64,000 bases of DNA from Streptomyces rubradiris (GTDB lineage: Bacteria > Actinomycetota > Actinomycetes > Streptomycetales > Streptomycetaceae), in NCBI RefSeq assembly GCF_016860525.1, contig NZ_BNEA01000015.1:1736001-1800000 (forward strand), written 5' to 3'. The stretch's first letter is position 1; every line of letters starts with the position of its first letter. The position numbers were made by a program, and so were the translations under genes. The notes beneath the pieces are model-generated. The model made no database searches. It worked only from the letters and a program-made list of their open reading frames with translations, and was not told the DNA's origin. This document shows positions 1 to 64,000 of this stretch, piece by piece.

Positions 1-205
<205 letters not shown>

Positions 206-283
206 CGAGTACTCCTGCTTCGGCCTCTCGGATGCGTACTCCCGTCGCGCCCCGCGGTGAGCACAGTCTCCCGATTGTCAATC

Positions 284-308
284 TCCGCAATCTTTTCCGT
301 ATTGCGGA
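284..308. promoter_or_regulatory. Dyad operator upstream of gcl
   Basis: Two nested inverted repeats: TCCGCAAT at 284-291 pairs with ATTGCGGA at 301-308, and inside it TTCCG (295-299) pairs with CGGAA (305-309). A minus-strand -10-like TACATT abuts it at 308-313. Purine and glyoxylate genes in actinobacteria are often repressed by IclR-type AllR proteins, whose sites are short TTCC/GGAA-type dyads, so this is probably a repressor site for gcl. The protein that binds is inferred. Confidence 0.55.
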
Positions 309-390
309 ATGTAACTTCTACTATCTGGAAGCAATGTAAGCGGGTGGACGAAGGTCGTCAAGAGCCGTCCAGCCCCCGGAAAGCACGAAG

Positions 391-417
391 GGGCCGCCCG
401 TGCGGCACGGGCGGCCC
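391..417 (-). terminator. Hairpin terminator after the PucR-type regulator gene
   Basis: A perfect 12-bp stem (391-402 with 406-417) closes a 3-nt CGG loop. It lies 29 bp downstream of the stop codon of the minus-strand regulator gene and upstream of the gcl promoter, so it probably separates the two transcripts. There is no T tract, as is common for Streptomyces terminators. Confidence 0.6.
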
Positions 418-445
418 TGGCGGAGGGGGCGTCGGGCGGACCGTC

Positions 446-1624
446 TCAGAGGGTGGGCAGGCCGAGCGCGACGAGGGTGGACGACAGCCCCTGCCAGGTG
501 CGTACGTCCCAGTCGGTGAGTTGCTGCCAGCGCTGGAGGCGGTACTTCACGGTGTTCGGATGCACGTGCAGGACCCGGGCGGTCGCCGAGAGCGAGAAGC
601 CGTTCTCGGCGAACCTGAGCACCGTCTCCGCCAGGTCGGGGTGGTGCCGCGCGACCTGGCGGCACGGCTCCAGCAGCACCGCGAAGCGTTGCGCGGTGGG
701 CGCCAGGGTGGCGAGCAGCCAGTGGTCGGCGAAGTGTTTCACCTGGCCCGGTTCCGCCAGGGGCAGCGCCGCCCTCGCGTCCGCCATGCTCATCGCGGCG
801 CCGGGCAGCCCGGTCCGCGGCAGGCCGATGCCGAAGCTTCCCTCGGGGTTCTGCCGCCGGGCCGCGTCGACCACGGCCCGCGGCGGGATGTCCTGGACCA
901 GGGTGATCATGAGGTTGCCGCGTGTCGCGCAGCGCAGCGTGCCCGGCCACCGGTGGTGCCGCAGCTCCATCATGCGCTCGTCGGGCCAGTCCTCGGCCGG
1001 TGAGCACAGCGCCTGGAACTCGCCGGCCGGGTCGAAGGTGAGGGCGGCGGCCAGTTGCTCCAGGTCGACGCCCGCGGGCGCGGCGGTGGCCAGGCCGTCG
1101 AGGAACTGGTGGGTCAGCCGCAGCAGCGTGGCGTCGGCGGCGCGGACGGCGGCGCCGTACGCTTCGGCGGCCGCGCTGCTGGAATGCTGCACCCACGTCC
1201 AGACCATCCCGACGATCGAGACGAGCTGCGCGACGGCCCGGGGGTCGTGCGACTGGGCGCGGGCGAGCAGCACGTTCCACATCTCGCGGTAGCCGACGTG
1301 GTAGGCCTCGACGAGGGCGTGCAGCGGCAGACCGGTTGCGGCGCGTTCGGCGCCGAGGGCGTGCGCGGCCTCGATCTCCTCCCGGGTGGGCGAGCGGCGT
1401 GCGGCCACCCCGGTCAGCAGCCCCTGGTAGTGGCGGGTGACGTCACGTTCCTGCTGCTCGCGGTCGACGATCCGGTAGCTCGGTATCTCCAGCCGTATGC
1501 GGTCGACGATCTTCGGGATCACCGTGGGCAGTTCCGCGGCGAGTGACTCGCAGAGTTCCACGACGGGCTGCCACGCCCCGGCGGTGCCGGCCTGCGCCCC
1601 GGTCCCCTCGGTCACGGGCTCCAC
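446..1624 (-). CDS. PucR/CdaR-type helix-turn-helix regulator
   Basis: A 392-residue DNA-binding regulator. The C-terminal 50 residues hold the HTH of the PucR/CdaR class (GFSLSATARVLHVHPNTVKY, then YRLQRWQQLT). The middle carries a degenerate sensor region and the N-terminal half a helical RsbR-like domain. The GTG start is chosen because GGAGGGGG precedes it at good spacing; upstream in-frame codons lack a ribosome site. It is transcribed toward gcl but separated by a hairpin, so it may regulate gcl or the divergent dehydrogenase. The ligand is unknown. Confidence 0.8.
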   Translation of the reverse strand: MEPVTEGTGAQAGTAGAWQPVVELCESLAAELPTVIPKIVDRIRLEIPSYRIVDREQQERDVTRHYQGLLTGVAARRSPTREEIEAAHALGAERAATGLPLHALVEAYHVGYREMWNVLLARAQSHDPRAVAQLVSIVGMVWTWVQHSSSAAAEAYGAAVRAADATLLRLTHQFLDGLATAAPAGVDLEQLAAALTFDPAGEFQALCSPAEDWPDERMMELRHHRWPGTLRCATRGNLMITLVQDIPPRAVVDAARRQNPEGSFGIGLPRTGLPGAAMSMADARAALPLAEPGQVKHFADHWLLATLAPTAQRFAVLLEPCRQVARHHPDLAETVLRFAENGFSLSATARVLHVHPNTVKYRLQRWQQLTDWDVRTWQGLSSTLVALGLPTL

Positions 1625-1880
1625 GGTGGCCCCCTCCGATGTGGATTCCGTAGTGATCCTTCTCGCGCGTCCAGGGCAGCTTCGCTGCGACCACGCATTC
1701 GACGATAAGCGAACAAGAACGCGCACGCTGCTCCTTTGTGAACTCCGCAAAGACAACGGCGGGAAGTTCTCGGATTCGGTTCTGGTCCGGCGGACCCGGC
1801 GTCGGCAGGCTGGACAGCGGACGCCGCGGGGCCCGGTCCCCGGCGACGCGTCGCAGGCATCCGGGTGCGCGGGAGGGCGT

Positions 1881-2948
1881 GTGGAGACTCCGATGGAGTT
1901 CGGTCATGAATCGGTCGTGGTGCGACGCGGACGGCGAAGCGGGCTGCCGATCGTCGTCGCCGTGCACTCCACCGCTCTCGGCCGTGCGGTCGGCGGCTGC
2001 CGGATGTGGGCGTACGACAGCTGGGAGGACGGCCTGCGTGACGCGCTGCGCCTGTCGGAGGGCATGACGCGCAAGTGCGCCGCCGCCGGACTGCCGAACG
2101 GCGGCGGCAAGACGGTCGTGGTCCTGCCGGCCGGGCGGAGCATCACCGCGGACGAACGCCACGCGGCGCTGCACGATGTCGGCGACATCGTGGCGGAGCT
2201 CGGCGGCACCTACGTGACCGGTCCCGACGCGGGCACCGGACCGGCCGACATGGCGGTCATCGGCGAACGGACCGAGCACGTGTTCTGCCGGCCGGAGGCC
2301 GCCGGCGGGAGCGGTGACCCCTCGCCGTTCACGGCCCTGGGCGTCGTCGCCGCGCTGCGCTCGACCTGCCTGGCGCTGTTCGGCTCGCCTGCCTTGGCGG
2401 GCCGGAGGTTCGCGGTGATCGGCCTGGGACACGTCGGGGAGCAGATCGCCCGGCAGCTGGCGGCGGCGGGAGCCGAGCTGACCCTGAGCGATGCCGACCC
2501 GGCGAAGCGCCCGCTCGGCGCGGAACTGGGCGCGGTGTTCACCGAACCCGGCGCGGCGGCCACCGCCGAGGTGGACGTACTCGTCCCCGCCGCGCTCGGC
2601 GGCCTGCTGACCCGGGACCTGGTGGCCCGGCTGCGCTGCCGCGCGGTCGCGGGCGCGGCGAACAACCAGCTGGCCGATCCCGGCGTGGCGGAGTTGCTGC
2701 GGGAGCGCGGGATCCGATGGGCCCCCGACTACATCGCCAACGCCGGCGGTGTCGTCAACGCGGTCTCGCGCGAAGTCCTCGGCGACGAACCGGAGAAGGC
2801 GGTCCGGCGCATCGAGTCGATCGCCGACACCCTGACCGGCCTGTTCGAGACGGCCGCGCGCATGGAGATCACGACAGCGCGGGCCGCCGACGACCTCGCC
2901 CGCCGGCGGCTGGCCGCGCCGGTTCCCACCGCACCGGGGCCGGCGTGA
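1881..2948 (+). CDS. Glu/Leu/Phe/Val dehydrogenase family amino-acid dehydrogenase (valine-dehydrogenase-like)
   Basis: NAD-dependent oxidative deaminase of branched-chain or related amino acids, about 355 residues, close in size to Streptomyces valine dehydrogenase. Visible marks: the glycine-rich substrate loop LPNGGGKTVVV, the catalytic-lysine segment EGMTRKCAAAG, the Rossmann motif GLGHVGEQIA, and the C-terminal signature GAANNQLADPGV followed by APDYIANAGGVVNA. Either the GTG at 1881 (GGGAGGG close upstream) or the ATG at 1893 (GGAG 6 nt upstream) may be the start. Its stop overlaps the next start as GTGA, so it was translationally coupled to a transporter gene that is now only a remnant. 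Confidence 0.85.
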   Translation: METPMEFGHESVVVRRGRRSGLPIVVAVHSTALGRAVGGCRMWAYDSWEDGLRDALRLSEGMTRKCAAAGLPNGGGKTVVVLPAGRSITADERHAALHDVGDIVAELGGTYVTGPDAGTGPADMAVIGERTEHVFCRPEAAGGSGDPSPFTALGVVAALRSTCLALFGSPALAGRRFAVIGLGHVGEQIARQLAAAGAELTLSDADPAKRPLGAELGAVFTEPGAAATAEVDVLVPAALGGLLTRDLVARLRCRAVAGAANNQLADPGVAELLRERGIRWAPDYIANAGGVVNAVSREVLGDEPEKAVRRIESIADTLTGLFETAARMEITTARAADDLARRRLAAPVPTAPGPA

Positions 2949-3060
2949 ACCCCCGGGTCTACGTGCTGGCGCCGGCCACGTTCACCGTCGGCACCGAGGG
3001 CTACGTCATCGCGGGCGTCCTGCCGGCGGTCGCGCGCTCCATGACCGCGCCACAGCACGG
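2945..3060 (+). pseudogene. Truncated N-terminus of an MFS transporter
   Basis: The reading frame begins at a GTG that overlaps the stop of the dehydrogenase gene (GTGA). The first about 33 residues (VYVLAPATFTVGTEGY, then VIAGVLPAVARSM) match the first transmembrane helix of major-facilitator drug or metabolite exporters. After that the frame loses membrane character and ends within 20 codons in unrelated sequence. The remaining eleven helices are missing. It appears to be a 5-prime remnant left by a deletion; the junction lies near 3045-3060. Confidence 0.6.
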
Positions 3061-3327
3061 ATGTCGACCCAGCTGCTGGCGAACTGGATGCGCCACGGCG
3101 TGATCAGCGAGCAGGACGTGGACGACGGTCTGCGCCGGACGGCGGCGGTCCTGGACGAGCGCCTCCGCGACGAACCGGGTCACCGGCCACTGCTGTCCGC
3201 GGGGGAAGCCTCCCTCGCGTGGCAGGCGGCCCGCGAACTGATCCTGCGGGGCGCGACGGCGCCGAACGGCTGTACCGAACCGGTGCTGTACCGGTTCCGC
3301 CGCCGGCACAAGGCCCGGACGGCGTGA
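3061..3327 (+). CDS. Hypothetical protein or gene fragment, 88 residues
   Basis: A small soluble, charged protein (MSTQLLANWMRHGVISEQDV at the start, RFRRRHKARTA at the end). Third-codon GC bias in this frame is strong, so it is or was coding. The ATG has no convincing ribosome site and lies directly at the end of the MFS remnant. It may therefore be the 3-prime part of another gene brought in by the same deletion rather than a complete gene. No family was recognised. Confidence 0.45.
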   Translation: MSTQLLANWMRHGVISEQDVDDGLRRTAAVLDERLRDEPGHRPLLSAGEASLAWQAARELILRGATAPNGCTEPVLYRFRRRHKARTA

Positions 3328-3364
3328 TGCGGCCGGACCGACGAGAGCGAGCAAGGGAGACCTG

Positions 3365-4322
3365 GTGCACGCGACAGTGGTGACCGAGCCCGGCGGCCAG
3401 ACGCCCTGCGTCACCGCCGGACGCCGGACCCGGTTCCCGGGCCGGGCGAGGTGCTGGTGCGGACCAGAGCGATCGGTGTGAACTACCGCGACGTGTACGT
3501 GCGCAGAGGGGAGTATCCCGCCGAACTGCCCGTTCCGGGCCTCGAAGGAGCGGGCGAGGTCGTGGCGGCGGGCGAGGGGGCCGAGGTCGCCGTCGGGGAC
3601 CGAGTGGCCTGGGCGTAGGCAAGGGCAGCTACGCCGAACTCGTGGCCGTGCCGGCCGGCCAGTGCGTGCCGGTGCCCGACGGGATCGACTGGCAGGTCGC
3701 CGGGGGCGCGCTGTTGCAGGGAATGACCGCGCACTGCCTCCTGGAGTCGGTGTACCGGCCGGCGCCGCAAGAGCCGGTCCTGATTCACGCGGGTGCCGGC
3801 GGCACGGGCCAGCTCCTGGTGCAGTGGGCCACGGCGCGCGGCGCCAAGGTGATCACCACCGTGTCCACCGACGGGAAGGAGAAGCCCGCCCGGGAGGCCG
3901 GGGCCTGGCACGTGCTGCGTTACGGTGACGATCTCGCCGGGCGCGTCCGGGAACTGACGGGCGGCGAAGGCGTCTGCGCCGGCTACGACGGCGTGGGTGC
4001 GGCCACCTTCGAGGCGAGCCTCGCCTCGCTCCGGCCGCGGGGCACACTCGCGTTGTCCGGATCCGTGAGCGGCCGAGTGCCCCCGTTCGATCTGCAACGC
4101 CTGGCCGAAGCGGGCTCGCTGCTGGTGACCCGGCCGGTGCTGCCGCACTTCGTCCGTACCCGAGACGAGGTGCTGTGGCGCGCGAACGAGGTCTTCGGCG
4201 CGCTGTCCGCGATCACACTGCGCGTACGGTTCGGCGGTACCTACGCCTTGTCCGACGCGGCGCAGGCCCATCGGGCGATCGAGTCCCGCGCCACGGCCGG
4301 TTCACTCGTGCTGTTGCCGTGA
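3365..4322 (+). pseudogene. Frameshifted quinone oxidoreductase (zinc-independent MDR family)
   Basis: A NADPH:quinone reductase-like gene in three frames. It starts at GTG 3365 (VHATVVTEPGG), shifts near 3400-3404 to a frame reading DPVPGPGEVLVRTRAIGVNY, and shifts again near 3610, where VGDRVAWA meets a stop and GKGSYAELVAVPAGQ continues in the next frame to 4322. Both shifts have the direction expected from single-base losses. The nucleotide-binding loop HAGAGGTGQLLVQWA and the C-terminus are intact, so the lesions are few. Sequencing error is an alternative to true decay, but the neighbouring MFS remnant favours real erosion. Confidence 0.8.
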
Positions 4323-4368
4323 ATGATGATCGCGCGGGCCCCGGACACCCGCCACCGCCCCGCACCAC

Positions 4369-4411
4369 CGCCGGTCACCTCGCCGCTCACTCACCGGCGA
4401 GGTGACCGGCG
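4369..4411. terminator. Bidirectional hairpin terminator between convergent genes
   Basis: A perfect 17-bp inverted repeat (4369-4385 with 4395-4411) around a 9-nt loop. It lies between the end of the quinone oxidoreductase pseudogene and the stop of the convergent acyl-CoA synthetase gene, where a two-way terminator is expected. Confidence 0.8.
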
Positions 4412-4435
4412 CCACCGTGCGCGGGGCCCGCGCGG

Positions 4436-6106
4436 TCAGCGGAAGTCCTCCTCGCGGTACTCGTCGGCCGAGCCCGCGGCCGTGGCCTCGCGCAGCTCGA
4501 TCCGGCGGATCTTGCCGGAGACGGTCTTGGGCAGGGTGCCGAACTCCAGCCGGCGGATGCGCTTGTAAGGGGCGAGCACCTCACGGGAGTGCTCGAAGAG
4601 GACCTTCGCGGTGCCGGGACCGGGCTCCCAGCCCTCGGCGAGCACGACGTACGCCTTGGGCACGGCGAGCCGCAGTTCGTCCGGGGCGGGCACCACGGCG
4701 GCCTCGGCCACCGCCTCGTGCTCCAGCAGCGCGCTCTCCAGCTCGAACGGACTCACCTTGTAGTCGGAGGACTTGAACACGTCGTCGCTGCGCCCGATGT
4801 AGGTGAGGTAGCCCTCCTCGTCCCGGGTCGCGATGTCCCCGGTGCGGTAGTAGCCGCCCGCCATGGCCTCGGCCGTGCGGTCCGGGTCGCCGTGGTAGCC
4901 GGTCATCAGGCCGGCCGGGCGCTCGGCCAGATCGAGGGCGATCTCCCCCTCGGTGACACCGGGCGCGCCGGAGACCGGGTCCAGCAGGACCACCCGGAAC
5001 CCGGGGCTCGGCCGGCCCATGGAACCGGTCTTCAGCGGCTGGCCGGGGGTGTTGGCGACCTGCACGGCGGTCTCCGTCTGGCCGAACCCGTCCCGGATGG
5101 TCACCCCCCAGGCGCGCCGGACCCGTTCGATGACCTCGGGGTTGAGCGGTTCGCCGGCGGCCACGGCCTCGCGGGGCGGGTTCGCCAGCCGGGTCAGGTC
5201 GGCCTGGATGAGCATCCGCCACACCGTCGGCGGGGCGCAGAAGGTGGTGACGCCGGCGCGGTCCATCTCGGCCATCAGCCGGCCGGCGTCGAAGCGGGTG
5301 TAGTTGACGACGAAGACGGTCGCCTCCGCGTTCCACGGGGCGAACAGGTTGGACCAGGCGTGCTTGGCCCAGCCGGGCGAGGAGATGTTCAGGTGGACGT
5401 CGCCGGGCCTGAGCCCGATCCAGTACATGGTGGACAGATGGCCGATCGGGTACGAGGTGTGGGTGTGCTCGACCAGTTTGGGGCGGGCCGTCGTGCCCGA
5501 GGTGAAGTAGAGCATCAGCGGGTCGTCGGCCAGGGTCGGGCCGTCCGGGACGAAGTCGGCGGGGGCCGCGTAGGCGTCCTCGTACGGCTCCCAGCCCTCC
5601 TCGAGCAGGCCGCCGACGCTGATCCGGGTGTAGCCGCCGGGCACGTCGTCGAACTTGGCGGTGTCCTCCGCCCGGACGACGGCGTGCCGGACCCGGCCCC
5701 GCTCCACCCGGTCGCGCAGATCGGCGGGGCCGAGCAGCGGGGTGGCCGGGATGACGACCGCGCGCAGCTTCATCGCGGCCAGCGCGGTCTCCCACAACTC
5801 GGCCTGGTTGCCGAGCATGACGAGGATCCGGTCCTCGGCGGCGACCCCGCGTTCGCGCAGCCACCGGGCCACCCGGTTGGAGCGCGCGGACAGTTCGGCG
5901 AAGGACAGCCGGGTCTCGGTGCCGTCCTCCTCCACGATGTGCAGCGCCGTGCGGTCGTTGCCCTCGGCGATGACGTCGAACCAGTCCAGGGCCCAGTTGA
6001 AGTGGCCGGGCCGGGGCCAGCGGAAGCCCTCGTAAGCGGTGGCGTAGTCCTCGCGGTGCGCCAGCAGGAAGTCCCTGGCTTCGCGGAACGTCTCGGTCGC
6101 CGTCAT
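4436..6106 (-). CDS. AMP-forming acyl-CoA synthetase (medium-chain/acetyl type)
   Basis: A 556-residue adenylate-forming enzyme that activates a carboxylic acid to its CoA thioester through an acyl-AMP. Core motifs in order: the P-loop-like YFTSGTTARPKLVEHTH near residue 200 (alanine at the usual glycine), GFGQTETAVQ near 340, YRTGDIATRDEEGYLTYIGR near 420, and the C-terminal PKTVSGKIRR whose lysine serves adenylation. The ATG is preceded by GAGGAGGACGTGG. It ends at the bidirectional hairpin. Substrate is not determinable; the subfamily usually handles short to medium or aromatic acids. Confidence 0.9.
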   Translation of the reverse strand: MTATETFREARDFLLAHREDYATAYEGFRWPRPGHFNWALDWFDVIAEGNDRTALHIVEEDGTETRLSFAELSARSNRVARWLRERGVAAEDRILVMLGNQAELWETALAAMKLRAVVIPATPLLGPADLRDRVERGRVRHAVVRAEDTAKFDDVPGGYTRISVGGLLEEGWEPYEDAYAAPADFVPDGPTLADDPLMLYFTSGTTARPKLVEHTHTSYPIGHLSTMYWIGLRPGDVHLNISSPGWAKHAWSNLFAPWNAEATVFVVNYTRFDAGRLMAEMDRAGVTTFCAPPTVWRMLIQADLTRLANPPREAVAAGEPLNPEVIERVRRAWGVTIRDGFGQTETAVQVANTPGQPLKTGSMGRPSPGFRVVLLDPVSGAPGVTEGEIALDLAERPAGLMTGYHGDPDRTAEAMAGGYYRTGDIATRDEEGYLTYIGRSDDVFKSSDYKVSPFELESALLEHEAVAEAAVVPAPDELRLAVPKAYVVLAEGWEPGPGTAKVLFEHSREVLAPYKRIRRLEFGTLPKTVSGKIRRIELREATAAGSADEYREEDFR

Positions 6107-6219
6107 CCACGTCCTCCTCGGTACCGGACCATTGCCGGGCGGCTCCCCGGCATCGTCTAATCCGTGATGCGGGTCTCACTACCCCCGAACGGGGTGGACC
6201 GCACCGAAGGAGCGTCAAG

Positions 6220-6922
6220 GTGGCAGCACAGGCCGTGGCGGCGACGGAGACACGCGACACGCCGGCCCGGCCGCGGCGTGCCGCGGGGCCGCCCGTCGCC
6301 TTCGGCGGCCCGGTGGCTCCCGGCCGGCCGCACTGCCGCGTCAGCGAACCGAGCGGCCCGGCCAGGGCGGCACCGCGCCCGCTCCCGGTGGCCTCCGGCA
6401 CCGGGCCGGGCGGCAGGGCGGTGGCCCCGGTCCGGCCGATCGGTTACCGGTCGCTGGACGCGGCGGTGGCGGTGGCGCGGGACGTGGGGCAGGCGCTGGT
6501 GGTGGGGGACGAGGAGCGGGAGTCGCCGGCCGGAGTCCGGTCCGGGCGGGCGGGGTGCCGTCTGGCAGGCGGCGCGCGCGGTGTCGCGGGTGCCGGTGGC
6601 CGGGAGCGCCGGACCGGGGCCGATCGCCGGGTGCGGGGCGCCGGTCACGCCGCCATGAGCCGGGGGCGTGACCCTGGCGCCACGCGAACCGGACGTGCTG
6701 TCCTGGGGGGTGGGAGCCACCGACGCGGCGGTGGCAGGGCGGTTGGGCACCGGCCCGGAGACGGGCGAGAGGCATCCGCGTCCGGCGACGCGGAATCCGG
6801 GCGCCCGCACACGAGGGGAGGCGGTGAGCGCGGTCCGGGGGGCGGGCGGGCCGCCGTGGCCCGAAGACGGTTGGGAAACCTGCCCATTCATCCCGCGCCG
6901 CTTTGAATTTCCTTCGGCCTGA
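6220..6922 (+). pseudogene. Decayed LuxR-family regulator
   Basis: A GTG with an AAGGAG site opens a frame with strong codon bias to about 6535. The bias then moves to another frame (reading VSRVPVAGSAGPGPIAGCG), which meets a TGA at 6656-6658. After that stop the same frame reads LAPREPDVLSWGVGATDAAV, then AGRLGTGPETG and GARTRGEAVSAV. This is recognisable as a LuxR C-terminal HTH (consensus LTPRE..VL, GATDAEIA, ARLG..PETV, KLGVRTR.EAV) with its key helix residues altered. One frameshift plus one nonsense mutation explain the pattern. It lies just upstream of an intact LuxR-type ATPase regulator. Confidence 0.6.
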
Positions 6923-6932
6923 CCGTTTGTTA

Positions 6933-6982
6933 TTTCCCTCACCACGGCTTCCGTCCGAATTTCAGGGATCGTTGCCTAGAAT
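6933..6982 (+). promoter_or_regulatory. Promoter region of the LuxR-type ATPase regulator with an 11-bp motif
   Basis: TAGAAT at 6977-6982 is a likely -10, 30 bp before the GTG start. The 11-mer TTTCCCTCACC at 6933-6943 lies about 45 bp upstream of that -10 and recurs exactly in front of the downstream trypsin gene (9867-9877). In this GC-rich background a shared 11-mer in two adjacent promoters suggests a common regulator, possibly the LuxR protein itself. Confidence 0.5.
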
Positions 6983-7012
6983 TTGGCCCGGACACGACAC
7001 AGGAGGGGAGCG

Positions 7013-9832
7013 GTGACCGTGCGACGGGACTTCCAGGAGTCTGCCAGGTGCCGCCCCGACCTGGTCATCGGCCGCGAGGAGCTGTTCGCCGGCGCCCGTC
7101 GGCAACTCGCCTCGGGGGGCAGTGTGCTGCTCCACGGCCCGGCCGGAATAGGGAAATCCACCGCTCTGCGGGCATTGGCCGAGGAATACGGCGCCACCGC
7201 GCGCACGGTCTTGCGGTGCTCGGCGACGGAGTCCGAATCACATCTGCCCTTCCTCGCCCTCGCCGATCTGCTCGGCCTGGTCCTGGACGAGGTCTCCCCC
7301 CGGCTGCCCGCCGCCCAGCGCACCGCCCTGGAGTCGGCGCTCACCGGCCGCGGCGAGTCCAGCCTCCAGCGCGACGGCCTCGCGCTGCGCCTGGCGGTGC
7401 TCTCCGCGCTGCGCGCGCTCGCCGCCGACGGCCCGGTGCTGGTCGTCGCCGACGATCTGCAGTGGCTGGACCCGGCCAGCGCCGAACTCCTCGGCTTCGC
7501 CGCCCGGCGCCTTGAGGGCACCCCGGTGCAACTGCTGTGCGCGGTGCGCACGGAGGGCCAGGAGAGCCAGGAGTACGACCGTCAGCTGCGCTCCTGCCCG
7601 CCGGGCACCCTCGCCGTCCGGCTCGGCCCGCTCACCCGCGCCCAGGTCGCCCAGCTGCTCGACCACCGCGGCCACGGCTGCCTGCCCCGCTCCACGGTCC
7701 GCGAGATCCACCGCACCAGCGGCGGCAACCCGCTGTTCGCCCTCGAACTCGGCCGCGCCCTCGCCGACAGCCCCACCCCGCCCCGGCCCGGCGAGCCGCT
7801 GCCCGTGCCGACCTCGCTGCGCGCCCTGGTGCTCAGCCGCCTGGACATGCTCTCGGTGGAGGCCCGCCGCACCCTGCTGGTGGCCAGCGCCGGCGCCCGC
7901 CCCACCCCGGCGCTGCTGCGCGCGGCCGGCCGGGAGAACGCCGAGGCCGAGTGCGCCCAGGCCGCCGAGCTCGGGCTGCTGGCCACCGAGCCCGACGCCC
8001 CCGCCGTACGGTTCGCGCACCCGCTGATCTCCGCCGCGCTGTACGCGGAGGCGCCCGCGCACGAGCGGCGGGCGGCGCACGCGGCGCTGTCCACCGCCGC
8101 CTCCGACCCGATAGAGCGGGCCCGGCACCTGGCCCTGGCCACCACCGGCACGGACCCGGAGGTGGCCGCCCGGCTCGCCGAGGCCGCCGCCCTCGCCCGG
8201 GACCGCGGGGCGCCCTCGGTCGCCGCCCAGCTCGGGCTGCTCGCCGCCCGGCACACCCCCGCCGAGGGCAGCCCGGGTCCGGAGGAGCGCCGGCTCGCCG
8301 CCGCCGAGGACGCGATCACCGCCGGGGAGGTCGACCTGGCCCGGGACATCGCCCGGGAGGTGCTCACCCGGGCGAGTGTGCCCGCCGACCGGGTGCGGGC
8401 CTGGATCATCGTCATCGACACCGCCGGCCACACCATGGCCGAGGTCGACGCCGTCTTCCCGCAGGCCCTCGCCGACGCCGGGGACGACCCCCGGCTGCTG
8501 GCCCTGGTGCACTACCAGCTGGCCTGGCGGGCGCTGATCGTGGAGGGCGACTTCACCGAGGCCCGGCAGGCCGCCGCGCACGCCGCCGAGCTGGCCGCGC
8601 GCGGCCAGGACCGGCGCACCGAACTGCTCGCCCTGGCCTTCCAGGCGCAGACCGAGACCCTGATGGGCCATCCGGAGGCACCGCGCACCATCAAACGGGC
8701 CCTGCGGGAGCCCCAGGACCCCCGGGTGGCCTGCCATCACAACGGCGCGGGCAGCGCCCGGTTCCGCTGGCTGGTGATGGGCGACCAGCTGGCCGAGGCC
8801 CGCACCACCGTCACCGCGCTGCTGCGCGAGGTGCGCCGGCGCGGCTCGGTGGAGAGCGAGGTGCACTTCCTGCGCGGCCTCGCCGAGACCGAGCTGCGCG
8901 CCGGGCACTGCGGGCGCGCCTTGGACCTGGCCCGCGACAGCCTGCGGCTGGCCCGGGACTCGGGCATCGGCGAGACCGCCTCGGCGATGCTCACCTCGCT
9001 GGCGGAGGCCTCCGGCGGCGATGTCGACCGGGCGCTGGCGCTCGCCCGGGAGGCGGTGCGGCACGCCGAGGAGGACGGCGACCAGATGTACCTCTCCCGG
9101 GCGCTGGGCGCCCTCGGGTACGCCCAGCTGGTGGCCGGGGACCCGGCGGGCACGGTGCGCTCGCTGCGCCGGGTGCGCAGCCTGGAGCTGGGGCTCGGCA
9201 TCACCGACCCGGCCCGGGGCCGCTGGCAGGGGGACCTGGCCGAGGCGCTGGTCCGTACCGGTGAGGTGGCCGAGGCGCAGGACGTCATCGACGTGAGCCG
9301 GGAGCACGCGCTCCGGCTCGGCCGGGAGAGCGTGCTCGCCGTGCTGGACCGGTCCGAGGCGCTGGTGCGTCGCGCCCGGGGCGACCGGGAGGCCGCCGTC
9401 GCCCAGCTGACGTCCGCTCAGGACCGGCTCGGCAAGCTCGGCTACGGCCTGGAGGAGGCGCGGGCCGCGTTCGCGCTGGCCCGGCTGCGCGGCCGGGGCC
9501 CCGGCGCGGCGGCCTTCGACGAGGCCGCCCGGCTGTTCCGGCGCTGCCGGGCGCTGCCCTGGCTGCGCCAGGTGGAGGACGCGCTCGCCGCCCCCGAGCC
9601 GGACCCGGTGCCGGGCCGGGCGGAGGCACCGGCCGCGCTGGAGGTGCTGGCCGCGATGGAGCGTCAGGTCGCCGCGCTGGTCATGGAGGGGGCCACCAAC
9701 CGGGAGATCGCGGCCCGGCTGTTCATCAGCGTGAAGACGGTGGAGGCGACCCTGACCCGGGTCTACCGCAAACTGGGCATCCGGTCGCGGGTCGACATCG
9801 TCCGATTGGCGGCGGCTCGGCGGGCGCGCTGA
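7013..9832 (+). CDS. Large ATP-binding LuxR-family (LAL/MalT-type) transcriptional regulator
   Basis: A 939-residue regulator with an N-terminal AAA/STAND ATPase module, a long helical TPR-like middle, and a C-terminal LuxR HTH. Walker A is GPAGIGKST near residues 42-50 and Walker B is VLVVADDLQWLD near 142-153. The last 60 residues read ATNREIAARLFISVKTVEAT then VYRKLGIRSRVDIV. The GTG start is set by AGGAGGGGAG at 7001-7010; an upstream in-frame ATG has no such site. Such proteins usually activate one or a few nearby operons after ligand and ATP binding. The gene directly upstream of the secreted trypsin gene and a shared upstream motif make that protease a candidate target. Confidence 0.88.
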   Translation: MTVRRDFQESARCRPDLVIGREELFAGARRQLASGGSVLLHGPAGIGKSTALRALAEEYGATARTVLRCSATESESHLPFLALADLLGLVLDEVSPRLPAAQRTALESALTGRGESSLQRDGLALRLAVLSALRALAADGPVLVVADDLQWLDPASAELLGFAARRLEGTPVQLLCAVRTEGQESQEYDRQLRSCPPGTLAVRLGPLTRAQVAQLLDHRGHGCLPRSTVREIHRTSGGNPLFALELGRALADSPTPPRPGEPLPVPTSLRALVLSRLDMLSVEARRTLLVASAGARPTPALLRAAGRENAEAECAQAAELGLLATEPDAPAVRFAHPLISAALYAEAPAHERRAAHAALSTAASDPIERARHLALATTGTDPEVAARLAEAAALARDRGAPSVAAQLGLLAARHTPAEGSPGPEERRLAAAEDAITAGEVDLARDIAREVLTRASVPADRVRAWIIVIDTAGHTMAEVDAVFPQALADAGDDPRLLALVHYQLAWRALIVEGDFTEARQAAAHAAELAARGQDRRTELLALAFQAQTETLMGHPEAPRTIKRALREPQDPRVACHHNGAGSARFRWLVMGDQLAEARTTVTALLREVRRRGSVESEVHFLRGLAETELRAGHCGRALDLARDSLRLARDSGIGETASAMLTSLAEASGGDVDRALALAREAVRHAEEDGDQMYLSRALGALGYAQLVAGDPAGTVRSLRRVRSLELGLGITDPARGRWQGDLAEALVRTGEVAEAQDVIDVSREHALRLGRESVLAVLDRSEALVRRARGDREAAVAQLTSAQDRLGKLGYGLEEARAAFALARLRGRGPGAAAFDEAARLFRRCRALPWLRQVEDALAAPEPDPVPGRAEAPAALEVLAAMERQVAALVMEGATNREIAARLFISVKTVEATLTRVYRKLGIRSRVDIVRLAAARRAR

Positions 9833-9860
9833 GCGAGGCCCTAGTTAACTGAACCGGACC

Positions 9861-9930
9861 GAGGGTTTTCCCTCACCCAGCCCCTTAGGGGGTTCCCTCA
9901 TTGGGAGCCGTGGGTCCCGGGTCCTAGCGT
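9861..9930 (+). promoter_or_regulatory. Trypsin gene promoter with two CCCTCA repeats
   Basis: A -35-like TTGGGA (9901-9906) and -10 TAGCGT (9925-9930) are spaced 18 bp. Upstream lie two copies of TTCCCTCA, at 9868-9875 and 9893-9900, exactly 25 bp apart. Each is half of a small dyad (GAGGG-TTTT-CCCTC at 9861-9874; AGGG-GGTT-CCCT at 9887-9898). The distal copy extends to TTTCCCTCACC, identical to the copy in front of the LuxR-type regulator. The arrangement, with the second copy abutting the -35, fits an activator site. Confidence 0.55.
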
Positions 9931-10044
9931 AAAGGGCGTGCCGCTCGCCCGGGCACACGGGGTCGGTCCTGCGACCTCCCCGTGCACACCCTCCACCGAC
10001 ACCCGCGCGACCCCCCACCGGTGCAACCCCCACTGAGGAGACTC

Positions 10045-10836
10045 ATGTTCGGGCACAGACGTGTGAGAAAGACCGCCGCGACCCTGGTGGCCACCGCCGC
10101 CGCCGCGGCGACCGCGTTGCTCGCCTCCCCCACGGCGAGCGCCGCACCCCAGCCCATCGTCGGCGGTACGACCACCACGACGACCGCGTACCCGTTCATC
10201 ATGCAGGTCACGGACGCGTCCCAGAACCAGTTCTGCGGCGGCACCCTGGTGTCCCCCACCAAGGTCGTCACCGCCGCGCACTGCATGGTCGGCGAGACCA
10301 CGAGCAGCGTCCGCGTGGTCGGGGGCCGCACCTACCTCAACGGCACCAACGGCACGGTGAGCCGGGTCAGCAAGATCTGGATCAACCCGGGTTACACGGA
10401 CGCCACCAACGGCGACGACGTGGCCGTGCTGACCCTGTCGACGTCGATGCCGTACACCACGGCCAAGTACGTCTCCTCCTCGCAGACGAGCGTCTACGCG
10501 GCCGGCACCTCGGCCCGCATCCTCGGCTGGGGGACCACCTCGGAGAACGGCAGCTCCTCCAACCAGCTGCGGACCGCGACCGTGCCGGTCGTGTCCGACT
10601 CCAGCTGCCGTTCCTCCTACGGGTCGGACTTCGTCCAGTCCGACATGGTGTGCGCCGGATACTCCTCCGGCGGCGTGGACACCTGCCAGGGCGACAGCGG
10701 CGGTCCCCTGCTCATCGGGGGCGTCCTGGCAGGGATCACTTCCTGGGGCGAGGGGTGCGCGGAGGCCGGTTACCCGGGTGTCTACACCCGGCTGACCACC
10801 TTCTCGGACCTGGTGACCGCGCAGGTCAACTCGTAA
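10045..10836 (+). CDS. Secreted trypsin-like serine protease (S1 family)
   Basis: A 263-residue exported protease of the chymotrypsin fold, similar in layout to Streptomyces griseus trypsin. A signal peptide (ATLVATAAAAATALLASP, cleavage after ASA) leads to a short propeptide and the mature-type N-terminus IVGG. The catalytic triad is visible: TAAHC (His), DDVAVL (Asp) and GDSGGP (Ser). Asp six residues before the serine (GVDTCQGDSGG) predicts cleavage after Arg/Lys. Six cysteines fit three disulfides. ATG at 10045 follows GAGGAG. It ends at a strong hairpin. Control by the adjacent LuxR-type regulator is inferred from shared motifs. Confidence 0.93.
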   Translation: MFGHRRVRKTAATLVATAAAAATALLASPTASAAPQPIVGGTTTTTTAYPFIMQVTDASQNQFCGGTLVSPTKVVTAAHCMVGETTSSVRVVGGRTYLNGTNGTVSRVSKIWINPGYTDATNGDDVAVLTLSTSMPYTTAKYVSSSQTSVYAAGTSARILGWGTTSENGSSSNQLRTATVPVVSDSSCRSSYGSDFVQSDMVCAGYSSGGVDTCQGDSGGPLLIGGVLAGITSWGEGCAEAGYPGVYTRLTTFSDLVTAQVNS

Positions 10837-10874
10837 CCCGGAAGACTTCCCGAGCACCCCTCGGGGATGTGCCG

Positions 10875-10915
10875 GGGGGCGTTGCGGGCCACCACGAGCG
10901 GCCCGCAACGCCCCC
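10875..10915. terminator. Bidirectional terminator between trypsin gene and solute-binding protein gene
   Basis: A perfect 16-bp stem (10875-10890 with 10900-10915) around a 9-nt loop, followed on the plus strand by TTTCC. It lies between the stop codons of two convergent genes and should end both transcripts, including the five-gene pknG operon. Confidence 0.85.
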
Positions 10916-10946
10916 TTTCCAGTGCCCCGGGACCCCCGGGGCCCCG

Positions 10947-12260
10947 CTACGTCCGGTCGCACACCGACGGCAGCCAGGTCAGACCCCGGGTGCCGCTGAG
11001 GGTGTCCAGGGAGCCGAGCAGGCGGTCCAGGCGGTCGGGGTGGGCGAGGAATTCGATGGCCGCCTCGGCGAACGCGTCGCGCACCGCGGGCGGCATGGCG
11101 TCGGAGGCGTCGAAGCAGTGCGCCGCCTTCTCGTCGCGCAGGGCGGCGGCGAGCGAGCGGTGCCAGGCGGAGCCGGAGCCGCCGACGGCGGGCGGCAGAC
11201 CGGCGTGCACGGAGAAGCCGGACTCCCCCTCGCTCCAGGCCCGTTGGGCGCCGGCCGAGGCCAGGTGGCGGATCAGCTTCCGCGCCTGCGGGGTGTCGTG
11301 CAGCAGGGCGACGAGGTCCCCGGAGACCTCCCAGGCGCGCGGGGCGGCCCCGAAGAGCAGCTCGGCGGAGGAGACGTAACGACCGTCGGTCTGCCGCCAG
11401 GCGGGCCGGCCGCGGATGAACGACGCCTGGTGTTCCAGCACGCAGCCGCGCGGGCGGGCGCTGACCGGGTCCGACGCCGACTGGTACGGGGTCTTCAGGG
11501 CCCGCCGGACGAGGTCCGGGTCGCCGCCGGCGCCAACGAGGTCGCCCCAGGCCGTCCAGGCCGACCTCACCTGCGGGGAACGCCAGGGCAGATCGCCGCG
11601 CGCCCAGCGTTCGTAGGCGGCGGGGCCGTGGCGCTGGAGCAGGATGTCCTCGATCCAGTCGGTGCCGGGCCAGCCGCTCGTGGCGCCGGAGCCCATGCCG
11701 ACGCACCACGCGGCCGGCCGGCGCACGGCGTCCCGCAACTCCCGTTCGCCGAGGCCGGCCGGGTACCAGACGATGCTCTTCAGGTCGGCCTTCAGCGGGA
11801 ACCAGTACACGTGCCCGTCCGTCAGCGGGGTGGCCCAGGACGGTCCGAAGTCCGCGTGGCGCACCAGGTCTTCCAGTGGCACGAGGTGCTTCTGCCGTGC
11901 GTACTCGGCGAGTTCGCCGGGCCCGGTGAGCACCACCACGTCGGGCGGGGTGCCGGCCTCGACGTCGGCGCCGAGCACCTGGCTCTCGGCGTTGCTGCCC
12001 TGGTAGTCGACGCGGATGCGGTACTTCCGTTCGAAGGGCTCGATGACCGCCTCGCGGAAGTGGCGCTCGTCGCCGCCGGTCCAGTTGGCCAGCAGGGTGA
12101 CGGACGGCTCGTGCCCGAGGGCGCGTACGCCCGCCACGGCGACCGCGGCCAGGACGGCCAGGCAGCTCGCCACCACGGTGACGACGCGGGCCGGACGGCG
12201 GGAGCGGCGGGGCCGGGGGCCGGGGGCGGCCGTCACCGGGCCGCCGGGGCGCGCGCTCAC
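10947..12260 (-). CDS. Extracytoplasmic solute-binding protein of the pknG operon
   Basis: A 437-residue exported protein, last gene of the operon. A hydrophobic N-terminal segment (VVTVVASCLAVLAAVAVAGV, about residues 20-40) follows basic residues. It lacks a lipobox cysteine after the hydrophobic stretch, so it is either cleaved or stays anchored. The body begins VTLLANWTGGDERHFREAV and looks like a family-1 extracellular binding fold. No permease or ATPase gene is nearby, so it more likely senses a ligand for the adjacent membrane protein than serves import. Its GTG overlaps the upstream stop as GTGA. In mycobacteria the equivalent position is filled by GlnH, an unrelated subfamily of binding protein. 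Confidence 0.75.
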   Translation of the reverse strand: MSARPGGPVTAAPGPRPRRSRRPARVVTVVASCLAVLAAVAVAGVRALGHEPSVTLLANWTGGDERHFREAVIEPFERKYRIRVDYQGSNAESQVLGADVEAGTPPDVVVLTGPGELAEYARQKHLVPLEDLVRHADFGPSWATPLTDGHVYWFPLKADLKSIVWYPAGLGERELRDAVRRPAAWCVGMGSGATSGWPGTDWIEDILLQRHGPAAYERWARGDLPWRSPQVRSAWTAWGDLVGAGGDPDLVRRALKTPYQSASDPVSARPRGCVLEHQASFIRGRPAWRQTDGRYVSSAELLFGAAPRAWEVSGDLVALLHDTPQARKLIRHLASAGAQRAWSEGESGFSVHAGLPPAVGGSGSAWHRSLAAALRDEKAAHCFDASDAMPPAVRDAFAEAAIEFLAHPDRLDRLLGSLDTLSGTRGLTWLPSVCDRT

Positions 12261-13441
12261 CGGGGCCTGAACCGGTAGTCGTTGATGTGCCGCCTGAGGC
12301 CCGTCTCGGCCAGTGCCATCAGCAAGGCGCCTCCTATCAGGATCCACACCGCCGCCGCCGCGCGGAAGCCGGTGCCGGACAGGTACGAGGCGGTGTGCCG
12401 CCCCGCGTCGGGGATGAGCCGCCCGGGCAGCGGGCGGTCGAGCAGGGTACGGGTGTCGGTCATCCCCGCTTGCGTCCACACGGTGAACAGCACGGTGACG
12501 GTGACACCGGCGAGCAACAGCAGCCCTGCGGCGATGAGTTGCCGGTTGTAGCGGCGCCGGAAGCGGTGGCGCAGGAAGCGCTGGGTCTCCAGCAGCGCGG
12601 CGGTCAGGGCGAGGGCGAGCAGCAGGGTGACGCTCCAGGCCAGCCACAGCAGCGGGCCGAAGGAGGTCTGCCGGTGCACGGCGGCGCGCTCCTGCCGTTG
12701 CAGGGCCCTCAGCCGGTCCTGTATGCCGGCGCCCTTCTCGGTCAGGACGCTGGTGGCGTAGCTGAGGTACGCCTCGCGCAGGACGCTGCCGTCGGGCTGG
12801 AGTTGGGACTGCTGGACCTTGACGGCGTAGACGGTGATGAGACCGGCCACCGTCTGGAGGGCCTGCCGGCCGCCGGGTCCGCCGAGGTCGTCGTCGGCCG
12901 CGGCGGCGGCGAGGCTCTGCACGGCGACCGAGATCTGCTTCTGGAAGTCGCTCGTCGGAGCCGGCTGGGCGGCGGCCCGCTGGGCCTGGCCGAGCGCGTA
13001 CAGCGCGGTGTCCAGGGACAGCACGGCCGGGGCGGTGGAGGAGCGCAGCGGGTCCGCGCCGTCGTGCACGCCCTGGTACGACACGAACAGCGACAGGGTG
13101 AGCAGGGCCGACAGGGCCAGCAGCAGGCGGTGCCGGAGGGCCAGGTCGCGCGCGGTGGTGCTGCCGCCGTCGGCGGGCCGGGTTCCGGCCCCGGTGGCCC
13201 AGGAGACCGGCCGGGAGACGAGCCGGGCGAGGCGGCCCGCCCATCGGCCGGGCGTACGGCGGCCGGACCGGGGCTGCCGGGAGGACGGGGACTGCGGGGA
13301 GGACGAGGACTGCGGGGAGGACGGGGACTGCGGGGAGGCGGGGGGCGGCTGGGACGGTGGGTGGACGGGTGAGCCGGTGGGTGCGCCCGGAGCCGTGCCG
13401 CGCCCGCCCGCGCCGGGTGTTCCCGCGTTGCCCGGGTTCAT
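12257..13441 (-). CDS. Four-helix membrane sensor protein, GlnX-like
   Basis: A 394-residue protein with a Pro/Ser/Gln-rich cytoplasmic N-terminus, TM1 near residues 98-118, a long helical extracellular domain (about 120-260), a TM2-TM3 hairpin near 263-320, a second outside loop and TM4 near 360-382. This matches the topology of mycobacterial GlnX, which links the binding protein GlnH to PknG. Its ATG overlaps the vWA gene stop as ATGA, and its stop overlaps the binding-protein start, so all three should be translated in fixed ratio. Homology to GlnX is inferred from topology and gene order, not from a search. Confidence 0.65.
   Translation of the reverse strand: MNPGNAGTPGAGGRGTAPGAPTGSPVHPPSQPPPASPQSPSSPQSSSSPQSPSSRQPRSGRRTPGRWAGRLARLVSRPVSWATGAGTRPADGGSTTARDLALRHRLLLALSALLTLSLFVSYQGVHDGADPLRSSTAPAVLSLDTALYALGQAQRAAAQPAPTSDFQKQISVAVQSLAAAAADDDLGGPGGRQALQTVAGLITVYAVKVQQSQLQPDGSVLREAYLSYATSVLTEKGAGIQDRLRALQRQERAAVHRQTSFGPLLWLAWSVTLLLALALTAALLETQRFLRHRFRRRYNRQLIAAGLLLLAGVTVTVLFTVWTQAGMTDTRTLLDRPLPGRLIPDAGRHTASYLSGTGFRAAAAVWILIGGALLMALAETGLRRHINDYRFRPR
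13281..13334. repeat. Three 18-bp in-frame tandem repeats
   Basis: Three copies of an 18-bp unit (13281-13298, 13299-13316, 13317-13334), differing by one base in the middle copy. They encode a repeated SSPQSP-type linker in the N-terminal tail of the membrane sensor. Copy number is likely to vary between strains. Confidence 0.85.
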
Positions 13442-15162
13442 GCCGGTGCCCCTCTCAGCAGGCGCCCGCAGTCGCCTCCGCAGTACAGGGAGTCGGCCGG
13501 TCCCAGCCAGCGGCAGTCGGGGCACTCGATCAGTCCGTCCGGGCGGACGGGCGGCGCGCCTCCTGGACTTCCGCTGCCCGGCGCCGCGTGACCCGGAGCC
13601 GCGTGCCCCGGCGCCGCATGGCCCGGCACGAGGTCGCCCGCCGCAGGGTCGCCCGGGTCCGCGTCGGCCGGAACCGCGCCGCCGTCGTCACGGCTCCCGG
13701 GAACCGCGGCCCCCACCGGTTCCGGCACCCCTGCCGCACTCCCCGCCCCTCCGACACCCCCACGCCCCGCACCCGAAGACGCCCTGCCGCCGCCCTCCCC
13801 CGAGTACCGCTCCGGCGGAGTCGTCAGGGCGCTGGAGAGGATGAGGTGCTGCCAGTCGACGTCCTTCAGGCCGGGTCGGATGCGGCCGGTGCCCGGTGCG
13901 GACTCGATGAGGCGGAGCGCGCCGAGCAGTTGGGCGTCGCCCAGCTCGGCGGCCAGGGCGAGGGCGCGGGCGAGTTCGCGGTCCGCCGTCTCCCGGCCGT
14001 CCGCGCCGCGCAGCCAGGCCCGGTACGCCTGGGCGACGGCGGCGCTCGCCCGCTGGTACAGCTCGTGCCGCCGGACCCCGGGGTGCTGCCGGGAGGCGTC
14101 GAGCGGATCGTCGGTCCAGCGCACCAGGATGGGCCGGGGCGGCGGCAGCCGCAGCGGGCGCCGGACGCCGGGTACGTCGATCTCCACGGCGGCCAGCTGG
14201 AGTTCCTCGCCGCTCTCCCGGCCGGTGGGGTCGGCGGTCAGGACGACCTGGAAGTGCCGTACCTCGTCGCCCCAGGCCCGGGTGACGTACTCCGCGGCCC
14301 GTCCACCGGGGCTGGCCGGGACGGGTCGCAGCTCCTGTTCGTTCGGCACCACCTGCTTGACCTGGCGGATCACCGTGCCGGGGGTGGTCGGGGTGAGCCG
14401 GATGCGCAGTTCGGGCACCGCCGTGCCGAGCAGCCCGGCGATCAATTCCTCGTAGGCGGCGGTGAGTTCGGACTCCCGGCGGACGGCCCGGGCGCGGCCG
14501 TGCAGCCGCCGGGTGATGGCCAGCAGCAGTTCGGCGTCCCAGTCGTCGCCGATGCCCCAGGCATCACAGACGAACTGGCCCGCGCAGGCGTCGAGCACGG
14601 ACTGAAGCGGCCGGTGGGAGCGGTGGTCGTGCTCGTTGCGGCCGTCGGTGAGCAGCAGGACGTGTTTGACGGGCGCGGGCTGGTCCTTGAGCAGCCGCCG
14701 GGCGAGGTCGAGCCAGGCGCCGATGGCGGTGCCGCCGTCCGCGTCCAGGAGGCGGACCGCGCGTTCGGCGGCCTCGCGTTCGCCGGGCCGGGCGACGGCG
14801 AGCACCTGGCTGCCGGGGCCGGGGTGCACCACGGTGGCGTCGAACCGTCCGGCGAGGACGGCGAAGGCGGTGCCGAAGGGCAGCATCCGGACGGCGGCCG
14901 CGGTGGCGTCCTTGGCCGCGTGGAGTTTCGCCGGCGGGTGGAGCATCGAGCGGGAGGTGTCGACGATCAGCACCTCGGCGAGGGCGGGTCCGGTGCCGGG
15001 CGCGGGGGTGGCGTGCGGCGCGCCCGCCGGGCCGCGGACCCCGATCTCCAGGATGGCGTGCATCTCGCGTTCGCGGTGGTGCCCGGCCGGGTCGGGCAGG
15101 GCGGGCAGTTCCGTCCGCTGGCCGACCTCCAGCGTCACCTCGGTCTCCTCGGCCACGGTCAT
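13438..15162 (-). CDS. von Willebrand factor A domain protein with C-terminal zinc ribbon
   Basis: A 574-residue cytoplasmic protein. The vWA domain spans about residues 50-240, with the metal-ion-dependent adhesion site DTSRS near 68, the threonine segment GGTAIGAWLDLA, and LLLTDGRNE near 172. A beta-rich middle and a helical part follow, then a low-complexity Pro/Gly/Ala linker that includes three 15-bp in-frame repeats (13580-13624), and finally CPDCRWLGPADSLYCGG, a zinc ribbon. vWA domains with intact MIDAS bind protein partners. It sits between PknG and the membrane sensor and is a good candidate scaffold between them. ATG chosen by the GGGAGAG site. Confidence 0.85.
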   Translation of the reverse strand: MTVAEETEVTLEVGQRTELPALPDPAGHHREREMHAILEIGVRGPAGAPHATPAPGTGPALAEVLIVDTSRSMLHPPAKLHAAKDATAAAVRMLPFGTAFAVLAGRFDATVVHPGPGSQVLAVARPGEREAAERAVRLLDADGGTAIGAWLDLARRLLKDQPAPVKHVLLLTDGRNEHDHRSHRPLQSVLDACAGQFVCDAWGIGDDWDAELLLAITRRLHGRARAVRRESELTAAYEELIAGLLGTAVPELRIRLTPTTPGTVIRQVKQVVPNEQELRPVPASPGGRAAEYVTRAWGDEVRHFQVVLTADPTGRESGEELQLAAVEIDVPGVRRPLRLPPPRPILVRWTDDPLDASRQHPGVRRHELYQRASAAVAQAYRAWLRGADGRETADRELARALALAAELGDAQLLGALRLIESAPGTGRIRPGLKDVDWQHLILSSALTTPPERYSGEGGGRASSGAGRGGVGGAGSAAGVPEPVGAAVPGSRDDGGAVPADADPGDPAAGDLVPGHAAPGHAAPGHAAPGSGSPGGAPPVRPDGLIECPDCRWLGPADSLYCGGDCGRLLRGAPA

Positions 15163-15191
15163 CGCTGTCTCTCCCGGAGCTGGTGGGTGGG

Positions 15192-17516
15192 TCAGAAGGT
15201 GGTCATCGGCCGGACGGCGTGGGCGAGGTCGAGCAGCCGGCCGTGTTCCCCGGCGGTGCGGGCCTGCGCGGCGAGCTGCCGGAAGGACTGCTCCAGCCGG
15301 GCGCGCAGCCCGTCCTCGTCCCCGTCGCCCAGCAGGTCCCCGGCCGGGAAGTCCCGTCCCCAGCCCTGGGCGGGTCGGCTGTGCAGGGCGTTCTCGCGGA
15401 CCTCGGCGATCAGCCGGGCCCGGGACTCGCCGTCGGCGGCGCCGCCGTCCAGGCGCAGTTCCGGCAGTCGCCGGGCGGCGTCGCGCAGGCCGGCCGCGGT
15501 GGGCGGGGTGCCGTGCAGGATGCCGGCGCGGACGCGGACGGCGGCGATGCGGGCGGCGTCGTGGTGCCGGGAGGTGGCGGGGACCTCGTCGAGGACGTGC
15601 ACGGCGGCGTCCCGGTCGCCGGCCGCGAGGTGGCCGCGGGCCAGGCCGAACGCGGCGGCGGTGTGCGCGAAGTCCCGTCTCCAGACGGCCTCGTAGTACC
15701 GCATGGCGCGGGCCGGGCGGGTGCCCGCGGTGTGCTCGGCGCAGTGGCCGAGGGCGAGCTTGGGCACGTACTCGCCGGGCAGCGCCTGGTGGACGGCGTC
15801 GAAGCGGACGCCGGCCAGGTCTACCTCGCCCTTGCTGAGGTGCAGTACGCCGTGGTGCCAGGCGATGCGCCAGTCGTGGGCGGCGGCGCGTTCGCCGAGC
15901 AGGGTCTCGGCCTCGGCGAGCCAGCTCTCCGCCGCTCGCTGCTCGCCCTTGCGCAGATAGGCGCGGCACAGCCACAGGGCGGTCTCGGGGGTGCCGAGGC
16001 GGGATTCGCGGGGCCACTGCCGGGCGACCCGGTCGGGGGCGTCGGGCGGGAAGGAGTCGAGCAGCAGCGCGGCGCCGTCCTCGGGGTCGGGTAGGGGCTC
16101 GGGCAGGGCGCCGGCCACCTCGACGGGGTGGGGCGGGGAGACGTCGAGGGCGGCGGGCCGGCCGTCGGCGCGGCGGGTCCAGTGGCCGAGGGCGGGGATG
16201 GCGCCGAGCCCGGCGTCGAGGCCTGCGCCCGAGGGGCGGAACAGGGTGGAGCTCTCGGGAAGCTGTTCGCCGAACCGGAGCGCGCGGAACTCGCGCAGCA
16301 CCTCCCAGAGCTGGCGGGACATCTCGGCGGCGGAGCGGAACCGGGCGCGGGGTTCGGCGTGGGTGGCGCGGGCGATGACGCGGCGGAAGGAGTCGGAGGC
16401 GAGGCCGCGGGCGGGTTCGGTGCCGCGGGCCAGGGCCTGGAGGGTCATGCCGACGGTGTAGAGGTCGCTGTCGACGTGCCAGCCACGGCGGTCGACCTCC
16501 TCCTTGGGCGGGGCGAAGCCGGGCGTGTAGACGTAGGCGGAGGCGCGGTCGCCGATGGCGCGGACGGCACCGAGGTCGACGACCTTGACGGCCCGGCCGA
16601 AGTGGATGACGTTGGCGGGCTTCATGTCGCAGTAGAGCAGGCCGCGTTCGTGCATGTACTGGAGGGCGCCGAGGATCTTGCAGCCGTAGGTGAGGACGTG
16701 GTCGAGGCGGGGACGGCCGTGGAAGATCCGTTCGATGTCGTCGGCGTCCATGAGCTGTTGCAGGGAGCGTCCGCCGATGTAGTCCATGACGAGGTAGCCG
16801 GTGGCGGGGTGGCCGGCGCTTCGGTGTTCGGCGTAGGTGACGATGCGGACGATGTCGGGGTGGTGCAGGGCGGTGAGGGAGCGGCGTTCCTCGACGGCGG
16901 TGTGGCGGGCGAGGACGTCGTGGACGTTGATCTGGCCCTTGAGGACGACGCGGTGGCCGTCGGCGCGGGTGTCCTCGGCGAGGTAGATCCAGCCGAGGCC
17001 GCCGTGGGCGAGGCAGCCGAGCACCTTGTAGTGGTCGGCGACGACGTCGCCGGGGGCGAGCTGGGGCAGCAACGAGTAGGGGGTGCCGCAGCGGGGGCAG
17101 CGGCCGGTGGCGCGGGCGGGCTGGCCGCCGTAGCCGACGCCGATGGTCATGGTGCAGCCGCCGGCGCCGCAGCGGCGGCCCCCGGTGGGCGGCCGGGGGT
17201 CGGTGAGGAGGACGTCGTCGGGGGCGGGGACCTCGGGCAGGACGACCAGTCCGTGCTGGTCGAGTTCGCCGAGTCCGGCGACGGCGTGCACGGCCGCCGG
17301 TCCGGGCGGCTCCTCGGCGGCGGTCGCGCCCGTGGGCCGCGCGGGCGGTCCGGTTTGGGGGCCGGGGTGCGGTCCGGTGCGGGGGCCGGGGTGCGGTCCG
17401 GTGCTGAGGCCGGGGTGCGGTCCGGTGCGGGGTTCGGCGTGCCGGTGGCCACAGGTGTCGCAGTAGCCGGTGGCCATGATGCGGCCCGCGCAGCCGGGCC
17501 GGACGCACGAGGTCAC
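15192..17516 (-). CDS. pknG: Serine/threonine protein kinase PknG
   Basis: A 774-residue cytoplasmic kinase with the full PknG layout. An extra N-terminal zinc ribbon (CVRPGC then CDTCG) and Pro-rich repeats precede the rubredoxin-like pair (CGAGGC near residue 117, CPRCG near 137). The kinase domain follows: CLAHGGLGWIYLAEDT, the ATP-binding lysine in RVVLKG, CDMKPANVI (a non-RD catalytic loop with cysteine in place of His/Asn) and VVDLGAV. The TPR half ends LDLAHAVRPMTTF, very like mycobacterial PknG. In other actinobacteria PknG phosphorylates the FHA protein GarA/OdhI and so controls glutamate and TCA flux. The GTG overlaps the upstream stop as GTGA. Confidence 0.93.
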   Translation of the reverse strand: MTSCVRPGCAGRIMATGYCDTCGHRHAEPRTGPHPGLSTGPHPGPRTGPHPGPQTGPPARPTGATAAEEPPGPAAVHAVAGLGELDQHGLVVLPEVPAPDDVLLTDPRPPTGGRRCGAGGCTMTIGVGYGGQPARATGRCPRCGTPYSLLPQLAPGDVVADHYKVLGCLAHGGLGWIYLAEDTRADGHRVVLKGQINVHDVLARHTAVEERRSLTALHHPDIVRIVTYAEHRSAGHPATGYLVMDYIGGRSLQQLMDADDIERIFHGRPRLDHVLTYGCKILGALQYMHERGLLYCDMKPANVIHFGRAVKVVDLGAVRAIGDRASAYVYTPGFAPPKEEVDRRGWHVDSDLYTVGMTLQALARGTEPARGLASDSFRRVIARATHAEPRARFRSAAEMSRQLWEVLREFRALRFGEQLPESSTLFRPSGAGLDAGLGAIPALGHWTRRADGRPAALDVSPPHPVEVAGALPEPLPDPEDGAALLLDSFPPDAPDRVARQWPRESRLGTPETALWLCRAYLRKGEQRAAESWLAEAETLLGERAAAHDWRIAWHHGVLHLSKGEVDLAGVRFDAVHQALPGEYVPKLALGHCAEHTAGTRPARAMRYYEAVWRRDFAHTAAAFGLARGHLAAGDRDAAVHVLDEVPATSRHHDAARIAAVRVRAGILHGTPPTAAGLRDAARRLPELRLDGGAADGESRARLIAEVRENALHSRPAQGWGRDFPAGDLLGDGDEDGLRARLEQSFRQLAAQARTAGEHGRLLDLAHAVRPMTTF
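17347..17442. repeat. Four 24-bp in-frame tandem repeats in pknG
   Basis: Four successive 24-bp units (17347, 17371, 17395, 17419), each starting GGTCCGG, encode TGPHPGPR-type octapeptides between the N-terminal zinc ribbon and the rubredoxin motif of PknG. The last unit is the most diverged. Confidence 0.85.
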
Positions 17517-19204
17517 GAGGCGCCCTCCTCCTCCGGTGCGGTGGTGGAGCAGAAGCCGACGAACCGTTCGACGGCGGTCTCGGCCCGCTCGATGTCGCAG
17601 GGGGTGTGCCGCAGCAGTGACAGCGCCTCCTCGTAGAGCCGGTACGCCGTCATGACCCGGTCGCCGTGCGCGGCGGCCCGCTGCCGGCACAGCGGCCATT
17701 CGGCGCCGACGCGGCCGAGGAGTTCGGCGCGGCGGCGCAGCCGGGCGTCGAGCAGGCCGATGGCGTTCTCCAGGCGCCGCCGGCGGCGGGCGACGGCGTC
17801 CTCGAAGGTGAACAGCAGGCCGGCCGCGGCGGGGTCGCGCTCCGGGTCGGGGGTGTGGGCGACCCAGGCGCGCAGCATCCGGGTGCGCCGTACGCCGGCC
17901 TCGGCCCGGTCCAGCAGCGGGCGGGTGCCGGGTCCGGGCAGGACGCGGTCCCGGCGGGTGTCCAGGGCCGGGCCCAAGTCGTCGGTGATGCGGTCGAGTT
18001 CGGTGTGCAGCCGGGCCCAGCGGTCGCGCAGCGGGCGGTGGACGAGCAGGTCGGAAGCGCGGGCGGCGCGCTCACCGGGACTGCGGAAGGCCAGCAGCAG
18101 CCGGGCGCCCTGCCGGGCGAGCCGGTCCAGCAGGGCGAGCAGAGCGTCGGGGTCGGCCGCCTCGTCGACGCCGGCCAGCACGGCGGCGAGCGGCAGGCGC
18201 AGGGTGCCGAGCCGTTCCGGGCGGGGGTCGTCGCGGATGCCGAGGCGCTCGGCGATCCGGTCCATGACCTGGGCGGTGGTCAGGTCCTCGACGTCGAGCG
18301 CGAGGTCGTGGGCGCCGGCGGGCGGCACGGTCTCGGGCGGGTCGTGGCTGACGGCGCTGGTGTTGCGGTGGGTGCGCAGTTCGCGGTCGGCGAGGGTGAC
18401 GGCGCGCTGGAGGGTGAAGGCGCGGTCGCCGCCGGCGGGGACGACGGTGACGAGCACCGGCCAGCCCTCGCCGCGGAACCAGGTGGCGAGTTCGGTGGCG
18501 AAGGGCACGTCGAGCCGGCCGGCGGCGGGGCCGGTGCCGGTGCGCAACCGGGGGTCGACGGCCTCGGGGCCGTCGGACCAGGCATCGACCTGGGGCAGGT
18601 GGCTGAGGATGGTCTCGGTGGGGCTCATGTAGCTGAACGCGGAGCCCGGCCCCTCGTCGACGCTGAGGACGATGCCGATGACCCGGTCGGTGGCGTGGTC
18701 CACGACTCCGCCGCCGCTGAAGCCGGGTGCTGCCAGTTCGCCGGGGGTGAGGGGGCGCAGTTGCACCTGGCTGTCCCGGCCGCGGGCGGCGACCAGGGTG
18801 GCGCCGTGCCAGCGCCCGCCGTCGTCGCCGTCCGGGAAGCCGTACATGCTGACGGGTCCGTGCGGGGCGGCGAGGCGGTGGAGCCGGGTGGTGTGTCCGG
18901 CGGGCAGGGGCGGTGCCAGGCGCAGCAGGGCGAGGTCGCCGCTGCGGTCCCCGAAGGTGTCCTGGCGCTGGGGCACGTACTCGTCGGGGCGGACGGTGGC
19001 GGTGACGGGGCCGAGGCCGGGCACGCCGACCAGGCGGACGGTGTAGTGGTGGCCGGGCCGGACGACGTGGGCGGCGGTGAGGACCCGTTCGGGGGCGAGC
19101 AGCACCCCCGCGCCGAGGACCCGCCCGTCCGGCGTCTCGATGCGCGCGATCCAGGCGGGTGTCCGTAACCGTGCCGTGCCGACTCGCTCCCCCGTGCGCG
19201 TCAT
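17513..19204 (-). CDS. Trypsin-like peptidase-domain protein, first gene of the pknG operon
   Basis: A 563-residue protein without a signal peptide. The first about 200 residues are a trypsin-like fold with the triad in order: LTAAHVV (His near 44), SGDLALLRL (Asp near 93) and PGFSGGGVV (Ser near 161). The remainder is helical and unassigned, with LLALLDRLARQGARLLLAF near residue 365 and an Arg-rich end. Cytoplasmic trypsin modules of this kind occur in actinobacterial signalling and conflict gene sets with vWA proteins. The ATG at 19204 follows CAGGGA. The gene ends in a GTGA overlap with pknG, so it is part of the same translational unit. Confidence 0.8.
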   Translation of the reverse strand: MTRTGERVGTARLRTPAWIARIETPDGRVLGAGVLLAPERVLTAAHVVRPGHHYTVRLVGVPGLGPVTATVRPDEYVPQRQDTFGDRSGDLALLRLAPPLPAGHTTRLHRLAAPHGPVSMYGFPDGDDGGRWHGATLVAARGRDSQVQLRPLTPGELAAPGFSGGGVVDHATDRVIGIVLSVDEGPGSAFSYMSPTETILSHLPQVDAWSDGPEAVDPRLRTGTGPAAGRLDVPFATELATWFRGEGWPVLVTVVPAGGDRAFTLQRAVTLADRELRTHRNTSAVSHDPPETVPPAGAHDLALDVEDLTTAQVMDRIAERLGIRDDPRPERLGTLRLPLAAVLAGVDEAADPDALLALLDRLARQGARLLLAFRSPGERAARASDLLVHRPLRDRWARLHTELDRITDDLGPALDTRRDRVLPGPGTRPLLDRAEAGVRRTRMLRAWVAHTPDPERDPAAAGLLFTFEDAVARRRRRLENAIGLLDARLRRRAELLGRVGAEWPLCRQRAAAHGDRVMTAYRLYEEALSLLRHTPCDIERAETAVERFVGFCSTTAPEEEGAS

Positions 19205-19296
19205 GGTCCCTGAGGTTACTCGGAGTACCCGGTCGGTACTACTGGTGTGCACGGGGACTTTGCCCGGTATCACCCGAGGGGGTTCGAACTGTTGCG

Positions 19297-19315
19297 CTAT
19301 ACACGCAGTGTATAG
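19297..19315. promoter_or_regulatory. 19-bp palindromic operator over divergent -10 boxes
   Basis: CTATACAC (19297-19304) and GTGTATAG (19308-19315) form perfect 8-bp arms around GCA. The plus-strand -10 TATAGT (19311-19316) is 6 nt before the ATG at 19323, so the plus transcript should be leaderless. A mirror-image TATAGC on the minus strand (19295-19300) could serve the pknG operon, 91 bp from its start. A protein bound here would cover both -10 boxes. The size fits a TetR, MarR or GntR-type repressor; which one is not known. Confidence 0.75.
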
Positions 19316-19322
19316 TCCGGGC

Positions 19323-20147
19323 ATGCCTCTCTTGACCGACACGATCGCCACGCCGCCGCACGCGCCCAGGAAGATGCACGGAACGGGCCGGAGGTTGCGT
19401 CGCCGGGCCCTCGCCTCCGCGGCGGCCGCGGCCGGCCTGACGCTGACCCTGGCCGGCTGCGCCCAGGTCGACACGACCGCCCCGAGCACCGTCCGCGCCG
19501 AGGCGGCACAGGGCGCGCCGGCCAAGTTCGGCAGCGCCGACTGCCGCAAGGCCAAGTGCATCGCGCTCACCTTCGACGCCGGGCCCAGCGAGAACTCGGC
19601 GCGGCTGCTCGACATCCTGAAGGAGAAGAAGGTCCCGGCCACCTTCTTCCTGCTCGGCAAGCGGCACATCGAGAAGTACCCGGAGCTGGTCAAGCGGATG
19701 GCGGCGGAGGGCCACGAGGTCGCCAGCCACACCTGGGACCACAAGATCCTCACCAAGATCTCGGACAAGGAGATACGCGAGGAGCTGAACCGGCCCAACG
19801 AGGCGATCGAGAAGCTCATCGGGCACAAGCCGACCCTGATGCGCCCGCCGCAGGGCCGCACCGACTCCAACGTGCACGAGATCTGCAAGGAGCTGGGCCT
19901 GGCGGAGGTGCTGTGGAGCGTGACCGCCAAGGACTACAAGACCAACGACTCGGCGCTCATCACCAAGCGCGTCCTGGAGCAGTCGTCCCGGGACGGCATC
20001 ATCCTGCTGCACGACATCTACGACGGGACCGTGCCGGCCGTGCCCGGCATCATCGACGCGCTGAAGCAGCGCGGCTACGTCTTCGTGACGGTCCCCCAGC
20101 TGCTGGCACCCGGCAAGGCGGAGCCCGGCAAGGTGTACCGCCCGTAG
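19323..20147 (+). CDS. Polysaccharide deacetylase (NodB/CE4) lipoprotein
   Basis: A 274-residue exported, probably lipid-anchored deacetylase acting on cell-wall or extracellular polysaccharide. A basic N-terminus leads to LTLTLAGC, a lipobox. CE4 motifs: LTFDAGPSE (catalytic Asp kept, the second metal-binding Asp of TFDDGP is Ala), HTWDH (metal-binding His pair), MRPPQGRT and ILLHDIYDGT. The start at 19323 is favoured by the TATAGT-N6-ATG leaderless arrangement; an internal ATG at 19374 would give a more typical signal peptide but has no well-spaced ribosome site. It is divergent from the pknG operon and shares its palindrome. Confidence 0.85.
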   Translation: MPLLTDTIATPPHAPRKMHGTGRRLRRRALASAAAAAGLTLTLAGCAQVDTTAPSTVRAEAAQGAPAKFGSADCRKAKCIALTFDAGPSENSARLLDILKEKKVPATFFLLGKRHIEKYPELVKRMAAEGHEVASHTWDHKILTKISDKEIREELNRPNEAIEKLIGHKPTLMRPPQGRTDSNVHEICKELGLAEVLWSVTAKDYKTNDSALITKRVLEQSSRDGIILLHDIYDGTVPAVPGIIDALKQRGYVFVTVPQLLAPGKAEPGKVYRP

Positions 20148-20190
20148 CCCCTACGGCGGCGGCGCCGGGGCACGGCGGACCGGTGGTGCC

Positions 20191-20202
20191 TACGATCGTG
20201 CC
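20191..20202 (+). promoter_or_regulatory. Leaderless promoter (-10) of the SRPBCC gene
   Basis: TACGAT at 20191-20196 is followed by exactly 6 nt and then the GTG start. This is the standard actinobacterial leaderless geometry, with transcription starting at the G of GTG. There is no ribosome site between. Confidence 0.6.
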
Positions 20203-20643
20203 GTGCCCCCTTTCTCCCTCACGCGTACGGTGCCCCTCCCGCCGGACGAGGCGTGGCGCCGGCTCACCGAGTGGCCGCGTCACGCCGGCGCCGTCCCGCT
20301 GACCCGGGTCAGGGTGCTCACGCCCCCGCCGACCCACGTGGGCACGCGGTTCGTCGCCCGGTCCGGGGTCGGCCCGTTCGCCGTGGACGACGTGATGGAG
20401 GTGACGCTCTGGCGCCCGCCGGCCGGGGACGCGGGCGGGATGTGCCGGCTGGAGAAGCGGGGGCGGGTGGTCCTGGGCTGGGCGGAGATCGAGGTCCGGC
20501 CCGGCCCCGGGGGCGGCAGCCGGGTGGTGTGGCGGGAGGAACTGCGGGTCGGCTTCCTGCCCCGGTTCTCCGACGGAGCCTTGCGAGGCGCCTCCCGCCT
20601 GCTGTTCGGCCGCGCGGCGGACCGGCTGCTCCAACGCCCCTGA
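20203..20643 (+). CDS. SRPBCC/START-fold protein
   Basis: A 146-residue soluble protein of the polyketide-cyclase/START-like fold, which encloses a hydrophobic ligand. Visible features are the N-terminal strand RTVPLPPDEAWRRLTEW, a beta-rich centre (GTRFVARSGVGPF; RVVLGWAEIEV) and a long C-terminal helix (RGASRLLFGRAADRLLQR). The GTG start lacks a ribosome site but follows a -10 by 6 nt. Function and ligand are unknown. It follows the deacetylase gene on the same strand but has its own promoter. Confidence 0.8.
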   Translation: MPPFSLTRTVPLPPDEAWRRLTEWPRHAGAVPLTRVRVLTPPPTHVGTRFVARSGVGPFAVDDVMEVTLWRPPAGDAGGMCRLEKRGRVVLGWAEIEVRPGPGGGSRVVWREELRVGFLPRFSDGALRGASRLLFGRAADRLLQRP

Positions 20644-20838
20644 GCGGCCGCCCCGGCCCGGGACGGCCGTACGCACCCGACACCACGTAGCCCGTCCGCC
20701 CAGCGGACGGCGGGAGTTCGGGCACAGGTCCTCGGGCGGCGGATGCGCGGCCTCGGGGGGAGGGCCCGGTGCGTGGCCTCGGCGATCCGCGCGGCCGTCG
20801 CCGCCTCCCCATGGGCGGCGACGGCCGGCGCGGTCGCG

Positions 20839-20876
20839 CACACCGGCCGGGCGGGACCGTCCGCCCGGCCGGTGTG
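20839..20876. terminator. Hairpin terminator
   Basis: A perfect 16-bp stem (20839-20854 with 20861-20876) with a 6-nt loop. It lies about 195 bp past the SRPBCC gene and about 230 bp past the end of the convergent NCS2 permease gene. It can serve both strands. Confidence 0.7.
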
Positions 20877-20879
20877 ACG

Positions 20880-21106
20880 AGGATGCCGTTGTCGCCGCCA
20901 CGGGTCAGGCCGGTGGCGAGGGCATCCTCGTCGCCGTACCGGAAGCGCCTCAGGACGGTCCTGCCCGTCCGTCGGCGCCTGCCGGCACAGCGCGTGTACG
21001 GCGCCCCACGCACCCCTCGGCAGACCGAGCCGGCCGCCGGGCCGGTCGGGTTCCCCGGCGATGCGGCGACCGCCGGTCCGCCGAGGGGCGTGGGGGCCTG
21101 GGCGGG
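20880..21106 (-). other. Gap with possible coding remnant
   Basis: The 20644-21106 gap holds one hairpin and no convincing gene. On the minus strand a stretch around 20870-20970 reads VLRRFRYGDEDALATG then LTRGGDNGILVTPAGRTV with strong third-codon GC bias, but it lacks a believable start and continues into arginine/proline-rich noise. It is best seen as a decayed gene piece of unknown family. Confidence 0.3.
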
Positions 21107-22564
21107 CTAGTGGACTCCCAGCCAGCCCTCGATGGGGTTGAGGGCGAAGTAGACGAGGAACACCACCGTGAGCCCCCACATGAAGGCCCCGATCTCCCGT
21201 GCCTTGCCCTGGGCCACCTTGATGGCGACGTAGGAGATGACGCCCGCGGCGACACCGGTGGTGATGGTGTACGTGAACGGCATCAGCACGACGGTCAGGA
21301 AGACCGGGATGGCGGTGGCGCGGTCGGCCCAGTCCACGTGCCGGGCGTTCATCATCATCATGGCGCCGATGACGACCAGGGCGGCGGAGGCGACCTCCTG
21401 CGGCACGATCGCGGTGACCGGGGTGAAGAACAGGCAGGCCGCGAAGAACAGGCCGGTGACGACCGAGGCCAGCCCGGTGCGGGCGCCCTCGCCGACACCG
21501 GTGGCCGACTCCACGAACACCGTCTGGCCGGAGCCGCCCGCCACACCGCCGACGGCACCGCCGGCGCCGTCGATGAACAGCGCCTTGGACAGGCCCGGCA
21601 TCCGCCCCTTGTCGTCGGCGAGGTTGGCCTCGGTGCCGACACCGATGATGGTGGCCATCGCGTCGAAGAAGCCGGCCAGCACCAGGGTGAAGACGATCAT
21701 CCCGACGGTCATCGCGCCGACCTCGCCCCAGCCGCCGAACTCGACGTCGCCGAAGAGCGAGAAGTCAGGCATGGAGACCGCGCTGCCGTGCAGCTCGGGC
21801 GTGCCGTTGGCCCACTGCTTGGGGTCGATGACACCGGCGGCGTTCAGGATCAGGGCGACGACGGTGCCGCTGATGATGCCGATGAGGATGGCGCCGGGGA
21901 AGTTCCGGGCCTGGAGCATGAAGATCAGCAGCAGGGTGCCGGCGAACAACAGGACCGGCCAGCCGGTGAGTTCGCCGGCGGGTCCGAGGGTGACGGGGCC
22001 GCCCTTGCCCTGGTGGACGAAGCCGGCCTTGTAGAAGCCGATGAACGCGATGAACAGGCCGATGCCCATCGTGATGCCGTGCTTGAGCGCGAGCGGGATC
22101 GCGTTCATGATCATTTCGCGCAGGCCGGTGACGACGAGCAGCATGATGACCACGCCGTACATCACACACATGCCCATGGCCTGTGGCCAGGTCATCTCGG
22201 GGGCGACCTGGGTGGACAGGACGCCGGAGACGGAGAGGCCGGCGGCGAGGGCGAGCGGTACCTTGCCGACGAAGCCCATGAGCAGTGTGGTGAAGGCCGC
22301 CGCGAACGCGGTCGCGGTGATCAGCGCCTTCTGGCCGAGCGTGTCCCCCGCCGCGTCCTTGCCGGACAGGATGAGGGGGTTGAGCAGGAGGATGTACGCC
22401 ATCGCCATGAAGGTGGTGATGCCGCCGCGCACTTCCCGCGCGACCGTGGATCCTCTTCTGGTTATGTGGAAGTACCGGTCGAGCCAGGACCGGCCTGCGG
22501 GGACGCGGCTGCCTTCGCCCGCGTCCTCGGCGGCGGTCCTGGGCTCCACTGACTGGTGGGTCAT
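21107..22564 (-). CDS. NCS2-family (AzgA-like) purine permease
   Basis: A 485-residue inner-membrane importer with about 12-14 helices. The AzgA-type features are clear: EVRGGITTFMAMAYILLLNP near the N-terminus, GLFIAFIGFYKAGFV, and the signature region GVGTEANLADDKGRMPGLS with GQTVFVESATGVGEGARTG. Relatives import guanine, hypoxanthine or adenine with protons. The ATG at 22564 is preferred to one seven codons upstream because GGGAG precedes it. It lies downstream of the collapsed xanthine dehydrogenase gene and beside pucR, so this is a purine-use locus. Confidence 0.92.
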   Translation of the reverse strand: MTHQSVEPRTAAEDAGEGSRVPAGRSWLDRYFHITRRGSTVAREVRGGITTFMAMAYILLLNPLILSGKDAAGDTLGQKALITATAFAAAFTTLLMGFVGKVPLALAAGLSVSGVLSTQVAPEMTWPQAMGMCVMYGVVIMLLVVTGLREMIMNAIPLALKHGITMGIGLFIAFIGFYKAGFVHQGKGGPVTLGPAGELTGWPVLLFAGTLLLIFMLQARNFPGAILIGIISGTVVALILNAAGVIDPKQWANGTPELHGSAVSMPDFSLFGDVEFGGWGEVGAMTVGMIVFTLVLAGFFDAMATIIGVGTEANLADDKGRMPGLSKALFIDGAGGAVGGVAGGSGQTVFVESATGVGEGARTGLASVVTGLFFAACLFFTPVTAIVPQEVASAALVVIGAMMMMNARHVDWADRATAIPVFLTVVLMPFTYTITTGVAAGVISYVAIKVAQGKAREIGAFMWGLTVVFLVYFALNPIEGWLGVH

Positions 22565-22714
22565 GGGCCAACTCCCAAGGTTCATAGGGACACCCGTGCA
22601 CGCCTGTGCGGCACGGGATTTGGGATAGACGACCCGGGGGACGGCCCGAGACGAACAGTGGGGGCCGGGGAGCGCGAGTCCCCCCGGAAAAGCGCCGGTC
22701 GCGACCCCTGGGGG

Positions 22715-23413
22715 TTACGCGGTTCCCGTGAGGTGCCCGGGACGTACCGGCGTGCGGTTGGGCTCGGGACCCGTCGCGTCCCGGATCGCCGCGAGGACGG
22801 CCGGGGCGGACGACAGGGCCGGGGTGGACGACAGGGCCGGGGCCTCGCCGGCGCCGCGCGGCCCGTACGGGGCGTGCTCGTCGGCGAGTTCGGGCACGCC
22901 GACCGGCACGGCCGGCGTGTCGAGGACGGTGGGGACCGGCTCGTCCGGGCGGAGCGCGTCGCGCTCGACGCCCGTGCGGAACGCGCCGACCGGGATCATC
23001 CGGGTCCCGCGGGCCGCCGACGCCACCTCGGCCCCGGCGCCGGCGGCGGGGAGCGCGGGGTGGGCGTCGCCGGCCGGCGAGGCCGTGCCGGGGCTGCCGC
23101 CGGCGCCGCCGCGGTTGCGGATCCGCGGGGAGGCGACCGTGTGCGAGGCGAGCGCGAGGCCCGGCAGCCCGGCACGGAGACTCCGCGTGATCGCGCCGTA
23201 CGGGACGGAGGCGCCCAGCCGCACGCCCTGCTCGCCGGTCTCCCGCTCGTGGAGATCGCCGACCCGGTTCAGGCCGAGCGGGCGCCCGGGCCGCCGGTGG
23301 CCGAAGTCGGTCTCGACCATGACATCGGTGCCGCCCGCGATCGGCGCAGCGGTGGGGTGCTCGGCCTTGGCGGCGAGCGCCTCCTCCCGGCTGGCGGGGC
23401 GAAGGAAGTCCAT
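22715..23413 (-). pseudogene. xdhB: Collapsed xanthine dehydrogenase operon: xdhB N-terminus fused to the C-terminus of the Mo subunit
   Basis: The first about 165 residues are the FAD-binding subunit of xanthine dehydrogenase (MDFLRPASREEALAAKAEHP, AGGTDVMVE, LASHTVASPRIRNRGG, TASPAGDAHPAL). From about residue 168 the sequence becomes the extreme C-terminus of the molybdopterin subunit (LADEHAPYG, GEAPALSS, VLAAIRDATG, NRTPVRPGHLTGT). The rest of the FAD subunit, the whole 2Fe-2S subunit and nearly all of the Mo subunit are gone, yet the frame stays open. The product cannot be an active dehydrogenase. FAD-loop residues usually GNLGTASP read GSPGTASP. It is divergent from pucR. Confidence 0.85.
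22803..22838. repeat. 18-bp tandem duplication in the xdh remnant
   Basis: Two copies of an 18-bp unit, 22803-22820 and 22821-22838, differing at one base. They double the ALSSTP/ALSSAP segment near the end of the hybrid protein, where intact Mo subunits have it once. Confidence 0.8.
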
Positions 23414-23767
23414 GACCGGCTCTCTTCTTCGTCTCGTGAGTCGTGCGGATCGAGCCAATCCGTGTGCGGCGGGCGCGGCTCGTTCATGTGCTGTTCACGC
23501 GGAGTGGACTCAGTAGACCGCCCGGCGCTCCGGCCCGGTCAGTCACCGAAACCATGAAGGAGTTGGCTGGCCAGGGCAGGCATCTTGTAGATTCGTATGA
23601 ACGGAGGCCATCGGTAACCTCTCCGATTTCCTGGGGAAACGCGGGAAACAGCGCGGAGGACCGCACCACGCCTCCCCGGGCGTCCGGTTCCGGGTGCCCC
23701 GGGACGGCCCCGGGCCCACCTTCCAAGATTCATCGTAGGTTTCGAGACAAAGAACGGCGGCGACGAG
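23414..23767. promoter_or_regulatory. Divergent xdh remnant/pucR control region
   Basis: About 350 bp without a gene between the divergent xdh remnant and pucR. It is lower in GC than its surroundings. It contains an inverted repeat ATCGG-N8-CCGAT near 23608-23625 and -10-like TAGATT near 23588. It probably holds the promoters of both genes and a PucR site. No exact operator could be assigned. Confidence 0.4.
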
Positions 23768-25444
23768 ATGCGGCTGCGCGCACTGCTGGACACCGATGCG
23801 CTGGGCCTGCGGCTGCTCGGCGGCGAGGACGAGCTGGACCGCGCGGTACGCGGGGTCATGACCACCGACCTGCGCGACCCGAGCCGCTACCTCTCCGGCG
23901 GCGAGCTCGTGCTGACGGGCCTGGCCTGGCGGAGGGACGCCGCGGACTCCGAGCCTTTCGTCCGCATCCTCGCCCAGGCGGGGGTGGCGGCGCTCGCGGC
24001 CGGCGAGGCGGAGCTGGGCGATGTGCCGGAGGACCTGGTGCTGGCCTGCGCCCGGCACCGGCTGCCGCTGTTCGCGGTGCACGAGTCGGTGGCGTTCGCC
24101 ACGATCACCGAGCACGTGGTCCGGCAGGTCTCCGGCGAGCGGGCCGGGGACCTGGCCGCGGTGGTGGACCGGCACCGGCGGATGATGACCTCGGGCCCGG
24201 CGGGCGGCGGCCCGGACGTGGTCCTGGACCTGCTCGGTTCCGACCTGGACCTGCGCGCCTGGGTGCTCTCCCCCACCGGCCGGCTGATCGCCGGCGCCAA
24301 GGTGGCGGGCCCGGCGCTGCCCGCCGAGACCTGCGCCCGGCTGGCCGCCGAGCACCTGGCGGCCAGCCGCACCGGCCGCCGCGGCCCGCACCGGGTCCAG
24401 CTGCACGGCACGACCTACTCCCTGTTCCCCATCCGCTCCTCCGGCCGCTCCCCGCAGGCCGCCCGCGACGTGCGGGAGACGGTGCTGTCGGACTGGCTGC
24501 TGGCCGTGGAGGCGGACGCGGGCGACTGGCCCGGGGAGCGGCTGGACCTGCTCCAGGGCGTCACCCAGCTGATCGCCGTCGAACGCGACCGCAGGGACGC
24601 GGCCCGCACGGTCCGGCGCCGGCTCGCCCAGGAGGTGCTGGAACTGGTGCAGACCGGCGCCGCGCCCGCCGAGATAGCCGCCCGGCTCCGGGTGGCGGCG
24701 CCGGTGCTGTTGCCCGGGCTCGGCGCGGCCCCGCACTGGCAGGTCGTGGTGGCCCGCGTGGAGTGGGAGGACGGCCACCAGGTCGACGGCGGCCAGGTCG
24801 CCCAGTCGTTGCTGGAGGAGGTGCTGGTCGACCCGCTGGCGACCGGCCCGGAGCCGTCCGACCGGATCGCCGTCGCGCACACCGGGGACGAGGCGGTCGC
24901 CCTGGTCCCGCTGCCCTCGGTCACCGCCGAGCACGACGGCTCGGAGGCCGGGCTGCTCGCCGACTCCCTGCTCCAGGCGGTGCGCGAGCCGCTGTCGGCG
25001 GGCCTGGACGACGACGGCCGGCTCACCCTCGGCGTCAGCGCGGCCGTGCACTCGGCGGAGGGCCTGCGCGGCGCCCTGGAGGAGGCCCGGCACGCCCGCC
25101 GGGTCGCCGCCGCCCGCACCGGCCGGGTGTGCGCGGCCGGCCACCAGGAACTGGCCAGCCATGTGCTGCTGCTTCCCTTCGTCCCGGACGACGTCCGCCG
25201 CGCCTTCACCGCGCGGCTGCTGGACCCGCTGAAGGACTACGACCGGCGGCACCGGGCCGAGCTGATCCCGACCCTGGAGGCGTTCCTGGACTGCGACGGC
25301 TCCTGGACCCGCTGTGCCACCCGTCTCCACCTGCACGTCAACACGCTGCGCTACCGGGTCGGGCGGATCGAGCAGTTGACGGGACGGGACCTGTCCCGGC
25401 TGGAGGACAAGCTGGACTTCTTCCTCGCCCTGCGCATGAGCTGA
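23768..25444 (+). CDS. PucR-family purine catabolism regulator
   Basis: A 558-residue regulator. Residues 1-120 are the PucR N-terminal domain (MRLRALLDTDALGLRLLGG, TDLRDPSRYLSGGELVLTG); a GGDEF-like CdaR segment follows in the middle (residues 300-440, LTLGVSAAVHSAEGLRGALE). The C-terminus is the HTH of the family (TLEAFLDCDGSWTRCATRLH, then LHVNTLRYRVGRIEQLTG). Such proteins switch purine degradation genes on when purine intermediates are present. It is divergent from the xdh remnant and adjacent to the purine permease, so it has outlived its main target. Confidence 0.9.
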   Translation: MRLRALLDTDALGLRLLGGEDELDRAVRGVMTTDLRDPSRYLSGGELVLTGLAWRRDAADSEPFVRILAQAGVAALAAGEAELGDVPEDLVLACARHRLPLFAVHESVAFATITEHVVRQVSGERAGDLAAVVDRHRRMMTSGPAGGGPDVVLDLLGSDLDLRAWVLSPTGRLIAGAKVAGPALPAETCARLAAEHLAASRTGRRGPHRVQLHGTTYSLFPIRSSGRSPQAARDVRETVLSDWLLAVEADAGDWPGERLDLLQGVTQLIAVERDRRDAARTVRRRLAQEVLELVQTGAAPAEIAARLRVAAPVLLPGLGAAPHWQVVVARVEWEDGHQVDGGQVAQSLLEEVLVDPLATGPEPSDRIAVAHTGDEAVALVPLPSVTAEHDGSEAGLLADSLLQAVREPLSAGLDDDGRLTLGVSAAVHSAEGLRGALEEARHARRVAAARTGRVCAAGHQELASHVLLLPFVPDDVRRAFTARLLDPLKDYDRRHRAELIPTLEAFLDCDGSWTRCATRLHLHVNTLRYRVGRIEQLTGRDLSRLEDKLDFFLALRMS

Positions 25445-25499
25445 GGCCGGCGGGGGGCGCGCGGCGGCCTGCCCGGCCCCGCCCGCGCCCCCCTACTTT

Positions 25500-25513
25500 G
25501 TGAAATTTTTCAC
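25500..25513. promoter_or_regulatory. AT-rich dyad upstream of the TPR gene
   Basis: GTGAAA and TTTCAC form perfect 6-bp arms around TT, in one of the few AT-rich patches of the region. It lies just upstream of a possible promoter (TTGGCC at 25522-25527, 18 bp, TGGAAT at 25546-25551). An operator is more likely than a terminator because the stem is short and A/T-rich. Confidence 0.5.
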
Positions 25514-25596
25514 CCATCCTCTTGGCCGGGCCCGGCGATTGGTGCTGGAATGCCGCCACCACTCAACAGCTCGATGGCGTGCATGGGGAGGGCAAC

Positions 25597-26376
25597 GTGG
25601 CGCATACCGCCATGTCTGGTGATGGAACGACCGATGACGATCCTGTCCAGACCGCGGTATGGCGGCTGCGCAGCCGGGCCTGCTGGGCCGACGCGGCGGC
25701 CCTGCTGCCGGCCGACCGGGCCGCCCCTGCCCTCCAGCGGGCCGCGCTGCTGGTCGAACGGTGTCTGTACACCGAGCGGGGCTGGGCCGAGGCGGAGGAC
25801 GCGCTGCGCACGGCGGAGGCGCTGGCGCACACCGACGAGGAACGGGGCGCCGCCGCCTGCGAGCGGGGCCAGCTCGCCTACACGGCCACGCTGCACGGCG
25901 TCCGGGACCGCGCGGACGAGGCGCGGGCCGCGCTGGGCCGGGCGGCGGCGCTGCTCCCTCCGGGGTCGCGGGGGCGGGCGCTGCTGGACTTCCGCCGGGG
26001 GCTGGTCGCCGAGAACCTGACCCGCTCCCCGCAGGCGGCCCGCGCCGCGTACCGCCGGGCGCACGCGGCGGCGGGGGCGCACTCCGACGCGCTGCTGCTG
26101 TCGTTCACCTGGCGCCATCTGGCCGGACTCGCCCTGCGGGACGGGGAGTTGGCCGACGCGCGGCACGGCTTCGCCGAGTCCCTGCGGATCCGGGAGGAGC
26201 TGGGCTATCTGGTGGGCACGGCGCCGGCGCTGGTGTCCCTGGCCGACACCGAGGAGGAACCGGAGGCGTCCCGGTTGCGGGAGGAGGCGCGGCGGCTGTT
26301 CCGGCTCCTGGGCGGCGTCCCGACCTGGCTGGCACGCCAACTGGCCCCGCCGGCACCGGGGGTGGCCACGGCATAG
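25597..26376 (+). CDS. Tetratricopeptide-repeat protein
   Basis: A 259-residue all-helical protein built of TPR-like pairs (ALQRAALLVERCLYTERGWA, EAEDALRTAEALAHTDEERG, ALLSFTWRHLAGLALRDGEL, ADARHGFAESLRIREELGY). No enzymatic or membrane segment is visible. The GTG at 25597 follows GGGGAGGG; an ATG five codons later is an alternative. Similar stand-alone TPR proteins in Streptomyces are often of unknown role. It has its own promoter and a dyad upstream. Confidence 0.8.
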   Translation: MAHTAMSGDGTTDDDPVQTAVWRLRSRACWADAAALLPADRAAPALQRAALLVERCLYTERGWAEAEDALRTAEALAHTDEERGAAACERGQLAYTATLHGVRDRADEARAALGRAAALLPPGSRGRALLDFRRGLVAENLTRSPQAARAAYRRAHAAAGAHSDALLLSFTWRHLAGLALRDGELADARHGFAESLRIREELGYLVGTAPALVSLADTEEEPEASRLREEARRLFRLLGGVPTWLARQLAPPAPGVATA

Positions 26377-26418
26377 GGGCGGCCGACGGGGCGGGGGCGG
26401 GGTGGTTCGGGGGCGTTG

Positions 26419-26543
26419 CCGGGTGCGGGTGCGTGGGGCCTGGCCGCGCAGTTCCCCGCGCCCCTGGGACGTCGCCGCCGACGCGCCCCGAAAGGGGCGC
26501 GGGGAACTGCGCGACCGGCCACGACGGACCTGCACCCGGCAGC
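26419..26543. repeat. Streptomyces intergenic palindromic (REP-like) element
   Basis: A perfect 21-bp inverted repeat (26445-26465 with 26493-26513) containing the familiar GCGCAGTTCCCCGCGCCCC core, continued outward as an imperfect repeat to about 26419 and 26543. This GGGGCGCGGGGAACTGCGCG family occurs many times between genes in Streptomyces genomes. Here it lies between convergent genes and may double as a terminator. Confidence 0.85.
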
Positions 26544-26572
26544 CGGTCCGCACCCCACCGTCACAGCCCGCG

Positions 26573-26628
26573 GCCCGACCGCACCGCCCGCGAGGGCTCA
26601 GCCCGACCGCACCGCCCGCGAGGGCTCA
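26573..26628. repeat. 28-bp perfect tandem duplication at the 3-prime end of the GntR gene
   Basis: Positions 26573-26600 and 26601-26628 are identical. The GntR gene's stop codon is the last three bases of the second copy, so the first copy lies entirely downstream of the stop. It is a recent slippage or duplication product. Confidence 0.9.
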
Positions 26629-27315
26629 GCCCACGCCTGCGAAATGGCGGCGCACCAGCGACCGAACCCCGTCCACGTCCCCCGCCGCCAACGCGTCCAG
26701 CAGGGCCACGTGTTCGGCCGCGTCGGCGACCAGGGCGGCCCTGCCCCGCCGGACCGGGGGCCACTGCGCCCGCCGGTGCAGGTCCTCGGCGATCCGGACC
26801 AGCTGCTCGTTGCCCGCCAGCGCGAGCAGCGCCCCGTGGAAGGCGCGGTCGGACTCGGCGTACGCCGCCGGGCAGCCCGTGGCCGCCGCCCGCACCGTCT
26901 CCTCCGCGAGCGGCCGCAGCCCGGCCCACCGCTCGGCCGGCACCGTACGGGCGAGCCGTACCATCACCGGTACCTCGATGAGCGCGCGCACCTCCGCCAG
27001 CTCGGCCAGCTCCCGCGCCCCGCGCTCGACCACCCGGAAGCCGCGGTTGGGCACGACCTCGACGGCGCCCTCCAGCACGAGCTGCTGCATGGCCTCCCGC
27101 ACCGGGGTGGCCGAGACGCCGAAGCGCTCCCCGAGCACCGGCGCCGAGTACACCTCGCCCGGCCGCAGCTCGCCGGTGACCAGCGCGGTGCGCAACGCGT
27201 CCAGGATCTGCCCGCGCACCGAGGAGCGCTGGACCGGAAGCGGCCGCCCGGCGGGGTCCGGCCCGTCCAAGGCCGCGACCGGCCGGCCCGGGGAGCCCTG
27301 CACGCCCTGCTTCAC
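26626..27315 (-). CDS. GntR-family (FadR/FCD-type) regulator
   Basis: A 229-residue regulator. The N-terminal winged HTH is clear (ILDALRTALVTGELRPGEVY, then LGERFGVSATPVREAMQQL, VEVVPNRGFRV), followed by an FCD helical ligand domain (RALIEVPVMVRLAR, YAESDRAFHGALLALAGNEQL, HVALLDALAAGDVDGVRSLV). The GTG at 27315 is chosen because AGGAGG precedes it; a start 12 codons upstream has none. FCD proteins usually bind small organic acids or sugars acids with a metal. It is divergent from the FhuF gene but the iron box lies nearer that gene. Confidence 0.88.
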   Translation of the reverse strand: MKQGVQGSPGRPVAALDGPDPAGRPLPVQRSSVRGQILDALRTALVTGELRPGEVYSAPVLGERFGVSATPVREAMQQLVLEGAVEVVPNRGFRVVERGARELAELAEVRALIEVPVMVRLARTVPAERWAGLRPLAEETVRAAATGCPAAYAESDRAFHGALLALAGNEQLVRIAEDLHRRAQWPPVRRGRAALVADAAEHVALLDALAAGDVDGVRSLVRRHFAGVG

Positions 27316-27427
27316 GGGTCCTCCTGGCGGCTTGTCGGTACTTGGGGTCATTGACGACGGGTTGTCGGTTGTCCGTCAAGACCTTAGGCGCACCGGGCGG
27401 CAGTTCAAACTCCGCCATATCTGAGTA

Positions 27428-27442
27428 AGGTAAGGCTTACCT
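27428..27442. promoter_or_regulatory. Iron box (DmdR/IdeR site)
   Basis: AGGTAAG-G-CTTACCT is a perfect 7-bp dyad around one base and matches the DmdR1/IdeR/DtxR consensus (TTAGGTTAGGCTAACCTAA) in its core. It lies 52 bp before the FhuF-like gene, so iron-replete repression of that gene is expected. Confidence 0.88.
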
Positions 27443-27493
27443 GTACAGCTCGGTCCGCTCTCGCGGACGCGTCCAAGGATCGGTGGTTCCGCC

Positions 27494-28336
27494 ATGCCCG
27501 CTGCGGCCTCGCCGCTCACCGCCGCCTACGACCGCCTCGGCGCGGCCTTCCCGGGGCTGACCGTGACCGAACTGGGCCCGGAGGACCCGGCACCCGGCGG
27601 CCCCGGCTGGGTCGACGCCGCGGAACTCGCCGCGGGCGGCGCGGCGCTGGACGCCTTCCTGGCGTGGGACGCGGCGCAGGTGGAGCGGGACTACGGCGGC
27701 CCGGCCCGCCCGGACGTGGTCGCGAGCTTCGGCCTGCACCGCTACGCCTTTGCCGCCTGCCTGCTGATCACCGCCCCGTGGTTCTGGCACCGCCGGGTGC
27801 CCCGGCTGCCCGTGACCCACGTCCGCTACGACCGCGCGGCCGGCCGGATGGCCGTACGCCACCCGGTGTCCGTCGCCTGTCTGCCGGGCGACCCCGCCGC
27901 GGCGCTGCCCGGCACGGTCGTCGTACCGGACGAGGAGGCGCTGCGGGCCGAGGTGCGCGCGGCCGTGGCCGAGCACCTGGAGCCGGTGCTCGCGGCCTTC
28001 GGGCCCCGGATGCGGCGGCGCGGGCGCGCGCTGTGGGGCATGGCGACGGACGAGGCCGTGGAGGGGCTGTGGTACGTCGCCGGGCTGTCCGGGGCCGAGG
28101 AGGCGGCCCGGGCCGTGCGGGAGCTGGAGCTGCTGCTGCCGGGGACGACCCCGCCGTACGCCGGCTCGGCCGGGTTCCGGGCGCTGACCGCCCCGGACGG
28201 CACCCGGCTGCCCACCCGGGACCGGGCGAGCTGCTGCATGTTCTACACCGTTCGCCCGCAGGACACCTGTGTGACGTGTCCGCGCACCCGGGACGGCGAG
28301 AGGATCGCCAAGCTCACGGCGGCCGCGGCCGGCTGA
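27494..28336 (+). CDS. FhuF-like [2Fe-2S] ferric-siderophore reductase
   Basis: A 280-residue cytoplasmic protein. The C-terminus carries the FhuF iron-sulfur motif CC-x10-C-x2-C (CCMFYTVRPQDTCVTCPR). The body has the helical FhuF-type fold (FAACLLITAPWFWHRRVPRL). It reduces ferric iron from imported siderophores. The upstream iron box gives the expected iron control. No siderophore synthesis or uptake genes are in the window, so it works with products encoded elsewhere. Confidence 0.88.
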   Translation: MPAAASPLTAAYDRLGAAFPGLTVTELGPEDPAPGGPGWVDAAELAAGGAALDAFLAWDAAQVERDYGGPARPDVVASFGLHRYAFAACLLITAPWFWHRRVPRLPVTHVRYDRAAGRMAVRHPVSVACLPGDPAAALPGTVVVPDEEALRAEVRAAVAEHLEPVLAAFGPRMRRRGRALWGMATDEAVEGLWYVAGLSGAEEAARAVRELELLLPGTTPPYAGSAGFRALTAPDGTRLPTRDRASCCMFYTVRPQDTCVTCPRTRDGERIAKLTAAAAG

Positions 28337-28576
28337 GGAATCGTTCCGTCCCGGCACAGCCGCCCCACCCGGCGCGGAAACTTCTCCACGACCACCCGTA
28401 CGGGTGGTCTGTTCGAACTCAACTCCCGCCATTCAATCGGTAGTTCGAGCAGAACGTCGCTCCGGGCACCCCTCGCGCACTCCCTTGGCGTCCTCTTGCC
28501 CCGAAACCCCCTGAGGGCCGTCGGGACTGGGCCACTATGGCGGGCGTTACGCCCTATCCCCATGCAAGGGACCCTG

Positions 28577-29623
28577 ATGAGACTGACCGACATATCGCTG
28601 AACTGGCTGCTTCCGGGCGCCGTCCTGCTCCTGGGCATGCTGGTGGCAGTGGCGGTGCTCGCGCGCGGCAAGCGCTCCTCCGGGGAGGACGCGGGCGCGG
28701 ACGACTCCTGGGAGCGCAGCGAGGAGCGCCGCCGGCGCAAGGAGGCCCTCTACGGCACGGCCTCCTACGTGCTGCTGTTCTGCTGTGCGGCGGTGGCGGC
28801 GGCCCTGTCCTTCCACGGCCTGGTCGGCTTCGGCGAACAGAACCTCGGGCTGAGCGGCGGCTGGCAGTACCTGGTGCCGTTCGGGCTGGACGGCGCGGCG
28901 ATGTTCTGCTCCGTCCTCGCCGTGCGCGAGGCGAGCCACGGTGACGCGGCCCTCGGCTCCCGGCTGCTCGTGTGGCTGTTCGCGGCGGCGGCGGCCTGGT
29001 TCAACTGGGTGCACGCGCCGCGCGGCGCGGGTCACGCCGGCGCCCCGCAGTTCTTCTCCGGCATGTCCCTGTCGGCCGCCGTGCTGTTCGACCGGGCGCT
29101 GAAGCAGACCCGCCGGGCAGCGCTGCGCGAACAGGGCCTGGTGCCGCGCCCGCTGCCGCAGATCCGGATCGTGCGCTGGGTGCGGGCGCCCCGCGAGACC
29201 TACCGGGCCTGGTCGCTGATGCTCCTGGAGGGCGTGCGCAGCCTGGACGAGGCGGTGGAGGAGGTCCGCGAGGACAGGCGGCAGAAGGAGGAGGCCCGGC
29301 GGCGCAGGCGCGACCAGCGGCGCATGGAGCGGGCCCGGCTGAAGGCGATCAGCCGGGGCCGGCCCGGCTTCGCCGGCCGGGGCACCGGCCGGCAGGTCGA
29401 GGTGCAGCCGGTGGAGCGCGCGTCCGCGCCGGCGGCGACCGCGGAGCCCGCCATATCCACCCCGGAGCCGCTGCCCGTCCGCGCCCGGCCTTCTCTCCAG
29501 CCGGTCCGCGGCGCCGCTGAACCGCTGACGGTCGACCTGACGGCCGAGGACGACACCATGGCCCTGCCGCGGCTGGACTCCCTGGAGCGCAAGCTCAAGG
29601 ACCTGGAACAGCAGCTCGGCTGA
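28577..29623 (+). CDS. DUF2637 membrane protein (SpdB-like)
   Basis: A 348-residue protein with an N-terminal anchor (LLPGAVLLLGMLVAVAVLAR), then a DUF2637 block of about four helices (ASYVLLFCCAAVAAALSFHG, YLVPFGLDGAAMFCSVLAV, LLVWLFAAAAAWFNWVHA, FFSGMSLSAAVLFDRAL). A cytoplasmic tail follows with a strongly basic helix (EARRRRRDQRRMERARL) and an end that could form a coiled coil (LERKLKDLEQQL). DUF2637 proteins are common in Streptomyces chromosomes and in conjugative elements as Spd-like spread proteins; no transfer genes accompany it here. ATG 28577 has AAGGG; ATG 28562 is an in-frame alternative. Confidence 0.8.
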   Translation: MRLTDISLNWLLPGAVLLLGMLVAVAVLARGKRSSGEDAGADDSWERSEERRRRKEALYGTASYVLLFCCAAVAAALSFHGLVGFGEQNLGLSGGWQYLVPFGLDGAAMFCSVLAVREASHGDAALGSRLLVWLFAAAAAWFNWVHAPRGAGHAGAPQFFSGMSLSAAVLFDRALKQTRRAALREQGLVPRPLPQIRIVRWVRAPRETYRAWSLMLLEGVRSLDEAVEEVREDRRQKEEARRRRRDQRRMERARLKAISRGRPGFAGRGTGRQVEVQPVERASAPAATAEPAISTPEPLPVRARPSLQPVRGAAEPLTVDLTAEDDTMALPRLDSLERKLKDLEQQLG

Positions 29624-29999
29624 CCACCGGCCGGGGCCACGGAACCGGGGCGTGCCGCACCGGCCCTGGCCGACGGCCGTGCTCGACGGGGCCGGGGCGT
29701 GACCTACCGGCCGGCAGGAGCCGGGACATGACCACCGCCGGCCCTGCCCGGGCGAACCGGGGGCCTGACGTCACCGGCCCACGGGAGCCGGGGGGTGACC
29801 GCACCCAGCCTCAGCCGACCAGGAAGGCGGCGTGACCGCACCGGCTCCGCCCGACAAGACCGGCGGCATGACCCCACCAACCCACGGGAACCAAGGCACG
29901 ACCGCACCCGGCCCTAGCCGACCAGGAAAGCGGCATGACCCCACCGGCCCACGGGGATCGAGGTCTGACCGCGCCGGTCCCGTCCCGCCCCGTGGGTCA
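29621..29999. repeat. Degenerate tandem repeat array of alternating 30- and 37-bp units
   Basis: At least ten imperfect units, each opening with TGACC or a close variant, run from the stop codon of the DUF2637 gene to the stop codon of the convergent ATPase gene. Clear boundaries fall at 29700, 29729, 29766, 29796, 29833, 29869, 29899, 29936 and 29966. One class is about 30 bp (TGACCCCACCGGCCCACGGG and a G-rich end); the other is 36-37 bp, with the 29796 and 29899 copies nearly identical (AGCCGACCAGGAA core). No open frame with normal codon bias crosses it. It is not a CRISPR array: units are contiguous and lack spacers. Confidence 0.75.
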
Positions 30000-30440
30000 C
30001 GCCGCCTCGGCGCCCAGTTCGAACCACACCGACTTGCCCACCCCGTGCGGCCGTACGCCCCAGGCGTCGGCCAGGGACTCGACCAGCACCAGGCCCCGGC
30101 CGTGGGTGTCGTCGTCCGTGGCCGGGGTGTGCCGCTCGGGTCCGCGGGCCACGAAGTCCCGTACCTCCACGCGCAGTCCGTCCCGTTCCAGCACGGCCGT
30201 CAGGACGGCGTCGTGGTCGGTGTGGACGATCGCGTTGGTGACGAGTTCGCTGGTGAGCAGTTCGGCTATGTCCGAGCGGCCCGGTTTGCCCCAGTGCCGT
30301 AGCAGTTCGCGCAGCGCCCGGCGAGCCTCCGGCACCGCTCTGAGGTCCGCCCGGTCCAGCCTGCGCCGGAGCCGTCGCACGTCGTCGGTGATGGTGTCCG
30401 TCTGGTCCCCCGCTGTCGCCGAGTAGGCCTCGACGGTCAT
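29997..30440 (-). CDS. Anti-sigma-factor-type ATP-binding protein (HATPase_c)
   Basis: A 147-residue GHKL-fold protein of the RsbW/SpoIIAB-like class, very common in Streptomyces. The N box is LTSELVTNAIVHT and the G1/G2 boxes are around GPERHTPATDDDTHGRGLVL and VESLADAWGV. Such proteins bind or phosphorylate anti-anti-sigma partners; none is encoded next to it. ATG at 30440 has a weak G-rich ribosome site. Its stop lies in the last unit of the repeat array. Confidence 0.85.
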   Translation of the reverse strand: MTVEAYSATAGDQTDTITDDVRRLRRRLDRADLRAVPEARRALRELLRHWGKPGRSDIAELLTSELVTNAIVHTDHDAVLTAVLERDGLRVEVRDFVARGPERHTPATDDDTHGRGLVLVESLADAWGVRPHGVGKSVWFELGAEAA

Positions 30441-30748
30441 CGGGCCGCCCCCTCGTGCCTGCCTGTTCATGACCCCCGCCCGCACGCCGCCGGTCCCTGC
30501 CCCTCCTGGTCGAACACGTTCACGGGGGATGCTTGCCCAGCGGACACCGGGGCAGTCCTGACGTATGCCCGATGACCGGCGGTTCGGCCATGTCCGCACA
30601 GCGCCCCGGCCGCCCGGGGCACCGCTGCGCCGCCACGCACCGGGCGCCACGGACGCCGCAGGACGCCACCGAGGCCCCGTGACGGCGGCCGGGCCCCGCC
30701 CGGCACCCGCGGTCGGTACGCCGTCACACCCGGTGAAACTGGCCGAAA
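30441..30748. other. Gene-free gap
   Basis: About 310 bp between the ATPase gene and the poxB terminator. It should contain the minus-strand promoter of the ATPase gene. No gene, strong repeat or consensus promoter was recognised. Confidence 0.5.
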
Positions 30749-30769
30749 TACGCTCCCCCGTGGGGGCGC
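30749..30769 (-). terminator. Hairpin directly after poxB
   Basis: A short GC stem (CGCTCCCCC with GGGGGCG, two-base loop) begins immediately after the poxB stop codon. On the minus strand it is followed by TATTTCGG. It is a likely intrinsic terminator for poxB. Confidence 0.55.
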
Positions 30770-32512
30770 TCACGGGCGTGGCACGTTCCGCAGGTTGGAG
30801 CGGGCCATCTGGAGCATCCGGCCGACCCCGCCGTCCAGCACGATCTTGGAGGCGGACAGCGCGAACCCGGTGACCATCTCGGCACTGATCTTCGGTGGGA
30901 TGGACAGGGCGTTGGGGTCGGTGACGATGTCCACCAGGGCGGGACCCTTGTGCTTGAAGGCCTCCTTGAGCGCCCCGGCGAGCTGCTTGGGCTTCTCCAC
31001 CCGCACGCCGTGGGCGCCGCAGGCCCGGGCCACGGCGGCGAAGTCCGGGTTGGTGTTGGCGGTGCCGTACGACGGCAGGCCCGCGACCAGCATCTCCAAC
31101 TCGACCATGCCGAGCGAGGAGTTGTTGAACAGCACCACCTTCACCGGCAGGTCGTACTGCACGAGCGTGAGGAAGTCGCCCATCAGCATGGAGAAGCCGC
31201 CGTCCCCGGACATCGCCACCACCTGCCGGCGCCGGTCGGTGAACTGGGCGCCGATCGCCATCGGCAGCGCGTTCGCCATGGACCCGTGCGAGAACGAACC
31301 GATGATCCGGCGGCGGCCGTTGGGCGTGATGTAGCGGGCCGCCCAGACGTTGCACATCCCGGTGTCGACGGTGAACACGGCATCGTTGTCGGCGACTTCG
31401 TCCAGTACGGCGGCCACGTACTCGGGGTGGATCGGGACGTGCTTGTCGACCTTGCGGGTGTAGGCCTTGACCACGCCCTCCAGCGCGTCGGCGTGCTTCT
31501 TCAGCATCCGGTCGAGGAAGCGCCGGTCCGTCTTCTCCCTCACCCGCGGGATCAGGCACCGCAGCGTCTCGCGCACGTCGCCCCAGACGGCGAGGTCGAG
31601 CCGGGAGCGGCGGCCGAGCACCTCGGGCCGCACGTCGACCTGCGCGATGCGCACGTCGTCGGGCAGGAAGGCGTTGTACGGGAAGTCGGTGCCGAGCAGG
31701 ATCAGCAGGTCGCACTCGTGGGTGGCCTCGTAGGCGGCGCCGTAGCCGAGCAGCCCGCTCATCCCGACGTCGAAGGGGTTGTCGTACTGGATGTACTCCT
31801 TTCCCCTGAGCGCGTGGCCCACCGGTGACTTGATCTTCCCGGCGAACTCCATCACCTCCGCATGCGCCCCGGCCGTGCCGCTGCCGCAGAACAGGGTGAC
31901 CTTGCCGGCCGCGTCGATCATCTCCGCCAGCCGGTCGATCTCGGCGTCCCCGGGCCGCACGGTGGGCCGGGAGGTGACGAGCGCGCTCTGCGCCGCCTTC
32001 TCCGGGGCGGGCTCGGCGGCGATGTCCCCGGGCAGCGACACCACGCTCACCCCCTGCTGCCCGACCGCGTGCTGGATGGCGGTCTGCAGCAGCCGGGGCA
32101 TCTGCTTCGGGCTGGAGATCAGCTCGCTGTAGTGGCTGCACTCCTGGAACAGCCGGTCGGGGTGGGTCTCCTGGAAGTAGCCGAGGCCGATCTCGCTGGA
32201 GGGGATGTGGGAGGCGAGCGCGAGCACCGGGGCCATGGAGCGGTGGGCGTCGTACAGGCCGTTGATCAGGTGCAGGTTGCCGGGCCCGCAGGAACCGGCG
32301 CAGGCGGCGAGCTTGCCGGTGATCTGGGCCTCGGCGCCGGCGGCGAAGGCGGCGGTCTCCTCGTGGCGTACGTGGATCCAGTCGATGGCGGCGTTGCGGC
32401 GGACGGCGTCCACGACCGGGTTGAGGCTGTCGCCGACGACACCGTAGAGGCGGCGCACTCCCGCGCGGACGAGGATGTCGACGAACTGCTCGGCGACGTT
32501 CTGTTTGGCCAT
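30770..32512 (-). CDS. poxB: Pyruvate dehydrogenase (quinone) / pyruvate oxidase
   Basis: A 580-residue ThDP- and FAD-dependent enzyme that oxidises pyruvate to acetate and CO2, passing electrons to membrane quinone. The N-terminal PYR domain has the ThDP-activating Glu in VRHEETAAFAAGAEAQITG. The middle binds FAD. The C-terminal PP domain has MSGDGGFSMLMGDFLTL then FNNSSLGMVELEM, the GDG-NN ThDP-magnesium motif. Length equals that of the family. It stands alone with its own terminator. PoxB typically works in slow or stationary growth. Confidence 0.92.
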   Translation of the reverse strand: MAKQNVAEQFVDILVRAGVRRLYGVVGDSLNPVVDAVRRNAAIDWIHVRHEETAAFAAGAEAQITGKLAACAGSCGPGNLHLINGLYDAHRSMAPVLALASHIPSSEIGLGYFQETHPDRLFQECSHYSELISSPKQMPRLLQTAIQHAVGQQGVSVVSLPGDIAAEPAPEKAAQSALVTSRPTVRPGDAEIDRLAEMIDAAGKVTLFCGSGTAGAHAEVMEFAGKIKSPVGHALRGKEYIQYDNPFDVGMSGLLGYGAAYEATHECDLLILLGTDFPYNAFLPDDVRIAQVDVRPEVLGRRSRLDLAVWGDVRETLRCLIPRVREKTDRRFLDRMLKKHADALEGVVKAYTRKVDKHVPIHPEYVAAVLDEVADNDAVFTVDTGMCNVWAARYITPNGRRRIIGSFSHGSMANALPMAIGAQFTDRRRQVVAMSGDGGFSMLMGDFLTLVQYDLPVKVVLFNNSSLGMVELEMLVAGLPSYGTANTNPDFAAVARACGAHGVRVEKPKQLAGALKEAFKHKGPALVDIVTDPNALSIPPKISAEMVTGFALSASKIVLDGGVGRMLQMARSNLRNVPRP

Positions 32513-32580
32513 GGCTCGCTTGTGCCCCTTCGCTCCCGGAATACAGCCCTGCCGTTTCCATCAATCCACAGGGGCCGGGG

Positions 32581-33090
32581 TTACGCCTCCCACACGGCCG
32601 CCGCCGTACGGTCGTCGGCGTACCCCTTCACCCGGACCCGGGCGTCGGCGAGGAAGGCGGCGAGGCCGGGCGGGGTGCCGCCGGACCAGCGGCGGGCCAG
32701 GCGCGCGCGCAGGGCCTCGGTGTCGCGCAGCGGGTCGGCCAGGCCCGGCGTGCACAGCACCAGCACATCACCCGGGCGGGCTACCGAGGCGTGGAACCGG
32801 AACGGCTCGCGGGGCGGCCGGGTGTCGGACGGACCCGGCCGGGGGCGCCGGCTTCCGAGGCCGTCCGGTCGTCGCCGGGCGGGGCGCCGGGGGCGCTGTC
32901 GTCGGCTGTCAGGCATGGCTCGATGTCCTGCCAGGCGCCGTCCCGCAGCCGGAACAGCCCGCCGCCGCCGAAGAAGACCCGGACGCGGCAGTCCGGGTCG
33001 GCGGGCGGGAGCGCGGTGGGCTCGGGGTCAGAGTACCGGTGTTGGGCCGGTGTTGGCCGCCAGGCGGCCCCACCCCCCACAGGAGGACCG
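32581..33090 (-). pseudogene. PP2C-like phosphatase gene with internal deletion and frameshift
   Basis: Two frames together recall a conserved Streptomyces PP2C-like protein. One frame reads DPEPTALPPADPDCRVRVFF then GGGLFRLRDGAWQDIEP; the next frame carries REPFRFHASVARPGDVLVLC and ends FLADARVRVKGYADDRTAAA. In intact relatives as I recall them, the N-terminal EPTALPPADP block and the later LPADPDC block lie about 150 residues apart; here they are joined at the shared PADP, so the metal-binding core of the phosphatase is missing. A second lesion near 32840-32880 shifts the frame. No start codon was found. The recall of the intact protein needs checking. Confidence 0.6.
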
Positions 33091-33300
33091 CCCGGCGGCG
33101 TACGAGGTGGCCCGGTCCCGGATCCCCTGGCACGCGCTCGCACACGTCCGGACCCGGGCCACCGCACCGGCCGGGTTCCCCGGTATCGCGCCCGTGAACC
33201 AGGTGAACGGCCGTGCGTTCCGGGGCCGCTGTCACCTTGGCAGACCCGCCGCCACTACGGCGATGATGTCCGGCGGCGGGTTTGCGCCGTGACCGTTTTC
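33091..33300. other. Unassigned stretch with coding-like bias on both strands
   Basis: From about 33080 to 33260 the plus strand reads YEVARSRIPWHALAHVRTRA then PVNQVNGRAFRG with high third-codon GC. The minus strand in mirror phase reads FTWFTGAIPGNPAGAVARV then RTCASACQGIRDRATSYAAG with similar bias. Neither has a convincing start with a ribosome site. It may be the 5-prime debris of the PP2C gene, or part of another lost gene. Confidence 0.35.
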
Positions 33301-33354
33301 CGCCACGCCGCTTTGTTTTCAGCTTGGTTGACGCACAGGGAGGAACGCGGGGCA

Positions 33355-34344
33355 ATGCTGGCAGCGATAGGCCTGGACGAGACGCACGAGGCGGCCTACC
33401 GGGCGCTGGTGTCCGTGGGCGCGGCCGACGTGGCCGATCTGGCACGGCGTCTGACGCTGCCCGAGCAGGACGCCGAGCGGGCGCTGCGCCGGCTGGAACG
33501 GCACGGCCTGGCGGCCCAGTCCCCGGCCCGGCCGGGGCGTTGGGTCGCGGCACCGCCCGGGGTGGCGCTGGCCGCCCTGCTCACCCAGCGGCGGCACGAG
33601 CTGGAGCAGGCGGAGCTGACGGCGGCGCTGCTCGCGGAGGAGTACCGGGGGACGGCGGCGGAACCGGCGGTGCACGACCTGGTGGAGGTGGTGACCGGCG
33701 CCTCGGCGGTCACCCAGCGCTTCCTCCAGCTCCAGCTGGGCGCGAGCGAGGAGGTGTGCGCGCTGGTGACCGGCGACCCGATGGTGGTGTCCGGGATGGA
33801 GAACGAGGCGGAGGAGCAGGCGGCCGGGCGCGGGGTGCGCTACCGGGTGGTGGTGGAGCGCGCGGTGCTGGACCGGCCGCACGGGCTGACCGAACTGCGG
33901 GCGGCACTCGGCCGGGACGAACGGGTCCGGGTGGTGGACCGGGTGCCGACGAAGCTGGTGGTGGCCGACCGTTCGCTCGCGCTGGTGCCGCTGACCCCGA
34001 AGTCCGCCGAGCCGGCCGCGCTGGTGGTGCACGCCAGCGGGCTGCTGGAGCTGCTCGCCGGGCTGTTCGAGTCGGTGTGGCGGGACGCGCTGCCGCTGCG
34101 GCTGGGCGCCGAAGGGGTGACCGAGGAGCCGCCGGGCGGGCCCGACGCCACCGATCTGGAGGTGCTCTCGCTGCTGCTGGCCGGGCTGACCGACGCGAGC
34201 GTGGCCAAACAGCTCGACGTGGGGCTGCGGACCGTGCAGCGCCGGGTGCGGCGGCTGATGGAACTGGCGGGGGTGACCACCCGGATGCAACTGGGCTGGC
34301 ACGCCTGGGAACGGGGCTGGGTGACCCGGGAGGAACACCGCTGA
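33355..34344 (+). CDS. TrmB-like/LuxR helix-turn-helix regulator
   Basis: A 329-residue regulator with two DNA-binding ends. The N-terminus resembles a TrmB winged helix (MLAAIGLDETHEAAYRALVS, VADLARRLTLPEQDAERALR). The middle is a phospholipase-D-like ligand fold. The C-terminus is a LuxR-type HTH (ATDLEVLSLLLAGLTDASVA, KQLDVGLRTVQRRVRRL). The ATG follows GGAGGAACGCGGGGCA. Streptomyces has many such regulators of unknown ligand; this one stands alone. Confidence 0.85.
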   Translation: MLAAIGLDETHEAAYRALVSVGAADVADLARRLTLPEQDAERALRRLERHGLAAQSPARPGRWVAAPPGVALAALLTQRRHELEQAELTAALLAEEYRGTAAEPAVHDLVEVVTGASAVTQRFLQLQLGASEEVCALVTGDPMVVSGMENEAEEQAAGRGVRYRVVVERAVLDRPHGLTELRAALGRDERVRVVDRVPTKLVVADRSLALVPLTPKSAEPAALVVHASGLLELLAGLFESVWRDALPLRLGAEGVTEEPPGGPDATDLEVLSLLLAGLTDASVAKQLDVGLRTVQRRVRRLMELAGVTTRMQLGWHAWERGWVTREEHR

Positions 34345-34438
34345 CCCGGCCCCCGCCCCGGCCGTCACCGGCGGCCCTTGCTGCCCTCCCGCCCTGAGTC
34401 GTGAATACTGTGCCGACCGTCGTCACGTTGGGGAGAAC

Positions 34439-34852
34439 ATGACCGTCACCGAGTTCCTGAGACCCGCCCTCGCCGCCGTGCTCCTGGCCTCGATCACCGC
34501 TTGCGGCGCGTCGTCGGTGCCGGACGGCCCGGCGGACACCTCGACCGGCCCGGCGAGCGCCCCGACCGGCTCGGCGCCCGCCGGGACGCACCGCCCGGCG
34601 AACGCCCGGCCGGTCACCGCCACCATGCCCGACGTCATCGGCGGCAACGCCGGGCGGGCGTACGAACAGATGGGCTCCACACTGGAGATGACCTTCGAGG
34701 ACGCGAGTGGTCAGGGCCGCCGGGTGGACGACCTCGCGGCGTGGCGGATCTGCGCCTCCCGGCCGGGACCGAACGAGCAGATCACCCGTTACCCGGTGGT
34801 CTTCGACGTGGTGATGGGCTCGGAGAGGTGCGGGAAAACCGCGACGGAGTGA
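34439..34852 (+). CDS. Lipoprotein with a single PASTA-like domain
   Basis: A 137-residue exported lipoprotein. The signal peptide ends in a lipobox (LLASITAC). A Thr/Pro/Ala-rich spacer follows, then a PASTA-like segment (TATMPDVIGGNAGRAYEQM to the end). PASTA domains bind muropeptides or, when single, often act as structural spacers. The ATG follows GGGGAG. Its 3-prime end overlaps the convergent SGNH gene by 64 bp, with no terminator between them. Confidence 0.8.
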   Translation: MTVTEFLRPALAAVLLASITACGASSVPDGPADTSTGPASAPTGSAPAGTHRPANARPVTATMPDVIGGNAGRAYEQMGSTLEMTFEDASGQGRRVDDLAAWRICASRPGPNEQITRYPVVFDVVMGSERCGKTATE

Positions 34853-36036
34853 CGAGTGCGGGCCAAGGCGTCGCTGACGGTGTCGGCCACGGCGGACATC
34901 CCGGCGTCGTTGAAGTGCAGGTGGTCGCCGGGGTCGTAGGCGGGCCGGATGCGCGTCGGGTCGGCCGGGTCGCGTACGGCGGCGTCCGCGTCGGCCACGG
35001 CGTCGAAGGCGCCGCCGGTGCGGATGAAGGCGTTCACCCGCAGCCGTACGTCCTCGCCGGCCGGGGTCCAGGCGGGATAACCGCCGTACGGAGTGAGGGT
35101 GACGCCGACGACCGGGATGCCGCGGGCGTGGGCGCGGGCCACCAGGGTGCGGTAGGCGTCCGCGTAGGCGGCCGGGTCGTGCGCCTGCGGGGTGCCCTTG
35201 ATGTCGTTGATGCCCTCGAAGACGACCAGGGCCCGCACTCCGGCCCGGTCCAGGGCGTCGGCGTCCAGGCGGGCGAGGGCGCTCGGTCCGGTGCCGTCGC
35301 GCAGCAGGCGGTTGCCGGAGATGCCGGCGTTCAGGACGCCGAGCCGGTGTCCGCGCAGCCGCTGGGCGAGCCGGTCGGGCCAGCGGCGGTTGGTGTCGGG
35401 GGTGGAGCCGTTGCCGTCGGTGAGCGAGTCCCCGAAGGCGACGACGCTGCCGGCGGCGGGCCCGCGGACGTCGACACCGGTGACGTAGTACCAGTGGCTG
35501 GTGGTCAGCGCGTACGCGGTGCCGTCCTCGTCGGCGGCCCGGCCGGCGCCCACCGGGGCCAGGTAGCTGGTCTGGAGGGCGGTGCGGTGGTAGGTGGCGG
35601 GGCCGGAGTCGTCCGGGGTGTAGACGGTGACGAGCAGGTCGGCTGCGGGCGGCACGGGCAGCGGCACCGTGTCGCTGACGGCGTCCGCGCCCGGCGGGAC
35701 GGTCACCTCGGGGGCGCCGTGGAAGGTGGCGGTGCGCAGGCTGCCGGGGAGGGCATCGGGACCGGCCGCCCGGCGCAGCGCGACGGTGACGGCGCCGAGG
35801 CGGAGCGGCCGGGTGCCGAGCCGGTTGCTGAGCCGGACCCGGACGGCCGTGCCGCCGACGCTGAGGTGGACGACGTTGCGGAAGGCGGCGCCGGGCAGCG
35901 GGGCGGCGGTGCCGGAGGGCGCCGTCTCCCAGCTGCCGGTCCAGGGCAGCGGGGCCGGCTGGGCGGTGGCCGGTGTCATGAGGGCCGCCGGCAGCAGCGG
36001 AAGGAGAACCGCGAGAACCCGTACGACCTTGGCCAT
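34789..36036 (-). CDS. Secreted SGNH/GDSL-family esterase
   Basis: A 415-residue exported hydrolase. A signal peptide (VLAVLLPLLPAALMTPATAQ) leads to a beta-sandwich N-terminal domain of about 150 residues (FRNVVHLSVGGTAVRVRLSN), then the SGNH domain: VVAFGDSLTDG (nucleophile Ser), LNAGISGNRLL, FEGINDIKG (Asn), and GDHLHFNDAG (Asp-His). The two-domain layout is that of actinobacterial carbohydrate or lipid esterases. ATG at 36036 follows GAAGGGCGG. The tail of the gene overlaps the lipoprotein gene on the opposite strand. Confidence 0.88.
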   Translation of the reverse strand: MAKVVRVLAVLLPLLPAALMTPATAQPAPLPWTGSWETAPSGTAAPLPGAAFRNVVHLSVGGTAVRVRLSNRLGTRPLRLGAVTVALRRAAGPDALPGSLRTATFHGAPEVTVPPGADAVSDTVPLPVPPAADLLVTVYTPDDSGPATYHRTALQTSYLAPVGAGRAADEDGTAYALTTSHWYYVTGVDVRGPAAGSVVAFGDSLTDGNGSTPDTNRRWPDRLAQRLRGHRLGVLNAGISGNRLLRDGTGPSALARLDADALDRAGVRALVVFEGINDIKGTPQAHDPAAYADAYRTLVARAHARGIPVVGVTLTPYGGYPAWTPAGEDVRLRVNAFIRTGGAFDAVADADAAVRDPADPTRIRPAYDPGDHLHFNDAGMSAVADTVSDALARTRHSVAVFPHLSEPITTSKTTG

Positions 36037-36279
36037 GTGTGCCCGCCCTTCAAGCACGCCCGGGGAGGACGCCCTTCGCAGCGAAGGTGCCACAACCCGG
36101 ACCGACACGCCGTCCATCGCCCCCACATCCACCCGTTCGGCGCAACGGGGAGCCCGGCGCGTTCATGATTCGTTCAGCGGGTTCGCCGCCCGGTCCAGTT
36201 ACCTTTGGCGCACGATCGGATGGGCGTTCGACGCTTGCGGCGCGCTGCCGCCGGTGTCCTGGGAGGGGAGAACGCGGCG

Positions 36280-36471
36280 ATGGCGGTGTGCAAGAGGTGC
36301 GGGGAGCGAAAGCGCCGCTGGCCCCGGTCCTGTTCCCGGTGCGACTCCGGGTGGGACCGGGCGGGCACGGCCGCGGACGTCGCCGGAGTCGCGGTGGACA
36401 CAGGGCTGCCCGGGTGGATCGGGCGAGGCGTCGCGGGTCTGGCGCGACTGGTGGCGCGCGCGCTGGACTGA
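36280..36471 (+). CDS. Small zinc-ribbon protein, 63 residues
   Basis: A short protein with a C-x2-C, C-x2-C ribbon at its start (CKRCGERKRRWPRSCSRC), followed by a hydrophobic-amphipathic tail (AADVAGVAVDTGLPGWIGRG, VAGLARLVARAL). The ATG at 36280 is set by GGGAGGGGAG eleven bases upstream. The tail may associate with the membrane. Function unknown. Confidence 0.7.
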   Translation: MAVCKRCGERKRRWPRSCSRCDSGWDRAGTAADVAGVAVDTGLPGWIGRGVAGLARLVARALD

Positions 36472-36544
36472 CGGCCCCACGCGCACGCGGCGGGGCCGCC
36501 GCGGCCGGGGCGGGTCCGGAGGGCTACTCCGCAGGACCGGGGGG

Positions 36545-37081
36545 CTACTCCGCGGGACCGGCCGGCGCCCCTACCGGGTGTACGGGCGTCCGGGGGTGGA
36601 GGGCGCCTTCCAGGGTGAGCAGCCGGAGCTTGCGTTCGAGTCCGCCCGCGTATCCGGTCAGCGCGCCGTTCGCGCCGATCACCCGATGGCAGGGGCGCAG
36701 GATGAGCAGCGGGTTGGCGCCGATCGCCCCGCCGACGGCGCGCACGGCGGCGCGGGCCGCGCCGATCCGGGCGGCGATCTCCCCGTAGGTGACGGTGGTG
36801 CCGTAGGGCACCTCGTCCAGGGCGGCCCACACCGCCCGCCGGAACTCGGTGCCGGACGCCCGCAGCGGCAGCCGGAACTCCGTGCGCTCGCCGGCGAAGT
36901 ACGCGGCGAGCTGCTCGGCGGCGGCCCGGAACGGACCGGGGTCGGCCCGCCAGTCGTCGCGCACGCCGCGCCCGCCCTTCTGCCCGGGCACGGACAGCGA
37001 GGTGAGCGCGCCGTCCGGGTCCGCGGTGAGCAGCAGCGGCCCGACGGGGGCGTCCAGGTGGGTGTAGTACACGGTGGTCAT
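36545..37081 (-). CDS. ogt: Methylated-DNA--protein-cysteine methyltransferase
   Basis: A 178-residue suicide repair protein that takes O6-alkyl groups from guanine onto its own cysteine. The active-site motif ILRPCHRVIG is intact, preceded by the HTH-like block AVWAALDEVPYGTTVTYGEI. GAGGAG precedes the ATG. It is the last gene of a likely rsgA, ada-alkA, ogt transcription unit (gaps of about 65-70 bp), and complements the Ada-AlkA protein just upstream. Confidence 0.93.
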   Translation of the reverse strand: MTTVYYTHLDAPVGPLLLTADPDGALTSLSVPGQKGGRGVRDDWRADPGPFRAAAEQLAAYFAGERTEFRLPLRASGTEFRRAVWAALDEVPYGTTVTYGEIAARIGAARAAVRAVGGAIGANPLLILRPCHRVIGANGALTGYAGGLERKLRLLTLEGALHPRTPVHPVGAPAGPAE

Positions 37082-37146
37082 CGGACCGGTGCTCCTCGCT
37101 TCGTGAGGGAGTGGGTGACGGGGCGCGTCCCGGGTGGGCCGGGCGC

Positions 37147-38541
37147 TCAGGGGGGCCGCTCGCCCGCCACCCGCAGGTGCCGGACGGCGTACGACCGCCA
37201 GGGCCGCCAGGTGCCGGGGAGGGCGGTGCCGGGCGGGGCGACGTCGGGGTCGCCGAGGGCGCGGACGCGGAGGGTGGCGACGGTGTCCGGGTCCATGCCG
37301 GGCAGGGCGAGCAGGGCCTCCTCGGCGGCGTGCCGGTCGGCGCCCGGGTCCAGCCGTACCGTGCCGTCGGCGAGGGCGGCGGCGAGCGCGCCCAGCGGGC
37401 CGCCGGGCTCGGCCTCGGCGAGGACGGCGGGCTCGGGGAAGAGGTGGGTGAGGCCGCCGTGCGGCGCGTCGAGCGGTTTGCCGTACCGGCGCACCAGTTC
37501 CCCGGCGCCCTCGGTGCCGGCCAGGGCGCGCACGGCGGGCTCCAGCGGGTCCACGGCGCCGGGCGAGCGCAGCCCGGGGCGGGCGGCGACCAGCGGGGCG
37601 AGCCGGGGGTCGGCGCCGAGCCGTTCGTCGACGGCGTACGGGTCGGCGTCCAGGTCGAACAGCCGGCGCAGCCGCTGCACGGCGGTGGTGAGGTCCCTGG
37701 GGTCGGTGAGGCGCAGCCGGGCCTCGAGCCAGCCGCCCGGGTGGGTGCCGCCGCGGGACCGGCCGCAGTGGACGCGTTCCCGGACGGCGGCGATACCGGT
37801 GCCGTAGGGCAGCCGCAGGGTGCGCCGGTAGGTGCGGGCGCCGGGTGCGCCGGTCACCTCCTCGACGCCGGGGACGGCCTCCCGGGCGAGCTGGTCGAAG
37901 ACGGCCGCCGCCTGGTAGGGGCCGCGGTGGGCGAGCCGGAGCGGGATGCCCGTGCCCGGTGTGGCCCGGCGGGCGGCCCGGTCCCCGGCGGCGGCCCGCA
38001 GCTCGGTCGGGGTCGCGGCGTACACCTCGCGGATGGTGTCGTTGAATTGCCGCAAACTGTTGAACCCGGCCGCGAAAGCGATCTCGGTGACCGGCAGGCC
38101 GGTGGTCTGGAGCAGCACGCGCGCGGTGTGCGCGCGCTGGGTCCGGGCGAGCGCCACGGGCCCGGCCCCCAGTTCGGCGGTGAGCTGGCGCTGCACCTGC
38201 CGGGCGCTGTAGCCGAGCCGCGCGGCGAGCCCGGCGACGCCCTCCCGGTCCACGACGCCGTCGGCGATCAGGCGCATGGCCCGGCCGGTGACGTCCGCGC
38301 GGACGTTCCACTCGGCCGAGCCGGGCACGGCGTCCGGCCGGCACCGCCGGCAGGCCCGGAAACCGGAGCGCTGTGCGGCGGCGGCCGTCGGGAAGAACCG
38401 CACGTTGTGCCGTTTCGGCGGCACGGCCGGGCAGCTGGGACGGCAGTAGATGCCGGTGGTCTCGACGGCGAAGAAGAACACCCCGTCGAACCGCGCGTCC
38501 CGGCTGCGCACCGCCTCGTACCTGCTGTCTTCGTCCTTCAC
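37147..38541 (-). CDS. Ada-AlkA fusion: methylphosphotriester sensor, AraC HTH and 3-methyladenine glycosylase
   Basis: A 464-residue fusion. The Ada zinc domain has four cysteines (GIYCRPSCP and FRACRRCRPD) whose first Cys accepts methyl groups from DNA phosphotriesters. An AraC-type HTH follows (GVAGLAARLGYSARQVQRQL, EIAFAAGFNSLRQFNDTIRE). From about residue 195 the AlkA part begins (TGIPLRLAHRGPYQAAAVF), with the helix-hairpin-helix LLALPGMDPDTVATLRVRAL and catalytic GDPDV. It both senses methylation and removes alkylated bases. A GTG at 38541 is preferred over one seven codons upstream by length and the GGGA site. Self-activation of the repair genes is expected. Confidence 0.92.
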   Translation of the reverse strand: MKDEDSRYEAVRSRDARFDGVFFFAVETTGIYCRPSCPAVPPKRHNVRFFPTAAAAQRSGFRACRRCRPDAVPGSAEWNVRADVTGRAMRLIADGVVDREGVAGLAARLGYSARQVQRQLTAELGAGPVALARTQRAHTARVLLQTTGLPVTEIAFAAGFNSLRQFNDTIREVYAATPTELRAAAGDRAARRATPGTGIPLRLAHRGPYQAAAVFDQLAREAVPGVEEVTGAPGARTYRRTLRLPYGTGIAAVRERVHCGRSRGGTHPGGWLEARLRLTDPRDLTTAVQRLRRLFDLDADPYAVDERLGADPRLAPLVAARPGLRSPGAVDPLEPAVRALAGTEGAGELVRRYGKPLDAPHGGLTHLFPEPAVLAEAEPGGPLGALAAALADGTVRLDPGADRHAAEEALLALPGMDPDTVATLRVRALGDPDVAPPGTALPGTWRPWRSYAVRHLRVAGERPP

Positions 38542-38610
38542 ATGTCCCAGTGTGGGCCGCACGGGAAGGCCGGGGCCAGCGGGAATCGGACACCTGGTTC
38601 CAGCGACCGC

Positions 38611-39705
38611 CTAGCTCCAGCGACCGCGCTTGGCCTCCATCGCCGCCCTGCCCTCGGCGCCCTTCCGCTTCCAGTCCCGGCGGAGTTCCGCGCGGACCCG
38701 GGCGTCGGTCTTGGCCGCGATCCACTGGTTCTCCCGCATCAGCTTGCGGTAGCTGTCCAGTCGCCGCTCGGGAAGCCGGCCGTCGGCCACGGCGGCGCGC
38801 ACCGCGCACCCCGGCTCGCTCTCGTGGGCGCAGTCGTGGAACCGGCATCCTTCGGCCAGCTCCTGGATCTCGGCGAAGACCTGTCCGACGCCGCCCTCCG
38901 CGTCGTAGAGGCCGACGCCGCGCAGCCCGGGGGTGTCGATGAGGACCCCGCCGGTGGGCAGGGCGAGCAGGTTGCGGGTGGTGGTGGTGTGCCGGCCCTT
39001 GCCGTCGACGTCCCGGGCGGCCTGTACGTCCATGACGTCCGCGCCGACGAGCGCGTTGGCGAGGGTGGACTTGCCGGCGCCGGACTGGCCGAGCAGCACG
39101 CTCGTACCGGAGCCGACGAGTGCCACGAGCACGTCGAGCCCGTCGCCGTGCAGGGCGCTGACGCTGAGCACGGGCACGCCGGGCGCGCTGGTCTCCACGT
39201 CCCGCACGAGGTGCGCGAGGGTGACCGGGTCGGCCACGAGGTCGGCCTTGGTGAGGACGACGACGGGCTGGGCGCCGGACTCCCAGGCCAGGGCGAGGAA
39301 CCGTTCGACGCGGCCGAGGTCGAGTTCCACGGCGAGGGACACGGCGACGACGGCGTGGTCGACGTTGGCGGCGAGGATCTGTCCCTCGGACCGCTTGGAG
39401 GAGGTGGAGCGGACGAAGGCGGTACGACGGGGCAGATAGGCGCGCGCATAGCGCGGGTCGCCGTCGGGGTCGACGGCGACCCAGTCCCCGGTGCACACGA
39501 CCTTCATCGGGTCGCGGGGCACGACGTACTCGGTGTCGGCCCGGACGGTGCCGGCCGCGGTGACGACGTCGCACTGGCCCCGGTCGACCCGCACGACCCG
39601 GCCGGGCACGAGCCCGTCGGCCGCGTACGGGGCGAACGCGGCGGCCCAGTCCTCGTCCCAGCCGTAGGGAGCGAGCGCGGAGAACACAGCAGAGGTGGAA
39701 GACAA
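38611..39705 (-). CDS. rsgA: Ribosome small-subunit GTPase RsgA
   Basis: A 364-residue circularly permuted GTPase that helps mature the 30S subunit. After an OB-fold (VVRVDRGQCDVVTAAGTVRA) the G motifs appear in permuted order: VVVLTKADLV (G4), SVSALHGDG (G5), LLGQSGAGKST (G1), TTTTRNL (G2), LIDTPGLRG (G3). A zinc knuckle follows (CRFHDCAHESEPGC). TTG at 39705 is taken as the start because GAAGGG precedes it; a GTG six codons later lacks a site. A 23-codon leader ORF lies 59 bp upstream on the same transcript. Confidence 0.9.
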   Translation of the reverse strand: MSSTSAVFSALAPYGWDEDWAAAFAPYAADGLVPGRVVRVDRGQCDVVTAAGTVRADTEYVVPRDPMKVVCTGDWVAVDPDGDPRYARAYLPRRTAFVRSTSSKRSEGQILAANVDHAVVAVSLAVELDLGRVERFLALAWESGAQPVVVLTKADLVADPVTLAHLVRDVETSAPGVPVLSVSALHGDGLDVLVALVGSGTSVLLGQSGAGKSTLANALVGADVMDVQAARDVDGKGRHTTTTRNLLALPTGGVLIDTPGLRGVGLYDAEGGVGQVFAEIQELAEGCRFHDCAHESEPGCAVRAAVADGRLPERRLDSYRKLMRENQWIAAKTDARVRAELRRDWKRKGAEGRAAMEAKRGRWS

Positions 39706-39764
39706 GGGAAAGACCCTTCGACGCAAGGGCGGCCCCGGGCACACGCGCACGACGCGCGGTGGGT

Positions 39765-39836
39765 TCAGCCGGTGGCCACGGAGGTGGACTTGAGGACTTC
39801 CTGGATGAGGGCAGCGCCCGGCACAGTGACAGCCAT
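39765..39836 (-). CDS. 23-residue leader peptide upstream of rsgA
   Basis: ATG at 39836 follows a near-perfect ribosome site, GAGGAGGT (39844-39851), with 7-nt spacing. It reads MAVTVPGAALIQEVLKSTS and ends VATG before TGA. A consensus promoter lies just upstream and rsgA starts 59 nt downstream. Between them is a small hairpin (CCCTT-N6-AAGGG). It has no run of a single amino acid, so classical attenuation is not evident; it may couple or tune rsgA translation, or be a small protein in its own right. Confidence 0.6.
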   Translation of the reverse strand: MAVTVPGAALIQEVLKSTSVATG

Positions 39837-39895
39837 CGGTCGACACCTCCTCGTCCTCACTCGCGCGTTCGCACGCCACCTCGGCGTGTGGTCCG

Positions 39896-39926
39896 ACTCT
39901 AGCCCGCGGGCGGGGCCGTGCGTCAA
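39896..39926 (-). promoter_or_regulatory. Consensus promoter for the leader peptide and rsgA
   Basis: On the minus strand TTGACG (39921-39926) and TAGAGT (39896-39901) are separated by 19 bp. This is close to the vegetative HrdB consensus. The leader ATG follows about 60 bp downstream of the -10. Confidence 0.7.
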
Positions 39927-39945
39927 AGGGTTTTTTTCCGGCCCC

Positions 39946-41298
39946 TCAACTCGCCGTGGAGGTCGCCGCTTCGGGCTCCCGCCCGGCGTCCGGCCCGTCC
40001 GCGGGCAGGCTGTCCATGAAGGAGCTGACGGAGAAGACGGCGCGGCCGGGGCCGGGCGGGCCGTAGCCGGGCGGGGAGGACAGGCCGAAGTCGTCCATGG
40101 TCTGCCGGTAGGCCTCCAGCAGGCGGATGTGGTACTCCAGCGGCGCGCCCTGCGGGTTGGCCTTGCCGAGCGGGGTGGTGGGCTCCGGGCACCAGGTGGT
40201 GAAGCGGGGTGTGATGCCGTGGGACATGAAGAAGCGCAGGCCCTCGGTGGTGGAGGCGATGGCCTCGTCCACGGTGGTGAAGCCGAAGGGCTCGGCCATC
40301 TCCACGCCGGCCACGAAGTTCGGGATGACGTTGCGCGCGCCGAACACCTCGGCGGAGTCCAGGATGCGGCGGTGCCACTCGTCCCGGCCGACGTAGCGCT
40401 CCTTGCCGGGGCAGTACAGCTCGAACAGCCGGCGGTCCCACACCTCGAAGTTGGGGTGGTAGATCTGCACGCCGTAGTCCTTGAACCGCTGTACGTCCGC
40501 CTTGGGCAGCGCCTGGGCGACGACCTTGCCGATCCAGCGGCCCGGGAAGCGCTCCTCGATGGCCTTGGCGTAGTGGCCGTAGAAGTCGGCCTCGTCCCGG
40601 CCCGCCACCTTGGAGGTGATGGCGCCGCCGGTGAGGGTGTAGGCGGTGGACGCCTTCTGGGTGTCGTACCGGTCGATGATCTCCAGGGCCTCCAGGACCT
40701 CCTCGACGTCCTTGACCCCGGTGTACGGCCGCCCGGCCGCCTTGTGCTGGCGCCAGTTGTGGTTGATGTCGCAGTACTGGCACTCCTCCTTGGCGCCGAA
40801 GTACTGGCAGACCCGGAAGACGGTCAGGTAGATCAGGTAGCCCCACTGGATGGTCGGTGCGACCTCCATCACGGACTTCCCGTTGGAGAGGGTGTGCCGG
40901 TAGTACTCGGGCATCGGTGGCACGCCGACGTCGGCGATGCGCGTGCCGTCGAGGTAGAGCCCGAGCAGCCCCTCCTCGTCGGCGGCGACCCGGTACGGCG
41001 AGGCGGGGTTCACCCGTACGGAGACGACCGTGCGCCGCAGGTCGTACGGGCCGCCGGTGAGGATGATCTCCTCCGGGGGCCGGCGCAGCGCGGCCTCGCC
41101 CAGCTCGGGCAGGGTGCCGTGGTCGAAGGAGAAGATGAAGTAGGACTTCGGCTTGACGTCCCCGTCCTCATTGTCGCTCAGGGCGGACTTGTCGAAGGCG
41201 ACACCGCCCCGCAGCAGATCCTCTTTGAAGACGGCCTCCCGTGGGACGTGCGGGAACCGCTCCATCAGATCCTCGACCAGCGCGGTACGACTGCCCAT
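39946..41298 (-). CDS. Radical SAM protein of unknown product
   Basis: A 450-residue radical S-adenosylmethionine enzyme. The cluster motif is atypical: FRVCQYFGAKEECQYCDIN, that is C-x8-C-x2-C instead of C-x3-C-x2-C. A glycine-rich LTGGAITS follows the SAM-binding region, then YHPNFEVWDRRLF and VIPNFVAGVEM. Its N-terminal 150 residues are a separate beta-rich domain (YFIFSFDHGTLPELGEAAL). ATG 41298 has GGGAGGAG. It may be co-transcribed with the flavin-binding protein 58 bp upstream. No precursor-peptide gene is obvious in its own transcript. Its chemistry is unknown. Confidence 0.82.
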   Translation of the reverse strand: MGSRTALVEDLMERFPHVPREAVFKEDLLRGGVAFDKSALSDNEDGDVKPKSYFIFSFDHGTLPELGEAALRRPPEEIILTGGPYDLRRTVVSVRVNPASPYRVAADEEGLLGLYLDGTRIADVGVPPMPEYYRHTLSNGKSVMEVAPTIQWGYLIYLTVFRVCQYFGAKEECQYCDINHNWRQHKAAGRPYTGVKDVEEVLEALEIIDRYDTQKASTAYTLTGGAITSKVAGRDEADFYGHYAKAIEERFPGRWIGKVVAQALPKADVQRFKDYGVQIYHPNFEVWDRRLFELYCPGKERYVGRDEWHRRILDSAEVFGARNVIPNFVAGVEMAEPFGFTTVDEAIASTTEGLRFFMSHGITPRFTTWCPEPTTPLGKANPQGAPLEYHIRLLEAYRQTMDDFGLSSPPGYGPPGPGRAVFSVSSFMDSLPADGPDAGREPEAATSTAS

Positions 41299-41356
41299 TC
41301 GTCTGTCTCCTCCCGGTTCAGGCGTACGCACCACACCGTATGCCCCCGCCCGCGCC

Positions 41357-42031
41357 TCAGCCGTGCCGGGTCCCCGCCCGGCGCGCGATGTGGTCGGGGA
41401 CGGCGGTGCCGGGGGGCAGCGCGGGGTCGGGTACGGGGGCGCCCCAGATCCCGGTCAGCGGCAGGACACCGGCCCACAGGCCGAGCGCGGCGTCGGGGCC
41501 GTCGCCGTCGTCGGGGGCGCCGGTGCGGATCTTGACGGACGCCTCTTCCAGGGAGAGGGCGAGCACGGTGGTGGCGGCGAGTTCCCTGCGGTTGGGGCGG
41601 CGGGCGTAGGACCACTGTCCGGGGGTGGCGTGCTCGGTGAGCCGGCGCAGCCCCTCCAGTTTCTCCTCGGGGTCGGTGACCCTGCGCGCGTCGCCGTGGA
41701 TCATGGCGCTGCGGTAGTTCACCCCGTGCTCGAACACGGACCGGGCGAGGACCAGCCCGTCGACGTGGGTGACGGTCACACAGACCGGGAGGCCGCCGGC
41801 CGTGCTGCGGCTCGCCACGGACCCGTGCACATAGAGCTGCCGCTCGTCCCGGCCGTACACGGTCGGCACGACGAGCGGCCGGCCGTCGATCACCACGCCC
41901 AGGTGGCAGACGAAACCGGCGTCCAGGATCGCGTTCAGGTCGGCCCGCTCCAGGCTGCCCTGCTCGCGCAGGCGGCGGTGCCGGGTGCGGTCGGTCACGG
42001 GGAGCCGGGAGGGGAGGTCATCAGTGGCCAT
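41357..42031 (-). CDS. Pyridoxamine 5-phosphate oxidase-family flavin-binding protein
   Basis: A 224-residue split-barrel protein. It shows the family pattern LNAILDAGFVCHLGVVIDG, then VVPTVYGRDERQLYVHGSVA and VCVTVTHVDGLVLARS, with the cofactor-binding HGDARRV. The family binds FMN, F420 or heme. TAGCTT lies exactly 6 nt before the ATG (42038-42043), with no ribosome site, so the transcript is probably leaderless. The radical SAM gene follows at 58 bp. Confidence 0.87.
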   Translation of the reverse strand: MATDDLPSRLPVTDRTRHRRLREQGSLERADLNAILDAGFVCHLGVVIDGRPLVVPTVYGRDERQLYVHGSVASRSTAGGLPVCVTVTHVDGLVLARSVFEHGVNYRSAMIHGDARRVTDPEEKLEGLRRLTEHATPGQWSYARRPNRRELAATTVLALSLEEASVKIRTGAPDDGDGPDAALGLWAGVLPLTGIWGAPVPDPALPPGTAVPDHIARRAGTRHG

Positions 42032-42131
42032 GTCGGGAAGCTATCGAAACAGCCTGGGTGCGGCCAGATTTTTTTCGGATTCCATCGCGAACGGCTGGGC
42101 AGACGACTAAATCCGTTGCCCGTGCCGACAC

Positions 42132-43139
42132 TCACGCCGTGCGGTCCAGTACCGTCTCGTCGATCGCGTGCCGCAGCGCCTCGCCGGACGTCAGGCGCTC
42201 GGCCTCCTCCACCATCGCCCGGCCGAGGCGGGCCACCTCGTTGCCCAGCGAGCCCGCCAGGTGCGGGGTGACGAAGGCGTTCGGCAGGTCGAACAGCGGG
42301 GAGCCGGCGGGCAGCGGCTCCGGGTCGGTCACGTCCAGGACGGCGCTCAGGCGTGCGGAGCGCAGGTGCGCGATCAGCGCCTCGTGGTCGACCAGGGCGC
42401 CGCGCGCGGTGTTGATCAGCACGGCTCCGTCGCGCATCAGGCCCAGCCGGCGGGCGTCGATCAGATGGCGGGTCTCGGCGGTCTGCGGGGCGTGCAGGCT
42501 GACGATGTCGCAGGCGCGCAGCAGGTCGTCCAGCGGCAGCAGCCGCACGCCGAGCCGGGCGGCCTCGACGGCGTCCACGTACGGGTCGGCGAGCGTGACG
42601 TCGAGGTCGTGCGGGCGGAGCAGCTCGATCAGGCGGCGGCCGACCCGGGAGGCGCCGACGATGCCGACGCGGCGGCCGTGGTTGCCGACGCCGGGGAGGA
42701 CGCCGTCGTAGGGGAAGGCGCGCCGGGCGCGCGTCTCGTCGCGCAGCGCGAAGACGTCCTTGCCGGCGAGCAGGATCATGGCCAGGGTGTACTCGGCGAC
42801 GGGCAGGGCGTTGGCCTCGGCGGCCGAGGAGACGGCGATGCCCCGCCGCCACACCTCGGGGGTGGTGAACCCCTTGACCGAGCCGGCCGCGTGCAGCACG
42901 GCCCGCAGGCGCGGGGCAGCGTCGAGGGCGGCCCGGTCCAGGCGGGGGCAGCCCCAGCCGGTGACGAGGATCTCGGTCCGGGCGAGCGCTTCCCGCACCC
43001 GGGGTCCGGTGAAGTCCTCGGCCACCAGGGCGGGATCGATGTCCACGCACGCCTGCAGCCGCTCCAGCAGCTCGGGCGGGAACACCGCCGGCACGTTCCG
43101 GGCTGTCATGGCGAACAGGGCGCGGGGCCGCTCGGTCAA
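42132..43139 (-). CDS. D-isomer-specific 2-hydroxyacid dehydrogenase
   Basis: A 335-residue NAD(P)-dependent reductase of 2-keto acids. The Rossmann motif is VGIVGASRVGRRLIE (serine in the second glycine position). The catalytic Arg is in NTARGALVD, Glu in VTDPEPLP, and His in TPHLAGS. The start is a TTG with GGGAGG 8 nt upstream; an ATG ten codons later is an alternative. It is divergent from aldO, with which it could form an oxidation-reduction pair for sugar alcohol or acid metabolism, but that is inference. Confidence 0.87.
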   Translation of the reverse strand: MTERPRALFAMTARNVPAVFPPELLERLQACVDIDPALVAEDFTGPRVREALARTEILVTGWGCPRLDRAALDAAPRLRAVLHAAGSVKGFTTPEVWRRGIAVSSAAEANALPVAEYTLAMILLAGKDVFALRDETRARRAFPYDGVLPGVGNHGRRVGIVGASRVGRRLIELLRPHDLDVTLADPYVDAVEAARLGVRLLPLDDLLRACDIVSLHAPQTAETRHLIDARRLGLMRDGAVLINTARGALVDHEALIAHLRSARLSAVLDVTDPEPLPAGSPLFDLPNAFVTPHLAGSLGNEVARLGRAMVEEAERLTSGEALRHAIDETVLDRTA

Positions 43140-43193
43140 GGAAGGGGCCTCCCGGCTCGGTGACGCACGGACAGCAACCGTTCTCTACGGTAG

Positions 43194-44495
<1,302 letters not shown>

Positions 44496-44502
44496 CAGGG
44501 CA

Positions 44503-44640
44503 GGCTGGCCGGCCCGCCGCCGCAGTCGGCCGGTCGGTCGACCGGTCGGCTGGCCGGCCCGCCACGACAGTCGGTCGGTCGGTCGGTCGACCGGTCGGCT
44601 GGCCGACCCGCCACGGCACTCGGCCGACCGACCGGGCGCG
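44503..44640. repeat. Three imperfect 45-49-bp tandem repeats after aldO
   Basis: Units begin GGCTGGCC at 44503, 44548 and 44597. Each holds CCCGCC, a CGGTCGGTC run and a GGTCGACC palindrome before the next unit; the third is cut short and inverted in part (CCGACCGACC). The block fills the gap between aldO and the ROK gene. Confidence 0.75.
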
Positions 44641-44816
44641 AGGAACAGACCGGCCCGCCGCGGTGACCTGCCCCGGCGGGCCGCCCCGCTTTCTCGCCTC
44701 ACTTTCTCCACCCCCTTTCCTAACCCCTTGTCGAACCGACATCCACCCCATAGCCTGACGCCGCGCCGGAGCCATGCCGTCTGGGCCGGGCCGGACGGGA
44801 AGAAAGGGGCAGCCGC

Positions 44817-46058
44817 GTGAAGCGCACATCGCGCGACATCCGCACCGCGAACCGCTACGAGGTGCTGCGCCAGATCATCGCCGAGTCCCCCACCTCCCGG
44901 CAGGAGCTGGCCGCGGCCACCGGGCTGAGCCTGGCCACGGTGGCCACGCTCGTCGGCGAGCTGCTGGACCTGCGCATGATCACCGAGGTGGGGTTCGAGG
45001 ACTCGGCCGGTGGCCGTCCCCGGGGGCTGGTCGCCGTGAACGCCTCGGGCGGCGCGCTGATCGGTGTGGACATCGCGGAGACGTACGTCCACGTGGAGCT
45101 GTTCGACCTGGCGCTGAACGTGCTGGCCCGGGCCGACGAGGAGATGCGGCCCGGGGAGAGCCGGCCCGAGCAGGTGGTGGGGCACGTCGCCGCCGCCGTC
45201 GGCTCGGTGGTCGCCCAGGCGGGCGTCGAGGCGGCCCGGGTGCTCGGCGTCGGGGTGAGCGTGCCGGGCCAGGTGGACCGGGACTCGGGGGTCGCCGAGT
45301 ACGCGCCCAACTGGGACTGGCACGACGTGCCGTTGCTCGATCTGCTCGCCGAGCACATCGCCTACCCGCTCCACTTGGACAATCCGCTGCGAGCCTGCGC
45401 GGTGGCCGAGCTGTGGTTCGGGGCGGCGCGGGGCCGCGGGGACGCCGTGGTGGTCAATCTCGGGACCGGGGTCGGCGCCGGGCTCGCGCTCGGCGGCGGG
45501 CTGCACCGGGGGGTGAGCAACAGCGCCGGCGAGTGGGGGCACACCACGCTCGTCCTGGACGGCCGGCCGTGCCACTGCGGCAACCACGGCTGTGTGGAGA
45601 CGTACGTCGGGGCGCCCGGCATCATGCGGAACCTGAGCGAACTCGACCCGGGCTCCGGGCTGTTGCACCCGAAGGACCAGACGGCCACCATCGACGCGCT
45701 GGCCCGCGCGGTCGCCGGGCGGGACCCGGTGGCGCTCAAGGTGGTCCAGGACACCGCCCGTTACCTCGGCGCGGGCATCGCCGACCTGATCAATCTGCTC
45801 AACCCCGAAGTGGTCGTGCTCAGCAGCTGGGTGGCCGCCCGGCTGGGCGAGCCGCTGCTCGACGAGGTCCGCCGGGCGGTCGCCCGGCACGCGCTTCGCC
45901 GGCCGCTGGCCGCCACCGAGATCGTCCTCTCCCCGATCCCCACCGACCCGGTGTCCCTCGGCGCTGCCACGTTCGCCCTGGAGGGGGCGCTGCGGTCGGT
46001 CGGGCAGCGGACGGTGCGGAACCCGCGGGCGGGCAGCCGCACGGCGCCGCCGGCATGA
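44817..46058 (+). CDS. ROK-family transcriptional regulator
   Basis: A 413-residue repressor of the NagC/XylR type. The N-terminal winged HTH is TSRQELAAATGLSLATVATL. The sugar-kinase-like ROK domain follows, with NLGTGVGAGLALGGGLHRG and the zinc motif CHCGNHGCVETY. GTG 44817 has AAAGGGG. It precedes a sugar ABC transporter and beta-galactosidase operon on the same strand and is its likely local regulator, with a sugar or sugar phosphate as ligand. Confidence 0.92.
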   Translation: MKRTSRDIRTANRYEVLRQIIAESPTSRQELAAATGLSLATVATLVGELLDLRMITEVGFEDSAGGRPRGLVAVNASGGALIGVDIAETYVHVELFDLALNVLARADEEMRPGESRPEQVVGHVAAAVGSVVAQAGVEAARVLGVGVSVPGQVDRDSGVAEYAPNWDWHDVPLLDLLAEHIAYPLHLDNPLRACAVAELWFGAARGRGDAVVVNLGTGVGAGLALGGGLHRGVSNSAGEWGHTTLVLDGRPCHCGNHGCVETYVGAPGIMRNLSELDPGSGLLHPKDQTATIDALARAVAGRDPVALKVVQDTARYLGAGIADLINLLNPEVVVLSSWVAARLGEPLLDEVRRAVARHALRRPLAATEIVLSPIPTDPVSLGAATFALEGALRSVGQRTVRNPRAGSRTAPPA

Positions 46059-46143
46059 CACGGCCCGTGGCGCCGGGCCGCTCCCCCGGTCCGGCGGCTT
46101 CCGTGCCGTAGCCGGGCGCCGTCGGTCGCGCCGCACTCCATCT

Positions 46144-46160
46144 CCCTTGTGCGACAAGGG
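46144..46160. promoter_or_regulatory. 17-bp palindrome upstream of the sugar ABC operon
   Basis: CCCTTGT and ACAAGGG are perfect 7-bp arms around GCG. It lies 86 bp after the ROK stop and about 55 bp before the -35 of the transport operon. It could be a weak terminator or an operator for the ROK protein or a LacI-type regulator. Confidence 0.5.
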
Positions 46161-46213
46161 TGTTCGCGATCCCGAACGACGGGCAACAACTCGCGCGCAC
46201 TTCGTCCAACCCC

Positions 46214-46242
46214 TTGCCGAAGCCTTAGGCGAAGGTTAGCGT
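46214..46242 (+). promoter_or_regulatory. Promoter of the sugar ABC/beta-galactosidase operon
   Basis: TTGCCG (46214-46219) and TAGCGT (46237-46242) are separated by 17 bp, a good vegetative promoter. The start codon of the binding-protein gene is about 70 nt past the expected transcript start. Confidence 0.65.
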
Positions 46243-46320
46243 CCCGCACCACACCCCCTTCGGCCCTCGGGCACCGGGCGTGCGAGCCGTAGCCGCACTC
46301 GACCAGACAAGGACGTCAGC

Positions 46321-47583
46321 ATGTCGGCACACAGCAGCACCTGGGACCGTCGATCGATACTCCGGGCCACCGCGGGCCTGGCCGCCGCCGGTGCGCTCGG
46401 CGCGTGCGGCGGCAACAACGGACGTGGCGGCGGCTCGGGTTCGGGCAAGCAGCTGGTCCAGTACTTCCACGCCTACGGCGAACCGGGCACCGAGCAGGCG
46501 ATCAAGCGCTACGCGAAGGCGTACTCCGAGGCGGACGTGACCACGCGGTGGATCACCGGCTCCAACTTCGAGAGCAAGCTCTTCGCGTCCCTGCTCACCG
46601 ACCAGGCGCCGGACCTGTTCGAGTTCCATCCGCAGATCCAGCTCGTCAGAAGCGGCCAGGTGGCGGACCTGACCGACCTCGTGGCACCGGTCAAGGACGA
46701 CTTCAACCGGGCCGACATCCGGTCGCACACGGTGGACGGCAGGATCTACGGCGTGCGGATGATCGACGACCCGCAGTTCTTCTTCTACCGCAAGTCGATG
46801 CTCCAAAAGGCGGGCGTCGAGCCGCCGCGGACGCTGGAGGAACTGGTGGAGGCCGCCGCCAGGCTCACCACGAGCGAGGTCAAGGGCCTGTTCCTGGGCA
46901 ACGACCTGCACGCGGTGATCAACCCGCTGATCTGGTCGGCCGGCGCGGACACCCTGGACGAGAAGAACGAGATCGCCTACCACACGGACGCCGTGGTCGC
47001 GGGCCTGAGGACGATGCGGGAGCTGTTCACCAGCGGCCATCTGCTGCTGGACGCCCCGGCCGACTTCTGGGACCCGTCGGCGCTGAACCAGGGCCTGTGC
47101 GCCATCCAGTTCTGCGGGATGTGGGCCATGCCGCAGTTCCAGCAGTCCCTCGGTGACGACCTCGGCATCATGCCGTTCCCGAAGGTCGGCGACGCGGGCC
47201 GGCCGTCCGTCTACAACGGCGGCTGGTCGATGTTCGTCAACGCCAAGGGCCGGAACGTCGACGCGGCCAAGAGTTACGTCAAGTGGCTGTGGCTCGACCA
47301 GAAGGAGTACCAGGAGGACTGGGCGACGTCGTACGGCTTCCACATCCCGCCGCGCACCTCCATCGCCCAGGCGACCGGCAAGCTGGAGTCGGGCCTGCCG
47401 GCGGAGGGCGTGCGGCTCTTCAACGAGTACGGGCACTTCGACAACATCGGCTGGACCCAGGCGATGATCACCGCGACGGAGGACCTGTTCGCCGACTGCG
47501 TCCGCAAGGGCGGTGACCCCGAGGCCGCGCTGGACCGGTGCGACAGGACGGTGAACGCCGAGCTGAAGAAGCTGTTCGGATAG
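46321..47583 (+). CDS. Sugar ABC transporter substrate-binding lipoprotein
   Basis: A 420-residue CUT1-type binding protein. Its N-terminus combines a twin-arginine motif (DRRSILRA) with a lipobox (GALGACGG), so it is exported folded and lipid-anchored. The mature part has the family-1 pattern (LFEFHPQIQLVRSGQVADLT, YGVRMIDDPQFFFYRKSML, VYNGGWSMFVNAKG). It feeds the two permeases that follow. The sugar is unknown; the operon's beta-galactosidase suggests a galactoside. No ATPase gene is present, as usual where a shared MsiK-type ATPase serves. Confidence 0.92.
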   Translation: MSAHSSTWDRRSILRATAGLAAAGALGACGGNNGRGGGSGSGKQLVQYFHAYGEPGTEQAIKRYAKAYSEADVTTRWITGSNFESKLFASLLTDQAPDLFEFHPQIQLVRSGQVADLTDLVAPVKDDFNRADIRSHTVDGRIYGVRMIDDPQFFFYRKSMLQKAGVEPPRTLEELVEAAARLTTSEVKGLFLGNDLHAVINPLIWSAGADTLDEKNEIAYHTDAVVAGLRTMRELFTSGHLLLDAPADFWDPSALNQGLCAIQFCGMWAMPQFQQSLGDDLGIMPFPKVGDAGRPSVYNGGWSMFVNAKGRNVDAAKSYVKWLWLDQKEYQEDWATSYGFHIPPRTSIAQATGKLESGLPAEGVRLFNEYGHFDNIGWTQAMITATEDLFADCVRKGGDPEAALDRCDRTVNAELKKLFG

Positions 47584-47603
47584 GCCGCCGGACGGATCCC
47601 GAG

Positions 47604-48557
47604 ATGCCGACCACCACCACGCGCGCGGTTACGGCCCGCGCCACCGAGGCCCGGCCCCGGCGACGGCCGCGCGGCAGCCGCACCCTCACCTTCTGGCTCT
47701 TCACCGGCCCGTTCCTGATCGGGCTGGCCGTCTTCGTCTACATCCCGATCGGCTGGAGCCTCTACCTCAGCTTCTTCGAGGCCCGCTTCACGGTGACGCC
47801 CAGCGAGTTCGTGGGGCTGGGCAACTACCGGGAGATCCTGTCCGACAGCGGGTTCATGGGCTCGCTCGGCACCTTCACCGTGTTCGCCGCCTTCATCGTG
47901 CCCACCACCTGGGCGCTCTCCCTGGGCCTGGCGCTGCTGGTGAACCGGCTGCGGTTCATGCGGGCGTTCTACCGTTCGGTGTTCTTCCTGCCGACCGCGT
48001 GCAGCTACGTCGCCGCCTCGCTGATCTGGAAGATGTCCCTCTTCAACGGCGTGCGCTTCGGCCTGGCCAACACCGTCCTCGGCCTGTTCGGCGTGGACGA
48101 CACCGCCTGGCTCGCCAGCCCGGACCCGCCCTGGTACTGGCTGGTCGTCATCACCGCACGGCTGTGGCTCCAGTCCGGCTTCTACATGATCCTGTTCCTG
48201 GCCGCGCTCCAGAACATCCCGCGGGAGCTGTACGAGGCCGCCGCCATCGACGGGGCGAAGCCCGGCTGGCAGACCTTCCGGCACATCACGCTGCCGCAGC
48301 TGCGGGCCACCTCCACGGCCGTGATCCTGCTGCTGCTCGTGGCCGCCTACCAGGCCTTCGACGAGTTCTTCAACCTGCTCTCGAAGACCACTTGGGGCCG
48401 CCCGCCGCTGGTCGAGCTGTACTACACCGCGCTCGGCCAGGACCAGAACTACGGCAAGGGCAGCGCGGGAGCCGTGGTGCTGACCGTGCTGATCTGCGTC
48501 GTCACCCTGTTCCAGGGCCGGATCATGGGCTTCGGCAGCAGGGAGGAGTCCAAGTGA
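47604..48557 (+). CDS. Sugar ABC transporter permease (MalF-type)
   Basis: A 317-residue membrane protein with six helices (FWLFTGPFLIGLAVFVYIPI first). The EAA loop that docks the ATPase is ELYEAAAIDGAKPGWQTFRH then ITLPQL. It starts 20 bp after the binding-protein gene, and its stop overlaps the next start as GTGA. Confidence 0.93.
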   Translation: MPTTTTRAVTARATEARPRRRPRGSRTLTFWLFTGPFLIGLAVFVYIPIGWSLYLSFFEARFTVTPSEFVGLGNYREILSDSGFMGSLGTFTVFAAFIVPTTWALSLGLALLVNRLRFMRAFYRSVFFLPTACSYVAASLIWKMSLFNGVRFGLANTVLGLFGVDDTAWLASPDPPWYWLVVITARLWLQSGFYMILFLAALQNIPRELYEAAAIDGAKPGWQTFRHITLPQLRATSTAVILLLLVAAYQAFDEFFNLLSKTTWGRPPLVELYYTALGQDQNYGKGSAGAVVLTVLICVVTLFQGRIMGFGSREESK

Positions 48558-49420
48558 CCACCACCGCGCCCGAGTCCCGCGCACGCGCCCGGCGCGGCGG
48601 GCTGATGAGCTCGACCGGGCTGTACCTCGCGACCAGCGTCGCCGCGCTGCTCTTCCTCGTCCCGTTCTATCTGCTGGTCCGCAACGCGCTGTCCACCGAC
48701 CCGGAGATCACCGGCGAGGAGTGGAAGTTCTTCCCGAGCCACATCCAGTGGGGCAACATCACCGAGCCGTTCGACGACCCGACGGTGGACTTCGGCCGGT
48801 CGATGTGGAACTCGCTGGTCGTCGGCGTCCTGCACACGGCCGGCACCCTGGTCGTGTGCTCGCCGGCCGGCTACGCCCTCGCCCGCATCCCCTACCGGCA
48901 CGCCGACAAGGTCTTCTACGCCGTCCTGGTGACCCTGATGGTGCCGGCCGCGGTCACCTTCGTGCCGAGTTTCGTGCTGGTGTCGTCACTCGGCTGGGTG
49001 GACAGCTACCGGGGTCTGATCGTCCCGGGGCTGTTCAGCGGTTTCACCTGCTTCCTGTTCCGGCAGTACTTCCTCGGGTTCCCCAAGGAACTGGAGGAGG
49101 CGGCGCGCGTGGACGGGCTCGGCCACTGGGGCGCGTACTGGCGCGTCGTCGTGCCGAACTCGCTGAACTTCTTCGCGGCGATCGCCACGATCACCTTCAT
49201 CAGCGGCTGGAACGCCTTCCTGTGGCCGCTGGTCATCGGCCAGGACCCGAGCGCCTGGACCGTGCAGGTCGCGCTCTCGTCGTACATGACCAACCAGACC
49301 GTCAACTACCACCTGATCTTCATGGCGACCGCCATCTCGATCCTGCCCCTGCTGTTCGTGTTCCTCTTCCTCCAGCGCTGGCTGGTGCAGGGGATCGCGC
49401 AGACCGGCATCAAGGGCTGA
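48554..49420 (+). CDS. Sugar ABC transporter permease (MalG-type)
   Basis: A 288-residue second permease with six helices (LYLATSVAALLFLVPFYLLV first). The EAA loop reads ELEEAARVDGLGHWGAYWRV then VVPNSL. The GTG start overlaps the stop of the first permease. The beta-galactosidase gene follows 12 bp after its stop. Confidence 0.93.
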   Translation: MTTTAPESRARARRGGLMSSTGLYLATSVAALLFLVPFYLLVRNALSTDPEITGEEWKFFPSHIQWGNITEPFDDPTVDFGRSMWNSLVVGVLHTAGTLVVCSPAGYALARIPYRHADKVFYAVLVTLMVPAAVTFVPSFVLVSSLGWVDSYRGLIVPGLFSGFTCFLFRQYFLGFPKELEEAARVDGLGHWGAYWRVVVPNSLNFFAAIATITFISGWNAFLWPLVIGQDPSAWTVQVALSSYMTNQTVNYHLIFMATAISILPLLFVFLFLQRWLVQGIAQTGIKG

Positions 49421-52309
<2,889 letters not shown>

Positions 52310-52325
52310 AATCGGCAAGGTTGAC

Positions 52326-53666
52326 GTGACCATGGGTCGCATGCGACCCATGGGACGACTCCTCGGCACCCTCGCCGCCGGCCTGCTGGCCGGGTCCGGG
52401 CTCACCGCCGGCGCCGGCCCGGCACAGGCCGCCGGCTCCGGCACCTTCAGCGTCCTGACGTACAACGTGGCCGGACTGCCGGAGGGCCTCAGCTCCAGTC
52501 ATCCGGCGGTCAACACCCCGCTGATATCGCCCAGACTGGCGGAGTACGGCATCGTCAACGTCCAGGAGGACTTCAACTACCACGCGGCTCTCTACGCGGG
52601 CGACCACCACCCCCACCGCACGGCCACGAGCGGCGGCGCGGGCTTCGGGGACGGCCTCAACACCCTGTCCGCCTATCCGCTTCAGGACTTCGAGCGGGTG
52701 CGGTGGAACGACTGCACCGGCACCAACTGCCTGACCCCCAAGGGCTTCAGCCTGGCCCGGGTACGGCTCGCCGAGGGCGTGTATGTCGACCTGTACAACC
52801 TGCACCCCAACGCCGACGACAGCGCCGACGCCCTGGCCGCCCGGCGGGCCAACATCGCCCAGCTGTCGGCCTTCATCCGGGCCAACTCGGCGGGCAACGC
52901 GGTGATCGTGATGGGCGACACCAACACCCGCTACACCCGCGCCGGCGACAACATCCGCACGCTCGTCGACGAGGGCGGCCTGACCGACGCCTGGGTACGG
53001 CTGGTCAAGGGCGGCACGGCCCCCGCGCAGGGCGCCGAGCCGCTGCTGTGCCCGGCGTCCGCGCCGCCCGACGACTGCGAGGTGGTCGACAAGGTGCTCT
53101 ACCGCAGCGGCCCCCTGCTCTCCCTGACCGCGACGCGCTACCACGACGAGTGGGCCAAGTTCCTGGACCCGGCCGGCGGCAACCTCTCCGACCACTTCCC
53201 GCACACCGTCGACTTCGCCTACACGCCGAACCCCGGGCTCCGCGCGAGCGACTTCTTCGGCGGGCCGCACGGCACGGCCTTCAACGACGCCGACGACCTG
53301 CCGGCCACGCCCGCCCCGCGCACCCTCACCCTGCGCGGCGCCGCCCGCCTGGACGCCGTGTCCCTCACCCACGACGGCGGCACGGTCCTCGGCCACGGCG
53401 GCACCGGCGGCACGGCCGCCTCGCTCACCCTCGCCGCCGGGGAGCACCTCACCTCGGTGCGGCTCACCGAGGGCCGGAAGGACGGCCGCACCCGGATCTT
53501 CTCGGCCGCCTTCGCCACCGACCGGGGCCGCACGCTCGCCGCGGGCACGCCGACCGCCGACGGCACCACCCTCACCGCCCCGGCCGGCTGGCAGATCGTG
53601 GGATTCACCGGCCGCTCCGGCGACGAGATCGACAAGCTGGGGGTGCTGTACGCGCCGATCACCTGA
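52326..53666 (+). CDS. Secreted endonuclease/exonuclease/phosphatase-fold hydrolase with C-terminal jacalin-like domain
   Basis: A 446-residue exported protein. The signal peptide (LLGTLAAGLLAGSGLTAG, then AQAAG) precedes a DNase-I-like hydrolase with catalytic marks NVAGLPE, VNVQEDF, YNLHPNAD, MGDTNTRY and LSDHFPH. Bacterial sphingomyelinase C and related phosphodiesterases share this set. Residues about 330-446 resemble a jacalin-type beta-prism (WQIVGFTGRSGDEIDKLGVL). GTG 52326 follows AAGG; ATGs at 52332 and 52350 are alternatives. It is 16 bp after the beta-galactosidase gene, so operon read-through is likely, though the role differs. Confidence 0.82.
   Translation: MTMGRMRPMGRLLGTLAAGLLAGSGLTAGAGPAQAAGSGTFSVLTYNVAGLPEGLSSSHPAVNTPLISPRLAEYGIVNVQEDFNYHAALYAGDHHPHRTATSGGAGFGDGLNTLSAYPLQDFERVRWNDCTGTNCLTPKGFSLARVRLAEGVYVDLYNLHPNADDSADALAARRANIAQLSAFIRANSAGNAVIVMGDTNTRYTRAGDNIRTLVDEGGLTDAWVRLVKGGTAPAQGAEPLLCPASAPPDDCEVVDKVLYRSGPLLSLTATRYHDEWAKFLDPAGGNLSDHFPHTVDFAYTPNPGLRASDFFGGPHGTAFNDADDLPATPAPRTLTLRGAARLDAVSLTHDGGTVLGHGGTGGTAASLTLAAGEHLTSVRLTEGRKDGRTRIFSAAFATDRGRTLAAGTPTADGTTLTAPAGWQIVGFTGRSGDEIDKLGVLYAPIT
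52330..52353. promoter_or_regulatory. Perfect 24-bp palindrome at the start of the secreted hydrolase gene
   Basis: Positions 52330-52341 and 52342-52353 are exact reverse complements (half-site CCATGGGTCGCA). It begins one codon after the GTG and carries three in-frame ATG codons. It can bind a dimeric protein as DNA or fold as an RNA hairpin over the initiation region. Confidence 0.85.
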
Positions 53667-53677
53667 TGCGCCGCTTT

Positions 53678-53704
53678 CCTAGATGGTCTAGGCTGCATCC
53701 TAGG
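53678..53704. promoter_or_regulatory. CTAGG-type operator in front of the TetR gene
   Basis: CCTAGA and TCTAGG form a perfect 6-bp dyad around TGG (53678-53692). A third CCTAGG box lies at 53699-53704. The site is 19-45 bp before the TetR start codon and overlaps a -10-like TAGGCT (53689-53694). Autorepression by the TetR protein is the simplest reading. Confidence 0.65.
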
Positions 53705-53722
53705 AACTCAAGGGAGGTGGCC

Positions 53723-54307
53723 ATGGTCCGGGCGGGACTCACCGTCGAGCGGCTGGTGGAAGCGGCGGCGGAACTGGCGGACGAGGCCGGGTTCGACCGT
53801 CTCAGCGTCTCGGCGCTGGCCCGCCGCTTCGGCGTCAAGGACGCGAGCCTGTACTCGCACGTGCGTAATCTCCAGGACCTGCGCGCCCGGCTCGCGCTGT
53901 ACGCGGGCGGCGAGCTGATCGACCGGATCGCGGCGGCCGTGGCCGGCCGGGCGGGCAAGGAGGCGCTGGCGGCGTTCGCCGGCGCCTACCGGGACTACGC
54001 CCTGGAGCACCCCGGCCGGTACGCGGCCACCCAGATCCGGATCGACCAGTCCCTGATCGCGGACTCCGCCGCGCTGCGCCGCACCGCTGAGATCACCTAC
54101 GGCATGCTGCGCGGCTACGGCCTGGCGGAACCGGACCTGACGGACGCGGTGCGCCTGCTGCGCAGCACGTTCCACGGCTACTGCGTCCTGGAGAGCGCGG
54201 GCGGCTTCGGCGCCGACCGGGACGTGAAGGCCTCCTGGGACAAGGCGGTCGACGCCCTGCACCTGGCCCTCACTCACTGGCCCCGGGAGGGGAAGAACGA
54301 TGGCTGA
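53723..54307 (+). CDS. TetR-family regulator
   Basis: A 194-residue regulator. The N-terminal HTH is LVEAAAELADEAGFDRLSVS, then ALARRFGVKDASLYSHVRN. The C-terminal ligand domain is of the TetR_C_33/WHG kind (HPGRYAATQIRIDQSLIADS, FHGYCVLESAGGFG). ATG 53723 follows GGGAGGTGG. Its 3-prime end overlaps the hydrolase start by 8 bp, so the pair is coupled and the hydrolase is the likely controlled gene. Confidence 0.9.
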   Translation: MVRAGLTVERLVEAAAELADEAGFDRLSVSALARRFGVKDASLYSHVRNLQDLRARLALYAGGELIDRIAAAVAGRAGKEALAAFAGAYRDYALEHPGRYAATQIRIDQSLIADSAALRRTAEITYGMLRGYGLAEPDLTDAVRLLRSTFHGYCVLESAGGFGADRDVKASWDKAVDALHLALTHWPREGKNDG

Positions 54308-55016
54308 CACGCTGTACCACGACATCGCGGGCCGCGGCCCGGTGCTGCTGCTCCTGCCGGGCGGAGCCGGGCATCCGATGGGCCTCGGACCGCTCATCGA
54401 ACGGCTGGCCACGCGGTTCACCGTGGTCACCTACGACCCGCTGGGCCTCGCGCACGGCCGGCTCGGCCGGCCCGTCGCCGAACAGCGGGTCGAGGACTGG
54501 AGCGAGGGCGCGCGGCGGGTGCTGGACGCGGTCGCGCCGGCGGGCGAGCCGGCGTATGTGTTCGGCACCAGCTCGGGCGGCATCGCGGCCCTGGACCTGC
54601 TCGCCCGCCACCCGGAGCGGACGGCGCACGTGGTCGCGCACGAGCCGCCGTGCGTGACGGTCCTGCCGGACGGGGCCGCGCGGCGGGCGGAGCTGATCGA
54701 GCAGATGGAGGGGTCCGGGCGGCCGCCCGCCGAGGGCGGGTCGGCGACCCCGATGGGCGTCTTCCTGGCCCGTATCCTGCGCCCGTTCACCGCCTACACG
54801 CCCACCGCCGCCCCGGCCCCGAACCGGCTCACTCTCGCCGCCGGCGCCGACTCGCGCGGTCAAGTCCTGTACGCCACGGCCGAGTCGCTCGCCACCCGCA
54901 TGGGCTGCGCCCTCGCGGAGTTCCCCGGCGGGCATCTCGGCACGCTGGAGCGTCCCGTGGAATTCGCCGACTTGCTCACCGAGACGCTGCGTTCCGGCGC
55001 ACGGACTTCGGCGTAG
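54300..55016 (+). CDS. Alpha/beta-fold hydrolase
   Basis: A 238-residue hydrolase. The oxyanion region is LLLLPGGAGHPMG, the nucleophile elbow is VFGTSSGGIAA (G-x-S-x-G), and the catalytic His is in FPGGHLGTL. A short cap separates them. It overlaps the TetR gene by 8 bp with GGGAGGGG upstream. Substrate unknown. A paralogous copy of its last 35 codons survives 1 kb downstream at 55920-56042. Confidence 0.88.
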   Translation: MADTLYHDIAGRGPVLLLLPGGAGHPMGLGPLIERLATRFTVVTYDPLGLAHGRLGRPVAEQRVEDWSEGARRVLDAVAPAGEPAYVFGTSSGGIAALDLLARHPERTAHVVAHEPPCVTVLPDGAARRAELIEQMEGSGRPPAEGGSATPMGVFLARILRPFTAYTPTAAPAPNRLTLAAGADSRGQVLYATAESLATRMGCALAEFPGGHLGTLERPVEFADLLTETLRSGARTSA

Positions 55017-55115
55017 GGCGGGGCCGTGGCGACTCGGGTGCCTCCTGTTCCGGGCTTTCCGTTCCGGGTTCTCCGTTCCGAGTCGCGGGCCGCTGTCGAT
55101 CCGGCCTCGTCCCGT

Positions 55116-55160
55116 TCGACGTCATGATGTGCGGCGCCTCGCCGCACACCATGACGTCGA
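55116..55160. repeat. 21-bp near-perfect inverted repeat
   Basis: Arms 55116-55136 and 55140-55160 pair with a single mismatch around a 3-nt loop. It lies 100 bp after the hydrolase stop and 23 bp before the reductase-like start. The end of each arm is TCGACGTC/GACGTCGA. It is probably a terminator, although such symmetry can also mark an operator. Confidence 0.75.
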
Positions 55161-55182
55161 CAGGATTCCGACGAGGGAACAC

Positions 55183-55827
55183 ATGGATCAACTACTGAGA
55201 GTCATGAACTTCAACGTCTCGAGCGACGGGATCGGGGCCGGCGAGCACCAGAGCCTTGAGCGGCCGTTCGGCCTGGACCGTCCCGAGAGGCTGTTCGCAT
55301 GGGCCGGAGCCACGGCGAGCTGGCCCATGCGCACGGATTCCGGCGGGAGCCGTGGCCTCGACGACTACTTCACGCGGGACTTCGCCCGCGACATCGGTGC
55401 CGAGATCATGGGCCGCAACAAGTTCGGGCCCCAGCGCGGACCCTGGCCCGACCATGCGTGGCGCGGCTGGTGGGGTACGGAGCCCCCGTTCCGCACCCCG
55501 GTGTTCGTCATGACCCACCACACGCGTCCGTCCTTCACGCTCTCCGACACCACGTTCCACTTCGTGGACGGCGACGCGCCCACGGTCCTCGAACGGGCAC
55601 GGGAGGCGGCACGGGGCAAGGACGTCCGGCTCGGCGGCGGAGTCACCACCATCCGGCAGTTCCTCGAAGCCGACCTCGTCGACACCATGCATGTGGCGGT
55701 CTCGCCGGTGGAGCTCGGGACCGGGCTACGGCTCTGGGAGTCCCCCGACGAACTGCTCGACCGGTTTCACCTGGAGGTCGTGCCCAGCCCGAGCGGCGTG
55801 ACGCACCACCTGTTCTGGCGAAGGTGA
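55183..55827 (+). CDS. Dihydrofolate reductase-fold (RibD C-terminal-like) protein
   Basis: A 214-residue NADPH-binding protein of the RibD/DHFR superfamily often labelled dihydrofolate reductase family. Marks: VMNFNVSSDGIGAGEHQSL at the start, DIGAEIMGRNKFGPQRGPW, TPVFVMTHHTRPSFTLSD, and the cofactor loop KDVRLGGGVTTIRQFLEADL. These proteins rarely act on folate and their substrates are mostly unknown. GAGGGAAC precedes the ATG. Confidence 0.85.
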   Translation: MDQLLRVMNFNVSSDGIGAGEHQSLERPFGLDRPERLFAWAGATASWPMRTDSGGSRGLDDYFTRDFARDIGAEIMGRNKFGPQRGPWPDHAWRGWWGTEPPFRTPVFVMTHHTRPSFTLSDTTFHFVDGDAPTVLERAREAARGKDVRLGGGVTTIRQFLEADLVDTMHVAVSPVELGTGLRLWESPDELLDRFHLEVVPSPSGVTHHLFWRR

Positions 55828-55919
55828 CGCGAGGGCCCGCCCAGGACCGGCCGACCGCTGCCGCCCGCGGTCCGCGCGGCGGGTGGCGGTCGGTCACGCG
55901 GAGGCGCCGCCGCCGGGGG

Positions 55920-56042
55920 AAACTCCCGGCCGCAGCCCTCGCCGAGTTCCCGGGCGGGCGCCTCGGCACGCCGGATCACCCGGCGCAGTTCGCGGACCGG
56001 CTCGCCGAGACGCCGCGGTCGAACGCGCGGACGTCGGCGTAG
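55920..56042 (+). pseudogene. 3-prime remnant of a second alpha/beta hydrolase gene
   Basis: The plus strand reads ALAEFPGGRLGTPDHPAQFA then DRLAETPRSNARTSA before TAG. It matches the last 35 residues of the intact hydrolase (54300-55016) at 25 positions, including the His loop (here Arg for His: FPGGRLG) and the identical ARTSA end. Nothing of the rest of the gene remains upstream; the reductase gene lies there instead. It overlaps the 3-prime end of the convergent PEP-mutase-like gene. Confidence 0.75.
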
Positions 56043-56785
56043 GAGGGGATCGGGCCGCCCGGGGCGCGTCCGGCCACGATGTCGGCCACCGCGTCCACGG
56101 CCGCGCCGAGCGCCCTGCGGTACAGCAGCGAGCCGAGGCTGACCCGGCGCACGCCGAGGTCGGCCAGGCGGGCGAGCGGGGGTCCGGCGGGCGAGTAGAG
56201 GACGTTGAGGGGGGCGTCGGTGTGCCGGACGAGGGCGGCGATGCGCTTCGGGTCGGTCACGCCGGGCACGAACACCCCGTCGGCGCCCGCCGCTTGGTAG
56301 GCGTCGAGCCGGCGCAGGGTGTCCCGCTCGTCGCCGTCGCCCGACCAGTACGTATCCGTACGGGCGTTGACGAACATCCCCGGCACGGCCGCCTTCACCG
56401 CCGCGATCTTCGCCGCGTGCCGAGCGGCCGGGCCGAGGCCGTCCTCCAGGTTGATGCCGACGGCCCCGACCGCCCACAACTCGACGGCCAGCCGGGCCAC
56501 TTCGTCGGGGTCGTCGCTGAAGCCGGCCTCGGCGTCCACGGAGAGCAGGTACGGCTCGGAGCCGAGCGTCAGGGCGAGCCGGACGGTCTGCTCCCGGGTG
56601 GCGCCGGCCCCGTCGGGCAGTCCGGCGCCCGCCGCGACCGCCAGGCTGGTGGTGCCGATCGCGGGAAAGCCCCGGGCGGCGAGGGCGGCGGCCGAGGCGT
56701 GGTCCCAGGCGTTGGGCAGTAACAGCGGCTCTCCCAGGCGGTGGTGGAGGCCGGCGAAAGAGACGGGGGCGTGCTCTGTGGTCAT
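55976..56785 (-). CDS. Isocitrate lyase/PEP mutase superfamily protein
   Basis: A 269-residue TIM-barrel enzyme of the carboxyphosphonoenolpyruvate phosphonomutase/2-methylisocitrate lyase group. Motifs: LLLPNAWDHASAAALAARGF, LSVDAEAGFSDDPDEVARLA (metal site), GINLEDGLG, MFVNARTDTYW. The last about 15 residues (FDRGVSASRSANCAG) run antisense into the hydrolase remnant and are probably not ancestral. TAGCGT (56792-56797) lies exactly 6 nt before the ATG, so the transcript is likely leaderless. Reaction unknown. Confidence 0.88.
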   Translation of the reverse strand: MTTEHAPVSFAGLHHRLGEPLLLPNAWDHASAAALAARGFPAIGTTSLAVAAGAGLPDGAGATREQTVRLALTLGSEPYLLSVDAEAGFSDDPDEVARLAVELWAVGAVGINLEDGLGPAARHAAKIAAVKAAVPGMFVNARTDTYWSGDGDERDTLRRLDAYQAAGADGVFVPGVTDPKRIAALVRHTDAPLNVLYSPAGPPLARLADLGVRRVSLGSLLYRRALGAAVDAVADIVAGRAPGGPIPSYADVRAFDRGVSASRSANCAG

Positions 56786-56899
56786 ACGACCACGCTAGGC
56801 CCCGAGCGGTTCGGCGCCCGCCGAAGCGACGTCTGCCTGCCCACAGGACGGCTCACCTCCCCCCGGAACGTCAGCCCGCCGGGGCGTCCACCGGCGGGC

Positions 56900-58606
56900 T
56901 CACCTGGGCGCCACCGACCACTTCCGGTCCTCGGCCGTGAACCGGAAGGCCATGGCCGGCCCGCCGGGCCAGCTCACCCGCACCTCGCGCTCGTCCTCCC
57001 CCACCACCACGGTCACCAGCCCGGAAAGCGGCCGTGGTTCCGCCTCGCCGGTGAGCCGGGCGAGCGCCACGAAGAGCGCGGGGCCGCCGTCCGCCCCGGT
57101 GGTCCCGGTCAGCTCCGCCGACAGGCCGTGGACCGGGGCGAGTTCGGCGCTCACCCCGCCCTGGTCCGGCCAGCCCGTCACCCGGACCGGGGTCCCGGGT
57201 GCCGCGCCCGCCACCAGGTGGGCCCGCACCTCCACGGCTCCGCGCACCACCACCAGGCTGGTGACACCGGTCCCGGCGCCCACGGAGTGCCGGGAGGCGA
57301 TCCAGCCCTCGCCCGTGCCGAGCGGCTCGATGCCCGTACGGCTCGGATCGCCGCCGACGATCACGCTGTTGTCGTACGACGGCTCGGGCGCGGTGGCGGT
57401 GGAGTAGGCGAGCCGGGTGTAGCAGGGGTCGTACCGGACGTCCTCGCTGCCGTGGTTGTGCAGCCGGACCAGTCCGTCCGAAGCGGTGGACTGGAGCAGC
57501 CAGTTGGGGACGGGCACCGGGTGGGCCGCGTCGGCGCGTTCGGCGGGGGCCGCCTCCTCCGGTGCCGTCCACACCTCGTGGCCGGGCGGCAGCAGCAGAC
57601 CGAGGAAGCCCTTGCTCGCCCAGTACGGCGAGGCGGGGCCGGAGTAGCCCTGCACCAGCGAGGTGTCGGGGGCGAGCCAGCCGAGCGGCAGCAGGCCCCG
57701 CTCGTCGACCGCGCCGCCGTCCAGGAAGTACCGCAGGGCACCGGAGGCCAGGCGCCGGGTCTGTCCCGGGGGCAGCGGGGTGTGGCCGGTGAGCGCGCCC
57801 AGCCAGAGCGGGGCGGTGGTGGCGAACCGGTAGGTGAGGGAGCGGCCCTGGCGCAGCGGTGCGCCGTCGCCGCCGAACAGGTGGGCGTAGTCGGTGAGAT
57901 GGCGGGAGAGCCGGCGGCCGTAGCGGTCGAGGAGGCCGGTGTCGCCCGCGAGCCAGGCGTGCAGGACCGGGTACAGGTGCATGGCCCAGCCGTTGTAGTA
58001 GTCGAACTTGCGGCCGTCGCCGTCGGTGTACCAGCCGTCGCCCGCGTACCAGGTCTCGATCCGCGCCAGGCCCCGGTCGATCGCGGCGCGGGCCGCCTCC
58101 TCGCGGTGGCCGATCTCCGCGAGGAAGCCGCCGACGGTGACCGGGAACAGCTCCCAGTTGCACGGCCAGGGCTCGGCGGTGAGGGCGTCCGCCAGCCAGT
58201 CGGCGGTGCGCCGGCGCACGGGGCCGGCCAGCCGGTCCCACAGCAACGGCCGGGTCAGCCGCAGGGCGAGCGCGATCGAGGCGGCCTCCACCAGCGGCTG
58301 GCTCCGGTCGGTGATCCGGGGCCAGACCCCGCCGGGGCCGGTGGCGAGGCCGTCGGCGTACCGGCCGAGGGCGGTCTCGTCGCGGCGGAACGCGGCCAGC
58401 AGCAGGGTGCGGGCGTAGCCTTCGAGGCCGTCGGAGAGGCGGCCGGAGCTGCTCACCTGGTCGCCGGGGAGGTGGTAGAGGGCGCGGTCGGGGGTCGCGT
58501 ACGGCTCGACGGCGGCGAGGAGCCGGTCGGCGGCGGCCTCCCAGTGGGCGCGGGTGTAGCCGGTGTACGGGCTCACCTCGCGGTCGTCGGCGGGGAGTTC
58601 GATCAC
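56900..58606 (-). CDS. DUF2264-domain protein of the pectin cluster
   Basis: A 568-residue cytoplasmic protein without signal peptide. The N-terminal two thirds form an (alpha/alpha)-barrel of the DUF2264 type (GRLSDGLEGYARTLLLAAFR, WELFPVTVGGFLAEIGHREE, FDYYNGWAMHLYPVLHAWLA, GYSGPASPYWASKGFLGLLL). The C-terminal third is beta-rich. DUF2264 genes accompany pectin and rhamnogalacturonan degradation and are suspected uronyl or rhamnosyl-oligosaccharide hydrolases. GTG start with a distant GGAAGG. It follows the acetylesterase gene by about 70 bp and is probably in its operon. Confidence 0.8.
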   Translation of the reverse strand: MIELPADDREVSPYTGYTRAHWEAAADRLLAAVEPYATPDRALYHLPGDQVSSSGRLSDGLEGYARTLLLAAFRRDETALGRYADGLATGPGGVWPRITDRSQPLVEAASIALALRLTRPLLWDRLAGPVRRRTADWLADALTAEPWPCNWELFPVTVGGFLAEIGHREEAARAAIDRGLARIETWYAGDGWYTDGDGRKFDYYNGWAMHLYPVLHAWLAGDTGLLDRYGRRLSRHLTDYAHLFGGDGAPLRQGRSLTYRFATTAPLWLGALTGHTPLPPGQTRRLASGALRYFLDGGAVDERGLLPLGWLAPDTSLVQGYSGPASPYWASKGFLGLLLPPGHEVWTAPEEAAPAERADAAHPVPVPNWLLQSTASDGLVRLHNHGSEDVRYDPCYTRLAYSTATAPEPSYDNSVIVGGDPSRTGIEPLGTGEGWIASRHSVGAGTGVTSLVVVRGAVEVRAHLVAGAAPGTPVRVTGWPDQGGVSAELAPVHGLSAELTGTTGADGGPALFVALARLTGEAEPRPLSGLVTVVVGEDEREVRVSWPGGPAMAFRFTAEDRKWSVAPR

Positions 58607-58675
58607 GGCGGTGGCTGTCCTTCCTCGGCGGGAACCCGGGACGCCCCGGTTCCGGTCGGGGCGCCCCGGGGCCTG

Positions 58676-59755
58676 TCACACCCGTACCCTGCCCTCGGGG
58701 ACCAGGCGGCGGGCGAGCAGTTCGTCGCGGACCAGGCCCGCGAAGACGGTGGCGCCGTGCACGGAGGTGTGCGTGTTGTCGCGCTTCTCGTTGTACAGGT
58801 ACAGCGCCTTGGAGGCTTCCGGGCCGAGGGACTCCACCAGGGCCTTGGTCTTCGCGGTGAGGTCGATCAGCGGGACGTTTTCGGCGGCGGCGACCGAGCG
58901 GATGACGGCCGGGTGGTCGACGCCGAGGCCGTTGACGAGCAGGGCGGTGTCGTTGTCCAGGGTGCCGTCGGCGTTGAACCAGCGGCGCACGACGGGGGTG
59001 ACGAGCACGGGTTCGCCGCCCCGGTCCCGGACACCGGCGACCAGGGTCTCCAGGTTGGCGCGGTAGGTGGCCTCGTCGGTGGTCTTGTCGTTGTGGGCGA
59101 GCTGGACGAGGACGAGGTCGCCGGGGCGGATCAGCGGCCGGACGGCGGCCCACAGCCGTGGATCCCGGAGGTAGGTGACCGTGCTCTCGCCGGAGTCGGC
59201 GTGGTTGGCGACGGACAGGCCCTTGCGCAGGTACTGCGGGAGTTGCTGGCCCCAGCCGGAGTAGGGGTCGGCGGGCTGGTCGCAGACCGTGGAGTCGCCG
59301 ATGAGGAGGAGCCGGCGGGCGATGGGGGTCCCCCCGCGCGAGCGAGGCCGGGCGTGGGGGAGGGCCGGGGTGACCCGGATGGCGTCGAGGGCGGGCGCGG
59401 AGCCGCCGAGTGCCAGGTCCAGGCCGGGGGTTCCGGCGGCGCCGGTCGGTTCCCCCTCGGGGGTGCGGACGTCGACGGTGAAGCTGCGGGTGGTGTGCCG
59501 GCCGGCCGGGACGGCGGTCTCCGGCAGCAGGGTGCGGCGGGTCTCGCCGGTGACGCGGGTGGCGGAGGCCGTGGGGCCGCCGAGCCGGACGGTCACGTCG
59601 TAGGTGCCCGGCGGGACGTCGAAGTGGCAGGCGGTGGCGGTGCAGTGCTCGATGCCGGGCGGCCGTCCGCTGTGCGCCCGGGCGGGGGTCGTCAGGACCG
59701 CGCCGAGGGCGAGGGCGGCCAGGGTGGCACCGCGCAAGGTGGTGAAACGTCTCAC
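58676..59755 (-). CDS. Secreted rhamnogalacturonan acetylesterase-like SGNH hydrolase (CE12)
   Basis: A 359-residue exported esterase. A signal peptide (LRGATLAALALGAVLTTPAR) leads to a beta-sandwich, then the SGNH domain with RLLLIGDSTVCDQPADPYSG, ADSGESTVTYL, LVQLAHNDKTTDEATYRANL and the Asp-His pair in DNTHTSVHGATVF. These are the CE12 rhamnogalacturonan acetylesterase marks; it removes acetyl groups from the pectin backbone so that lyases can act. GTG at 59755 follows GAGGAG. It is divergent from the lyase gene with shared LacI-type boxes. Confidence 0.9.
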   Translation of the reverse strand: MRRFTTLRGATLAALALGAVLTTPARAHSGRPPGIEHCTATACHFDVPPGTYDVTVRLGGPTASATRVTGETRRTLLPETAVPAGRHTTRSFTVDVRTPEGEPTGAAGTPGLDLALGGSAPALDAIRVTPALPHARPRSRGGTPIARRLLLIGDSTVCDQPADPYSGWGQQLPQYLRKGLSVANHADSGESTVTYLRDPRLWAAVRPLIRPGDLVLVQLAHNDKTTDEATYRANLETLVAGVRDRGGEPVLVTPVVRRWFNADGTLDNDTALLVNGLGVDHPAVIRSVAAAENVPLIDLTAKTKALVESLGPEASKALYLYNEKRDNTHTSVHGATVFAGLVRDELLARRLVPEGRVRV

Positions 59756-59807
59756 TGAAGGCTCCTCGGCGGTCGGCGACATCCGGCGGCTGGACCGTAC
59801 CGCTAGT

Positions 59808-59890
59808 GACAAGCGCTTTCTAGACCTGAGGAGAAATTCGCACGATCACTGTCCCGAGACGTGTGCAAGCCCTTTTGCGAAAACGATTCA
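59808..59890. promoter_or_regulatory. Two LacI-family-type operators between the esterase and lyase genes
   Basis: Site 1 centres on the palindrome AAGCGCTT (59811-59818), read on the minus strand as GAAAGCGCTTGTC. Site 2 is GCGAAAACGATTC (59877-59889), matching the GAAA-CG-TTC pattern. Both are typical of LacI-family repressors of polysaccharide genes. They lie in the AT-richer divergent region, so one repressor may control both directions. No LacI gene lies in the window. Confidence 0.6.
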
Positions 59891-59944
59891 ACTGTCACCC
59901 TGCCAGTCACCCGCACACCCGGACCTCCCGAAGGAGGCACCCCC

Positions 59945-61624
59945 ATGTCCGGATCCCCCGCCGAGGCGGTCACGCGCCGCGCCTTCGTCGCCGGCACCGC
60001 GGCCGTCGCCGGCACGGCCGCCCTCGCCGGTCCGCTCGCCGGTACCGCCGTCGCCGCCGGCTTCGGCTGGCGCGACGACGGCGCGAACTACGTCGTCGAC
60101 ACCGGCGCGGCCCTGGTCTTCAAGGTCTCCAAGTCCACCGGAGACCTGACCTCGCTGGTCCACAAGGGCACCGAATACCAGGGCTACGGCGGCAAGAACT
60201 CGCACATCGAGTCCGGTCTCGGCAGCTCCACGGTGACCCTGGCCCAGTCCGGCTCCACCATCCTGATCTCCGTCACCCATGGCACACTGCGCCACTACTA
60301 CGCGGCCCGCAGCGGCGAGAACCACATCTACCTGTGGACGAACAAGGCCGACTCCTCGGTCAGCGCGACCCGCTTCATCCTGCGCGTCAGGGCGGGCCTG
60401 TTCCTCAACGACGAGCCCGACTCCTACACCTACACGACCGGCACCATCGAGGCGTCGGACGTCTTCGCCAAGTCCGACGGGCAGACCCGGTCCAAGCACT
60501 ACTCCAAGGTGCGGGTCGTCGACTACGACTACACCGGCTGGTCCGCCGCCGGCGTCGGCCTGTGGATCGTGCGCAGCAACCACGAGAAGGCGTCCGGCGG
60601 CCCCTTCTACCGCTCGCTGCTGCGCCACCAGAGCGCCGACGGCGGCGGGCTGTACGAGATCCTGTACTACGGGGAGAACCAGACGGAGGCCGAGCGCTAC
60701 GGGCTCCAGGGCCCGTACGTCATCGCGTTCACCGACGGCGGGGCACCCCCGGCCGCCCTGTACCCCGGCACGCTGACCACCCCGTGGGCCGACTCCCTGG
60801 GCATCGCCGGCTACGTGCCGGAGAGCGGCCGGGGCCGTGTCGCCGGGGTCGGCATCGCCGGGCGGGACACGGCGTACCCGTACACCGTGGGCCTGGCCAA
60901 CCCTTCGGCCCAGTACTGGGCTCCGGCGCGCGCCTCGGACGGGTACTTCTCGGTCTCCCGCGTCCTGCCGGGCACGTACACGCTGACCGTCTACAAGGGC
61001 GAACTGGCCGTCCACAGTGCCCAGGTGACCGTCACGGCGGGTACGACGACCACGCTGAACACGCTCACCGTCCCCGCGTCCAACGACCCGTCCCGGGCGA
61101 GCGCGATCTGGCGGATCGGGGACTGGGACGGCACCCCGAGCGGGTTCAAGAACGCGGAGCTGATGACGTACGCCCATCCGTCCGACGTGCGGGCCGCGCC
61201 GTGGACCGGGAACGTGGTGATCGGCAGCGGCACCGAGACATCCGGCTTCCCCTGCTATCTGTGGAAGGGCGTCAACAGCGGCCTGCTCGTCTATTTCCGG
61301 CTCACCGCCGCGCAGGCCGCCGCCGCGCACACCCTGCGGATCGGCGTGACGACGGCCTACGCCAACGGCCGGCCACGGGTCACGGTCAACGACACCTGGA
61401 CCTCGGCGATCCCCTCCCCGCCCGCCCAGCCGACCACGCGTTCCCTGACGGTGGGCTCGTACCGGGGCAACAACCACACCTTCACCTACAGCGTCCCGGC
61501 CGCCGCCTGGCGCACGGACACCGGCCAGTACAACGTGCTGCGGATCGACGTGGTGAGCGGTTCGGGGACCACGGGCTACCTCAGCGCCGGCACGGCCGTC
61601 GACGCCATCGACCTCTTGCCCTGA
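59945..61624 (+). CDS. Secreted rhamnogalacturonan lyase (PL4)
   Basis: A 559-residue exported lyase that cleaves the rhamnose-galacturonate backbone of pectin by beta-elimination. A Tat signal (VTRRAFVAGTAAVAGTAALA) leads to the large beta-sandwich (NYVVDTGAALVFKVSKSTGD, YLWTNKADSSVSATRFILRV), a fibronectin-like middle (GYFSVSRVLPGTYTLTVYKG) and a C-terminal carbohydrate-binding-like sandwich (IWRIGDWDGTPSGFKNAEL). This three-domain order is that of family PL4. AAGGAGG precedes the ATG by 9 nt. It ends 7 bp from the convergent GH43 gene. Confidence 0.9.
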   Translation: MSGSPAEAVTRRAFVAGTAAVAGTAALAGPLAGTAVAAGFGWRDDGANYVVDTGAALVFKVSKSTGDLTSLVHKGTEYQGYGGKNSHIESGLGSSTVTLAQSGSTILISVTHGTLRHYYAARSGENHIYLWTNKADSSVSATRFILRVRAGLFLNDEPDSYTYTTGTIEASDVFAKSDGQTRSKHYSKVRVVDYDYTGWSAAGVGLWIVRSNHEKASGGPFYRSLLRHQSADGGGLYEILYYGENQTEAERYGLQGPYVIAFTDGGAPPAALYPGTLTTPWADSLGIAGYVPESGRGRVAGVGIAGRDTAYPYTVGLANPSAQYWAPARASDGYFSVSRVLPGTYTLTVYKGELAVHSAQVTVTAGTTTTLNTLTVPASNDPSRASAIWRIGDWDGTPSGFKNAELMTYAHPSDVRAAPWTGNVVIGSGTETSGFPCYLWKGVNSGLLVYFRLTAAQAAAAHTLRIGVTTAYANGRPRVTVNDTWTSAIPSPPAQPTTRSLTVGSYRGNNHTFTYSVPAAAWRTDTGQYNVLRIDVVSGSGTTGYLSAGTAVDAIDLLP

Positions 61625-61631
61625 CGTACCA

Positions 61632-63041
61632 TCAACTCCCTAGTCGCCACTGCTGGTTGGCAGCTCCGTTGCACGCGTAGGTGATGACCGCGGCCGAGTC
61701 GGCGGTGGATCCGCCGGAGACGTCCAGGCACTCCCCGCTCGCGCGGGACTTGAGGGTGACGTAGGAGCCGGACGCGGTGAGGGACCACTGCTGGGCGGTG
61801 GCGCCGGTGCAGTCCTCCTGGGTGACGCCGCTCGCGCTCTCCTGGAGGCACAGGGAACCGCCCCGGCCCACCAGCGCCCGGTAGCCGTTGCCGAGGTCCT
61901 TGGACCACCACTTCTGGTTGGTGCCGCCGTTGCAGCCGTACTGGCTGATCGCCACGCCCTGCCACAGCGACTGGCCCGGCACGTCGGCGCACTTGGAACT
62001 GTGCCGGGCGATCAGCGTGTTGTAGGCCGCGGCAGTGCCGGTGACGGTGCCGGCCGTGGTGTCGACGGTGATCTCCGGGTACCAGGACATGGTCATCGAG
62101 GTGGCGCTGGGGAAGGCCAGCGGCAGCCACACGTAGCGGGAGTCGTTCACCTTCCCGCCGAAGGAGTTGCCCCAGCGGTCACCCAGGTACAGGTACGAGG
62201 TACCCGAAGTGCCCTGCACGGGAAGGACGTAGGCGGTCTGCGAGCCGTAGGCGGTGGAGTCGCCGACGGCCTTCCAGGACGTCCACGGCCCGGCGAGGGA
62301 GGTGGCGGTCGCGTACTGCTGCTGGTTGGGGTTCCAGCCGGTGGCGCCCGAGGTGAGCATGAAGTACACGCCGCCGCGCTTGAACAGGGCCGGTGCCTCG
62401 CGGTGGCCGCCGGGCCAGGGGTTGGCGACCAGGCCGGCGATGCCCGTGTAGTCGGCGGTGAGCCGGTAGATGTGCAGGTCGTAGTTCTCGTTGGCCGCCG
62501 AGACCATATAGGCGGTGCCGTCGGTGTCGACGTAGGTGGTCAGGTCGCGGGACATGTACCGGCCGAGCGGGCGGAAGCTGCCCCGGTAGGTGTAGCTGCC
62601 GTCGACCGTGTCGGAGACGGCGACGGCGGCGCGTGCCTCGCCGTAGTCGGTGCCGTTCTCCTTGTGCATCCACATCACGAACTTGCCGGTGGCCGCGTTG
62701 TAGACGACCTTGGGGCGTTCGATGTAGGCGGTGGACAGCTCGGCGGCGGAGGACCGGGTGAGGACGCGGGCGCGGAACTCCCAGTTCTTCAGGTCGGTGG
62801 AGCGGTAGGCGTTCACGGACCTGAAGGTGTTGTCGCTGTTGCGGTCCTCGCCGAACCAGTAGTAGGAGCCGCCCACTTCGATCACCCCGCCGCCGTGGGC
62901 GTGCACCGGATTGCCCGACGTGTCGGTGAACTGCGTGCCGTTGGCGATGGTCCCCTGCGCCGCCCGGGCGGGTCCGGCGGTCGCCAGGGCGGCGGCGAGG
63001 GCGCAGCACAGGGCGAGCAGGACGGCGTACGCGCGTCTCAT
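61632..63041 (-). CDS. Secreted GH43 glycosidase with C-terminal ricin-type CBM13
   Basis: A 469-residue exported enzyme. A signal peptide (AVLLALCCALAAALATAG, then ARA) precedes a five-blade propeller of the GH43 galactanase-like group (GGGVIEVGGSYYWFGEDRNS, AYIERPKVVYN, GHREAPALFKRGGVYFMLTS). Residues about 340-469 are a ricin-B trefoil (CADVPGQSLWQGVAISQYGC; CLDVSGGSTADSAAVITYAC; QW repeats). The layout resembles Streptomyces exo-beta-1,3-galactanases acting on arabinogalactan side chains. Tail-to-tail with the lyase gene, and directly upstream of the next GH43 stop region on the same strand. Confidence 0.88.
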   Translation of the reverse strand: MRRAYAVLLALCCALAAALATAGPARAAQGTIANGTQFTDTSGNPVHAHGGGVIEVGGSYYWFGEDRNSDNTFRSVNAYRSTDLKNWEFRARVLTRSSAAELSTAYIERPKVVYNAATGKFVMWMHKENGTDYGEARAAVAVSDTVDGSYTYRGSFRPLGRYMSRDLTTYVDTDGTAYMVSAANENYDLHIYRLTADYTGIAGLVANPWPGGHREAPALFKRGGVYFMLTSGATGWNPNQQQYATATSLAGPWTSWKAVGDSTAYGSQTAYVLPVQGTSGTSYLYLGDRWGNSFGGKVNDSRYVWLPLAFPSATSMTMSWYPEITVDTTAGTVTGTAAAYNTLIARHSSKCADVPGQSLWQGVAISQYGCNGGTNQKWWSKDLGNGYRALVGRGGSLCLQESASGVTQEDCTGATAQQWSLTASGSYVTLKSRASGECLDVSGGSTADSAAVITYACNGAANQQWRLGS

Positions 63042-63042
63042 C

Positions 63043-64000
63043 TCACGCCCCTTCCTTCGCGGTGTCGGCCACGGGGACGCCGAAGTCGGGGGTGCCGTCC
63101 GGCTTCCAGCCGAGCTTCTGGATCCGGGTGTGCCGGTTGGGGTCGTGCAGCGGGTCGCCGGTGATCTCCTTGTACTGGCGGGCGTGGTAGACGAGGACGT
63201 CGGTACGGCCGTCCTCGGCGACGGTGAAGCAGTTGTGCCCGGGGCCGTACTGCCCCGTGCTGTCGTCGCTGGTGAACACCGGGACGGGCGACTTGTTCCA
63301 GCTGCGGGCGTCCAGCAGGTCGGCGTGGGCGTCGGCGGTCAGCAGGCCCACGCAGTAGTGCCAGTCGGTGGCGCTGGCCGAGTAGGTGAGGAAGATCCGG
63401 CCGTTGCGCTTGAGGACGTACGGACCCTCGTTGACCTTGTAGCCGACGCACTCCCAGTCGTACTCCGGTGTGGACAGGCGAACTTGGGGGCCGGTGAGGG
63501 TCCACGGGCCGGCCATCTCCGAGATCCACAGGGCCGTGTTGTTGTCCATGCCGGGCTCGTGCTGGGCCCAGACCAGATAGCGGGTGCCGCGGTGCTGGAA
63601 GGTGGTGGCGTCCAGGGAGAAGGTCTCCCAGGCGGTTCTGATCTGGCCCCGCTCCACCCACGTGCCCTGGAACGGGTCGGGGTGCGCGTTCTCCAGCACC
63701 CACATGCGGATGGCCCACACGTCCTCGGCGGGGGCCGAGGCGAAGTAGATGTACCACTTGCCGCCGATCCGGTGCAGCTCGGGCGCCCATATGTGGGCGC
63801 CCATCGGACCGGTCGCGTGCGCCCGCCAGATCACCGACTCGGCGGCCGTGGACAGCCCGTTCAGGGTGCGGGCGCGGCGCAGGACGATGCGGTCGTACTC
63901 GGGGACGGTCGCCGTGAAGTAGTAGCGGCCGTCGGTGTGGCGGGTGATGTGCGGGTCGGCGCGCTGGAGGACGAGCGGGTTCGCGTACGGAGTCGCCGCC
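63043..64000 (-). CDS. GH43 glycosidase (arabinofuranosidase-like), C-terminal part
   Basis: At least 318 residues; the N-terminus lies beyond the right edge. The visible part begins AATPYANPLVLQRADPHITR, with the catalytic-base Asp in RADPH, then YYFTATVPEYDRIVLRRA, HIWAPELHRIGGKWYIYFA (transition-state Asp region altered), and YKVNEGPYVLKRNGRIFLTY with the acid Glu in NEGP. This is the pattern of exo-acting arabinofuranosidases of GH43. It ends 1 bp before the start of the following GH43-CBM13 gene, so the two are probably co-transcribed. Confidence 0.87.
   Translation of the reverse strand, partial: AATPYANPLVLQRADPHITRHTDGRYYFTATVPEYDRIVLRRARTLNGLSTAAESVIWRAHATGPMGAHIWAPELHRIGGKWYIYFASAPAEDVWAIRMWVLENAHPDPFQGTWVERGQIRTAWETFSLDATTFQHRGTRYLVWAQHEPGMDNNTALWISEMAGPWTLTGPQVRLSTPEYDWECVGYKVNEGPYVLKRNGRIFLTYSASATDWHYCVGLLTADAHADLLDARSWNKSPVPVFTSDDSTGQYGPGHNCFTVAEDGRTDVLVYHARQYKEITGDPLHDPNRHTRIQKLGWKPDGTPDFGVPVADTAKEGA

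Follow-up and report, generated by a model that had tools for sequence, protein, structure and literature searches.

The window analyzed here, a stretch of 64,000 nucleotides from Streptomyces rubradiris (contig NZ_BNEA01000015.1, positions 1,736,001 to 1,800,000), carries on its minus strand, between positions 19204 and 10947 of the window, five genes coding for a trypsin/HtrA-like protease, a PknG-type kinase (PknG2), a vWA protein, a GlnX-type membrane protein (GlnX2) and a solute-binding protein (SBP). Reading of the DNA confirmed the layout given in a first-pass annotation, that is, three 4-bp stop-start overlaps (GTGA, ATGA and GTGA) and a single 29-bp gap (Table 1). Among the genes found in related loci (L006-L051, without L031), a stop codon capable of such an overlap (A, G or T before TGA) was present in 42/42 protease and 44/44 vWA genes and, with the fused loci L033 and L038 also set aside, in 41/41 unfused GlnX genes, compared with 4/45 pknG and 12/43 SBP genes; stop-start overlaps of the protease, vWA and GlnX genes occur beyond chance. 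A perfect inverted repeat possibly forms the 3' boundary between the SBP gene and a convergent trypsin gene. A search for sigma-70 type promoters yielded none, a result that is uninformative for Streptomyces.

Table 1. Genes, junctions and repeat at the five-gene operon (positions in the window)
Feature	Position	Strand	Details
Trypsin/HtrA-like protease	17513..19204	-	ATG 19204, TGA 17513; 563 aa
PknG2 kinase	15192..17516	-	GTG 17516, TGA 15192; 774 aa
vWA protein	13438..15162	-	ATG 15162, TGA 13438; 574 aa
GlnX-type membrane protein (GlnX2)	12257..13441	-	ATG 13441, TGA 12257; 394 aa
Solute-binding protein (SBP)	10947..12260	-	GTG 12260, TAG 10947; 437 aa
Protease/pknG overlap	17516-17513	-	GTGA
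pknG-vWA gap	15191-15163	-	29 bp
vWA/GlnX2 overlap	13441-13438	-	ATGA
GlnX2/SBP overlap	12260-12257	-	GTGA
Perfect inverted repeat	10875..10915	.	16-nt arms, 9-nt loop

The PknG identity of the kinase, proposed earlier, was borne out by Pfam matches to PknG_TPR (197.9 bits; curated cut-off, 27) and PknG_rubred (32.9 bits; cut-off, 28.5). PknG2 consists of an N-terminal Cys motif followed by rubredoxin-type, kinase (Pfam Pkinase) and TPR domains. The four rubredoxin-type Cys residues were kept in 42 to 44 of 47 alignment rows, and the catalytic residues K193, D297, K299, N302 and D314 in 46 of 47, the remaining row being truncated. E209, picked as the helix-C Glu, was variable (32/47 rows), and E339, picked as the APE Glu, was kept in 21/47. 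A scan against NCBIfam matched 18 families, none of them close to its cut-off.

On the same contig, 3.5 Mb away, lies a canonical cluster with the gene order glnX-glnH-CC-pknG-PP2C-vWA-FHA (L005), and all seven genes were found in identical order in 16 of the 19 other canonical Streptomyces loci. The operon had been taken for an enlarged version of the main pknG operon; it is instead a second, paralogous cluster in this genome. PknG2 shares 40% identity (724 aa) with the canonical PknG of the same genome. In a PknG tree (quick method, midpoint root; 16 near-duplicates were dropped from 92 rows before the window's own was added), a single branch (SH-aLRT, 99) set the type-2 PknG rows apart from a second group, in which streptomycete canonical PknG stood together with the remaining actinobacterial PknG. 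Long branches were flagged for an 11-row divergent group (branch of 2.26) and for L074, L075 and L076. Judged from this tree, PknG2 has a lineage of its own, distinct from that of the canonical PknG sampled; because type-2 and streptomycete canonical PknG fall in different groups, the possibility that the streptomycete canonical operon had recently been duplicated was rejected.

The vWA protein matched VWA_3 (61.4 bits), carries a C-terminal Cys cluster and is 37% identical over 399 aa to the vWA protein of this genome's canonical cluster. Its MIDAS, correctly noted as intact, was kept in 47 to 48 of 48 rows. The first-pass annotation had counted this gene among the extra parts of the operon. 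It is no addition, however, because the canonical clusters of this genome and of other Streptomyces contain it (intact in 17/19 other loci). A vWA gene was also present in 9 of 15 loci from four other actinobacterial families, and mycobacteria-type loci, with some others, were without one.

A relationship of the membrane protein to GlnX by profile had been set as a test beforehand, and it held: comparison of a cleaned GlnX2 profile with that of GlnX gave a probability of 97.3 (E, 2.4e-11). The NCBIfam GlnX model (NF058618) matched GlnX2 with an E value of 9.6e-13 and 48 bits, below its 250-bit cut-off, versus 469 bits for the canonical GlnX of the same genome. By these profile matches GlnX2 is a GlnX homologue, but not a member of the subfamily modeled by NF058618. 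Hydropathy peaks at residues 107-125, 264-282, 303-321 and 359-377 indicated four transmembrane (TM) helices. The reference GlnX topology has two periplasmic domains, each measuring about 155 aa (PMC9769921), whereas hydropathy assigned GlnX2 a first periplasmic segment of ~140 aa and a second of only ~40 aa; of the GlnX topology claimed at first, the four helices thus stood, and the pair of large periplasmic domains did not. GlnX2 terminates in INDYRFRPR, which contains a conserved tail motif, [LI]x[ED]YR, common to GlnX2 (39/47) and canonical GlnX (34/39) versus 74/5708 control open reading frames. Most GlnX2 relatives are listed with domain PF28326. At the divergent loci L040-L050, the corresponding proteins were read as four-TM proteins, with three TM helices called in L043 and L050, and the eleven proteins together matched GlnX2 with a probability of 99.1, versus 30.7 for canonical GlnX.

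The SBP passed the curated Pfam cut-off for SBP_bac_1 (43.1 bits; cut-off, 26) and proved unrelated to the GlnH profile (probability, 0.2), in agreement with its earlier placement in a sugar-type family other than that of GlnH; this genome's canonical GlnH is an SBP_bac_3 protein (96.8 bits). Its sequence relatives in the PDB are NagB2 and YesO. Fold matches, searched with a fused relative, included AcbH and MalE-type proteins, and most fold neighbors among the matches listed are sugar binders, although the fold does not fix the ligand. The SBP is classed as a membrane-anchored protein of a sugar-type family.

The first gene product had been described as a cytoplasmic, trypsin-like protein with an intact triad, and this description was upheld: Pfam Trypsin_2 (42.8 bits) and Trypsin matched, hydropathy revealed no TM segment, and H46, D90 and S163 were kept in 44/44 rows, which argues for catalysis that matters. 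In a structure model (pLDDT, 87.1), residues ~8-210 matched the HtrA/DegS/trypsin fold; beyond them came an alpha/beta domain in the middle of the protein and, at the C terminus, a helical (CC) domain. No PDZ domain was matched by Pfam, the model having the alpha/beta region in its place; matches in fold searches were taken up by the protease domain and not by the middle domain (~225-376). The C-terminal domain matched the profile of the canonical CC protein (probability, 96.6; E, 4.7e-10) and, by this profile evidence, is homologous to the product of the gene that directly precedes canonical pknG. Since this domain corresponds to canonical CC, the protease is an extra part, as had been claimed, only in its front end and middle domain. 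A distant relative, P0223, carries PF13676 (TIR_2).

A neighborhood survey agreed with the expectation that the five genes travel together. All five were colinear in 23 of the 28 loci selected through vWA and in 19 of the 20 selected through the protease, counts that derive from cleaned profiles, some rows of which stem from the counted loci; with the cleaned GlnX2 profile (fused rows removed) the totals were unchanged at 23/28, 19/20 and 4/8. Four of the five remaining vWA-picked loci were cut by contig ends, and one held a vWA fragment without pknG. Natural fusions were also found, between GlnX and the SBP in several species and between protease and kinase in one. GlnX2 and SBP are joined at L033 and L038, and a fusion of this kind (PF28326 + PF01547) occurred in 8 of 120 listed SBP clusters (720 in all); the model of a fused protein reached a pLDDT of 87.2 and a pTM of 0.80. 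At L076, protease and PknG form one 1436-aa frame with no stop. Not every part is indispensable, since the protease is without the full CC tail at the tandem loci L052 and L078 and at L075, L076 has no vWA match, and L100 has neither a protease nor a vWA match beside pknG.

Taken from the sequences, the homologies, gene order, overlaps, catalytic residues, colinearity, fusions and separate kinase lineage make it fairly probable, in our view, that a cytoplasmic assembly of PknG2, vWA protein and protease is under the control of a membrane receptor whose SBP comes from a sugar family, a second PknG system paralogous to GlnH-GlnX-PknG. The class of ligand, the contacts within the assembly, the kinase substrate, the target of the protease and the direction of control are inferred, as follows. 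The membrane-tethered SBP would bind an extracellular ligand, probably (oligo)saccharide-like, and dock on GlnX2 at its periplasmic helix bundle; GlnX2 would relay the state via its TM helices to a short cytoplasmic loop and the [LI]x[ED]YR tail. At that site PknG2, engaged via its TPR domain, may come together in one assembly with the vWA protein and the protease's CC tail, contacts to which the fusions and homology point. The ligand state would switch the activity of PknG2 and, directly or by phosphorylation, that of the protease, which would then cleave a cytoplasmic target. More tentatively, the proteins may constitute a phospho-proteolytic complex in which an extracellular sugar, through the SBP-GlnX receptor, the PknG-family kinase and a vWA scaffold, controls an HtrA-like protease; the protease would have captured the CC adaptor of canonical PknG systems, so that such systems could be interchangeable receptor-kinase platforms and not one amino-acid pathway.

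It seems rather unlikely that the operon is a paralogue of the canonical pathway only, feeding, in response to another ligand, into the 2-oxoglutarate node via the GarA/OdhI-type FHA substrate of that pathway, with the protease as a regulatory accessory and not an output. Such a role would be consistent with the TPR, rubredoxin-type and kinase domains kept in PknG2, with the position of the type-2 clusters at L052 and L078 directly after the canonical FHA gene, and with the absence here of PP2C and FHA, which are present in the same genome's canonical cluster and therefore could be shared; the separate lineage of PknG2 and the invariant protease triad argue against it. A conflict or cell-death module, in which kinase, vWA and trypsin act in intracellular defense as in the NTP-dependent systems described in PMC7159879, with the SBP sensing a threat from outside or a signal from kin, is improbable. 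The neighborhoods described by Kaur et al. (PMC7159879) do combine kinase, PP2C, vWA and trypsin partners, the cluster is patchily distributed, the PF13676 protein is a distant protease relative, and PknG2 is matched by kinase models of PADLOC, of which PD-T4-6 scored best (91.4 bits; E, 1.8e-26) and mad6 and PglW were others. However, these PADLOC matches lie on the kinase domain and are spread over unrelated systems, as expected of any Hanks-type kinase, those of the other four proteins were weak (E of 6e-5 at best, for the trypsin domain), neither a MoxR nor a nuclease-type match turned up among the five proteins, and the partner architecture is that of PknG nutrient-sensing clusters; assignment as a defense system was dropped. 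That the SBP simply serves sugar uptake and the protease housekeeping, the two sharing the operon by chance, is very improbable: SBP_bac_1 proteins usually serve ABC importers, but the five flanking genes scanned at this locus held no ABC transporter part, and conserved overlaps, colinearity across very divergent loci and fusions oppose functionally separate neighbors.

The receptor-controlled assembly we favor has relatives among known systems, and no published description of this five-gene set was found in the open-license PMC literature (titles, abstract starts and passages). Actinobacterial neighborhoods of kinase, PP2C and vWA with trypsin/vWA partners have been reported by Kaur et al. 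2020 (PMC7159879). Like the GAP1-N2 kinase-PP2C-vWA neighborhoods there, the operon has an actinobacterial kinase (some with a zinc ribbon there) and a stand-alone vWA protein, but it has no PP2C and no GTPase match, and its kinase is of the PknG type with an external receptor. Nor did Pfam match an AAA+ domain among the five proteins, as the MoxR partner of vWA-MoxR ternary conflict systems would have. The protease domain has the fold of HtrA/DegS, yet middle alpha/beta and CC domains take the place of PDZ and TM segments, neither of which was detected. Two more kinases with a link to SBPs, SCO1468 of S. coelicolor and SGR_4432 of S. griseus, are mentioned in PMC6069109, the only paper found for SCO1468.

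With the canonical streptomycete cluster (L005) the operon shares pknG, vWA, GlnX and a CC domain whose coding sequence directly precedes pknG; this domain is fused behind the trypsin domain here and is a separate gene there. Unlike that cluster, the operon is without PP2C and FHA, has its receptor genes downstream and uses SBP_bac_1 instead of SBP_bac_3. CC, PP2C, vWA and FHA genes occur in many actinobacterial loci and are missing from the mycobacterial and corynebacterial models, which recasts the PknG operon. In the published GlnH-GlnX-PknG model (PMC6069109, PMC9769921), contacts between GlnH and GlnX and between GlnX and PknG are assumed and not demonstrated in Corynebacterium glutamicum (PMC9769921). 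The natural GlnX-SBP and protease-PknG fusions, together with a tail motif that GlnX proteins have in common across clusters ranging from the mycobacteria-type to those of Streptomyces, make receptor-kinase contacts directly testable. As in mycobacteria and C. glutamicum, clustered genes encode a PknG-family kinase with TPR, a four-TM GlnX homologue with a similar C-terminal tail and a membrane-held SBP; here, by contrast, the SBP family differs, one periplasmic segment of GlnX2 is reduced, the kinase lineage stands apart, and a vWA protein and a protease are present. The operon represents a parallel PknG branch, in which the family of the outside sensor was swapped and a protease added.

The 9.05-Mb genome G000, from which the window comes, contains two places matched by the PknG rubredoxin model, one at ∼5.30 Mb on contig C15 (109.8 bits) and one in the window (38.8 bits), and likewise two for the GlnX model (469.4 and 48.5 bits, respectively). 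Its canonical pknG cluster (L005) comprises seven genes; CC denotes the coiled-coil protein encoded just upstream of canonical pknG. Pfam assigned SBP_bac_3, PknG_TPR/rubredoxin/kinase, PP2C_2, VWA_3, and FHA to five of the seven proteins and gave no match for GlnX and CC. Compared with L005, the window PknG shows 40% and the window vWA protein 37% identity. Twenty other Streptomyces regions were fetched (L054-L073 series), one being a 100-base stub. Cleaned profiles found all seven genes in canonical order in 16 of the remaining 19, the exceptions being L065 (vWA fragment only), L067 (no vWA), and L069 (PP2C, vWA, and FHA near pknG, but no glnX, glnH, or CC match nearby). L069 and L070 are two canonical-type PknG copies of one Streptomyces genome, G068.

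In a PknG tree of 77 rows, built by a quick method with midpoint rooting and containing long branches, 36 rows from window-like (type 2) neighborhoods fell on one side of a single branch (SH-aLRT 99), and 40 canonical rows plus one unassigned row fell on the other. The first-pass annotation had taken the five-gene set for an enlarged PknG operon. The set is real and conserved, but it represents a separate, second lineage of PknG in which the sensor family has been exchanged and a protease is present, which makes it more interesting than that annotation implied; its ordinary vWA gene makes it less so in another respect. In L052 and L078, a type 2 cluster follows in tandem directly after the canonical FHA gene; the short protease frames there (467 and 475 amino acids [aa]) do not contain a complete CC tail.

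Reading the DNA confirmed the described order of protease, pknG, vWA, GlnX-like (GlnX2), and solute-binding protein (SBP) genes. Since the flanking genes on either side lie on the opposite strand and a perfect inverted repeat with 16-nt arms follows the SBP stop, the five genes likely form one predicted transcription unit. Facing its end is a convergent gene whose product belongs to the trypsin family (PF00089, 186.8 bits). No ABC transporter part was found among the five flanking genes scanned at the window. The closest protein relatives of the window came from Streptomyces.

Coordinates of features in the type 2 and canonical loci
Feature	Coordinates	Description
Trypsin-family protein gene	window 9982-10836	convergent to the operon
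GlnX2 tail	window 12257-12290	C-terminal, cytoplasmic
L005 canonical cluster	L005:2988-13979	glnX-glnH-CC-pknG-PP2C-vWA-FHA
Protease-PknG2 fusion	L076:8272-12579	one 1436-aa open frame
L077 protease stretch	G402:C1:7915221-7916912	one in-frame TGA

A neighborhood survey, as the annotation had proposed, found all five genes in order in 23 of 28 loci picked by vWA and 19 of 20 picked by the protease, both sets being selected for carrying one of the five genes. The exceptions were four loci truncated at contig ends (L016, L017, L021, and L032), L031 (with a fragment of vWA and no pknG within 9 kb), and L053 (a trypsin-only match). Among eight loci chosen for other reasons, four were complete and in order (L074, L075, L077, and L078), L076 lacked vWA, L100 lacked protease and vWA, and L079 and L080 matched trypsin only. 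The in-frame TGA in L077 may reflect a pseudogene or a boundary effect. The protease triad and vWA MIDAS, noted as intact in the window, are conserved: H46/D90/S163 in 44/44 rows, MIDAS S70, S72, and D173 in 48/48, and D68 and T145 in 47/48 (the exception being the L031 fragment). Kinase residues K193, D297, K299, N302, and D314 were present in 46/47 rows (L032 is truncated), with Ala for a Gly-loop glycine in 10 rows; the vWA C-terminal Cys were kept in 36 to 39 of 48.

PknG_TPR matched in 141 of 150 Streptomyces genomes (E ≤ 0.001) and the window protease in 37 (E ≤ 1e-15). By listed ranges, 34 of these 37 extend past the trypsin domain and three do not (G009, G070, and G104); DNA was read for 21 of the 34 (the window, the 19 loci L034-L052, and L078). 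Class-wide, the protease matched in 39 of 345 genomes (E ≤ 1e-25; four candidates scored per genome, with absence weakly tested). Nine of the 20 matches inside the genus extend past the trypsin domain. Outside it, only one of 19 does (G390, family f46), the rest ending by model position 267; in G390 all five genes are present, and the CC tail matches weakly (27 bits).

Profile comparison relates residues 385 to 563 of the window protease family to the family of stand-alone CC proteins, at a local probability of 96.6 (E = 4.7e-10) against 0.1 in four negative comparisons. Searches with single sequences pointed the same way, blastp giving 32% identity over 88 aa (E = 0.002). CC matches of 30 to 40 bits occur in the protease-frame tails of L037, L038, and L043, and the open reading frame (ORF) before pknG in L097 gives two separate matches, one at 32 bits to the CC profile and one at 44 bits to the tail portion of the protease profile. 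Protease and stand-alone CC alike hold the slot directly upstream of pknG. Judged from sequence, the protease carries the CC partner of canonical pknG. In the predicted model, its protease domain resembles HtrA/DegS/trypsin, and residues ∼225 to 376 would form an alpha/beta domain. A relative from a Mycobacteriales metagenome assembly (P0223, 684 aa) has PF13676, which we take to be TIR_2, followed by trypsin, middle, and CC-like regions.

GlnX2 is, by sequence, a GlnX homologue. The proposed GlnX topology held for its four transmembrane (TM) segments, but the second periplasmic segment is short, in contrast to the two segments of ∼155 aa each described for Corynebacterium glutamicum GlnX (PMC9769921). 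A short cytoplasmic tail at the C terminus, [LIVMT]x[ED]Y[RG], was found in 34/39 canonical and 39/47 type 2 GlnX proteins, versus 74/5708 ORFs >150 aa in these loci, a set that contains GlnX itself; the pattern was defined once the tails had been inspected, and SBP-flagged ORFs were dropped before the type 2 count. Often reading RRLSEYR or PRLxEYR (L081-L099, L005, L052-L073, and the window), it is common to clusters from mycobacteria-type, as judged from gene layout, to Streptomyces and is a candidate docking site. Pfam and fold bore out the SBP as sugar-type. As its segments were read, most divergent loci encode a lipoprotein-like form, and the window clade one with a TM anchor; a V[AV]SC-like string lies within that TM segment, so the latter form may also be lipid modified.

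SBP-GlnX2 fusions occur in L033, L038, and, among the matches listed, 8 of 120 listed clusters. Protease and PknG2 are fused in L076; the fused frame shows no CxxC pair ahead of its kinase domain, and the locus gave no vWA match. The strongest argument that the SBP acts on GlnX, and that the protease works with the kinase, comes from these natural fusions. Parts, order, homology, conservation, and fusions were observed directly; we infer ligand, contacts, kinase substrate, protease target, and sign of regulation.

The vWA protein had been considered an added part; instead, it is an old partner of PknG, present in canonical clusters, including those of other families. A class-wide search found PknG_TPR in 54 of 197 genomes (E ≤ 1e-20), from which 20 loci were picked, one of them Streptomyces (L100). 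The four loci of family f4 have glnX-glnH-pknG (L081-L083; in L081 the contig ends directly behind pknG) or pknG alone (L084). Among 15 loci of families f11, f17, f18, and f26 (L085-L099), nine had strong vWA matches (>350 bits) and 12 had PP2C matches; FHA and CC matches were frequent, often weak, and profile search of L093 and L095 found neither vWA nor PP2C. In L091, L093, and L095 (family f18), second PknG copies adjoin a glnH-glnX pair of opposite orientation, a further rearranged PknG arrangement. For one Streptomyces studied on xylan, the intracellular proteins tabulated as induced include a vWA protein, SACTE_2094 (PMC12772271). The canonical streptomycete cluster, with its seven genes, is larger than the three-gene pknG operon that the literature consulted describes for mycobacteria and Corynebacterium.
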